A DNA stretch of 36,280 bases from a virus, in IMG/VR virus record IMGVR_UViG_3300032050_000401, positions 1 to 36,280 of that record; one strand, given 5' to 3'. Shown here piece by piece: positions 1-36,280 of this stretch. Within the stretch, counting starts at the first letter, position 1; each line of letters begins with the position of its first letter. A program made the translations under genes and the position numbers. The notes under the pieces are model-generated. The model had not been told where the DNA came from and did not search any database. It saw only the letters and a program-made list of their open reading frames with translations.

Positions 1-3000
1 TTCCGGAAGACCACCACCGCCGTCACCTCACGCGGTAATCCGTTTCGGACCAGCACGGCCGACACGGCGATTCGAGACTCGGCGCTTTCTCCCCTAATGG
101 AAGAGACGCCGTTTACTCCAGGGCGCCAGCCTCTGCCGGTCGGCGGTCCACGGGCGAGTCGGCCTTTGCCGACCGTCGTTACCACGGCCGAGGCGCCCAA
201 GGAGTTTGAGCGTCGGTTGGCCCGGACGATTCAGGCCGGCACCAAGAAGGCCGAGCCGTTTGGTGGCGAAGGAGAGTTGACCGAAGCGCAACGGATGCAG
301 CTAGAGCGGGCGCGTGGAGCGGTCACCGTGGCAGAGGACATTGGCAAAGCGGTCGCTGGCCAGCCGTCTCGGACGCTGATGCGCACCGCCACGGGCATTG
401 CGCAGCTGCGCGGAGACCCCCGCGCCCAGCGGTTGCTGGAGCAGACCCGGGCGTTGGAGGCGGAGACGGCGCCTCAGACGGGCATCGGCGCGGTGGCCCG
501 GATCGGATCGGAGATTGGCGCGTTTATCCCGTCCGGTCTGGCCATGGGCGCTTTGCGTTCTGGGCTGGAGTCGGCGGCGGGCGAGGAGTTCAGCACGGCC
601 GGGATGCTGGCGCAGATGACTGGCCGGGAAGCGCCGAAGAGTGCGCTGGGTCGGGCACTAGCGGACGCGGCGATTGACCTGTCCATCCCCGGCGCTATGG
701 CTGGCGTGCGTGGCGTGCGTGGCGTCCGGCAAGCCGGTCGTGATCTGGATCGGGCGCTGGCACTGGGGATGCGCGAAGGGTTTGGCGAGGCAGCGGAAGC
801 CGCCACGCCGTCACTGGCGCAAGGGCCGGCGATTCAGCCAGCACTGGCTAGCTCGACGATGCGCCGGTTGCCAGCGCGGGCAAGCGAAACCATTCCGTTT
901 AAGGAGGCTATCGCACTTCCTGCGCAAAGCACTGGGCCGTTCTACCCAGAACCTCCACCGTCGCCACTTCGCGTAGTGCCGACTGTCCCTCGGCGCATCC
1001 CATCGGAGCGATTTCGTGGGACGCTGGAAGATGTGGCGGCATACCTGGCGCGACAGGCGGAAGGTGCCGAACCGGCCACAGCCGACGAGCTAGCCAAGTT
1101 TGCCAAGAAGCCCGGCAAGAAGGTGCGCGAAGAGATTGCCGGCAAAGAGCAATCGCTCATGTCAGCCGCTTTGGCTCGCGCCAAAGAGCAGCGAGCGGCG
1201 CGCGCCGGACAGCGAGCTTACCGACAGGAGGCGCTCGGCCTGACGGAACAGCGCCTGCAGGAAGTCATGGGCGAGGAGCTGCCGCTCGTCGGTGGTGAGA
1301 CGCCGGAGTTTTTAAGCGAAGTGCCGGTTGATCAGGTCATCCGGGAGATCGACCGGCTCTCCGGCGCCAAGGCGACACTGGAATCCAGAACCCCCAGCGG
1401 CAAGCTGCGCGACATTAAGAAGGTGCGCACGGATGCGTTGATAGATGAGCTGGAGCGCCAGATGCACCAGATCACCATCGACACGCCAAAGACGATCCCG
1501 TCGTTTGTCGAGACGAACTGGGGCGGCGCGAACGAAAAGGTGGCGCACGTCACTCGGCGTGGAGGCCGGGTGTCCATGCAGGCCAAGGCGCTCAAGCGCG
1601 TGGAAAACGCGACCCGGATTTCCAATGCGATCCGGCAGGAGCTGGAAACGCGGTTAGATCCAGAAGACCTTTACTACGAGATTGACAAGCGGGCGGCACA
1701 GCGTGCAGAGGCTACGGAAGCCATCGAGCGCCAGAAGACGGCGGACTTCGAGGCGTATCTTGAAGAGCAAACAGCTGCTCGCGCTGGCACGCCGCGCTCC
1801 GGCTTCATCGCGCCGCAAGCTCTTGGCTCTATCGCGGGCGCAGGCGCAGGTGCTGTCACTGGCGCGGTCACGGACGAGGAAGGCGGGATGTCCCCGTTGG
1901 CTCGGGCGCTGACGTATGGCGCTGCCGGCGCTGTCGGTGGCGGCGCACTGGCTGGGCGACTGATGACGGGCAAGCCTCGCGCCGTGCCGTCTATCCCCGA
2001 GCTGGCGCCCGTGGCGGAGACGATCAACGTCGGCGCTCGGCAGGCGGCGAAGGAAGAACCCGGGCTGCTCAGTCGAGCGCAGCGGGTCCGCAACCAGCTG
2101 GTGTCCGAGACGTATGTGCTGGAGGAAGCGGCTCGGCAGTTCGGCAATCCAGTGCAAGCCAAGGTCATTGGCGGGCGCATCGCCCAGCAGCAGGGCTCCC
2201 GGCAGGCGGCGAAGGGCTGGCTGCAGGACAACCTGACGCCCCTGATTGTTAACCTGTCCGACGCGGAGAAGGAGTCCGTCCGGTCTTTGATGAAGGCGCG
2301 GCGTGACTTGCAGATCCGCCAGCAGACAGGCGCAGCCAAGTCTGCCGTGGATACTCCGACGCTGGAAGCCGCCGTGGCGGCCGGCAACGCCAACCCGAAG
2401 ATTGCGCAAGTCGCTGACCGGATTACCCAGATGCACCGGGAGCTGCTGGCCAAGCGGTATGCAGCCGGACTGATCTCGGATGAAGCGTATGAGGCGATCA
2501 AGGCCAGCGACGATTACTACACGCCGTTCTTCCGAGAGCTGGCCGACGAAGCGAAGGCCACCGGCACGTTACCCGGGGCGCGTGGCGGGCGGTTCAGCAT
2601 TGCCAGTTCTGGGGTGCGCCGGATGGATCGGTCAGCCGAGGCGCTGGAGCAAACGGCCGATCCGCTGGAGACGATCATCACCGACGCGGCGCGGACCTAC
2701 CGGGATGTGTCAAAGCAGCGGGTGGCCAACGTCATCTTCGGAATAGCCGACGAAGGCAATCTGCCGTTTATCAAGCGCATCCAGGCCGACCCGATGAACC
2801 CGCCCAAGGGTGAAGGGATCATCCAGCAGAAGCGGGGCGGCAAGCTCATCACCTACGAGGTGACGGACAAAGACCTGTTCAATGCGCTGGCGGGTCAAGA
2901 CCGGGTAGCCAGCAATGCGCTGGTCAAGTTTGCCAACGTTCTGAAAGACGTGAAGACGGCCGGCATTACGGCGTTGCCAGACTTTGCCGCCGCGAACGTC

Positions 3001-4638
3001 ATTCGGGACGTAGCCGCGTCTGGCCTGCAGCGCCCAGACGTGGCGCGCGCCGCCCGGGAAGCTGCGATTGGCGCCGGACTTGGCGGTGGGCTTGGCGTTG
3101 CGACCGGCGACAAGGACGATAGCGCGGTCAAGCGGTTCTTGGTAGGCGCTGGGCTAGGCACAGGCGCTGGCCTGTACGCCCGCCCGTTGTTGGAGACCAT
3201 GAGCGCCATGAAGGCCATCGTGCGCAACGAGCAAATCTTCCGGGATTTCTTGGCGGATGGCGCTTCGACGGAAGGGTTCTACGTCAAGGACGCCAACGAT
3301 GCGGCCAAGGCGCTGAAGGAACTGGAGAAAGACCCGCGCCAGCTGCAGGAGATCGTCAAGTCCATTGTCATTCCGACGAACTGGTGGCAGACCTTGCGCA
3401 AGATCGGCGGGGTCGCCGAGCAATCCACCCGTCTGGCCGCCTACCGCCAGATGCGCGAGGCGGGCTTCAGCGCCGGCGATGCATCACTGGCGGCGCAGGA
3501 CCGGACGCTCCGGTTTGCCAACATTGGCGCCAGCCCGACGGTCAAGAACTTGGCCGCCATGACGCCGTTCTGGAACGCCAAAGTCCAAGGCTGGGATAAG
3601 CTGGGCCGCCTGCTGAAAGACCCAAAGACCATTGGGCTAGGCGCTGGGATGTTGACAGCCCCAACCATTGCGCTCTGGTCGGTCAACAAAGACAACCCGG
3701 AATACTGGGAGCGGCCGGCGTGGGAGAAGAACCTGTTCTGGCTGGTGCCGAAGAGCTATATCGGGGAGGAGGGAGAGAAGGGATTCTATCGGATCCCCAA
3801 GCCGTTCGAGCTGGGCTTTATCTTCGCCTCCTTGCCCGAGCGCCTGTTGGATTATGCCACCCAGGCGGGCGTGGATATTCCACTGATCGGGGAGATTGCC
3901 AGTGAGTCGCCAGTGGTTGCCGAGCCGGGCCGTGGGCTGGCTCGGTCGGCCAAGGACATTGCCGCCGCGACGATGGAAGGGACGCTGCCCATCCCGGAAG
4001 TCGCCAACGTCCCGCTGCAGGTCATGGTCAACCGTGACCTGTTCCGGGATCAGCCGATTGTCAAAAAGCCGCAGCTCTCCCCCGAACTGCAGGTGACCGA
4101 GGAGTCCTCGACCATTGCCCGGGCGCTGGCCAAGGCGGGAGTCAGCCCCGAGATGACCGACTTTGTCATCCGGTCCACCTTTGGGACGGCCGGGTCCGAA
4201 CTGTCCAAGGCCATCGACATTGGCGCCCGGAGAGCTGGACTGAACGCACCGCCGCCACCAGCCGGGTCAACCCGCATCCCGGTCGTGGGGCGCTTTGAGG
4301 AGCGGTTTGTCACCAGCACAAAGGGGCAGACGGACCCGGAGGCCATGGCCCGGGAGCGGCTGCGCGAGCTGAACCAGATTAAGACGGACCTCAAGGAGCT
4401 GGAGCGTATCGGCGATGAGCGGCGGATGTTCCAGTTTGTTGACAAGCACCTGGACGACATTGAACTCTTAGGCCAGCTGCAGCCCGTGGAGACCCAGCTC
4501 GAGCAAATCTCCAAGGCGCGGACCCAGATTCGCAAAAACACGGCGCTCTCCCCAGACGAACGGCAAGCCGCGCTAGAGCTGCTTCGGACGGAAGGGCAAA
4601 AACTTTCGGAAATCTTGATCGGAGTGCGCAAGCGATGA
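1..4638 (+). CDS. Large LPD38-type internal virion / ejection protein, 5'-partial
   Basis: The reading frame is open from the first base of the window, and the first ATG (97) has no ribosome binding site, so the gene very probably starts outside the window; 1545 codons are visible. Counting from the ATG at 97, residues about 860-1270 match the large polyvalent protein associated domain LPD38, with the landmarks ITYEVTDKDLFNAL, a DFAAANVIRD segment, FWNAKVQGWDKLG and FYRIPKPFELGF. Two glycine/alanine-rich hydrophobic segments lie near residues 574-625 and 990-1035 and look like glycine-zipper membrane helices. The C-terminus is charged and helical. Giant proteins of this kind next to podovirus fibre and lysis genes are usually internal core proteins ejected with the DNA. 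The family assignment is firm; the ejection role is inferred from family and position. No separate lysozyme motif was recognised in it. Confidence 0.85.
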   Translation, partial: FRKTTTAVTSRGNPFRTSTADTAIRDSALSPLMEETPFTPGRQPLPVGGPRASRPLPTVVTTAEAPKEFERRLARTIQAGTKKAEPFGGEGELTEAQRMQLERARGAVTVAEDIGKAVAGQPSRTLMRTATGIAQLRGDPRAQRLLEQTRALEAETAPQTGIGAVARIGSEIGAFIPSGLAMGALRSGLESAAGEEFSTAGMLAQMTGREAPKSALGRALADAAIDLSIPGAMAGVRGVRGVRQAGRDLDRALALGMREGFGEAAEAATPSLAQGPAIQPALASSTMRRLPARASETIPFKEAIALPAQSTGPFYPEPPPSPLRVVPTVPRRIPSERFRGTLEDVAAYLARQAEGAEPATADELAKFAKKPGKKVREEIAGKEQSLMSAALARAKEQRAARAGQRAYRQEALGLTEQRLQEVMGEELPLVGGETPEFLSEVPVDQVIREIDRLSGAKATLESRTPSGKLRDIKKVRTDALIDELERQMHQITIDTPKTIPSFVETNWGGANEKVAHVTRRGGRVSMQAKALKRVENATRISNAIRQELETRLDPEDLYYEIDKRAAQRAEATEAIERQKTADFEAYLEEQTAARAGTPRSGFIAPQALGSIAGAGAGAVTGAVTDEEGGMSPLARALTYGAAGAVGGGALAGRLMTGKPRAVPSIPELAPVAETINVGARQAAKEEPGLLSRAQRVRNQLVSETYVLEEAARQFGNPVQAKVIGGRIAQQQGSRQAAKGWLQDNLTPLIVNLSDAEKESVRSLMKARRDLQIRQQTGAAKSAVDTPTLEAAVAAGNANPKIAQVADRITQMHRELLAKRYAAGLISDEAYEAIKASDDYYTPFFRELADEAKATGTLPGARGGRFSIASSGVRRMDRSAEALEQTADPLETIITDAARTYRDVSKQRVANVIFGIADEGNLPFIKRIQADPMNPPKGEGIIQQKRGGKLITYEVTDKDLFNALAGQDRVASNALVKFANVLKDVKTAGITALPDFAAANVIRDVAASGLQRPDVARAAREAAIGAGLGGGLGVATGDKDDSAVKRFLVGAGLGTGAGLYARPLLETMSAMKAIVRNEQIFRDFLADGASTEGFYVKDANDAAKALKELEKDPRQLQEIVKSIVIPTNWWQTLRKIGGVAEQSTRLAAYRQMREAGFSAGDASLAAQDRTLRFANIGASPTVKNLAAMTPFWNAKVQGWDKLGRLLKDPKTIGLGAGMLTAPTIALWSVNKDNPEYWERPAWEKNLFWLVPKSYIGEEGEKGFYRIPKPFELGFIFASLPERLLDYATQAGVDIPLIGEIASESPVVAEPGRGLARSAKDIAAATMEGTLPIPEVANVPLQVMVNRDLFRDQPIVKKPQLSPELQVTEESSTIARALAKAGVSPEMTDFVIRSTFGTAGSELSKAIDIGARRAGLNAPPPPAGSTRIPVVGRFEERFVTSTKGQTDPEAMARERLRELNQIKTDLKELERIGDERRMFQFVDKHLDDIELLGQLQPVETQLEQISKARTQIRKNTALSPDERQAALELLRTEGQKLSEILIGVRKR

Positions 4639-4964
4639 CCACGGAAACCGCCTCCCTCACCGTTGGGGCCGTCGCCGCCATCGGGTCGCTGGCGCTGCAG
4701 CAAACAACCGGACAACCGGCTGGCACGTCCTTTGTTGTCCCCGTTCTGTCGGCGCTGGTCGGGGGTGCCATCTCCTATGGCGTCTTGAAGACCACCGTGG
4801 CCAAGCTGGAGGAGCGGTTCAAGGCGCATGAGGATAACGTCCGGGATCGGTTCAAGGACCATGAGCAGCAGGTCCGCGCCAACACGGGCGAGATTTACGG
4901 ACTGTTGCGGGACTGCATGACGCAGTTGGCCCATATTGAGGGCCGGTTGGACCATAAACCCTGA
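4635..4964 (+). CDS. Small membrane protein with coiled-coil tail, possible lysis accessory
   Basis: A 109-residue protein whose ATG overlaps the stop of the ejection protein gene (ATGA). It has a weakly hydrophobic N-terminus (residues 8-22), a clearer membrane segment at about 33-52 (VVPVLSALVGGAISYGVL), then a long charged heptad-like helix (KLEERFKAHEDNVRDRFKDH) to the C-terminus. This resembles XhlA-type or haemolysin-like lysis accessory proteins that sit beside holins. No family signature is strong enough for a firm name. Its place directly before a holin-like gene and two wall hydrolases supports a lysis role. A minor virion membrane anchor is an alternative. Confidence 0.6.
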   Translation: MTTETASLTVGAVAAIGSLALQQTTGQPAGTSFVVPVLSALVGGAISYGVLKTTVAKLEERFKAHEDNVRDRFKDHEQQVRANTGEIYGLLRDCMTQLAHIEGRLDHKP

Positions 4965-4978
4965 ACCCGGAGGTGATC

Positions 4979-5281
4979 GTGCCGAAGTTTCTGCTCCCTG
5001 TCGTGATGCCCGTCATTGTCGGCCCGCTGACGTTCGTCGTCATGCAGGGCCTCAAGGCGCTCTCCGCGACGATTGACAAGCTGCCGCCCACGGCCAAGCG
5101 GATCGCCGTGATGGTGGTCGCCACCCTGCTCACTTTCCTCGGCAGCTGGGCCGGGGTGGACTTCACCTGCGATCCGGAAGCGGCGGTCAACTGTCTCTCG
5201 ACGATTGACCAAGACGCGGTGAAGGCGGCGGTAGCGACGGGCTTGGCGTTCGTGCTGCACCTCGCCAAGAAGAAGGCGTAA
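4979..5281 (+). CDS. Putative holin
   Basis: A 100-residue protein with two hydrophobic helices (about residues 3-25 and 40-58), a short loop with two Cys (FTCDPEAAVNCLS), a third weaker helix (AAVATGLAFVLHLA) and a Lys-rich tail (KKKA). Short hydrophobic proteins with a basic tail next to endolysin genes are typically holins, which form holes in the inner membrane and release or activate the endolysin. The start chosen is GTG 4979, because the strong Shine-Dalgarno GGAGGTGAT (4969-4977) leaves GGAGG five bases before it. The upstream in-frame GTG at 4973 lies inside that site. The role is inferred from topology and context only. Confidence 0.62.
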   Translation: MPKFLLPVVMPVIVGPLTFVVMQGLKALSATIDKLPPTAKRIAVMVVATLLTFLGSWAGVDFTCDPEAAVNCLSTIDQDAVKAAVATGLAFVLHLAKKKA

Positions 5282-5284
5282 GTC

Positions 5285-5887
5285 ATGCCGCAACCTCCGC
5301 GCCGGTCGGCGAAGGACCTGCTGATCCCCCGGGATGTGACAGCTACCCCGACCGGCCCGGTAGGGGCACCCGCTGCGCTGTCGTATGAGCTATTTGGACA
5401 GGCGCCTACGGCCAGCCGTGTGCTTGCCTCCGGGCCGGGCTATACCACGATGGAAGACCCATACGGCCAGTCGTTCCGGGCGGAAGGCCCTATCCCATGG
5501 CGCACCAACAACCCCGGCAACATCAAGGCTGGGAAGTTTGCTGAGTCGCGGGGAGCGATTGGCAAGGCCGGAGAGTTTGCCGTCTTCCCGGATTCCAACA
5601 CGGGAATGCAAGCGCTCCGAGAGTTGCTTTTTCAGCCAGATTCTCGGTATCGCAACATGCCCGTGACGAAGGCGATTGCGACGTTCGCCCCGCCACAGGA
5701 CAAGAACGACACCCGCGCCTATCAAGCCTTTGTGCAAGAGCAGGTCGGGACGAACAAGCCGGTGTCGCAGCTGACCCCAGCGCAACGGGATGCCATGCTT
5801 GCCGCCATCCTGCGCATGGAAGGCTTTACCAAGGGCGGGCAAGTCCAGATGGACAACCGGCGATGGACTCCTACACGCCCGAGGTAA
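5285..5887 (+). CDS. NNPGNI-motif phage wall hydrolase-like protein
   Basis: A 200-residue protein. Residues 72-82 read WRTNNPGNIKA, followed by GAIGKAGEFAVFPDSNTGMQALREL. This (N)NNPGN(I/L) signature with a downstream 'F.VFPD...G..AL..L' block recurs in phage virion-associated lysozyme-like proteins and some endolysins. Further on, TKAIATFAPPQDKNDTRAYQAFVQEQVG resembles the repeat-completion part of the same family. The first 60 residues are Pro- and Ala-rich and look unstructured. An AAGAAGG lies a few bases before the ATG. It sits directly upstream of a CHAP endolysin, so it could be a second lytic enzyme or a virion-associated peptidoglycan-degrading protein. The catalytic residues cannot be assigned from sequence alone. 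Confidence 0.62.
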   Translation: MPQPPRRSAKDLLIPRDVTATPTGPVGAPAALSYELFGQAPTASRVLASGPGYTTMEDPYGQSFRAEGPIPWRTNNPGNIKAGKFAESRGAIGKAGEFAVFPDSNTGMQALRELLFQPDSRYRNMPVTKAIATFAPPQDKNDTRAYQAFVQEQVGTNKPVSQLTPAQRDAMLAAILRMEGFTKGGQVQMDNRRWTPTRPR

Positions 5888-5888
5888 T

Positions 5889-6338
5889 ATGAAATCCCAA
5901 GTCGTCCCGGTGGCCGAGCTGTTCGTCGGCTGGGTCCGGGAAACCACCGGCAAGAACGATGGCCCGTGGGTGGAGGCCATCCAGCGCACGACGGGGAATA
6001 AGAAGGGCGACCCGTGGTGCGCCAGTTTCGTCAACTGGGTACTGGACATCGCCTACCGGGACATGAACCCGCTCCCGGCGACCGCCTCCTGTGACGTGCT
6101 GCTGGAGTTCGCCCGCAAGAACCAGCTCCTGACCAGTACGCCGCAGCCGGGCGATGTCTTCCTCGTCATGCGCACCAAGAACGACGCCATCCACACCGGC
6201 ATCGTAACCGAGGTCAAAGCGGATACCGTCAAGACCATCGAAGGGAACACCAACCGCGAAGGCGCCCGCGAAGGCAACGGCGTCTGGGCCAGAGAACGGC
6301 CCCGCGCCGGGCTCCTCTTCATCCGCGTTCCAAGCTAG
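5889..6338 (+). CDS. CHAP-domain endolysin
   Basis: A 149-residue protein. The start ATG 5889 was chosen over an in-frame upstream ATG because GAGG (5881-5884) lies four bases before it and the upstream choice would overlap the previous gene by almost 100 bases. It has the layout of a minimal CHAP (cysteine/histidine amidohydrolase-peptidase) domain: the catalytic Cys lies in GDPWCASFVNWVL, then PGDVFLVMR, the His in HTGIVTEV, and the third catalytic-site region in TIEGNTN. CHAP enzymes cut peptidoglycan as amidases or endopeptidases. There is no signal peptide and no separate wall-binding domain, so export would depend on the holin-like protein upstream. It is the last gene before a strong terminator. 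Confidence 0.85.
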   Translation: MKSQVVPVAELFVGWVRETTGKNDGPWVEAIQRTTGNKKGDPWCASFVNWVLDIAYRDMNPLPATASCDVLLEFARKNQLLTSTPQPGDVFLVMRTKNDAIHTGIVTEVKADTVKTIEGNTNREGAREGNGVWARERPRAGLLFIRVPS

Positions 6339-6363
6339 CCGCGCACGACCCCTCCCGTGCGCT

Positions 6364-6401
6364 CCCGGTTGCGTCGCATTTGGCGCAGCCGGGATTTTTT
6401 T
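6364..6401 (+). terminator. Intrinsic (rho-independent) terminator of the virion/lysis operon
   Basis: The left arm 6364-6375 (CCCGGTTGCGTC) pairs over 12 base pairs, two of them G-U, with 6382-6393 (GGCGCAGCCGGG) around a six-base loop. An A and seven T follow (6395-6401). It lies 25 bases after the CHAP gene stop and just before a promoter, so it separates late from early transcription. Confidence 0.9.
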
Positions 6402-6407
6402 GCCCCC

Positions 6408-6436
6408 TTGCGCGATGATTCAAGAACACCTATGCT
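6408..6436 (+). promoter_or_regulatory. Sigma70-like promoter for the early/replication operon
   Basis: TTGCGC at 6408-6413 and TATGCT at 6431-6436 are separated by 17 bases, the ideal spacing. The -35 matches three and the -10 four of six consensus positions. It starts just after the terminator and 47 bases before the first early gene (6483), where a promoter is needed. The spacer contains one copy of a repeated nonamer. Confidence 0.6.
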
Positions 6437-6457
6437 ATCGGCCCGCGCATGATTCAA
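6415..6457 (+). repeat. Direct repeat flanking the early promoter -10, possible operator pair
   Basis: ATGATTCAA occurs at 6415-6423, between the -35 and -10, and again at 6449-6457, a few bases past the expected transcription start. The copies are 34 bases apart, close to three helical turns, and both are preceded by a CGCG-like context. Two same-face sites around a -10 are typical of operators for a phage regulator. The binding protein is not known. Confidence 0.45.
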
Positions 6458-6482
6458 CGAAAACCCCCGCCACGGAGACCCT

Positions 6483-6695
6483 ATGACAGAAACTGAGACG
6501 GTACAGCGCATTGTACGCCTCGAAGAGGAATCGCAGGAAATCAACAGGAACCTGCAGGCATTACTGGAAACGACTCAGCGACACCGGCAGGCGATGGTGA
6601 TCCTGACGCATCAGCTCTTGGAGCTGGGGAATCTCGTCATGGATGGGATGGAGGACGACGACCGCACTTCGGCGGCGTCGGAGTTGGTCAGCTAA
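6483..6695 (+). CDS. Small coiled-coil early protein, unknown
   Basis: A 70-residue acidic, helical protein and the first gene after the early promoter. GGAGA (6474-6478) lies four bases before the ATG. Residues 8-50 have heptad spacing (VQRIVRLEEESQEINRNLQALL, then further hydrophobics), suggesting a coiled-coil dimer. The C-terminus is Asp/Glu-rich (MEDDDRTSAASE). No family is recognised. First-in-operon small acidic phage proteins often act on host machinery, but nothing here shows that. Confidence 0.7.
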   Translation: MTETETVQRIVRLEEESQEINRNLQALLETTQRHRQAMVILTHQLLELGNLVMDGMEDDDRTSAASELVS

Positions 6696-6709
6696 CGACA
6701 GGAGAACAG

Positions 6710-7177
6710 ATGCCGATTCACAAGCTCGCGGATGGTCCGGTGGCGATTACCGTCATTGGGGCGGAGAGTGTCGAGGGGAAGTTCGGGGCGCAGGTCCGGT
6801 TTATGGGAGATGACGGCACGGACGTGTACGTCAATGAGCTGCCGGCGCAGAAGCAGCTGGCCCGTCTGCAGCTGGATCTGCAGTCGGTGGTGGGCAAGAC
6901 GATCCACTTGGAGCAGGTGAAGAAGAACGGCACCACTTTCACCAATATCTCGCTGGCGGCTGGCGCGTCGGCGGGGGCCGCAGCGCCACGGGCAGCAGTT
7001 GCCGCGCCGGCGGCGGCTCCCAAGCTGTCCATCGAAGAGCTGGGCGCCCTGTACGGGCAGTGCGTGGCGCTGGCGTTTGAGCATCTCTACCGGCAGTGCG
7101 AGGAGGCCGGCATTGCGGTGACCTCGGAAGCGATTCAGGCGGCAGCGGCGACGCTGTTCATCAAGGCGACCCGATGA
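6710..7177 (+). CDS. Early protein, possible OB-fold nucleic-acid binding
   Basis: A 155-residue protein with AGGAGA upstream of the ATG. Residues 1-85 are beta-rich (AITVIGAESVEGKFGAQVRF, then DVYVNELPAQKQLARL, then GKTIHLEQVKKNGTTFTNISL), a strand pattern that would suit an OB fold. An Ala/Pro linker follows (about 88-108), then a helical C-terminal domain (SIEELGALYGQCVALAFEHLYRQ). A beta domain, flexible linker and separate tail just before a nuclease and helicase recall single-strand binding proteins. No aromatic DNA-binding signature is certain, so this is a structural guess. Confidence 0.65.
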   Translation: MPIHKLADGPVAITVIGAESVEGKFGAQVRFMGDDGTDVYVNELPAQKQLARLQLDLQSVVGKTIHLEQVKKNGTTFTNISLAAGASAGAAAPRAAVAAPAAAPKLSIEELGALYGQCVALAFEHLYRQCEEAGIAVTSEAIQAAAATLFIKATR

Positions 7178-7410
7178 CCACGCAAATCGAGTTGGACCTC
7201 AAGGCGGGCGAGATCGTCATCGTCACGATGCTGGCCAATCTGGGCGCGTCCTTCTTGGCGGGCGACAAGGAGGCGGTGCAAGAGCTGGGCGCCATGATTA
7301 TGCGGATCGCGGACAGTAACGTGGTGGCCGAGCAGGCGCTGGAGAAGCTGGAGGCGTCCCTTGCGATGGCCAAGGCGGTACTGGACGCCGATGCGGCGGG
7401 GGCGTCCTGA
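7174..7410 (+). CDS. Small helical early protein, unknown
   Basis: A 78-residue protein. ATG 7174 overlaps the previous stop (ATGA); a longer in-frame version starting at 7096 would lie inside the upstream gene and was rejected. It is almost entirely helical and Ala-rich (EIVIVTMLANLGASFLAG, then VVAEQALEKLEASLAMAKAVL), mildly acidic and soluble. No family is recognised. The tight coupling on both sides makes it part of the replication operon. Confidence 0.65.
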   Translation: MTTQIELDLKAGEIVIVTMLANLGASFLAGDKEAVQELGAMIMRIADSNVVAEQALEKLEASLAMAKAVLDADAAGAS

Positions 7411-8240
7411 TGCCCAAAGTGACGAACGTCCACGGCTTGCCACAGAGTATCGTGGCAGCCGTGACCAACGACCCGTACACCGGGGGCGGGGACATCAGCG
7501 CCACCAAGTTGATCGACGCCCCCCAGGTGGCGGAGTTAAGCCGCCGGCATCACAACGAGATCGTGGTCGATGTGTCTGAGCGGGTGTGGTCCCTGCTGGG
7601 GCAAGCGGTCCATACGATTCTGGAGCGGGCCGGGCTCCGGCAGGAGGGGATGATCGCGGAGCAGCGCCTCTTTGCCGAGGTGATGGGGTGGTCCGTCTCT
7701 GGCCAGTTCGACGTGATGGACTTGGACCAGAAGCGGATCAGCGACTACAAAGTCACGACCGTCTACAAGGCCAAGGGGAACGACAAGTGGATCCAGCAGC
7801 TCAACGTGTTGCGCTGGCTGGCCGCGCAGAACGGGTACGAGGTGGAGACGCTGGAGATCATCGCCATCTTCCGCGACTGGCGGAAGACGGAGGCGGAACG
7901 GTCGGACGACTATCCCAAGGCGGCGATCCAGCGCATCGAAATCCCCGTGTGGGATCTCCAAGAAGCGCAGGACTTCATCGAAGAGCGGGTGGCGCTCCAC
8001 CAGCAAGCCCGGGCTGGCAAGCCGATTGCCTGCACGGACGAAGAGCGGTGGTACAGCGGAACCAAGTGGGCAGTCATCAAGCCCGGCGCCTCCCGCGCCC
8101 TGAAGCTGTACGACGCGCCGCCGGCCGACAGCGAAGTGCCGGCAGGGTACGAAGTCCAGGCGCGACCGGGGGAGTACAAGCGGTGTCAGCACTACTGTGA
8201 CGTATCCCTTTTCTGCCCGCAGTGGGATGGAGGACTGTGA
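7410..8240 (+). CDS. PD-(D/E)XK (RecB/Cas4-like) nuclease with C-terminal Cys cluster
   Basis: A 276-residue protein. The nuclease core is visible as GQAVH (H68), GQFDVMDLD (D101) and DYK (D112, K114), then the helix with WIQQLNVLRWLAA (Q129-Q130). This is the order His, Asp, D/E-x-K, Gln of RecB/Cas4-type exonucleases. Cys208 (PIACTDEERW) and Cys259, Cys263 and Cys269 (RCQHYCDVSLFC) could form a four-Cys iron-sulphur site as in Cas4/AddB relatives, although here all four lie after the core. It would trim DNA ends for recombination or degrade host DNA. It starts on the last base of the previous stop (TGATG). The fold assignment is confident; the substrate is unknown. Confidence 0.8.
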   Translation: MPKVTNVHGLPQSIVAAVTNDPYTGGGDISATKLIDAPQVAELSRRHHNEIVVDVSERVWSLLGQAVHTILERAGLRQEGMIAEQRLFAEVMGWSVSGQFDVMDLDQKRISDYKVTTVYKAKGNDKWIQQLNVLRWLAAQNGYEVETLEIIAIFRDWRKTEAERSDDYPKAAIQRIEIPVWDLQEAQDFIEERVALHQQARAGKPIACTDEERWYSGTKWAVIKPGASRALKLYDAPPADSEVPAGYEVQARPGEYKRCQHYCDVSLFCPQWDGGL

Positions 8241-8461
8241 TGGCTAAAGGCACCAAGCGGTTTGCCCATACCGGGCAACGACCGAACGAGGACCGGCGAC
8301 AAGCCGTGGCGGCGCTGTATCAAAGCGGCCTGTCTATCCGCGCCGTTGCGGACATGGTCGGCGTCACGCCGCAGGCGGTCCATTCCATGCTGCAACGGGC
8401 TGGCATCGAACGCCGGCCGCGAGGCGGCAACCAAGGCACCCATTCCAGACACCGCAAGTAA
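8240..8461 (+). CDS. Small helix-turn-helix protein
   Basis: A 73-residue basic protein starting at ATG 8240 in a TGATG overlap. Residues 18-50 form a homeodomain/resolvase-like HTH: RRQAVAALYQSGLSIRAVAD, then MVGVTPQAVHSMLQRAGI. Both flanks are basic (MAKGTKRF at the start, RRPRGG and HSRHRK at the end), as expected for DNA contact. It could regulate the operon or help origin recognition with the winged-helix protein that follows. No catalytic domain is present, so it is not a recombinase. Confidence 0.72.
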   Translation: MAKGTKRFAHTGQRPNEDRRQAVAALYQSGLSIRAVADMVGVTPQAVHSMLQRAGIERRPRGGNQGTHSRHRK

Positions 8462-8476
8462 CGGAGCGCCCCCGCC

Positions 8477-9175
8477 ATGCCCGTGTTGTCCATTATCCCA
8501 GCCGCTGCCGTGGCTGACCCCGACCTGAGCGATACCCAAGTCCGCGTCCTGTGCGCCATCGGGACGTTTACGAATCGACTGGGCGGGAATGTCTGGGCCA
8601 GCGTCCAGACGATGGCGAAAACCTGCAACCTGTCTCCCCGAACGGTCCAGCGGGCGCTGCCGGTGCTGATCGCCAAGGGCTATTTGCGCCAAATGCCACG
8701 CCCCGGAAAGACCAGCGTGTACGAGGTGGTGCTGGAGTCACCCCTGACTCCCCAGTCACTGGGGGGCGACAGAGCAGTCACCCCACCCCCGACACAGCTG
8801 TGTCACCCAAACGAGAAGAAGAACGATAAACTGAACGATCTGGCGCAACAGGTGACGAAGATGATCTGGAGCGTCTACCCGGATCGGGATACGCCGCACC
8901 TTTTCCCTCCGGCGCTTCGGGCCATCAAGCAATGCCTACAGGACGGCGCTGACCCGGCGCAGCTGGTCAAAGCCGCCGAGCAGTACGCCAAGGAGTGTTT
9001 CAGAAAACAGACCGAACCCCGCTTTGTGCGTAGTCTGCACCGGTTCTTTGCCGATGGCGCATGGCTGACCTATGAGTCGGCCGTCACGGTCCACGGCCGG
9101 ACTCGGGATGAGTGGGCCAGAAGTGGACAGGATGTTCAGGAGTTTGACCGACTTGCCACGGAGTTGAGCGCATGA
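8477..9175 (+). CDS. Winged-helix replication-initiator-like protein
   Basis: A 232-residue protein. Residues 15-85 match the winged HTH found at the N-terminus of phage replication proteins (LSDTQVRVLCAIGTFTN, WASVQTMAKTCNLSPRTVQRA, LIAKGYLRQMPRPGKTSVYEV). A low-complexity Pro/Thr linker follows (about 92-112), then a helical domain with conserved-looking WSVYPDRD, a QYAKECFRK stretch and FVRSLHRFFADGAWL, as in DnaD/DnaT-like helicase-loading proteins. It lies upstream of the primase-helicase, so loading that helicase at the origin is a reasonable inference. A transcription regulator is the alternative. Confidence 0.72.
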   Translation: MPVLSIIPAAAVADPDLSDTQVRVLCAIGTFTNRLGGNVWASVQTMAKTCNLSPRTVQRALPVLIAKGYLRQMPRPGKTSVYEVVLESPLTPQSLGGDRAVTPPPTQLCHPNEKKNDKLNDLAQQVTKMIWSVYPDRDTPHLFPPALRAIKQCLQDGADPAQLVKAAEQYAKECFRKQTEPRFVRSLHRFFADGAWLTYESAVTVHGRTRDEWARSGQDVQEFDRLATELSA

Positions 9176-9354
9176 TGCACGCCCAGGTTTCTGACGAGTT
9201 GCTTGTCGCGCTGATCGACGCCTTCGATCATTTGGACACCTATCTCATGGCGTACTGGGATGACCACCAGCGGCGCCGTGTCCGGGAGCGGGTGGCCAAG
9301 GTCAACGTCCTGCTGCGCGAAGAGCAGAAGAACCGGAAGGCGTCGGCCACATGA
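9172..9354 (+). CDS. Small charged protein, unknown
   Basis: A 60-residue protein starting at ATG 9172 in an ATGATG overlap with the upstream stop. The N-terminal half is helical (SDELLVALIDAFDHLDTYLM); the C-terminal half is strongly charged and basic (RRRVRERVAKVNVLLREEQK). It may form a coiled-coil dimer. No family is recognised. Overlaps on both sides argue it is truly translated. Confidence 0.6.
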   Translation: MMHAQVSDELLVALIDAFDHLDTYLMAYWDDHQRRRVRERVAKVNVLLREEQKNRKASAT

Positions 9355-9563
9355 CACTCCCGCCGTTTTCCGACCGGATCTTTTATCTGGAGCGCACCGA
9401 TACCCTCGCGCACCTGGCCTACATGACCAGCAGTCTGTGGGCGCTGTTCCTGCTGGACGACCGGGGCGAGTGGGAGCTGGAAGGGATTGGCGCCAGCTAC
9501 GACCAGCTGGTGCAGAAGATTTGGCCAGCCAATCCCACCCTGCTGCTGGAGGAGCCATGGTAA
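9351..9563 (+). CDS. Small protein, unknown
   Basis: A 70-residue protein coupled by ATGA to the gene before it. It is rich in aromatics (FSDRIFYLERTD, SSLWALFLLDDRGEWELEG, KIWPANP) and acidic overall, which suggests a compact folded domain rather than a membrane protein. No known family or active site is visible. Confidence 0.6.
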   Translation: MTLPPFSDRIFYLERTDTLAHLAYMTSSLWALFLLDDRGEWELEGIGASYDQLVQKIWPANPTLLLEEPW

Positions 9564-9781
9564 TGCGCATTACTCGCACCTCGAAGATCAGCGGTATCGT
9601 CCGCACGAAATACATCGACATCACGCCGGCGCAGCTGCGCGAAGTGGAGGACCCGCAGCGCAAGCGGCTGATTCAAGAGATCCTGCCGCACCTGTCGCCA
9701 TCTGACCGGGAGTTCCTGATGACGGGCGTGACGGACGAGGAGTGGCAGGCCATGGGATGGGATGAGGGGGAGGAAGCCTGA
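9563..9781 (+). CDS. Small protein, unknown
   Basis: A 72-residue protein. ATG 9563 overlaps the upstream TAA (TAATG) and has GGAG (9551-9554) eight bases before it. An in-frame ATG at 9557 with GGAGG at four bases is almost as good and would add two residues. The N-terminus is basic and strand-like (RITRTSKISGIVRTKYIDI); the rest is helical and acidic (EEWQAMGWDEGEEA). No family is recognised. Confidence 0.6.
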   Translation: MRITRTSKISGIVRTKYIDITPAQLREVEDPQRKRLIQEILPHLSPSDREFLMTGVTDEEWQAMGWDEGEEA

Positions 9782-10356
9782 TGCCGCACAATATCAATCT
9801 GCCTCGCCATCGGTACGTCTATGTGGACCAGCGGTGGGTGCTGCGCGATCCAGACATTGCGCTGGGGTTCATCCCGGCCGTCTGGTGGGGCGTCAGCGTT
9901 ACGCCAAACCGGACGCTGGCGTGTCATGTCGTGCTGGAGAACGGCGCCATGGTCGTGGACCTCCCACTGCAGGCGATGTGCTGGACGGAGATACCGTTTG
10001 ACCGGCAGGACAGCGTGGCGTCGGCCACATGGGACAGCTACGGCTGGGATGCGGAGACGGTCTCCTGCGACTATCTGGATGAGATGACGGTCGAGCTACT
10101 CAACGAGGACCATCAGCAGACCGGAATCCGCGGTGAGCTGTGGTTCGCGGTGGACCACCTCCGCGATGGGTTTAGCATGGAGCCGGCGCAGCACAAGCAT
10201 TTGTGGGTGGTCGCCGTTGAGGACGGCACCTTTGCATGGTTGCCGCAGGATCAGCTGCTGCTGCACGACAAGAGTTTTACCCGCGTGGCTGGCGTCCCGC
10301 CAATCAAACGCCAGGAGGATGTCATCAGATTGGAAGACCGGATCGACGATGAATAA
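9781..10356 (+). CDS. Unknown protein of the replication operon
   Basis: A 191-residue protein starting in a TGATG overlap. It is rich in Trp and Asp and looks beta-strand-dominated (RHRYVYVDQRWVLRD, VLENGAMVVDLPLQAMCW, KHLWVVAVEDGTFAWLP). The repeated 'V..ENGA.V.LPL' and 'VEDGTFAWLP' segments look like two small beta-barrel units. No known family is recognised. It ends eight bases inside the primase-helicase gene, so the two are probably translationally coupled. Confidence 0.62.
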   Translation: MPHNINLPRHRYVYVDQRWVLRDPDIALGFIPAVWWGVSVTPNRTLACHVVLENGAMVVDLPLQAMCWTEIPFDRQDSVASATWDSYGWDAETVSCDYLDEMTVELLNEDHQQTGIRGELWFAVDHLRDGFSMEPAQHKHLWVVAVEDGTFAWLPQDQLLLHDKSFTRVAGVPPIKRQEDVIRLEDRIDDE

Positions 10357-12094
10357 CCTCGACGCGGCAGGGATTCTGCGCCAGCATTTGCTGGGGAGGA
10401 GAGAGTATGCGGCGAGAAAATCGGGCACGCGCGTGGCGTTTCGCTGTCCTGAACACGCCGACAGTACCGCCAGCGCATGGCTTGGGGATCACGCATGGGG
10501 CTGCAGCGCCTGTGGCTTTTCCCGTGGGCTATCGTCGCTGGCCGAGAAGCTGGGTGTGGAGATCCCTGCAGCGACTGGCACCGGCCTCACTGTCGCCGAG
10601 TACGCCGAGCGCAAAGGCTTGAGCCTCGCCACGCTGACCAAGGCCGGCGTGACGGACGGGCAGGGTAAGTTCGGCCAGCCGGTGGTGCAGATCCCGTACT
10701 ACGGGCCAGACAAGGCGCTGCTCCGGACCAAGGTGCGCACCCGGAAAGGCACGTTTTGGCTACCGGATGGGACAGGCACCCCGCTCTACGGGCAGTGGAT
10801 GCTTGCGCAACTCACCGGCCCGGTGCTGCTGGTCGAGGGGGAGTCGGACTGCCACGCCGCATGGCAGCGCGGCGTCTGTGCCGTCGGTCTCCCCGGCGCG
10901 AGCAACTGGAAGCCGGAGTTTGCCAGCCTGCTTGCCGGGCGCGAGGTAATCGTCTGGCAGGAGCCGGATGAAGGCGGCGCCACGATGGTGGCCAAGGTCA
11001 GTGGCTCGCTCCCCAAGGCGAAAGTGCTGCGCGAGGTGACGTACAAGGGCGCCACGATCAAGGACCTGTGCGACCTGCATCAAGCGGTGCAGGCGCATGG
11101 CGACGAGTGGGCCAGCGTCTGGCGCCACCTCATCGGCACGGCCACTCCCATCGGCGCCGAGTCGAACGTGATGGTGTTTGACAGCATCACGGGCGTGGTG
11201 CTGGACCATATGCTGCAGGAGAAGCAGGCGCCGATCAATGCCGTGCCAACCATGCTGCCCCGGTGGAACGAGTTGTGCCGCAACGGGGGCGGTGGGGTGG
11301 GGTTGGCGCGGGGCTGGTTCGTCACCATCGGCGCCAACACCGGCACGGGCAAGTCGCTCATTGCGCTCAACTTGGCTGCCGAAGCGGCGAAGCATGGCGA
11401 GACGGTGACGTTCATCTCGCTGGAGATGGGGCGCAGTGAGTTGGCCACCCGGCTCCTCTCCATTGTCAGCGGGGAGAGCGCCACGCTGCTGGAGCAGGGG
11501 CCGTCCTTCGATGAAGCGGCCTTCCGCCGGGCGCAACAGGCGATGGACCGGATGAAAGAACAGTCCGGTGGCGAAGTGCTGATGAACCGGAGCCCGCTCT
11601 CCAAACTGCAGGACGTGGTGAACAGCATCAAGTTCCATGTGGAAACCTTCGGCAGCCGCTATGTCGTGATCGACTATGTGCAGTTGGTGTGGACGGCCAA
11701 TGCGCACAGTGTGCATGAGCGCACCGAACTGGTCAGCCACGCATTGCGGGATCTGGCGAAGGCCCATAAGATCGTGATGATCGTGCTGTCGCAGTTCAAC
11801 CGGCAGACCTCTGCGCTGCGGAGCGAGCGTCCGGTGGCGCAAGGGCTGATGGGGGCCAGTGCGCTGGAGAATGACAGTGAGCAGGTGCTGCTCTTCGACC
11901 ACTCCCGCTTCACGCGCAGCGGCAACTTGGCGGACACATGGCTGATCGTAGACAAAAACCGGCACGGCCCCGTCGCGGATCTGCCCGTGCAGTGGGACTA
12001 CCGCACGTTGCGCCTGTCGCATCGCCTGCCCAGCATCCGGGAGGAGGAAGCGATCCACGGGCCGATGCTGCCCAAGTGGAAAGAGCGCAACTGA
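10349..12094 (+). CDS. Bifunctional DNA primase-helicase (T7 gp4-like)
   Basis: A 581-residue protein from ATG 10349; the open frame extends further left but only into the upstream gene. In order: a zinc-binding motif C33-x2-H36 and C52-x2-C55 (FRCPEH, GCSACG); a TOPRIM domain with LLVEGESD (160-167) and VIVWQEPDEGG (200-210); and a RecA/DnaB-type helicase with Walker A GANTGTGKS (328-336), SLEMGRSEL (357-365), Walker B VVIDYVQL (439-446) and LSQFNRQ. It would unwind DNA at the fork and make RNA primers. All landmark motifs are present. With no polymerase gene in view, it presumably works with a host polymerase or one encoded outside the window. Confidence 0.93.
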   Translation: MNNLDAAGILRQHLLGRREYAARKSGTRVAFRCPEHADSTASAWLGDHAWGCSACGFSRGLSSLAEKLGVEIPAATGTGLTVAEYAERKGLSLATLTKAGVTDGQGKFGQPVVQIPYYGPDKALLRTKVRTRKGTFWLPDGTGTPLYGQWMLAQLTGPVLLVEGESDCHAAWQRGVCAVGLPGASNWKPEFASLLAGREVIVWQEPDEGGATMVAKVSGSLPKAKVLREVTYKGATIKDLCDLHQAVQAHGDEWASVWRHLIGTATPIGAESNVMVFDSITGVVLDHMLQEKQAPINAVPTMLPRWNELCRNGGGGVGLARGWFVTIGANTGTGKSLIALNLAAEAAKHGETVTFISLEMGRSELATRLLSIVSGESATLLEQGPSFDEAAFRRAQQAMDRMKEQSGGEVLMNRSPLSKLQDVVNSIKFHVETFGSRYVVIDYVQLVWTANAHSVHERTELVSHALRDLAKAHKIVMIVLSQFNRQTSALRSERPVAQGLMGASALENDSEQVLLFDHSRFTRSGNLADTWLIVDKNRHGPVADLPVQWDYRTLRLSHRLPSIREEEAIHGPMLPKWKERN

Positions 12095-12456
12095 CGTTCA
12101 TCGTCCCGTGGGATTGCTTGTGCAGTGACAACCGGAAGTACGTCAAAGGCTACACCCTGTCGTCGGAGTACCGGCGCAGCAAGCAGGCCATCGGGTGGCA
12201 CGCGCTGCAAGCGGCGCGCGCCGCCGGATGGACCATCTCGGACCAACGCCTCAAGCTGCACGTCATCATCCGGGAACCTGACCGCCGCATCCGCGACCTC
12301 AACTTCTCGAAGAACCTGAAGGACGGGATCAGCGAATCGCAGGCGGTCTGGTGGGATGACTGCCAAGTGCGCGACGAGCATATGCTGTTTGATCCCGAGC
12401 GCAGTACCCCCAGCAAGGCCGATGCTGGGGCCACCATCACCATCACCATCCTCTGA
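12076..12456 (+). CDS. RusA-like Holliday junction resolvase
   Basis: A 126-residue protein. It begins with a RusA-type strand and turn (LTFIVPWDCLCSDNRKY) and has the acidic core RIRDLNFSKNLKDGI (D74, D83) and VWWDDCQVRD (D94, D95), matching the metal-binding Asp pattern of RusA resolvases that cut Holliday junctions. No ATG lies near the start of homology. The nearest usable in-frame codon is GTG 12076, which overlaps the helicase gene by 19 bases; an ATG at 11938 would add 46 residues of unrelated frame. No clear Shine-Dalgarno is present, so coupling to the helicase is likely. The C-terminus ends in a TITITI run encoded by three ACCATC repeats. Confidence 0.75.
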   Translation: MERAQLTFIVPWDCLCSDNRKYVKGYTLSSEYRRSKQAIGWHALQAARAAGWTISDQRLKLHVIIREPDRRIRDLNFSKNLKDGISESQAVWWDDCQVRDEHMLFDPERSTPSKADAGATITITIL

Positions 12457-12469
12457 GGGAGTCCCCGCC

Positions 12470-12670
12470 ATGAACCTGACCAAAGCGATCTGCGACCACG
12501 GTCCACAAGCGCTGGCCGAGATCGATCACCGCATCAGCGCCATCCTGAAGGAGCTGTCGGAGTTGCAAGCGAAGCGCGTCAACATCGTGATGCACCTCAG
12601 CATCGAGGAAGCCATCGGCAGTCTGTCGCCGATGGTCGTCACCGACGTGGTGCTGGAGGACGAGCCATGA
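12470..12670 (+). CDS. Small coiled-coil protein, unknown
   Basis: A 66-residue protein. ATG 12470 has GAGGGAG (12455-12461) eight bases before it; in-frame ATGs further up lie inside the resolvase gene. Residues 14-45 form an amphipathic helix (ALAEIDHRISAILKELSEL, then QAKRVNIVMHL), followed by an acidic tail. No family is recognised. Confidence 0.6.
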   Translation: MNLTKAICDHGPQALAEIDHRISAILKELSELQAKRVNIVMHLSIEEAIGSLSPMVVTDVVLEDEP

Positions 12671-12789
12671 TCGGTCCCATTGGCCTGACCATCATCGCCC
12701 TTGCCTGCGGGCTGGCCGGATTCGTACTGGGCATGGCCGTCGCGGTGTGCCTACTGGTGGACGAGTACTGGCCCCGGCGGGTGCGATGA
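12667..12789 (+). CDS. Single-pass membrane micro-protein (40 aa)
   Basis: A 40-codon gene fused to both neighbours by ATGA overlaps (12667-12670 and 12786-12789). One long hydrophobic stretch (residues 3-30: GPIGLTIIALACGLAGFV, then LGMAVAVCLLV) is followed by DEYWPRRVR. The short N-terminus and basic tail suggest an inner-membrane protein with the tail in the cytoplasm. The double stop-start overlap supports real translation. Function unknown; superinfection exclusion or lysis modulation are possibilities only. Confidence 0.6.
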   Translation: MIGPIGLTIIALACGLAGFVLGMAVAVCLLVDEYWPRRVR

Positions 12790-13244
12790 GTAGCGCCCCC
12801 ACCGATTGCCGCGTCCCCGATCCGACCGACGCGAAGGCGGACGGGGGGTTCGGGAATCACCGGGCCGGGTATAGCCCCGACCGGCTGGCACAAGCGGAAC
12901 ATTGGGCGCGGAAGGGTGGGACGCTGGCCGCTGGCGAAGGGCTGGTGCTAGTGCAGGAGATCGACCGGCTGCGGAAGGCGTTGGATGAACACGACACGGC
13001 GCGTATGACCGCAGAGTTGCTGCTAGAGCGCGAACGGCGCACCAGTGATTCGCACTTTGGCATGAGCGTGATGTACGAAAAGGAATACGAACGTGCCCGT
13101 GACATCCTCGCCGCACTGCGGGAGCCGAGTAAAGCGATAGTACGTGCAGCGCAGCAGACATGGGATGGAGACTATTGCCATATGGGCGTTGCCATTCGTG
13201 CCGCCGTCGCGGCGGCGGAACAGGAGGTCGCCAATGACCGCTGA
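12786..13244 (+). CDS. Accessory protein A of a tandem paralogous pair
   Basis: A 152-residue protein starting at ATG 12786 (ATGA overlap). The first 55 residues are polar (YSPDRLAQAEHWARKGGTLAA resembles an HTH-like unit); residues 55-110 form a charged coiled coil (LVQEIDRLRKALDEH). The C-terminal block ILAALREPSKAIVRAA, then AIRAAVAAAEQEV, is repeated in the next gene as ILAALREPSEAVLKAA, then ITAAVEAAEREV. The two probably arose by duplication and may form a heterodimer. No known function. Confidence 0.65.
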   Translation: MSSAPTDCRVPDPTDAKADGGFGNHRAGYSPDRLAQAEHWARKGGTLAAGEGLVLVQEIDRLRKALDEHDTARMTAELLLERERRTSDSHFGMSVMYEKEYERARDILAALREPSKAIVRAAQQTWDGDYCHMGVAIRAAVAAAEQEVANDR

Positions 13245-13590
13245 CGAGGTGCTGGAGGAGTTCCTACTAGATCCGTGCTGCATTGACTGCCCGGCCAGCG
13301 ATTGCATCAACGAGCGGCGCATGGCCGAGGAGATTGTCCGGCTGCGGGAGGAGCGGGATGCGCTGCAAGCTGACATTCTGGCCCGCTCGAGGTTCCGCAC
13401 GCTGTGGGAGATTGACCACGCTTGCGTGAACAACGAGCGGGATGTGGCACTTCGCATCCTCGCCGCGCTCAGGGAGCCGAGCGAGGCGGTACTGAAAGCC
13501 GCGTTTGTCGCCGTGGTCGATTTCAACGGCGACCTGCGCGACGGGATCACCGCCGCCGTCGAGGCGGCTGAACGGGAGGTCAGCGCATGA
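13234..13590 (+). CDS. Accessory protein B of a tandem paralogous pair
   Basis: A 118-residue protein. ATG 13234 has CAGGAGG upstream inside the end of gene A; the two genes overlap by 11 bases. The N-terminus carries a Cys cluster (DPCCIDCPASDCINERR: four Cys, possible metal site) absent from its paralogue. Then a coiled coil (AEEIVRLREERDALQADIL) and the shared C-terminal ILAALREPS block follow. Cys spacing C-C-x2-C-x4-C is compatible with zinc but not diagnostic. No known function. Confidence 0.65.
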   Translation: MTADEVLEEFLLDPCCIDCPASDCINERRMAEEIVRLREERDALQADILARSRFRTLWEIDHACVNNERDVALRILAALREPSEAVLKAAFVAVVDFNGDLRDGITAAVEAAEREVSA

Positions 13591-13880
13591 CCACCGACCG
13601 TTCACCGTTCATGCATCGTGAGCGCGAACCCGGTAGCCCGGAAGCCATTGCCAACGGCTGCACCTGCGCGGCTGACGACAACGCCCACGGACAGGGCGTG
13701 ATCCTCAAGTACAGTCCACCGGGCCAGCCGACCCGCGCATGGTGGATCGCCCCCGACTGTCCCCTGCACTACATCCTGAGTCCGTACAGTCGGACCCCAA
13801 AGCCGCCACTCGACGAACTCACCGCCACCGCTCAAGCCACCGGCCAATACGACATCCCCACCGAACCGCCCCATGCCTGA
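13587..13880 (+). CDS. Conserved small phage protein, GSPEAIANGCTC type
   Basis: A 97-residue protein coupled by ATGA. It contains GSPEAIANGCTCAADDNAHG and, after a variable part, WWIAPDCPLH. The pattern 'GSPEA...GCTC....DN..G......W.I..DCPLH' recurs in small phage proteins I recognise, usually in replication or accessory regions. The Cys/His positions (C26, C28, C58, H61) would suit a zinc knuckle. The Pro-rich tail is probably disordered. Function unknown. Confidence 0.65.
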   Translation: MTTDRSPFMHREREPGSPEAIANGCTCAADDNAHGQGVILKYSPPGQPTRAWWIAPDCPLHYILSPYSRTPKPPLDELTATAQATGQYDIPTEPPHA

Positions 13881-14280
13881 CACGAAATACAGCACCTCCG
13901 CCCTCCTCATCCTCCGCTCCCTTGCCAACAATCCGGACGGCCAGACGCTGGACGAACTGGCGCTCGACCATCCCGACCGGCTGACCGAAACGCTCAGGTC
14001 TGCCGCCTGTCGCCTAACCACGAAGGGCTACGCCCAGCGCATCGCCCGGAAGACGTGGCGCATCACGGAGAAGGGGCACCGCCTGCTGGCCGGGGAGGGG
14101 CACCTCAACAACTTCCGGCCCCCGACGAAGCAGGAGGTGGAGGAGAACAAGCAGCGCAACGTGCCGTGGATCAACCCGATTCGAGCCCGGGCGCTGGGCC
14201 TGACCAACGCAGGGGCTGCCGCGAGCCGCTCCGGCGCCGTGGCCGCGAGCCGCTCCGGCCTGCTGCGGCGCGGGGCATGA
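13873..14280 (+). CDS. Winged-helix DNA-binding protein
   Basis: A 135-residue protein that begins eight bases inside the previous gene. Residues 5-75 look like a winged HTH: STSALLILRSLANNPDGQTL, then LDELALDHPDRLTETLRSA, LTTKGYAQRIARKTWRITEKG with a typical wing and 'ITEKGHRLL' ending. The C-terminal 60 residues are basic with a duplicated AASRSG (AAASRSGAVAASRSG). It is likely a regulator or DNA-bound accessory factor near the end of the early operon. Confidence 0.68.
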   Translation: MPDTKYSTSALLILRSLANNPDGQTLDELALDHPDRLTETLRSAACRLTTKGYAQRIARKTWRITEKGHRLLAGEGHLNNFRPPTKQEVEENKQRNVPWINPIRARALGLTNAGAAASRSGAVAASRSGLLRRGA

Positions 14281-14654
14281 CGGCCGACGGGCGGCCGTGG
14301 TGGGTCGCGGTGGTCAACCCGCCCGGCGGACCCGCTCGGGCGTTTGCCAGCTGGCAAGCGGCGGACGCCGGGTGCGCGGCCGAGTATTGCCGGGCGCTCC
14401 TGTCCACCCGGCCGGACCTGCCGGCGGCGTTTGTCTTTGTCAACGGCGTCCGGTTGTCGTTGTATCCGGGGCCGGTTCGTCCTGGGGGATGGCAATCCCG
14501 GGGCGCACTGGCAAAGCGGGCCGCTGCCCGGGCGGCGCTGCTGGCCAAGTGGCGGGTGGCGTGGGCTGGCAAACTTCCGCCCACTGGCAATAAATCTGCC
14601 CACTGCCGGGCGCCTGAACGCACACAACCCCCAGCCGCCGGGAGTGGCAGCTGA
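14277..14654 (+). CDS. Unknown basic protein, last gene of the early operon
   Basis: A 125-residue protein starting at ATG 14277 (ATGA overlap). The N-terminal 60 residues look folded (PWWVAVVNPPGGPARAFASW, then FVFVNGVRLSLYPGPV), resembling small 'substrate-card' beta-alpha units but matching no family I can name. Residues 75-105 are Ala/Arg/Lys-rich and helical (ALAKRAAARAALLAKWRVAW). The stop lies inside a large hairpin that ends the operon. Confidence 0.58.
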   Translation: MTADGRPWWVAVVNPPGGPARAFASWQAADAGCAAEYCRALLSTRPDLPAAFVFVNGVRLSLYPGPVRPGGWQSRGALAKRAAARAALLAKWRVAWAGKLPPTGNKSAHCRAPERTQPPAAGSGS

Positions 14655-14697
14655 GGGTTGCGGTGGGTGCGGGAGCCCCCGCCAAGGGGCCGCACCC
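14625..14697. terminator. Double hairpin between convergent operons, likely two-way terminator
   Basis: Hairpin 1 pairs CAACCCCCAGC (14625-14635) with GCTGAGGGTTG (14650-14660), with one mismatch, and includes the plus-strand stop codon. Hairpin 2 pairs GGGTGCGG (14665-14672) with CCGCACCC (14690-14697), with an inner CCCC/GGGG stem. Neither has a T-run. Being symmetrical and between converging gene sets (14654 and 14712), they could stop or stabilise transcripts from both sides. Confidence 0.55.
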
Positions 14698-14711
14698 GGA
14701 AGCTAGCGGGG

Positions 14712-15110
14712 TTATTCGCTGAGGTCCAGCGCGTGCAGGGCGTGCGCGTCGCGCTCGCCGTCCGGAGTGATGCGGCCGGCCATCATTACCAGCCGGGTCC
14801 GTTCGTCTAGCCAGTCGAGTTCCTCGACGGTGAGCGGGGCCGTCTCGCCGTCCTCGTAGCGCAACCCGGCCACCAGCAACGGGCCGGCCAGCGGGTTGCT
14901 GGCGCCATCGAGGAAGCAGGTGAACGGGAGCCCGTCGATTAGGCCGGAATCGTTGACGTAGCCGGTGATGGCGTAGCCGTGGCGCGTTGGGGAGTCGATG
15001 GTGAACACCGGCTCGATGTAGCCGCCGACGGTCGCCTGCATGGCGGCCAGCGTCAGCGGATGGTCGATGGCGTGGGCGCTAGTCGTGTCGATCAGAAAGG
15101 CGTTGAACAT
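14712..15110 (-). CDS. DUF3846-like protein
   Basis: A 132-residue protein on the minus strand. The start at 15110 is preferred because AGGAG lies seven bases before it; a longer frame to 15167 has a low-complexity Pro/Ser start. The middle reads TVGGYIEPVFTID, GYAITGYVNDSGLIDGLPF and NPLAGPLLVAGL, then LTVEELDWL. The order 'VGG.IE', 'N..G...GLP', 'GP.LV.G', 'LT.EE' is the DUF3846 pattern, common in phages and mobile elements and of unknown function. It is the last gene of the minus operon. Confidence 0.68.
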   Translation of the reverse strand: MFNAFLIDTTSAHAIDHPLTLAAMQATVGGYIEPVFTIDSPTRHGYAITGYVNDSGLIDGLPFTCFLDGASNPLAGPLLVAGLRYEDGETAPLTVEELDWLDERTRLVMMAGRITPDGERDAHALHALDLSE

Positions 15111-15120
15111 GGCGGGGCTC

Positions 15121-15216
15121 CTAGTGGGTGAGGGTGCAGCGGGTGAGGGTGTAGCAGAGGGCGGCAATGGTGACGTACACCAGCCAGTCAGGGACGGGGT
15201 CCGGGCGCCGGCTCAT
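15121..15216 (-). CDS. Micro-protein (31 aa), possibly membrane-associated
   Basis: An ORF of 31 codons with GAGGAG eight bases before its ATG, which overlaps the stop of the preceding gene (ATGA at 15213-15216). It reads as a basic start (SRRPDP) then a hydrophobic stretch (WLVYVTIAALCYTL) and a short tail. The tight coupling and good ribosome binding site make it credible despite its size. Function unknown. Confidence 0.5.
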   Translation of the reverse strand: MSRRPDPVPDWLVYVTIAALCYTLTRCTLTH

Positions 15217-15335
15217 GCGTCCGGCTCCTCGTGACAGGTGCAGACGGTGACGGGCAGCCAGCAGGCCGGACAGTTGCGCGGGGGCGGCTCCGGGGGCGGT
15301 TCCTGGACCCCCGGGTTGCTGGTTTTGGCGGTCAT
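15213..15335 (-). CDS. Micro-protein (40 aa) with zinc-knuckle-like Cys/His cluster
   Basis: The ATG at 15335 overlaps the upstream stop (ATGA). A Pro-rich start (QEPPPEPPPRN) leads to CPACWLPVTVCTCHEE: C-x2-C-x6-C-x-C-H, a compact cluster likely to bind one zinc. Such zinc-ribbon mini-proteins often serve as adaptors in phage operons. A longer frame to 15503 would overlap the neighbour deeply and is Arg-rich shadow sequence, so it was rejected. Confidence 0.55.
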   Translation of the reverse strand: MTAKTSNPGVQEPPPEPPPRNCPACWLPVTVCTCHEEPDA

Positions 15336-16219
15336 GCGGCCGCCTCGATGCGGCCGGGGAACAGCGCCGCGACGGCGTCGGCCAAGTTGCGCCGGGCCTG
15401 TTCGGCGTTGTCGGCCCGGGGCAGGACGTAGGACACCGGCGGGATCATGCCGGCGCCGGCGGCATCGGTCACGGCCTTCCGGATGCCGTCCGGCTTCAGA
15501 CACTTGCCCATCGACTCTTGCTGTTCCATTGGAACGGTCCAGAGCGTTTGGAATCCCAGCGACCGATACACGCCAGCGTGTCCGATCACGGCCGCGACAA
15601 GGTCCGCCCGTAGCGGCTCCTCGGCCCGCTTGAGCATCATATCCACCATCTGGGTGTAGCCGTGGCGGTTGTAAGTCACGGTGCCATCGATGGCGCGCAG
15701 CTCGACCCGATAGCCGGCCGCTTCGAGCGCGTCGGCGAGGACGATGGCTTGCAGCGCGTTCCAGATAAGCGCCTCGTGTTCAACGGCGGCGCTCGCCATC
15801 CATCCGGCCGACAGACTGATGACGGCCGGGTCATCGACCCGCACCGGGGCGCGGCGGGTCCATGCGGCATCCCAGTTGCCAGCCAGCGCGGCGTCGATGC
15901 GCAGCTCCTCGCCCTCGTCGCCCGTGATGCGGCGCCGGCGGGTGATGGTCCCGGCCGGAATGGCGCCGGCCAGTTGGTCCCGGAGCTCCTCGGCCCGGTC
16001 GGCGCCTTCCTGCCAGCCCGCCGCGAACAGCTGGCGGGCCTCCTCGACGCTGCCCAGCCAGCCAGTCCAGCTGCCGCCCATGTGGCCGGCGGCCTTGGCA
16101 AACCCTGCCCGGTTGCACGACGGGGCGTCGGCCGCGCTCAGGGTGGCCAGCGTGGCCACGTCGAGCCGGGTGGTGGTGAGCTTCAGCGCATCGTTGACGG
16201 CATGGACGGTGCGGTTCAT
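15332..16219 (-). CDS. Partner protein of the AAA+ ATPase, DUF7192-like
   Basis: A 295-residue protein whose ATG (16219) overlaps the stop of the ATPase gene. The N-terminal part contains HMGGSWTGWLGSVEEARQLF and AAGWQEGADRAEEL, a pattern I associate with phage proteins (DUF7192-type) encoded next to MoxR/CobS-like ATPases. The central part (PAVISLSAGWMASAAVEHEAL, LADALEAAGYRVELRAIDGT) has the alternating strand-helix rhythm of a von Willebrand A-like fold, but a full DxSxS metal site is not seen. The closest is SLSAGW. By analogy with CobT or VWA partners, it may be remodelled by, or recruit substrate for, the ATPase. Function unknown. Confidence 0.6.
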   Translation of the reverse strand: MNRTVHAVNDALKLTTTRLDVATLATLSAADAPSCNRAGFAKAAGHMGGSWTGWLGSVEEARQLFAAGWQEGADRAEELRDQLAGAIPAGTITRRRRITGDEGEELRIDAALAGNWDAAWTRRAPVRVDDPAVISLSAGWMASAAVEHEALIWNALQAIVLADALEAAGYRVELRAIDGTVTYNRHGYTQMVDMMLKRAEEPLRADLVAAVIGHAGVYRSLGFQTLWTVPMEQQESMGKCLKPDGIRKAVTDAAGAGMIPPVSYVLPRADNAEQARRNLADAVAALFPGRIEAAA

Positions 16220-17595
16220 GACGCCACCCCGCACGCCTTCAGGTCCGCGTCAGTCCATCCGGAGAGTTGAGCCCGCACCGCATCCGCGACCGGGACACCG
16301 TGGCACACGTGCGCCATCTCGGCCCGCTCGATCATGCGGCCGGTGACCCAGCGACGGAGCCCCAAGCTCCGAACCCTGGCGCGGATCACGTGGAACGTGT
16401 CCACGATGGCCGGAACCGAACAGAGCGACCGTTCCAGCTCGGCGTCGTAATCGCAGTCGAGCACAACCCAGCGGTCCAAGCTGGCGGCGTCGAGCTGCGA
16501 CCGGCCGGTGTAGAGCCGGCTAGCACCGGTGCCGTACGTGTTCATAGCGCTGAACAGGATGAAATCCGGGTGCCGCTCGATCACCTCCCCGCTCGGCGCG
16601 GCCCAGCGCTTCGCCTCAAACATCCCGTTCGCGGCGGTGAGGACGTTCGCGTCCAACCCGTCCATTTCGTCGAGCAGGAAGACGCCACCGTTCCGGAAGT
16701 AGTCCACCAGCTCGGACGCTCTGTACACTTCCTCGCCGGTGTTTAGGTTCGGCGTCATGCGGCCGAACAGCTTGGACTCCGCGACGCCCCCGGAGCAGCT
16801 AAAGGGATGGAAGCGGAGTCCCAGCGCGGCGGCCACCTGCTCCGCCAGCGTGCTCTTGCCGGTGCCGGCGTCGCCAACCAGCGCGACGTTGAACCGGAGC
16901 CCGTTGCGCCGGGTGGATGCGGCCCAGCGCAGCGCCTCGGCAAGCAACACATGCGCCGTGCCTTCCGTCTCGCGCTCCGGGAGGTCGTTGATCCGGACCC
17001 GGACCGTGGGGGCGCCGGTCGGCCGGCTGGCAAGTTCGGCCTCCAGTGCCGCAATCCGGGCGCCAACCCGGGCATCGACAACAGCGGCCAGCAGGGCGTC
17101 GAGCGACCCGGCAGCGGCCGGGGCGGGGGCAGGGGCGGACGGGGTCGCGGTCAAAGCGTTCAGCATGGCGGGGGGCTCGGTTGTGGTGGACGTGGTGGAC
17201 GTGGTGGACGTGCCGGGGAGCGGCATTCCGGGGAGCGGCGGGGCGCCGCGATGGTTCACAAGGTGCGCCGCTTCGACCTGTACCATGGCGGCGGTGATCT
17301 TGCCAGACTTCGGGGTCTTCCAAACGAACGCGACGAACGCGAAGCGGGCGTCATCTTCTACGGCGCTGACGATGCCCCGGGTACCCTCCGGGATGGTGAC
17401 GGGAAACCGGGCAGATGGGCCCAACACGGCATCCACGGTGCCGGTGTAGCCGTAGGTTGTCAGCGTGGCCAGTACGTCGGCCGGGGCGGTTGGCGTCATC
17501 CATCCCCGGGCGTCGGGGATGGCGGCGCCGAGCTTGACCTGCCGGCCGGGCACGAGCCCGGCCAGCGTGTCGAGAGGGTAGCGATCGAGGGTCAT
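16216..17595 (-). CDS. MoxR/CobS-like AAA+ ATPase
   Basis: A 459-residue protein, first gene of the minus operon. The start at 17595 is the first Met after the promoter; an AGGAG lies 12 bases upstream, which is long. Residues 1-115 form a beta-rich N-terminal domain of unknown role. Residues 120-165 are a Ser/Thr/Pro linker made by short tandem repeats. The ATPase follows: Walker A GDAGTGKS (241-248), Walker B VFLLDEMD (305-312), sensor-1 Asn352 (FSAMNTYGTG) and an arginine-finger candidate in SLDRW (372-376). The closest families are MoxR, CobS and phage relatives, which remodel proteins or metal-chelatase complexes as hexamers. The fold is certain; the substrate is not. Confidence 0.82.
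   Translation of the reverse strand: MTLDRYPLDTLAGLVPGRQVKLGAAIPDARGWMTPTAPADVLATLTTYGYTGTVDAVLGPSARFPVTIPEGTRGIVSAVEDDARFAFVAFVWKTPKSGKITAAMVQVEAAHLVNHRGAPPLPGMPLPGTSTTSTTSTTTEPPAMLNALTATPSAPAPAPAAAGSLDALLAAVVDARVGARIAALEAELASRPTGAPTVRVRINDLPERETEGTAHVLLAEALRWAASTRRNGLRFNVALVGDAGTGKSTLAEQVAAALGLRFHPFSCSGGVAESKLFGRMTPNLNTGEEVYRASELVDYFRNGGVFLLDEMDGLDANVLTAANGMFEAKRWAAPSGEVIERHPDFILFSAMNTYGTGASRLYTGRSQLDAASLDRWVVLDCDYDAELERSLCSVPAIVDTFHVIRARVRSLGLRRWVTGRMIERAEMAHVCHGVPVADAVRAQLSGWTDADLKACGVAS
17183..17239 (-). repeat. In-frame minisatellites in the AAA+ linker
   Basis: Three perfect copies of the plus-strand 9-mer GTGGTGGAC (17183-17209) encode a TSTTSTTST run. They are followed by two copies of CCGGGGAGCGGC spaced 15 bases apart (17213-17224, 17228-17239) encoding PLPGMPLPG. 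Because unit lengths are multiples of three, copy-number change would alter linker length without frameshift. Confidence 0.75.
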
Positions 17596-17651
17596 GGTTG
17601 GCGGGGGCTCCTGTTGAGTGTCTCGGCCCGGGCGATTCCCGGGCCGGACAG

Positions 17652-17681
17652 ATGGTAGCACCGGGCCGGGTGTCTTGTCAA
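17652..17681 (-). promoter_or_regulatory. Leftward sigma70-like promoter of the AAA+ operon
   Basis: On the minus strand a perfect TTGACA (-35, 17681-17676) is followed after 18 bases by TACCAT (-10, 17657-17652, four of six matches). It points toward the ATPase gene, whose start is 57 bases downstream of the -10. It is the best promoter match in the region. Confidence 0.62.
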
Positions 17682-17775
17682 GTACAATGTTCTGCCATCC
17701 TCGAAAGCTGGTACGCATCGTATCAACGGCAAGCGCCGGATCCCTCCGGATGCCATGGCCAGCGCCGGCCGGGGA

Positions 17776-17957
17776 CTGGCAAACGTAGGGGGCGCCGGGT
17801 TGGCGATCGGTGGCGCGGCTGGCGCGTGGACGGCTTGGCTTGCTGGCGAACGGTGGCGCTCTCCCTCCCGGCCGAGGCCCTCCCGGGCGTGCGCGAGTCC
17901 GTAGGATGGCGCCGAGCGCCCTCGGCTGGCTGGTTCGCTGGCAAACGCTGGCAAACG
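17776..17957 (+). repeat. Iteron-like decamers CTGGC(A/G)AACG
   Basis: Four copies lie in one non-coding stretch: 17776-17785, 17843-17852 (with G), and two back-to-back at 17938-17947 and 17948-17957. All are in the same orientation. The decamer also occurs by chance in coding sequence (for example near 26239), so the signal is the clustering rather than the word itself. Direct repeats of this kind are typical of initiator or terminase binding sites. Confidence 0.45.
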
Positions 17958-18120
17958 GCCCGGGCGCGTCAGGGCGGCGCGGCGCTGGGCGCGGCGCAGG
18001 GCGGAAGACGCGCGGCGTGCGCAGGCGCGTGCTGGCGCGTGCGCAAGCGCGGGGGTGGGGGGGGTGTCCCCCGGACGCGGGCCGCCGGATTGCTGCACCA
18101 CCCTCATCCGGCCAGTGTTC

Positions 18121-18202
18121 GCGTGGTACAAGTCAACGCAGCTAGCGCGGGTGGCTGGCGCGGTGTAGCCTCAGCGCATGGGGCGCGTGGTACAACTCAA
18201 CG
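18121..18202 (+). repeat. Near-perfect 18-base direct repeat before TerS
   Basis: GCGTGGTACAAGTCAACG (18121-18138) and GCGTGGTACAACTCAACG (18185-18202) differ at one base and are 64 bases apart. The second copy touches the GGAGGAGG ribosome binding site of TerS. Each contains TGGTACAA, an extended -10-like sequence, though no -35 is seen. They may be operators, tandem promoters or terminase recognition sites. Confidence 0.6.
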
Positions 18203-18214
18203 GAGGAGGCGCGG

Positions 18215-18685
18215 ATGGCGATGGCGAAGGAGGCGGCGGTCCCGGCGGTGTTGAGCGCGATGGCGGAGGGGAAGACGCTCAAGGAGGCGGTGAAGGCGCT
18301 GGACGTGGGCGTGTCGCACGGGACGGTGCGGCGCTGGGTGGATGAGCGCCCGGAGTGGGTGGAGGGGTACCAGCGGGCGAAGAAGCTGATGGCGGCGGCG
18401 CTGGCGGAGGAGGCGATCCAGGTGGCGCGGGAGACCACGAATCATTCCAGCGCGGCGGATCGGCTGCTGATTGACACGTTGAAGTGGGCGGCGGCGAAGG
18501 CCAACCCGGCGGAGTACGGGGAGCGCCAGACGGTGGAGCATCAGGGCGCCCAGACGTTACAAGTCAAGGTGGTGGAAGAGGAAGCGCCGAAGCTGACGCC
18601 GGAAACGGCCCGACGAATAGGCGCGGAAGTGTCCAGTATGCTGGTTGCGCAGGTAGTGACGCCGGCCTTACCGGCCGGAGAGTAA
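18215..18685 (+). CDS. terS: Terminase small subunit
   Basis: A 156-residue protein with GGAGGAGG (18202-18209) five bases before ATG 18215 (a second ATG at 18221 would remove two residues). Residues 18-45 form an HTH (KTLKEAVKALDVGVSHGTVR). Then come a helical oligomerisation region (WVEGYQRAKKLMAAALAEEA) and the block AADRLLIDTLKWAAAKANPA followed by EYGERQTVEHQG, a familiar signature of small terminase subunits of the HTH type. It binds the packaging site as a ring and hands DNA to the large subunit. Position two genes before capsid assembly and directly ahead of TerL agrees. The tail is acidic and loosely structured, as expected for TerL contact. Confidence 0.85.
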   Translation: MAMAKEAAVPAVLSAMAEGKTLKEAVKALDVGVSHGTVRRWVDERPEWVEGYQRAKKLMAAALAEEAIQVARETTNHSSAADRLLIDTLKWAAAKANPAEYGERQTVEHQGAQTLQVKVVEEEAPKLTPETARRIGAEVSSMLVAQVVTPALPAGE

Positions 18686-18706
18686 ACCCAATCCCTTCTG
18701 CGCATT

Positions 18707-18743
18707 CTGTCAGAAATGACAGGTATGACGCTACAGTCATACC
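18707..18743. promoter_or_regulatory. Two adjoining palindromes, candidate operator or hairpins
   Basis: CTGTCA-GAAA-TGACAG (18707-18722, six-base arms) directly abuts GGTATGAC-GCTACA-GTCATACC (18722-18743, eight-base arms); both are perfect. The TGAC core is shared by both. There is no T-run after either. Two dimer-binding sites side by side, about 20 bases centre to centre, fit cooperative protein binding upstream of a promoter. Confidence 0.6.
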
Positions 18744-18807
18744 AGAGAAAACCCGAAAGATAGATTAGGAAACGATTAAGACTTGATTACGTTTTGATGA
18801 AGCCTAC

Positions 18808-18835
18808 TTGACACACTCTGCGCACCCCATACCCT
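18808..18835 (+). promoter_or_regulatory. Possible promoter for TerL and downstream genes
   Basis: A perfect -35 TTGACA (18808-18813) is followed after 16 bases by a weak -10, TACCCT (18830-18835). The weak -10 leaves room for an activator, and palindromes lie 65 bases upstream. The -10 is a poor match, so confidence is modest. Confidence 0.4.
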
Positions 18836-18941
18836 CCAGTGGGGGGGAGGGGGGCCGGGACGAGCGAGGGTAAAGCCGGAGCGCTGAAGCGAAGCGAAGC
18901 GGAGCGAGAAGCGCGGAGGTACCGAGCGAGTCCCAACGTAA

Positions 18942-18962
18942 ACGAGTTAACGAGTTAACGAG
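18942..18962 (+). repeat. Tandem ACGAGTTA repeat at the TerL translation start
   Basis: ACGAGTTA occurs at 18942-18949 and 18950-18957, with a partial third ACGAG at 18958-18962, whose GAGG (18960-18963) serves as ribosome binding site for ATG 18968. Each junction makes a GTTAAC palindrome. Confidence 0.65.
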
Positions 18963-18967
18963 GCGCA

Positions 18968-20293
18968 ATGCCATCGAAAGCCAAACCGTCGGGCGGGGAG
19001 GTGCAGGTCGTGCTGGCCCGGCGGCATCCGGGGCAGCAGGAGATCGTGATGCATCCGGCCCGGTTCAAGGTGGTGATGTGTGGGCGCCGGTTTGGGAAGA
19101 CGGCGCTGGGGGTCCGGGAGGCCTGTGACGCGGCCTTGGCGGGGCAGCCGGTAGGCTGGTTTGCGCCGACGTATAAGTACGTGTTGGAGGTGTGGCGGGA
19201 GCTGTTGCAGCGCCTCAAGCCGGTGATTGGGCGGTCCAACGATCAGGAGCGCCGGATTGAGTTGGTGACGGGCGGGGTGATCGAGATGTGGACGATGGAT
19301 ACCCCGGATCCCGGCCTTGGGCGCAAATACAAGCTGGCGATCATCGATGAGGCGGGGATCGTCCCGGAGCTGCTGGACCTCTGGCAGCGGGCGATCCGAC
19401 CGACGTTGGTGGATCTCTCCGGCGGCGCCATGTTCTTAGGCACGCCCCGAGGGCGCCGGCACGGGTTTGTCGTGCTGTTCAACCGGGGAAACGACCCGAA
19501 CGAGCCCAACTGGGCCAGTTTCCGGGCCAAAACGCTGGACAACCCGTTTATCCCGCCGGAGGAAGTCGAATCGGCCCGGAAGGAGCTACCGCCGGAGGTG
19601 TTTGCGCAGGAGTTCGAGGGCATCCCGACCGACGATGGCGCCAATCCCTTCGGGTTGGAGGCCATCCGGCGGGCGATAGGACCGCTGAGTCCGGACAAGC
19701 CAGTCGTGTACGGGGTCGATTTGGCCCGGTCGATGGACTATACGGTGGTGATTGGGCTGGATGCGTACCGGAAAGTGGCGTGTGTGGACCGATGGCAGGC
19801 GCCGTGGGCCGAAACCAAGGCCAAAATCCGGGCGCTGGTGGGGCAAACGCCCATCGTGGCGGACGCCACGGGCGTCGGCGACGCCATCGTGGCCGATTTG
19901 CAGGGGATGGGGGTGGATGTGACCCCCCATGTCTTCACCCAGCCGTCCAAACTGCGCCTGATGCAGCGGTTGGTGGCGGCGTTCCAGGGGTCCGAACTGA
20001 CGATTCCGGACGGGTGGCTGATCGGGGAGCTGGAATCGTTCGAGTTTATGTATACGGCCACCGGGGTGCGCTATGAGGCCCCCTCCGGGTTCCATGATGA
20101 CGGCGTCATGGCCTTGGCGCTGGCCCTGTACGGGTGGGACCGGGTGCAAGGGGTGGTCCCAGAAGCGCCCCCGGGCTTGCGTTTTGTCGGGGATGACCCC
20201 AATGTGGATGTGGACAACTCGGACGGCGGTGTGGACAACCGTCGGCGGGTGATCGCGGGCGACTTTGCGGCGCAACTTCCCGGAGTGTGGTGA
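18968..20293 (+). CDS. terL: Terminase large subunit
   Basis: A 441-residue protein. ATPase half: Walker A-like CGRRFGKT (38-45), Walker B LAIIDEAG (123-130) and coupling motif LGTPRG (157-162). Nuclease half with RNase H-like fold: GVDLARSMDY (D251), VADATGVGD (D299) and FHDDGVMALALA (D377/D378). It pumps DNA into the prohead through the portal and cuts it. The length is usual for compact podovirus/siphovirus terminases. All catalytic positions are present, so it should be active. The start has GAGG four bases upstream. The C-terminal 40 residues are acidic and variable. The stop overlaps an HNH endonuclease gene (TGATG). Confidence 0.95.
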   Translation: MPSKAKPSGGEVQVVLARRHPGQQEIVMHPARFKVVMCGRRFGKTALGVREACDAALAGQPVGWFAPTYKYVLEVWRELLQRLKPVIGRSNDQERRIELVTGGVIEMWTMDTPDPGLGRKYKLAIIDEAGIVPELLDLWQRAIRPTLVDLSGGAMFLGTPRGRRHGFVVLFNRGNDPNEPNWASFRAKTLDNPFIPPEEVESARKELPPEVFAQEFEGIPTDDGANPFGLEAIRRAIGPLSPDKPVVYGVDLARSMDYTVVIGLDAYRKVACVDRWQAPWAETKAKIRALVGQTPIVADATGVGDAIVADLQGMGVDVTPHVFTQPSKLRLMQRLVAAFQGSELTIPDGWLIGELESFEFMYTATGVRYEAPSGFHDDGVMALALALYGWDRVQGVVPEAPPGLRFVGDDPNVDVDNSDGGVDNRRRVIAGDFAAQLPGVW

Positions 20294-20748
20294 TGGCGAG
20301 CCTTTCTCAGCGTTTCCTTGCAAAGTTTCAGGAAGTGCCTGAGATCGGGTGCTGGATTTGGACTGCGTATGTAGACAAAAACGGCTATGGACAGATTACG
20401 ATCAATAGGCGTCACTACAGAGCGCATCGTGTATCATACGAATCGCGTTTTGGTACGATCCCTGATGGTCTTGTTGTTGACCATTTGTGTCGTCAGCCAA
20501 GTTGTGTGAACCCTGACCATCTCCGTGCGGTTACCAACAGAGAAAACTTGATGGCCGAAGGCAGTTTGGCTTTAGCTAAACGTCAGGCAGAGCAAACACA
20601 CTGCAAACGGTGTGGGTCTGAGCTGATTCAGATGTCAGGTCAGCGAGGATGCCTTCCGTGCAAGCGTGAACGCTGGAAAAAAGAAAACCATCGCCGCGCT
20701 CAACTTCTTCGCGCAAAGAAAGCCACTGCCGTTTTATCGGAGTCCTGA
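20293..20748 (+). CDS. Free-standing HNH homing endonuclease
   Basis: A 151-residue protein; ATG 20293 has GGAG seven bases upstream and shares one base with the TerL stop. The N-terminal half carries GCWIWTAYVDKNGYGQI and HRVSYE; the HNH core is VVDHLCRQPSCVNPDHLRAV (D63, H64, N73, H76), with C66/C71 as structural zinc ligands; a second zinc knuckle is CKRC (104-107) and CLPC (120-123). HNH_3-type homing endonucleases of this form cut DNA near their own insertion site to spread. GC content over two sample lines is about 48%, against about 70% in TerL, which suggests recent arrival from elsewhere. HNH genes next to terminase can also assist packaging, so a domesticated role is possible. Confidence 0.88.
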   Translation: MASLSQRFLAKFQEVPEIGCWIWTAYVDKNGYGQITINRRHYRAHRVSYESRFGTIPDGLVVDHLCRQPSCVNPDHLRAVTNRENLMAEGSLALAKRQAEQTHCKRCGSELIQMSGQRGCLPCKRERWKKENHRRAQLLRAKKATAVLSES

Positions 20749-20750
20749 CG

Positions 20751-21086
20751 ATGAAGAAAAGAGTTTCCGGCATGGACGCCGTGATTGCCAAGACCGGCAA
20801 GCGGCGCATGATGGCCCGGCGCAAAGGCCCGCCCGGTGTGGCGATCATGATCGCCATGGGCGCCCCGAAGGGCGCCATGAAGGGCGAAAAGCCCGAGCTG
20901 AAGGACGAACTCGACGCCTCGAAGGGCGAGGGGATGTCCAAGGCGAAGAAGATTGCCGCGCTGGAAGAGAAAATCGGCTACTTGAAGGCCGAACTCGCCC
21001 TCCTCAAAGAAGGCATGAACGACTCGGAGGACGAAAACGAGTCGGACATGGAGGAAGAGGACGCGATGGAGGACGAGGAGGACTAA
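20751..21086 (+). CDS. Unknown protein with basic N-terminus and acidic C-terminus
   Basis: A 111-residue protein with GGAG upstream of ATG 20751. Residues 8-30 are basic (AKTGKRRMMARRKGPP), 30-45 weakly hydrophobic (GVAIMIAMGAPKGAMKG), 62-88 helical coiled coil (KAKKIAALEEKIGYLKAELA), and the last 22 residues almost all Asp/Glu. Such a charge split suits a small virion or scaffold-like protein that contacts DNA. No family is recognised. Confidence 0.6.
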   Translation: MKKRVSGMDAVIAKTGKRRMMARRKGPPGVAIMIAMGAPKGAMKGEKPELKDELDASKGEGMSKAKKIAALEEKIGYLKAELALLKEGMNDSEDENESDMEEEDAMEDEED

Positions 21087-21359
21087 ATGCCCTCCACGCC
21101 TGTCTGGCAGCGGAAAGCCGGCCAAAATCCAGCCGGCGGCTTAAATGCCGCTGGCCGCGCTTCCCTCAAAGCGGAAGGGCGGGACATCAAACCGCCGGTG
21201 AAGCAGGCGGAAGCGGCGAAAAGCCCAGCCAAAGCGAAGCGCCGGATTGCCTTCTGTAAGCGGATGCAAGGCATGAAAGCCAAACTCACCAGCGCGAAGA
21301 CGGCCAACGACCCCAACTCGCGCATCAACAAGAGCCTGCGGGCATGGGACTGTGACTGA
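21087..21359 (+). CDS. DUF6321-like conserved small protein
   Basis: A 90-residue basic protein starting directly after the previous stop. It shows WQRKAGQNPAGGLNAAGRAS, then FCKRMQGMKAKLTSAKTAND, then PNSRINKSLRAWDC. This 'GLN..GRAS ... R..FC.RM.GM...LT..K...DP.S..N..LR.W.C' pattern is a widespread small phage protein (DUF6321), commonly near terminase and portal genes; its role is not established. The family match is clear. Confidence 0.78.
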   Translation: MPSTPVWQRKAGQNPAGGLNAAGRASLKAEGRDIKPPVKQAEAAKSPAKAKRRIAFCKRMQGMKAKLTSAKTANDPNSRINKSLRAWDCD

Positions 21360-21369
21360 TGCCCACCAA

Positions 21370-21443
21370 CAGGCGCGTGGCTCATTCGGTAGGAGCACCG
21401 GACTGTGACCCCGGGGAAGTGGGTTCGAATCCCACCCGCCTGA
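21370..21443 (+). tRNA. tRNA-His (GTG anticodon), with irregular acceptor stem
   Basis: A cloverleaf can be drawn: acceptor 5' CAGGCG(C)G with 3' CCGCCTG (21436-21442), D arm GCTC/GAGC, anticodon stem CCGG/CCGG with loop CTGTGAC (21403-21409, anticodon GTG 21405-21407), T arm GTGGG-TTCGAAT-CCCAC. The 5' acceptor strand holds one extra C (bulge, or a C-C mismatch at pair 7), and 31-39 is A-C. The G(-1):C73 pair needed for normal histidine identity is absent (A73), and no CCA is encoded. It may be functional but atypical, or decaying. Confidence 0.8.
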
Positions 21444-21471
21444 TACCCTTTTCTTTTACGGATGGTCTCTG

Positions 21472-21798
21472 ATGCCAAACTATCGGAATAGCATCAACGG
21501 ATCGATTGCGGCGAACGCCGGCACGGTGGTCCTGCCCTATCGCCAGTTCTCCAATGGCGCCATCGGGGTGCAGATCACCGGCACGTTCAGCGGGACGCTG
21601 CAGTTCGAGATGACGATTGACGGGACCAACTACGTCGCCGTCCAGACGCAGAGCGTGACGACCGGCACGATCAGCACGACCACCACCACGACCGGCGTGT
21701 TCCGGTTCGAGGCGGTCGGTGCGCTGGCGGTGCGGGTGAACGCCACGGCGTGGACGAGCGGGACGGCGACGGTGACGCTGGTCGGACTGGACGGCTGA
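21472..21798 (+). CDS. Small beta-rich virion protein
   Basis: A 108-residue protein starting after the tRNA. It is dominated by Thr/Gly/Val strands (GVQITGTFSGTLQFEMTIDG, TNYVAVQTQSVTTGT, TATVTLVGLDG), the look of a jelly-roll decoration or fibre-associated protein. The pattern 'G...Q..GTFSGTL.FE.T.DGTN...' occurs in small phage virion proteins. It precedes a large modular spike gene and may help attach or trimerise it. Function inferred from composition and position. Confidence 0.6.
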   Translation: MPNYRNSINGSIAANAGTVVLPYRQFSNGAIGVQITGTFSGTLQFEMTIDGTNYVAVQTQSVTTGTISTTTTTTGVFRFEAVGALAVRVNATAWTSGTATVTLVGLDG

Positions 21799-21800
21799 CG

Positions 21801-24695
21801 ATGGGGCAGATGGGGAGCGCCCCGTTTGCCAGTACGCGCCGCCGGCGACGGGACGGCGGGGCGTTTTCCCCGCTGGCCCTGTACGCCAACGGCGAAGCCG
21901 GGGGCTGGTACGACCCGAGCGACCTGACGCCGGAGAAGGTGAGCTGGCGGCGGAACCTGCTGACGTATTCGCAGGAGTTCGACAACGCGGCGTGGTTGAA
22001 ACTCAACGCAACGGTCACGGGAAACACGGCGGTCGCACCAGACGGCACCACGACCGCTGACCGTTTGGTTGAAACAACTGCCACTGGCGAACATGCGCTC
22101 CTTCAGGGCGTCACGGTGACGGCTGGTGTGACGTACACTGGAACCGTGCATTTGAAAGCGGCTGAACGCAACGTTGTGTTTGTGGCGTTGGATTACAATG
22201 GCTTCCCAGTAAACAACGGGGCGTATTTCAATCTGAGCAACGGTACCGTGGCGTTGCAGCGAGCAAATACCACGGCGCGGATTACGCCACATCCGAGTGG
22301 GAACGGGTGGTATATCTGCTCAATTACGGTCACGGCGTCAACAAGTACGGCAACGGGTGGACTGTACATCGCCTCAACTGACGGCACGACAGCCTCAACG
22401 GGCGTCCCATCGTATACGGGCGACATTACTAAAGGTTTCCTGTTGTGGGGCGCACAAGAGGAAGCCGCCCCCACCGCCACCGCCTACCAGCGCATCACCG
22501 ACTTCACGTCGGACTTCCTCGCGGCGTTCCCGCAGCACGCGCTGTATCAAGACAGCGCCGGGACGACCCCGGTGATGGCGCTGGGCCAGCCGGTCGGGCT
22601 GGTGCTGGACAAGAGCAAGGGCGGGCTGGCAAATCTGGGCAGCGAGCTAGTCACGAACGGCACGTTTGATACAAATGTCACCGGGTGGACGGCGCAATCC
22701 GGCGACACACTGGCGTGGGACGCAGGCAATGGCGGACGGCTGAAGATTACGGACACGAACTCAGCCGGCGCTGGCATTGCGTATCAGACGATTAATACCG
22801 TTGCCGGTGTTGGGTACTTTGTGCAGTATGCCTCGTCGCTTGGGAACGCGCAGCAGACACGCATTTATGTTGGAACGTCAGTCGGCAACAGCTCAATGGG
22901 CGTTGCTGTAAACAACGCGGATACGACGTTTGGCACGTTGTTTTTTACAGCATCGGGTACAACCGCCGTATTGCAGTTTGTGTGTCAAAGTACGGGAGCG
23001 TTTGCATACCTTGACAACATTTCGGTTCGTGCCGTCCCCGGCGCCCACGCGATCCAAGCCACCAGCGCCTCGCGCCCGACGTGCGATGCGCGGGTGAACC
23101 GGCTGACGTATAGCGAGCAGTTTGACAATGCCTTCTGGAGCGATAAGAACAACGTCACCATTACGGCAAACGCGGCGGTCGCACCCGATGGAACCACAAC
23201 AGCAGACAAACTGATTCCAAACACGACCAACGGATATCACAACCTTGGGTCGAGTTTTATCGGGGATGTGGCGACCACGGTGCGTATTTCGCTGTACGCG
23301 AAAGCAGCTGGTTTGAATCTGATTCGCATCTCCGGTGGGAATCCCGGCACCAACTTTGTGCAAGCGGATCTGAGCACGGGAGCGTTCACATCGGCCAATG
23401 TCACCGACGCCAGTGTGACATCGGTGGGTAACGGCTGGTGGCTGCTGTCGTGTGTGTTGCCTGCAACCGGCGGGAGTAATGGGTTCTTCTATGCCGTTTG
23501 CCCCAATCAGACGAACGGCACATACACGTTGTGGGCAGGCAACGGTACCGATGGCGTGTTCATCTGGGGCGCCGATTCGCGGTTCAGTTCCGACGCCTCG
23601 CTCCCCTACCAGCGGGTGGTGACGGCGAGCGACTACGCGGACGTGCAGGCGCCCCGGTATCTGACGTGTGACGGCGTGGACGATTCGCTGTACACGGCGG
23701 CGAGCGTGGACTTTGCGACGTGGACGAGCGGGACGCGGCGCAACCTGCTGACGTATCCGAGCGCGTTTGATAACGCGGCGTGGAATCTGTTCAACGCAAC
23801 CGTGACTGCGAACACGACGGTTGCGCCGGATGGCACAACGACGGCAGACACGGTCACGACGAACACGAATCCGGCCAGCAATGGCATTTGGCAGTCGGTC
23901 ACCGTGACGGCCTCGACGCAATACACGTTCAGCTTTTATGCGCGGCGTGGAACGGCGACTGACCTCAAATACTCCGTGTACAACAACACGGGCGGTGCCG
24001 ACATCGTCGCGGCGACATCGTACTACAGCAGCACATCCAGCACGGACTGGAGTCGGATCACGCTGACGTTTACGACGCCAGTCGGATGCACCAGTATTCG
24101 CGTGTACCCAGTGCGTGACGCGGGGTCGCTCGGCACCATGTTCATCTGGGGCGCCCAGCTCGAACTCGGCAGCACCGCGACGGCGTTCCAAGACGTGGGC
24201 ACGGACAAGATGACCGTGGTCACGGGGGTGCGGAAGCTGAGTGATGCGGCTGGCTACGGGATTATCGCAGAACTTGGGAATCGAAATAGCACCCAAGCCG
24301 GATCCTTTAGCCTAACCGCGCCAGCGGACGCAGCGTCTGCAACATATGCGTCGGTTATTGAAGGGTCGTCGGCATTCACCTATCGACCGGCGACGTTTGC
24401 TGCGCCGATCACGAACACCTTTGCAGCTTTGTTCGACATTGGCGCAACAACCCGTGAGACGGAAAACATCCCACGAATTAACGGAGTGGTAGAGCAGGAC
24501 AACCCGCAGGGCGCGGCAGACGCTGGCACCGGCACCTTCGGCACCTACGTCCTGTTCATCGCCCGCCGCAACAACGCTTCCCTCCCCTTCAACGGTCGCC
24601 TGTACCAGCTGATCGTCCGTGGCGCCCAGACGGACACGGCCACCGTGCAGCAGACCGAACGCTTCGTGGCCGGCAAGACGGGGGTCCAGATATGA
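21801..24695 (+). CDS. Modular spike/adhesin with repeated carbohydrate-binding-like modules
   Basis: A 964-residue protein. ATG 21801 was chosen; the open frame reaches 21750 but overlaps the upstream gene. After a short basic start come three related modules beginning near residues 50, 430 and 645, each with 'LLTY...FDNAAW....NATVTANT.VAPDGTTTAD', a shape typical of phage head-spike and carbohydrate-binding jelly rolls. At least the first and third close with 'FIWGAQLE-like' ends (LLWGAQEEAAPTATAYQ, IWGAQLELGSTATAFQ). A different CBM-like unit (ELVTNGTFDTNVTGW) sits near 285-425. The C-terminal 160 residues look like a concanavalin A/LamG lectin (RLYQLIVRGAQTDTATVQ). It is a likely receptor-binding protein for cell-surface glycans. 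No depolymerase active site is evident. Confidence 0.78.
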   Translation: MGQMGSAPFASTRRRRRDGGAFSPLALYANGEAGGWYDPSDLTPEKVSWRRNLLTYSQEFDNAAWLKLNATVTGNTAVAPDGTTTADRLVETTATGEHALLQGVTVTAGVTYTGTVHLKAAERNVVFVALDYNGFPVNNGAYFNLSNGTVALQRANTTARITPHPSGNGWYICSITVTASTSTATGGLYIASTDGTTASTGVPSYTGDITKGFLLWGAQEEAAPTATAYQRITDFTSDFLAAFPQHALYQDSAGTTPVMALGQPVGLVLDKSKGGLANLGSELVTNGTFDTNVTGWTAQSGDTLAWDAGNGGRLKITDTNSAGAGIAYQTINTVAGVGYFVQYASSLGNAQQTRIYVGTSVGNSSMGVAVNNADTTFGTLFFTASGTTAVLQFVCQSTGAFAYLDNISVRAVPGAHAIQATSASRPTCDARVNRLTYSEQFDNAFWSDKNNVTITANAAVAPDGTTTADKLIPNTTNGYHNLGSSFIGDVATTVRISLYAKAAGLNLIRISGGNPGTNFVQADLSTGAFTSANVTDASVTSVGNGWWLLSCVLPATGGSNGFFYAVCPNQTNGTYTLWAGNGTDGVFIWGADSRFSSDASLPYQRVVTASDYADVQAPRYLTCDGVDDSLYTAASVDFATWTSGTRRNLLTYPSAFDNAAWNLFNATVTANTTVAPDGTTTADTVTTNTNPASNGIWQSVTVTASTQYTFSFYARRGTATDLKYSVYNNTGGADIVAATSYYSSTSSTDWSRITLTFTTPVGCTSIRVYPVRDAGSLGTMFIWGAQLELGSTATAFQDVGTDKMTVVTGVRKLSDAAGYGIIAELGNRNSTQAGSFSLTAPADAASATYASVIEGSSAFTYRPATFAAPITNTFAALFDIGATTRETENIPRINGVVEQDNPQGAADAGTGTFGTYVLFIARRNNASLPFNGRLYQLIVRGAQTDTATVQQTERFVAGKTGVQI
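21948..24200 (+). repeat. Three dispersed copies of the spike module
   Basis: Module starts are at 21948, 23091 and 23736; at DNA level CGGCGGAACCTGCTGACGTA (21948) and CGGCGCAACCTGCTGACGTA (23736) differ at one base, while the middle copy is more diverged. Such near-identical segments can recombine to lose, gain or swap modules. Confidence 0.7.
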
Positions 24696-24865
24696 AACTC
24701 TGGATCGTGAAGGATGCCTATCTAACGATGCTGGTCCGTGCTGAATCGGAAGACGAGGCGGTGCAGCTGGCGCAGCAGTCCACCAATGGGCCGCTTGAGC
24801 GAGTCACTTGCACCGCGTTGCCGGTGGACGGGGAACCGGGCGTGTTGCTGACGGAGGAGTCATGA
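24692..24865 (+). CDS. Small protein (57 aa), unknown
   Basis: ATGA overlaps link it to the spike gene (24692-24695) and to the next gene (24862-24865). The sequence begins KLWIVKDAYLTMLVRAESED and continues EAVQLAQQS, a strand-helix arrangement; the C-terminus is acidic (LLTEES). It resembles small ferredoxin-fold-like phage proteins but no family is certain. The double overlap is the main support. Confidence 0.6.
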   Translation: MKLWIVKDAYLTMLVRAESEDEAVQLAQQSTNGPLERVTCTALPVDGEPGVLLTEES

Positions 24866-25338
24866 GCGACACGTTCCTGACGCTGATTGCCCCCGACGCC
24901 CCGGCCCCGCCGGTCGGGGATGTGTTCTTAACGCTCATCGTTGAGGACGCTGAGGTGGCGCTGGCCCGCACCGTGGCCGCGACGATGTCGCCGGGTGGCG
25001 TGGGGATGTGGACCACGCCGCTGTCGGCCACCGGCCAGCTCCCCGCCACGCATTGGATTTCGACGGGCTGGGTGCCGGCGGGCTGGCAGGCCATCGTGCC
25101 GACCCAGACGTGGGAGCAGGCGGAGGACGGGACGTGGACGGAGACGGGCAGCACGCCGGGCGATCCGGACGCCGTACTGGCCGCGTGTGAGGCGGCGGGG
25201 TTGGAGGTCACGGCAGCGGAGATCGCGGCCTTGTTCGCGGCGGCGGACGTGACGGCGCAAGACCCGTGGGTGGCGATGGGGCGGTTGGGGCTGCAACTTC
25301 TTTCATCATCGGACGTGGAGCCGATCAGCGATGAGTGA
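24862..25338 (+). CDS. Fibre-associated protein, unknown
   Basis: A 158-residue acidic protein with ATG 24862 in an ATGA overlap and GGAGGAG just upstream. The start is internally repeated ([22 protein letters not shown]); the middle is Trp-rich ([21 protein letters not shown], then [13 protein letters not shown]); the end is helical ([20 protein letters not shown]). It lies between spike and fibre genes, so a chaperone or accessory of the adhesins is plausible. Confidence 0.6.
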
Positions 25339-26359
25339 TTATCGAGATATCAACAGCTTAAATACCACCCCGACGGCACTGATTACGGGGGGGGATAAGG
25401 TTCCGTTCTACAATACGGGCGATGCGTATGCATACGCCATGACGCTGGACCAGCTGCAGAGCTGGGTGCTGGCCGGGGGCACGATTGACCCGACGTTTGA
25501 TGACGTGAGCGCGGACACGGTGACCATCACCGGCACGACCGGCAATACGCTGGTGGTGGATACGAACACGTTGGTAGTAGACGCGACGAACGATAGCGTT
25601 GGCATTGGCACTACCTCTCCAAGCAGTTTTGCGCGGTTTGCCGTGCTGTCTGGCGCAACGGCCAACACTGCATTTTTCGCTTCGACGACAGCAAACGCCT
25701 ATTCCGCATCGGCGTTCTTCAGTGGCTGGTCGCTGGCATTGAGAAGTGCGGCCAATGCGACGGGCAACGCGACCGGAATCCGGTTTGCCAGCAGCGCGAG
25801 CGGCGCGTACGAAGGGCTCTTTGGCTTTGTCCAAAATGCAAGCACCTACGGCGATTTCGTTTGGCAGTCTTATAACGGATCGTATGGCGAACGGATGCGC
25901 CTCGACGCCTTCGGCAACCTCGGCCTCGGGGTCACGCCGAGTGCGTGGAGCGCATCGTTTAAGGCGCTACAGGTAAGCACCGCATCGTTGTGGAGTTCTG
26001 GCGGGTCCAACGCGCTGATCGGCGCAAACTATTATCACGACGGAACCAACCGGCGATATATCTCGACAGCGGCGGCGACCGAATACGGACAAAGTGGTGG
26101 GTCGCATATCTGGTACACCGCCCCATCCGGCACCGCCGGCAACGCGATCTCGTTTACAACCGCGATGACGCTGGATGCGTCGGGCAATCTGCTGGTTGGC
26201 ATGACGACAACCGCAACGTCGAGCGCCAAAACGCTGCATCTGGCAAACGCGACGGTCCCGACGGCCAATCCGACGGGGGGTGGCGTGTTGTATGTCGAAG
26301 CCGGTGCGTTGAAGTATCGCGGCTCGTCGGGAACAATTACAACGATTGCCAACGCCTAA
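25331..26359 (+). CDS. Tail fibre-like protein
   Basis: A 342-residue protein that begins eight bases inside the preceding gene. The N-terminus ([20 protein letters not shown], then VPFYNTGD) looks like an attachment domain. Further on come beta-helix-like strands ([18 protein letters not shown]), and the phrase [16 protein letters not shown], then [20 protein letters not shown] and [20 protein letters not shown]. These 'GIGT.SP'-type repeats are typical of phage and bacterial fibre shafts and tips. No chaperone domain is seen. It is the second adhesin of the first block. Confidence 0.72.
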
Positions 26360-26377
26360 CTTTCTGAGGATTTTTCT

Positions 26378-26623
26378 ATGGCAACCCCTGTGGTCATCAG
26401 CAGCGCAACGATTAACTACACGGCGGGCACGACCGACTGCCAGTGTTCGATTGAGACGGTCGTCCTCTCCATCGGTGTCACCTACGTCGGGACGCAGGTC
26501 TCGCTGGTGAGCGCCGATCTGGCCCCCGACTGGACGGACGACCAGCTCTGTGCGGCGGTCGCGGCCAAGCTCGGCGTCCCGGCGGCGGATGTGTCGGTGG
26601 CGACGGCCCCGGTGGCTCCGTGA
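26378..26623 (+). CDS. Small protein, unknown
   Basis: An 81-residue protein with GAGGA seven bases before ATG 26378. It is strand-rich (VVISSATINYTAGTTDCQCS, then TVVLSIGVTYVGTQVSLVSA) followed by a short helix (DDQLCAAVAAKLGV). It carries three Cys and no recognised motif. It lies just after the fibre and before a run of tiny coupled genes. Confidence 0.58.
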   Translation: MATPVVISSATINYTAGTTDCQCSIETVVLSIGVTYVGTQVSLVSADLAPDWTDDQLCAAVAAKLGVPAADVSVATAPVAP

Positions 26624-26799
26624 GCGAGCCGGTCGTGGCGCCGGACGTGACGGTGACCTTCACGGCTGGGGAGGCGCAGGCGCTCTTGGCGCTGTGCGAC
26701 ATCGCCGTGAAGGCGGCGGGCATCCGGGCGGCTGACGCCGCGCTAACGATTGCGAAGAAGGTCGAAGCGGCGGCGCAGCCCGCACCGGTGGCTGGGTGA
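26620..26799 (+). CDS. Small helical protein (59 aa), GTG start
   Basis: GTG 26620 overlaps the upstream stop (GTGA), and its own stop overlaps the next GTG start (GTGA at 26796-26799). After a short strand start (VTVTFTAGEAQALLALCDIA) it is helical and Ala-rich (VKAAGIRAADAALTIAKKVE). No family. The paired GTGA overlaps and its place before the portal operon support translation. Confidence 0.55.
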   Translation: MSEPVVAPDVTVTFTAGEAQALLALCDIAVKAAGIRAADAALTIAKKVEAAAQPAPVAG

Positions 26800-27104
26800 C
26801 AGACGCTCCGGTGGTGGCGCTGATCTGCTCTGGGGCGCTGCTGTTTGCGGTGCACCGGATCGCCTCGGCGTGGGAGCAGGTGGCCGAGGTGAAGGCCAGA
26901 CGGGCCGAGCCGATGCCCTCCGCCCCGGGGATGATCCCGGCAGCGGTGGACATCCCGGACGATCTGATTGCGGTCGCGCTGCAGGAGAACGAAGTGTGGG
27001 CGCAGGAAGAGGTGACCCGGGTGATCCGGGAGAAGTACGACGCCTACAAGGATTGGAATAAGGTGAGAGCCGCGATGGGCCTTGGCCGGAGAGATGACGC
27101 ATGA
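26796..27104 (+). CDS. Small membrane-anchored protein before portal
   Basis: A 102-residue protein from GTG 26796 (GTGA overlap) to a stop overlapping the portal start (ATGA). The N-terminus has one hydrophobic helix (APVVALICSGALLFAVHRIA), then a charged helical region (EVWAQEEVTRVIREKYDAYK) and a basic end (GLGRRDDA). One-pass topology suggests inner-membrane location; a spanin or holin-like role is possible but unsupported. No family is recognised. Confidence 0.6.
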   Translation: MTDAPVVALICSGALLFAVHRIASAWEQVAEVKARRAEPMPSAPGMIPAAVDIPDDLIAVALQENEVWAQEEVTRVIREKYDAYKDWNKVRAAMGLGRRDDA

Positions 27105-29338
27105 CGATGCCGCCGTTGGATAACGAGGTGTTTGCGGGCGCCGTCATGGAAGACGAGCTGGCCCGGATCATGGAGGGGTTGTCGAACAACCCGCTCTCCC
27201 CGAACGAGCAGGTGGCGCCCAACCCGCCCGAGGACACCGGCGAGCCGATGTCGGAGCGGGAGGCGGCGCTGGTGCGGGCGCTGTACGGCTATGACATCCC
27301 GCTGGCCGATCCGACCCTTCGGGAGGATATGCCCGCCTGGGCGGCGTGGTGCCGGGGGCTCTGGGAGTCCCGGCGAGAAGCGGTGCAGATGCACCTCCAT
27401 CTCGTCGAGCGGAACCGGCTCTTCCGGGCCGGGCAGCAGTGGATTTCGGCGCAGGGACTGGGGCCGTGGCGGGAGCCGAGTCGGCCCCGGGATGCGGCCC
27501 GGGTGGTCTACAATATGATGGACAAGGCGCTCGACCAGCGCCTCCAGATCATGATGGACCAGAAGCCGGGCTTTGTGGTGACCCCCACCACCCAAGACCC
27601 GGAAGACAAGCGGAAGGCGCAGGCGCAGCAGCTGGCGCTGGAGTACCAGTTCGAGCAGCAGAACATGCTCCGCGTGGCGCGGGAAGCGGGCTTCTGGGCG
27701 CAGACGGATGGGGTCAGCTTCTGGCACCTGCACTGGGATCCAGACAAAGGCCCGTGGGATGAGCGGCTGGGGGAGCGCCCCGGCCAGCGGAAGCCGCTGG
27801 GCGATCTTGGCTGTCAGACCCTCCGGGTGGAGCAGGTCCGCGTCTCGCCCAATGCGACGGCGACGCAGGCGCCCCATTGGGTGGTGATCCGGGAAGTGAT
27901 TGCCCGGCAGGAGGCGGCGTATCGGTACGGCCTGACCGGGCTGGATGCCAGCGCGTCCAGCCTGCAGACGGGCAACACGCCCACCTACAGCGGCTCGGAA
28001 GGGATGGGCGCGTGGGTGTTGACGCAGACGACGATTGGCGAGGGGCAGCGACTGCGGGACGAGGAAGTCACGGAACGCTTCACCGTCTACCTCGCACCCC
28101 ATCCGGATGTCCTCCCCGAGGGGCTCCAGATGGTGGTGGTCGGGGACCATGTCGTGTTTGGCCCAGCCCCATTGCTCTGGGGGGCGATCCCGGTGGTGCC
28201 GGTGCGCGACGGCAGTAGCGATCCGTCGTATTACCCCCGCCCGGTGATGGAGCAGTGGATCGACCATCAGATGCGCGTCAATGCGCTGCTCTCCAAGTGG
28301 GTGGAGAACATCCGGGTCAACGCCGGGGGCCGGTTCTTGACCCGCCCCAACGCCATTGCCACCGAGACGTTCATGGGCGGGGTGACCTCCATGATCGAAA
28401 TCCGGGGCGCTGGCCCGATGTCCGATTCCATCCAGCCGGTCAACGGCTTCTCTGTCGGGAACGACGTGAAGGAAGCGTTGGCGCTGGAGAAGCAGGCGTT
28501 TGAGAACGCCTCGGGGTGGAACCAAGTCAGCCGAGGACAGGCCACGGGCGAGTCGGGCCGGGCGATTATTGCCACCCGCGAGCAGCTGGAGCGGGTGTTC
28601 AGCCCGGTCGTGACCGCGCTGGCCAACGCCTTCACCGACTGGTCGAAGGTGACGCTGGCGGGCATGGCGTGGGGGTATGACGTGCCCCGGGCCTTGGGCG
28701 CGGTGGGCAAGGGACGCCCCGATCTGGCCCGGGCGGTGAGTGCGTCGGACTTTGACGGGCAGTCGGATGTCCGGGTGGAGCCGGCCACGATGATGCCCAT
28801 GCCGATGGCCTTCCGGATGTACCTGCTGGACAACTGGCTCCAGTCGGGCGTGATCGATCTCAAGGAGTACCGGCGCCGGCAGATGTTTGCCGTGGCGCGG
28901 GATATTGCCACCCCGGACGAGGATCAGGAGGCCCGCGCCAAGCGGGTGGCGGACGCCATCCGGATGCAGGGGCCGATCCCGGAGATCCGGTGGCAGGACA
29001 ACGAAGCGATCCATCAGGACGTGCTGGAGCGGGAGATCCTGCTGCAGGACGACTTGGATCCGATGATCGTGGCGGTGGCCCAAGAACGGTGGATCGCCTT
29101 GGCCAACCAAGCCGCGCAGAAGCAGGGCGGGATGGTCCCGCCCACGCCGGGTGCTGGCCCCGGACCCCAAGGCGGACCCCCCGCCGCCAGTGTTCCCAAC
29201 CTGCCGCCGGGCCAGTTGCCGCTCGCGTCGGGCAATCCACCCATCGGGGTTGCGCCCCTGATGCAGCAGACGCTTGCCGGGATGCCGGAAGCGGAGGTGG
29301 CAGCCCAGCAAGCGGATCGCTTATCCCGGCAGGCGTAG
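27101..29338 (+). CDS. Portal protein (P22 gp1-like)
   Basis: A 745-residue protein. Family landmarks include RLFRAGQQWISAQ, RVVYNMMDKALDQRLQIMMD (the conserved 'N....I...'), the beta/helix wing (EVTERFTVYLAP, VVFGPAPLLWGAIPVVPVRD) and the long helical crown with SGWNQVSRGQATGESGRAII. Positions, length and the 'RGQATGESG.AI' segment fit large podoviral portals. As a dodecamer it fills the vertex, docks the terminase and later the adaptor. The C-terminal 60 residues are Pro/Gln-rich. It starts in ATGA coupling and is followed by the scaffold gene. Confidence 0.85.
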   Translation: MTMPPLDNEVFAGAVMEDELARIMEGLSNNPLSPNEQVAPNPPEDTGEPMSEREAALVRALYGYDIPLADPTLREDMPAWAAWCRGLWESRREAVQMHLHLVERNRLFRAGQQWISAQGLGPWREPSRPRDAARVVYNMMDKALDQRLQIMMDQKPGFVVTPTTQDPEDKRKAQAQQLALEYQFEQQNMLRVAREAGFWAQTDGVSFWHLHWDPDKGPWDERLGERPGQRKPLGDLGCQTLRVEQVRVSPNATATQAPHWVVIREVIARQEAAYRYGLTGLDASASSLQTGNTPTYSGSEGMGAWVLTQTTIGEGQRLRDEEVTERFTVYLAPHPDVLPEGLQMVVVGDHVVFGPAPLLWGAIPVVPVRDGSSDPSYYPRPVMEQWIDHQMRVNALLSKWVENIRVNAGGRFLTRPNAIATETFMGGVTSMIEIRGAGPMSDSIQPVNGFSVGNDVKEALALEKQAFENASGWNQVSRGQATGESGRAIIATREQLERVFSPVVTALANAFTDWSKVTLAGMAWGYDVPRALGAVGKGRPDLARAVSASDFDGQSDVRVEPATMMPMPMAFRMYLLDNWLQSGVIDLKEYRRRQMFAVARDIATPDEDQEARAKRVADAIRMQGPIPEIRWQDNEAIHQDVLEREILLQDDLDPMIVAVAQERWIALANQAAQKQGGMVPPTPGAGPGPQGGPPAASVPNLPPGQLPLASGNPPIGVAPLMQQTLAGMPEAEVAAQQADRLSRQA

Positions 29339-29345
29339 AGGATTT

Positions 29346-30467
29346 ATGACGGCTCCTGTAGCTGCTGCTCCGCTGGACATCGCCGACGCCATTGCTGACG
29401 CCGTCGCGTCAGCCATGCCCGTCCCGCAACCCGAGGGTGAGGATGTCGCTGCGCCAGATCCGGATACTCCCGAAGCGGCTGATGACGCCGCGCCTGAAGC
29501 CGACGTGGCTGACGCTCCCGCTCCGGCACCGGACGCGGGCGAAGCCTCGGGTGATGATGCGGGAGCGGAGGCGCCCAGTGACGCACCGGTGGAGCTGCCA
29601 GACGGCTACGTTGCCGTCCCTACCGTGGCCGAAGGACTCGCCACCGAGTTCAAGCTCTTAGACGGCGAAGGCGAGGTGGAAGTCCCGGCGCTGATGGTGG
29701 AGTACAAGGCGAACGGGAAGGTCCGGCAGGACCGGCTGGATCAGGTGGTGAAGCTGGCCCAGTGGGGGGTGTACAATCAGGAGCGCGAACAGAAGCTCCA
29801 GCAGGAGACGCAGGGGAAGGTCGAGGAGGCGCTGCAGGCGCTCAAGGAGCGCGAGGCGCAGATGGAGCGCCTGCTGACGGACGAGGATTTCCTCTATGCC
29901 GTCCGGGAGGCGTATGCCGCCGAGAACACCCCGGAGAAGCGGGTCGAGCGCGTGGAGGCGGAGAAAGCCGCGATGCGCGTGGAGTACGAGTTGCAGTCGA
30001 TCAGTCAGGCCGGAGAACAGTTTTATCAGGCGGAGGTGGCGCCAGCCCTGCAGTTGATTCAGCAGGCACTGCCCACCCTCTCCGCAGAGGAGCTGGAATC
30101 CAAGTTGCAAATGGCGCTCCAGGCGCACGTCGAGGTGGCCCCCAATGGGGTGGCCTACGTCCCGCCGTCACGCTACGACGCCATCCGGCAGTACATCGTC
30201 GAGGATCTCGCCTTGTGGGCGCAAGCCGCCCATACCCGGCGCCATCAGCCAGTCGCACAACGCTCCGCCGAACAGGCCAAAGCGGCGGCTGAACTGGAAC
30301 GGGCGCAGGTCGAGGCGCAGAAGGCCAAGCGCATGGTGGGCCAGAAGCTCAAGCCCGTGGGGCAACCCGGGGCGACCGCTGACCGGCCAGCCAAGGCGAA
30401 GACCATTGTCTCGGTAGACGATGCCGTCGAAAGCGCCCTGTCGTCGGTGCTTTCATCCATTCGTTAA
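29346..30467 (+). CDS. Scaffolding protein
   Basis: A 373-residue protein; ATG 29346 has GAGG upstream and the longer frame lies in the portal gene. The first 100 residues are acidic Ala/Pro/Asp-rich and disordered (EGEDVAAPDPDTPEAADDAA). Then a small 'LPDGYVAVPTVAEGLATEFK' unit, a long coiled coil (about 165-260, QKLQQETQGKVEEALQALKE) and a basic C-terminus (AKRMVGQKLKP), which in scaffolds binds the capsid. Position between portal and capsid genes is the standard place. It would drive prohead assembly and leave before packaging. Confidence 0.82.
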   Translation: MTAPVAAAPLDIADAIADAVASAMPVPQPEGEDVAAPDPDTPEAADDAAPEADVADAPAPAPDAGEASGDDAGAEAPSDAPVELPDGYVAVPTVAEGLATEFKLLDGEGEVEVPALMVEYKANGKVRQDRLDQVVKLAQWGVYNQEREQKLQQETQGKVEEALQALKEREAQMERLLTDEDFLYAVREAYAAENTPEKRVERVEAEKAAMRVEYELQSISQAGEQFYQAEVAPALQLIQQALPTLSAEELESKLQMALQAHVEVAPNGVAYVPPSRYDAIRQYIVEDLALWAQAAHTRRHQPVAQRSAEQAKAAAELERAQVEAQKAKRMVGQKLKPVGQPGATADRPAKAKTIVSVDDAVESALSSVLSSIR

Positions 30468-30485
30468 TCGTCGAGGAATCTTTCC

Positions 30486-31799
30486 ATGCCAGCACCTACA
30501 GTCATTACCGATGCGGAACTGACGGGTCTCCTGAAGAACGTCTATTCCCAGTACCGCGAGAAGGTCCAGAATCTGGTCACCCCGCTCCTCGCCCAGCTCC
30601 AGAAGGCGAAGGCCGGTGGCCCGCGCAACATGCGCTGGGGCGGCAACAACGTGTTCTTCGACGTGGTCGTCGGGCGCCCGTCCGGCTCCACGTTCTCGCA
30701 GGCCGGGTACTTCCCGCCCGACACCACCGCCTCTGAAGTGCAGGGCAACGTCGGCGTGGTGCGTGCGTACACCACGCGCCAGATCGACGGCCTCGCCTTC
30801 GTCGGCACGCAGTCGAAGGATGCCGCCTTCACCACCATCGCCACCAAGACGATGGAGGAAATCAAGGAGGCCAGCCAGATCCTCATGCAGCAGGCGCTGC
30901 ACAACAAGGCGGACGGCGTGGTGGCCATCATCGGCACCGCCTCGACCACCACGTCCATCATCGTCTCGTCCCCCTACGGGGTGTCGGGCGCGGGGCAGGG
31001 TGGCCTGCTCCTCTCGGTAGGCGACTACATCGCCGTGCTGGACACGTCGGCGTCGGACGCCGTGCTGGGCCGGTCGTCCATCACCGCGATCAGCAACAGC
31101 GGTGATAACGCCACGCTGACGCTGGGCACCGCGATCAGCGGCATGGCCGCGACGGACAAGATCGTCAAGGCGACCGCCAGCGACACGTCCTTCAACAGCG
31201 CCATGAACGGGCTCATCAACATCACCAACCGGGGCAACGGGTACGCCTCGCTGCACAACATCTCGAACGCGACCTACGCCATTTGGGACGCGATTCGGAT
31301 GGTGGCCGGCACGGATACCCCGGACGTGAACCAGCCGACTGAGGACGACATCTGGGTGCTGATCCAGCGGATTGCCGGGCGCTCCGGCAAGGACGCCCAG
31401 CTCCGTCCGAAGGAGTTCCTGCTCATGACCACGCCGGGCCTCGGCCAGAAGCTGATGCAGTCCTTCGTGGCGCAGCGCCGGTTTGACAGCAACGGGTTCG
31501 ACACCACGATCAAGGGCGGCTACAAGGCCCTGAACGTGTGCGGCATCCCGATGGTGACGGACTACTACGTCCCCGCCGGGACGATCTACCTCCTCCACAT
31601 CCCCTCGCTCGCGTGGGTGGATGCGAAGGATTGGGGCTTCGTCGAGTTCGAGGGCGCCGGGCCGTGGCGCTGGATTCAGGGCCGGGATGCCTTCGAGACG
31701 ACCTATGCGTGGTACGGGAACATGGCCTGTCTGGCCCGTAACGCGCACGGGTCCATCACGGGCTACACCGACACGGCGCGGTTCTCGCACGTCGTTTGA
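30486..31799 (+). CDS. Major capsid protein (HK97-type fold)
   Basis: A 437-residue protein with GAGGA eight bases before ATG 30486. The sequence has the P22/N4-like capsid arrangement: helical N-arm (LTGLLKNVYSQYREKVQNLV), E-loop region (FDVVVGRPSGSTFSQAGYFP), spine helix (TTIATKTMEEIKEASQILMQ) and C-terminal A-domain strands ending GRDAFETTYAWYGNMACLAR. An extra beta-rich insertion lies about residues 150-230 (SSIIVSSPYG, SAVLGRSSITAISNSG). It forms the shell. It is followed by a UUCG-type hairpin. The role is confident from family look and gene order. Confidence 0.88.
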   Translation: MPAPTVITDAELTGLLKNVYSQYREKVQNLVTPLLAQLQKAKAGGPRNMRWGGNNVFFDVVVGRPSGSTFSQAGYFPPDTTASEVQGNVGVVRAYTTRQIDGLAFVGTQSKDAAFTTIATKTMEEIKEASQILMQQALHNKADGVVAIIGTASTTTSIIVSSPYGVSGAGQGGLLLSVGDYIAVLDTSASDAVLGRSSITAISNSGDNATLTLGTAISGMAATDKIVKATASDTSFNSAMNGLINITNRGNGYASLHNISNATYAIWDAIRMVAGTDTPDVNQPTEDDIWVLIQRIAGRSGKDAQLRPKEFLLMTTPGLGQKLMQSFVAQRRFDSNGFDTTIKGGYKALNVCGIPMVTDYYVPAGTIYLLHIPSLAWVDAKDWGFVEFEGAGPWRWIQGRDAFETTYAWYGNMACLARNAHGSITGYTDTARFSHVV

Positions 31800-31809
31800 T
31801 GCTCGGCAC

Positions 31810-31833
31810 GGGGAGGGGCTTCGGCTCCTCCCC
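31810..31833 (+). terminator. Stable hairpin with UUCG tetraloop after the capsid gene
   Basis: GGGGAGGGGC (31810-31819) pairs with GCTCCTCCCC (31824-31833) over ten positions with one G-U, closed by a C(TTCG)G tetraloop, which is exceptionally stable in RNA. No T-run follows, so it is more likely a partial terminator or an mRNA-stability element that raises capsid expression. Confidence 0.7.
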
Positions 31834-31859
31834 ACAACCCCCTTCCTGAGGAGTGATTC

Positions 31860-32294
31860 ATGGGCAACTTCTTTGCCCCAACGGCTGGCCGGTTTGGCGT
31901 CATGCCGAATCTGCTGGTGGGTCGCTGCGCCGCAGCGATTGGCAATAACACCACCACGACGTACAACTTCGGTGGGCATCCGGCGACGTGCCTCATCAAC
32001 CGGGCGATGGTCTCGGCGGGGACCGTCCCGGCGTCCACCAGCGGGACGATTCTGGCGGTGCTGGAGAAGTACGACAGCACGGCCAACGCGGCGGTGACGC
32101 TGACCGCCAACATCGATCTGGAGGCGCTGACGGCGCATGAGGGGACGGCGGTCAGTCTGATCTCGACGCTGACCACGGCGCAGCGGACACTGCTTCCCGG
32201 CGATACGCTCCGCCTGACGGTGACTACGAACAACACGGTCACCACGGCGGCGGTGGATCTGGTGGCGAACGTCGAGCTGCTGGTCCAGAACTGA
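31860..32294 (+). CDS. Head decoration-like protein
   Basis: A 144-residue protein with GAGGAG six bases before ATG 31860. It is mainly beta (TYNFGGHPATCLINRAMVSA, AAVTLTANIDLEALTAHEG, LLPGDTLRLTVTTNNTVTT), as in jelly-roll decoration or head-fibre proteins, and lies immediately after the capsid gene. No specific family is certain. High Thr content fits a virion surface protein. Confidence 0.62.
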   Translation: MGNFFAPTAGRFGVMPNLLVGRCAAAIGNNTTTTYNFGGHPATCLINRAMVSAGTVPASTSGTILAVLEKYDSTANAAVTLTANIDLEALTAHEGTAVSLISTLTTAQRTLLPGDTLRLTVTTNNTVTTAAVDLVANVELLVQN

Positions 32295-32740
32295 TGACCG
32301 CGCCGATGGTGTTAAACCATCGGGGCACCCCGGAGCCGTCGTCCGAGATTCAGCGGCGGCTCCGGCAGGTGCATCCCCGACTGGAGCTTCGGTACATCGA
32401 AGCCTTCGATGCGCATTGGGCCATCTGTATGCGTTGGGCGGAGAACGACCGGCGCTGGGCCACGATCCAGTCCAACGAAGTCGATCCCAGCCGGAGCATG
32501 GACATTGTCGGCTATCTGCCGATGACCTGCAGCCCGGATGAGGCGCCCGCCTATCTGGAGAAGTCCTTCCGGGAATATCCGGTGGACGAGGTCCGCCGCC
32601 TGACGGATTTCGTTTCTCAGTACAACGCCGTGCAGCCCGCCGAGCAGGCCATGCAGGAGGCCATTGCCGAGGTGCTGGATGGCGCCAACCCCACGTCCCA
32701 GCCCAAGCGGCGGGGCCGTCCCCCCAAAGCGCGGGAGTAG
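32294..32740 (+). CDS. Head-region protein with AT-hook-like C-terminus
   Basis: A 148-residue protein starting in a TGATG overlap. Residues 25-90 are folded and Trp-rich (RLRQVHPRLELRYIEAFDAH, WAICMRWAENDRRW), with a Pro/Asp loop (YLPMTCSPDEAPAYLEKSF). The end reads SQPKRRGRPPKARE, a clear AT-hook-like RGRP core that usually binds the minor groove of DNA. Its place in the head operon suggests a DNA-contacting completion or internal head protein. Confidence 0.65.
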   Translation: MTAPMVLNHRGTPEPSSEIQRRLRQVHPRLELRYIEAFDAHWAICMRWAENDRRWATIQSNEVDPSRSMDIVGYLPMTCSPDEAPAYLEKSFREYPVDEVRRLTDFVSQYNAVQPAEQAMQEAIAEVLDGANPTSQPKRRGRPPKARE

Positions 32741-32746
32741 CAGCCG

Positions 32747-33433
32747 ATGGCGACCGTGACCCGAGCCCAACTGGTGGCCTTGACGCGGGAGTTTATGGAC
32801 GCGGTCGGGTCTGATCGGTGGTCCGACAGCACCATCAAGACGGTCCTGAACGGGGTCTACGATGAGGAATGGTCCAACATCCTCAACGCCGCGCCGTACT
32901 ACACCTTCCAGCAGCTGACCCTGACCACGGATGCCAACGGGCAAATCCCGTTTGCCAGCCTGTCTACCGGGTCGGGCGACAGTCAGAAGAACTACTATCG
33001 CATTTTGTCCGTCTCGGACGGCAACGTCCTGTACGATCAGACGGACTTTCAGTATGTCCCGCTGGCGACCACCACGAACTACCTGCCGACGTACCCCCGC
33101 CTCTACTATCTGATCGGGACGAACGTGCAGATCCTGCCGGTTGGCAGCGGGACGACCATCTACTGCGCGGTGAACTACAAGCCGACGTCGCTGATCGACT
33201 TGGCCACCGATGCGTCCATCATCGACTTCCCCGGGAACAACGAGACGATTCTCGCGCTGGGCGCCTCGTACAAGCTCCTGCTGAAGGGCGGGGCGGAAGT
33301 GGCGGCGGCCCGGAACTATCGGGATCTGGCCAATGATGAGCGCCAGACGATGCTGGACGACCTGCGCCGCCGCACGATCAACCCGACGCGGATGGCCTAC
33401 CCGGACCAGAAGTACGACTGGAGTGGCGGCTGA
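32747..33433 (+). CDS. Head-tail adaptor protein
   Basis: A 228-residue protein. The N-terminus has TRAQLVALTREFMDAVGSDR, then WSDSTIKTVLNGVYDEEW, the helical start of the phage adaptor/connector family. A beta domain follows (NYYRILSVSDGNVLYDQTDF, YYLIGTNVQILPVGSGTTIY, ITYKP-like NYKPTSLIDLATD), and a helical end (GAEVAAARNYRDLANDERQT). Adaptors bind the underside of the portal after packaging. Order portal-scaffold-capsid-small-adaptor-propeller is standard. Confidence 0.74.
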   Translation: MATVTRAQLVALTREFMDAVGSDRWSDSTIKTVLNGVYDEEWSNILNAAPYYTFQQLTLTTDANGQIPFASLSTGSGDSQKNYYRILSVSDGNVLYDQTDFQYVPLATTTNYLPTYPRLYYLIGTNVQILPVGSGTTIYCAVNYKPTSLIDLATDASIIDFPGNNETILALGASYKLLLKGGAEVAAARNYRDLANDERQTMLDDLRRRTINPTRMAYPDQKYDWSGG

Positions 33434-34962
33434 TGGCGGGCGAGCCGGGTGGGGTGCCGCTGTTAGACCAGCAGCCGGCGATGGACGGGGGCCTGAACAA
33501 TGTCTCAGACGACATTCTGGTTCAGCCCAACCAGCTCCGCAAAGCCATCAACTGCCGGTTAACCGACTACGGCGCGATTACCAAGCGCGGCGGCACGCAG
33601 CGGGTTTCCGACGTGGTGGCCAGTGCGTCCATTCTGAACGGGTACACATGGCGCCGGGACGGGGGCACCCAGCAACTGCTGGTGGTCACCAATGAGCGGC
33701 TTTATACCGCAACCTATGGCGCCTTCCCCATCACATGGACCCAGCGCACCGGAGCGGTGTCCGCCACCGTCTCTCCCACGTTCGCCCAGTTCCGGGACGG
33801 GACGAACGATGTGGTGTACATCACAGATGGCGGACTGTTGAACAAGTGGGATGGCACGACCTTTTCGGTCAACTTGGCCAATACGTCGGCGGTCGAATCT
33901 ATCACGGTCCATAACCAGCGGTTGTGGGGTTGCGGCAATAGCAGCTTCCCCGACTCCATCTTCTACTCCGCGCTGAACAACGGCGACAGCTTGGGGAACG
34001 CCAGTGCCAGTGGTGGGCAGATTGTGGTTCGGACGTTTGGCGATGAGACGGTGGTCGGACTGGCGAGCATCAACACCTCGCTGATGATCTTCCACCGACG
34101 CGGGATTTCCCGCCTGACGGGGTATGGGCAAGACGACATCACGGTTGAGCCAGCGGGCGTCACCGCAGATGTCGGCGTGATTGCCAGGCACAGCATTGTC
34201 TCTATTGGCAATCTGGGATTCTTCGTATCAGAACGCGGCTTGTATATGGTCAACGAGGCCGAGGTGGCGCCTGTTGGGACGGTAGACAAGCCCGACCCCC
34301 TGCTGGCCCCGATCCGGGCGCTGACCTCAACGCAGTTTGATGCGATTCGTGCGGCGTTTAACCGGGCGACGCGGGAGTTGTGGATCAGCATCCCCGGGTA
34401 TGGCGTGTATGTCTACCATACCGTGCTGCGGTCATGGGCTGGCCCGTGGGACACCGGCTACCTGTCTCCGGCCACGACCGCCATTTGGGAGACGCTGAAT
34501 ACCGCCGGCCTGCCGGTCATGCTGCGCGGAGACGCCAGCGGGTATGTCAGCCTGTGCGATGCGCCCAGTATCTATCTGGACAATGTAGCGGCGAACGGCA
34601 CCGGCGGCACGCGCTACAGTATGACGGCCCAGTTGCATCGGCTATACTCCGGCGATGATGCGCTGGCCAAGTCGTTGCGTTACGGCTATTTGACCGCCCA
34701 GCTCAACGGGTCGGACTCCTGTTCCGTGACGTGGAAGACGGACATGGTCGCCGGGGCCTATACGCTGCCGGTCTCGACAGCGGGGCTGTGGGGTAGTGGG
34801 ACGTGGGGGAGTGGGTCGTGGGGTGGCCCCAGCAGCAAGAACTATCGGGTGCAGATGGGCGGCACGGGATACTACACGGATATCACCATTATCGACTCAG
34901 GCCGGGCGCTGCCGGTGTTTAGTCGATTCCAGTTGGCAAGCTATGCGCTTGGGAGGCGCTGA
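33433..34962 (+). CDS. P22 gp10-like beta-propeller stabilisation / tail hub protein
   Basis: A 509-residue protein, TGATG-coupled. It begins PLLDQQPAMDGGLNNVSDDI, then AINCRLTDYGAITKRGGTQR, a common start of phage propeller/hub proteins. The middle contains repeats of the form 'VHNQRLWGCGNSSFPDSIFY', 'SLMIFHRRGISRLTGYG', 'GLYMVNEAEVAPVG', 'YVYHTVLRSWAGPW', typical of blades. Such proteins plug the portal-adaptor channel and hold fibres. A short Gly/Trp/Ser stretch (LWGSGTWGSGSWGG, residues about 455-468) is a local duplication. Confidence 0.78.
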   Translation: MAGEPGGVPLLDQQPAMDGGLNNVSDDILVQPNQLRKAINCRLTDYGAITKRGGTQRVSDVVASASILNGYTWRRDGGTQQLLVVTNERLYTATYGAFPITWTQRTGAVSATVSPTFAQFRDGTNDVVYITDGGLLNKWDGTTFSVNLANTSAVESITVHNQRLWGCGNSSFPDSIFYSALNNGDSLGNASASGGQIVVRTFGDETVVGLASINTSLMIFHRRGISRLTGYGQDDITVEPAGVTADVGVIARHSIVSIGNLGFFVSERGLYMVNEAEVAPVGTVDKPDPLLAPIRALTSTQFDAIRAAFNRATRELWISIPGYGVYVYHTVLRSWAGPWDTGYLSPATTAIWETLNTAGLPVMLRGDASGYVSLCDAPSIYLDNVAANGTGGTRYSMTAQLHRLYSGDDALAKSLRYGYLTAQLNGSDSCSVTWKTDMVAGAYTLPVSTAGLWGSGTWGSGSWGGPSSKNYRVQMGGTGYYTDITIIDSGRALPVFSRFQLASYALGRR

Positions 34963-35924
34963 TGGCAACGACAGTCGGACAACATGGCGTAGCCGCCTTT
35001 ACCAACCCGTCAAACGGCGATGCGCTGGACGCCACGGTGGTCAAGGCGAACGACAATACGCTGCGCGATGCTTATGTCACGCACGATGACGACTCGGGTA
35101 TTCACCTGCAGTCGTCCACGCTGGCAGCGCGTCCTGCGGCGGGTACGGCGGGGCGCAAGTGGCTGACGACGGATACCGGCAGCATCAAAGTCTGGTATGA
35201 CAACGGCTCGACATGGGAGGAGATCTCCTATATCCAGTCTTCTGGCACGGTTACCCTCCCGAGTGACCTCTCGGTAGGCGGCAATGCCACGATCACGGGC
35301 GACGGGACGATCAACGGCAACGTGGCGCTGGGCAATGCGACCACGGACACCGTGTCGGTGACGGGTCGCGTCAACACCAGCGTGGTGCCCAGCGTGACGG
35401 CAACGAATGATCTGGGGACGACGTCGCTGCGTTGGCGTGACTTGTATGTCGGCTCGATTACCACGACCGGCACGGTCACGGCCAACACGTTTAGCGGCTC
35501 TGGCGCATCGCTGACGGGGATTGCGGCGTCAGGTATTGCCGCTGGGACGTTTAGTGGGCTTTTCACGTTTGCCAACTCTTTGACATGCAGCCAAAGCATT
35601 ACCGTTGGTACACGCATTGTTGAAAGCTATGGAACGGCTTCAGCATCTGGCACACAGACCGTCAATCTTAGCACCCAAATTGTACGTATTACCCTGACTG
35701 GGAATACAACGCTTACGCTTGGCACGGTTTCTATCGGATCTGTGATTTTGCAGATCGTGCAAGACGGGACTGGCGGGAGGACATTGACCATCACCAATGC
35801 GGTCTATGCTGGTGGCGTGGCTCCAACATGGACGACAACCGCTGGCCGCATGGACATCCTTCATGTTGTTATTGGAGGCGGTGGTCCGTACATCGCCGTG
35901 CTTGGTCAGGACTACGTGCCGTAA
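34962..35924 (+). CDS. Tail fibre A, shares its N-terminus with the next gene
   Basis: A 320-residue protein, TGATG-coupled to the propeller gene. Residues 1-85 contain VKANDNTLRDAYVTHDDDSG, then IHLQSSTLAARPAAGT and SIKVWYDNGSTWEE; the same unit recurs in the following gene. Then repeated beta motifs typical of shafts (LSVGGNATITGDGTINGNVA, LGTTSLRWRDLYVGSITTTG) and a C-terminal tip (TLTITNAVYAGGVAPTWTTT). The N-terminal domain likely attaches the fibre to the hub and the tip binds the receptor. Base composition becomes AT-richer at the tip (after about 35560), which suggests tip exchange. Confidence 0.75.
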   Translation: MATTVGQHGVAAFTNPSNGDALDATVVKANDNTLRDAYVTHDDDSGIHLQSSTLAARPAAGTAGRKWLTTDTGSIKVWYDNGSTWEEISYIQSSGTVTLPSDLSVGGNATITGDGTINGNVALGNATTDTVSVTGRVNTSVVPSVTATNDLGTTSLRWRDLYVGSITTTGTVTANTFSGSGASLTGIAASGIAAGTFSGLFTFANSLTCSQSITVGTRIVESYGTASASGTQTVNLSTQIVRITLTGNTTLTLGTVSIGSVILQIVQDGTGGRTLTITNAVYAGGVAPTWTTTAGRMDILHVVIGGGGPYIAVLGQDYVP

Positions 35925-35931
35925 CTAACAC

Positions 35932-36280
35932 ATGGCTCTCGTCTCCTCGCATCAGGTCAAGGCGTTTGTCAGTCCGTTCCCCGGGCCTGCCCCGGTGAGC
36001 GCCAACGACGTGCGCGGGAACGACAACATCCTGCGCGAGCGGTTCAACGCGCATGACGCCGACGCCAGTATTCACATCCAGTCCGGGACGTTGGCGGCTC
36101 GACCGGCGTCGCTCGCGGAAGGCAGCACCTACTTCTGCACCGACACGCAGGATACCTACACCTACACGGGTGGGGCGTGGGTGCAGTCCGCGTGGGCGCA
36201 CTGGTATGGGGATTTCTACGACACCACCGATCAGGCCATCACCACGATCAACACGGAGCAGCTGGTCACGATCAACTCGA
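35932..36280 (+). CDS. Tail fibre B, 3'-partial, paralogue of fibre A N-terminus
   Basis: Open to the window edge (116 codons). No strong ribosome binding site is seen before ATG 35932, seven bases after the previous stop. It reads VRGNDNILRERFNAHDADAS, then IHIQSGTLAARPASLAEGS and TDTQDTYTYTGGAWVQS, matching the fibre A unit (NDN.LR......HD.D..IH.QS.TLAARPA) in the same order. The rest of the protein is outside the window. Most likely a second fibre or spike using the same dock. Confidence 0.75.
   Translation, partial: MALVSSHQVKAFVSPFPGPAPVSANDVRGNDNILRERFNAHDADASIHIQSGTLAARPASLAEGSTYFCTDTQDTYTYTGGAWVQSAWAHWYGDFYDTTDQAITTINTEQLVTINS

Follow-up and report, generated by a model that had tools for sequence, protein, structure and literature searches.

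The window analysed here, 36,280 bases long, spans the whole of a linear virus record, and its minus strand carries a compact five-gene operon with a MoxR-like ATPase at its head. Which of these genes belong together, and what could they do during infection? The original prediction had taken all five for a self-contained module of unknown target.

Organization of the operon

Five minus-strand ORFs are present between positions 17595 and 14712, joined by ATGA overlaps at the first three junctions and separated by a 10-nt gap at the last. The operon runs against the remaining genome, the PHROG-matched genes elsewhere in the window lying all on the plus strand, and it diverges from the terminase genes in the window and in its relatives. 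As for the TTGACA promoter of its own that had been proposed, a promoter-like site was found on the minus strand at 17681-17652 (TTGACA-18-TACCAT with an extended -10 TG), as the sole match where 0.2 are expected by chance. Past the last gene, the fold energy reveals two strong GC-rich hairpins (14610-14700, minus strand) as a possible transcript end, the 116-nt region folding with -70.6 kcal/mol (z = -4.0). Both hairpins lack a U-tract, and the sole match of a consensus terminator scan was weak and not beyond chance expectation. The hairpins said to close the operon are thus there, as a possible rather than an established terminator.

Compared with a relative of about 90% identity (L011), all five ORFs have dN/dS values of 0.17-0.32, indicating purifying selection, with changes mostly at codon position 3; the signal is weaker for the two micro-proteins, which differ by only 22 and 10 changes. 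At the DNA level, the operon region had no match among annotated phages.

The first gene encodes a putative MoxR/CobS-class ATPase

The first gene (16216-17595, minus strand) encodes P0001, a protein of 459 aa with a lineage-specific N-terminal region of ~115 aa, a Pro/Thr-rich linker and an AAA_5 domain at about aa 236-430. It matches Pfam AAA_5 (1.5e-17, 64 bits for a cut-off of 22) and PHROG 249 (2.5e-41), a family labelled 'porphyrin biosynthesis'. Its PDB matches are the MoxR-clade structures Midasin, CobS and NorQ, the last being only distantly similar (E 6e-5). In an alignment of 7 divergent ATPase members (A2), G241, G244, G246 and K247 of the Walker A motif GDAGTGKS (aa 241-248; 16852-16875, minus strand) are invariant, as are D309, E310 and D312 of the Walker B motif FLLDEMD (aa 306-312; 16660-16680, minus strand). 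N352, R375 and R420 are invariant too, and by their position would be sensor 1, the arginine finger and sensor 2, respectively. Judged by these motifs, gene 1 encodes an active-looking MoxR/CobS-class AAA+ ATPase, and the profile and structure matches bear out the class first assigned to it.

The ATPase and DUF7192 genes are paired across genomes

The second gene (15332-16219, minus strand) encodes P0002, a 295-aa protein that had been guessed to be the partner of the ATPase. It belongs to Pfam DUF7192 (4.4e-21, 75.9 bits for a cut-off of 27), a single domain of ~280 aa matched by 85/85 relatives. Closer subsets were used for the locus searches, the alignments A2 and A3 being too divergent for pattern searches. 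With the ATPase as bait we collected 111 loci, set aside 7 that end too soon, and found DUF7192 adjoining in 103 of the 104 left, in phages and bacteria alike. In the reverse direction, the ATPase is present in 30 of 32 DUF7192 loci; the other two begin at a contig edge, so the count is 30/30 for those testable. The 295-residue protein is, then, encoded by the partner gene of the ATPase, its near-constant neighbour with both baits. Distances in the ATPase and DUF7192 trees are correlated (r = 0.75), where 1000 permutations reach at most 0.16, a result that linkage alone could also give.

An ATPase that often occurs without its partner, which would have counted against the original prediction, was considered and rejected, such cases being almost nonexistent. 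The seeming exceptions are contig ends, a code-4 genome (L119) in which the partner appears once TGA is read as Trp, and a remnant (L121) where the two genes have become one through a deletion; one locus (L067) stays, with an ATPase and no detectable partner.

The pair is found in phages of Staphylococcus (236 phage records), Mycobacterium (more than 80 phages), Acinetobacter, Rhizobium, Listeria and Enterococcus, in a crAss-like phage, and in the chromosomes of Streptomyces, Saccharothrix and Amycolatopsis, where virion genes are not nearby. Beside more distant ATPases of Gordonia and Brevibacterium phages, the same slot is held by true VWA_2/CobT_C proteins. The surroundings vary between phages, and the only genes common across loci are those of the ATPase and DUF7192; these two genes are the conserved core of the operon. 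Besides DUF3846 no gene recurs near the pair, and the client is therefore not indicated by the gene neighbourhood. Among the papers searched, none mentions DUF7192 and one mentions DUF3846, and the role of the pair seems not to have been described previously.

DUF7192 has a predicted VWA-like fold and no MIDAS

The AF2 model of P0002 (pLDDT 88.1, pTM 0.82) was compared with the PDB using Foldseek. Ranks 1-5 are all NorD-VWA chains from NorQ-NorD complexes, with a best E of 1e-4 and a probability of 1.00. Among viral models, VWFA/CobT-like phage proteins come next after DUF7192 itself (E 1e-5 to 1e-3). The match to NorD is local, since the global TM-scores are low (0.22-0.32) and the rmsd large. 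In profile-profile comparison with hhalign, DUF7192 matched a CobT-like VWA profile with P = 2e-4, yet with a probability of just 45%; the ATPase profile, used as negative control, gave P = 0.13. A PDB sequence search with P0002, alone or as an 85-row profile, returned nothing significant, and 0/85 DUF7192 members match a Pfam VWA or CobT_C profile.

The low TM-scores and the missing Pfam VWA match would also suit an unrelated alpha/beta protein that accompanies the ATPase for another reason, for instance as its client. We regard this as rather improbable, as the top five PDB matches are VWA partners of a MoxR ATPase, the independent profile-profile match comes with a shared motif, and a CobT-like VWA protein occupies the same slot in other phages. 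The VWA-like fold predicted for DUF7192 is thus well supported, and the guess of a "VWA or CobT-like" partner was right as to the fold.

The metal site expected with such a fold is missing. We scanned the strand-1 region for a DxSxS-like string and a conserved Asp: no Asp is conserved, and the string occurs in 1/85 members, where it sits ahead of the strand. As far as the aligned sequences tell, DUF7192 has lost its MIDAS metal-binding site. The only invariant residue among the 85 members is R219 (15563-15565, minus strand), in the family motif HPxxLRRxxF. A second family motif, G103-x3-[DN]107-x2-R110-x3-G114 (15878-15913, minus strand), precedes the VWA-like strand 1 and is degenerate in P0002. 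Phage CobT-like VWA proteins share it, as G-x(2,3)-[DN]-x2-R-x3-G before VWA strand 1, together with the gene slot, but they are about 580-640 aa long and present a MIDAS (DxSxS ... DG).

The 'porphyrin biosynthesis' label would make the two genes auxiliary metabolic genes of the metal chelatase type, akin to the cobaltochelatase CobS-CobT. The ATPase is indeed CobS-related (TIGR01650, E 1.5e-9), and viral cobST pairs exist (PMC8651126). However, its 37.5 bits are far under the CobS equivalog cut-off of 558.55, CobT_C is found in 0/12 bacterial genomes with the pair, and the partner, MIDAS-less, has about half the size of a CobT-like protein. The chelatase reading is extremely unlikely, and CobST identity was rejected on the score and the CobT_C count. 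The pair is nevertheless now annotated as 'porphyrin biosynthesis' and 'hypothetical protein' in Staphylococcus phages, mycobacteriophages, Listeria phages and crAss-like phages; reading the two genes as an AAA+ ring and its VWA-like partner would correct the common annotation and give each a testable mechanism.

Micro-proteins and the DUF3846 protein

The third gene (15213-15335, minus strand) encodes a Cys-rich micro-protein of 40 aa with a C-x2-C-x8-C-x-C-H knuckle. Its ORF is kept in L011 and L010 and is confined to the ~90% relatives, being absent from L013, L014 and the other loci. The membrane-like micro-protein of 31 aa (15121-15216, minus strand) occurs, besides the ~90% relatives, also in a 54% relative, its ORF being kept in L013 (copy from 7290, MTTPPDVVPDAVIYAAVVVLAVLVTRCSLP). 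Neither was found in other lineages, and both are specific to a single lineage of phages. The idea that DUF7192 is invariably followed by a small membrane protein was likewise rejected, a membrane-like ORF standing there in just 9/105 loci.

The last gene (14712-15110, minus strand) encodes P0005, of 132 aa, which passes the Pfam DUF3846 cut-off (1.7e-12, 47.9 bits for a cut-off of 27.5), in agreement with the first assignment. A structure search with it gave no known fold match (best E 0.3). Roughly one in four viral loci has a DUF3846 gene downstream of the pair, in the same orientation; it is a recurrent yet optional accessory.

That all five proteins form one system with both micro-proteins as essential adaptors, as first proposed, would be in keeping with the overlapping genes and with the constraint on the small ORFs in the closest relatives. 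The absence of the micro-proteins from other lineages and the scarcity of any membrane-like ORF right after DUF7192 make it very unlikely. The five genes do not recur as a conserved unit in the same order; the small genes are conserved as ORFs near at hand and missing farther away.

A probable remodelling pair and its client

Taken together, the ATPase and DUF7192 probably act as a pair of remodelling chaperones powered by ATP, DUF7192 being a VWA-like co-chaperone that lacks a MIDAS. We infer complex formation, ring geometry and remodelling as follows. The ATPase would assemble into a hexameric AAA+ ring of the MoxR/CobS/NorQ type. DUF7192, as its dedicated co-chaperone, would dock on this ring with its VWA-like domain and hand the ATP-driven movement on to a client protein or complex, like NorD on NorQ. 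The micro-proteins would be local additions to the pair, and DUF3846 an optional accessory. Classical VWA partners grip the client through the MIDAS metal site. As this site is gone in DUF7192, the client is probably held elsewhere on the protein, perhaps at the conserved HPxxLRRxxF / GYG region, or through additional adaptors. The MIDAS of NorD is required for client activity and not for NorQ binding (PMC9976466), and a MIDAS-less partner can therefore still dock. It would seem, then, that the very site thought to grip the client can be lost in a MoxR co-chaperone.

NorQ-NorD of Paracoccus and Jhaorihella resembles the pair in joining a MoxR-class ring ATPase to a VWA partner, NorD-VWA also topping the PDB matches, but NorD has a MIDAS, a large N-terminal domain and cNOR as client. 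The MoxR-vWA ternary conflict systems have the same core pair (PMC7159879), whereas the DUF7192 loci show neither a third conserved protein (VMAP, iSTAND, FtsH) nor effector domains.

Two viral pairs are also comparable. ATV p618-p892 is a virus-encoded MoxR-VWA chaperone pair, likened here by pair type, but of an archaeal virus, as a virion component and in tail development (PMC4124505). In group 2.2 jumbo phages, a MoxR protein is paired with a VWA fused to a metallopeptidase, unlike the single-domain DUF7192 (PMC7824862). Both reported pairs are tied to virion assembly, and a virion assembly chaperone of this kind would agree with the divergence from the terminase genes and with the location of the pair near head and tail genes in P106B. 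The bacterial copies without virion genes close by, the crAss-like copy amid replication genes and the opposite strand of the operon in the window argue against such a chaperone, to which we give a small chance.

We consider it equally unlikely that the pair acts soon after infection to dismantle an immune or metabolic complex of the host, as counter-defence or host takeover. The Staphylococcus and mycobacteriophage copies do lie amid small non-structural and membrane-protein genes, and the operon in the window, with its promoter-like site, is opposed to the structural genes. However, none of our observations links the operon directly to takeover, to anti-defence or to defence, the chromosomal copies of Streptomyces, Saccharothrix and Amycolatopsis are unlike counter-defence, and PADLOC gives no link, with weak generic AAA matches for the ATPase only and none for the DUF7192 partner.

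For the remodelling pair, an early or intracellular infection process, acting on a phage or host protein complex, is weakly preferred over virion building as client, because the neighbourhood varies by phage and the pair stands alone in actinobacterial chromosomes. More broadly, DUF7192 with its own MoxR-class ATPase may represent a separate MIDAS-less VWA-like co-chaperone branch, a widespread phage remodelling system with a common intracellular client that was taken into actinobacterial chromosomes; we offer this tentatively, as plausible though a little short of probable. Tractable laboratory phages carry the pair and would lend themselves to client finding. Its spread covers hundreds of unrelated phages and some bacterial chromosomes.

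A MoxR/CobS-like ATPase heads a five-gene operon

The original prediction described a minus-strand AAA+ operon of five genes at 14712-17595, and all five open reading frames are present there. ATGA overlaps join the ATPase gene (P0001, 459 residues, 16216-17595) to the partner gene (P0002, 295 residues, 15332-16219), the partner gene to that of a Cys-rich micro-protein of 40 residues, and the latter to that of a membrane-like micro-protein of 31 residues, which is followed after a gap of 10 nt by the DUF3846 gene. Upstream of the operon, one promoter-like site was found at 17681-17652, with a chance expectation of 0.2, and the 3' end is strongly folded, without a U-tract. Comparison with L011, a locus about 90% identical, gave dN/dS values of 0.17-0.32 across all five genes, those of the micro-proteins resting on few changes, and differences mostly at codon position 3. 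The window is a complete virus record in which replication genes lie to one side and those for terminase, portal, capsid and tail to the other, every one of them plus-strand. An ORF at 13873-14280 (+), convergent with the operon end, weakly matches a transcriptional regulator (PHROG 2440) and has a similar ORF in locus L008. An HNH endonuclease gene lies immediately 3' of the large terminase gene (20287-20748, +), and a tRNA gene (Rfam, 46.5 bits) among the structural genes (21371-21442, +).

The proposed MoxR/CobS assignment of the ATPase is borne out by matches to AAA_5 (1.5e-17) and PHROG 249 (2.5e-41) and, in the PDB, to Midasin, CobS and NorQ. The Walker A and Walker B motifs do not vary across seven divergent phage homologues, nor do the residues occupying the sensor 1, arginine finger and sensor 2 positions. 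At 37.5 bits, P0001 falls far short of the cut-off of 558 set for the CobS equivalog model, and its sequence identifies it as CobS-like and not CobS. The label 'porphyrin biosynthesis', widely given to PHROG 249 ATPases, looks wrong.

The ATPase is paired with DUF7192

P0002 belongs to Pfam DUF7192 (4.4e-21). Scans of viral and genome collections with the ATPase as bait yielded 111 loci, and HMM searches placed DUF7192 next to the ATPase in 102 of them, mostly directly downstream. A further locus, L119 from a Mycoplasma bin, brings the paired loci to 103; its DUF7192-like gene (5938-6792) is readable only with TGA as Trp. Seven loci are too short to judge, six ending with the contig and L044 having 449 nt left. 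No partner was found in L067, where a reverse-transcriptase-like ORF (861-1535) lies directly 3' of a shortened ATPase ORF, possibly through insertion or a chimeric contig. L121 (4830-5846, Turneriella bin) holds a single ORF whose ATPase portion continues without a break into the HVSFLRR segment of DUF7192; it is what a deletion has left of the two genes. With DUF7192 as bait, the ATPase was upstream in 30/32 loci, and the remaining two start at a contig edge.

Annotated phages of Staphylococcus, Mycobacterium, Acinetobacter, Rhizobium, Listeria and Enterococcus and one crAss-like phage carry the pair. The two genes are separated by an endonuclease-like gene (PHROG 681; L004, 4755-5627, minus) in Acinetobacter phage Bestia and by two small genes in the Rhizobium phage, and their order is reversed in the Enterococcus phage. 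In some Staphylococcus phages (MK250904.1 and OR495699.1, hits H86 and H81) DUF7192 is labelled 'AAA family ATPase', apparently wrongly. Clustering of the 8008 ORFs from the whole set of loci left the ATPase and DUF7192 as the sole families common throughout; their tree distances correlate with r = 0.75, a value that linkage alone can give.

The pair is found on contigs of bacteria as well. One clade, well supported and placed next to phage sequences, is made up of seven actinobacterial chromosomes (Streptomyces, Saccharothrix, Amycolatopsis), whose pairs have no evident phage genes around them. DUF7192 is present in one or two copies in 14/14 bacterial genomes carrying the pair and in 0/14 well-known control genomes.

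DUF7192 has a predicted VWA-like fold lacking the MIDAS

An AlphaFold model of the partner, built from 85 aligned sequences, reached a pLDDT of 88.1 and a pTM of 0.82. In Foldseek searches of the PDB, ranks 1-5 were five NorD-VWA chains of NorQ-NorD complexes (E 1e-4 to 0.02), and among viral models other DUF7192 proteins came first, with phage proteins of the VWFA and CobT-like types next (E 1e-5 to 1e-3). In Gordonia and Brevibacterium phages the partner's slot after the ATPase is filled by a genuine VWA_2 or CobT_C protein, and hhalign aligned DUF7192 with their VWA domains (P = 2e-4, probability 45%; negative control P = 0.13) across strand 1, helix 1 and a common G-x(2,3)-[DN]-x2-R-x3-G motif. 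A VWA-like fold is thus well supported, with low global TM-scores to the NorD-VWA chains, the hhalign probability and the lack of a Pfam VWA match (0/85 members) as its weak points.

The prediction of a VWA/CobT-like partner is borne out in fold. The metal-binding MIDAS of classical VWA domains is missing: a DxSxS-like string occurs in the region in 1/85 members only, where it precedes the strand, and the region holds no conserved Asp. Conservation is highest at R219 in HPxxLRRxxF, G103, G169, K197 and G238. Mutating the MIDAS of NorD abolishes client activity and leaves NorQ binding intact (PMC9976466), and NorD contacts the NorQ ring with its C-terminus and with a finger placed in the pore (PMC13036017). 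By inference from NorD, a partner lacking the MIDAS could still dock and move, and would have to grip its client by other means.

Function of the pair

The ATPase and DUF7192 are best read as a MoxR-VWA-type pair that remodels its client with energy from ATP. For viral pairs of this type, links to virion assembly (PMC4124505, PMC7824862) and to cobalamin (PMC8651126) have been reported; cellular ones have been assigned to conflict systems, among other roles (PMC7159879). As no structural, metabolic or effector neighbour is constant across the loci, we tentatively favour an early intracellular process; no finding speaks specifically for anti-defence. The literature searched, which leaves most subscription journals outside, contains neither the name DUF7192 nor a report of its fold assignment or near-constant pairing. 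The machine type is already known, and the MIDAS-less partner family is a new variation on it.

Micro-proteins and DUF3846

The Cys-rich micro-protein is confined to the ~90% relatives, and the membrane-like one reaches only further to L013 (54% ATPase identity), where it directly overlaps the DUF7192 stop; elsewhere, a membrane-like ORF follows DUF7192 in just 9/105 loci. Their proposed role as adaptors of the module is not upheld by this distribution. Zinc-ribbon-like motifs are found at ATPase N-termini in about ten loci, with CxxC...CxxC (or CxxH) ahead of the AAA domain in L003, L021, L035, L078, L087, L091, L094 and L097, which is suggestive, and no more, for the free Cys-rich protein of the window.

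The DUF3846-like protein (132 residues) is encoded where predicted and recurs. In 23 loci, among them the window and two mycobacteriophages, DUF3846 lies downstream of the pair, on the same strand and no more than 3 kb away; it was upstream of the pair in no locus and present in no bacterial locus. It turned up again in 22/32 DUF7192-baited loci, several being near-copies of one another. The DUF3846 model gave no significant PDB match. In phage UPIE and in L163, DUF3846 has a second DUF7192 gene immediately behind it; such second genes, away from the ATPase, lie at 7092-8421 in L002 and 4480-5834 in L163, and possibly encode an alternative partner of the same ring.
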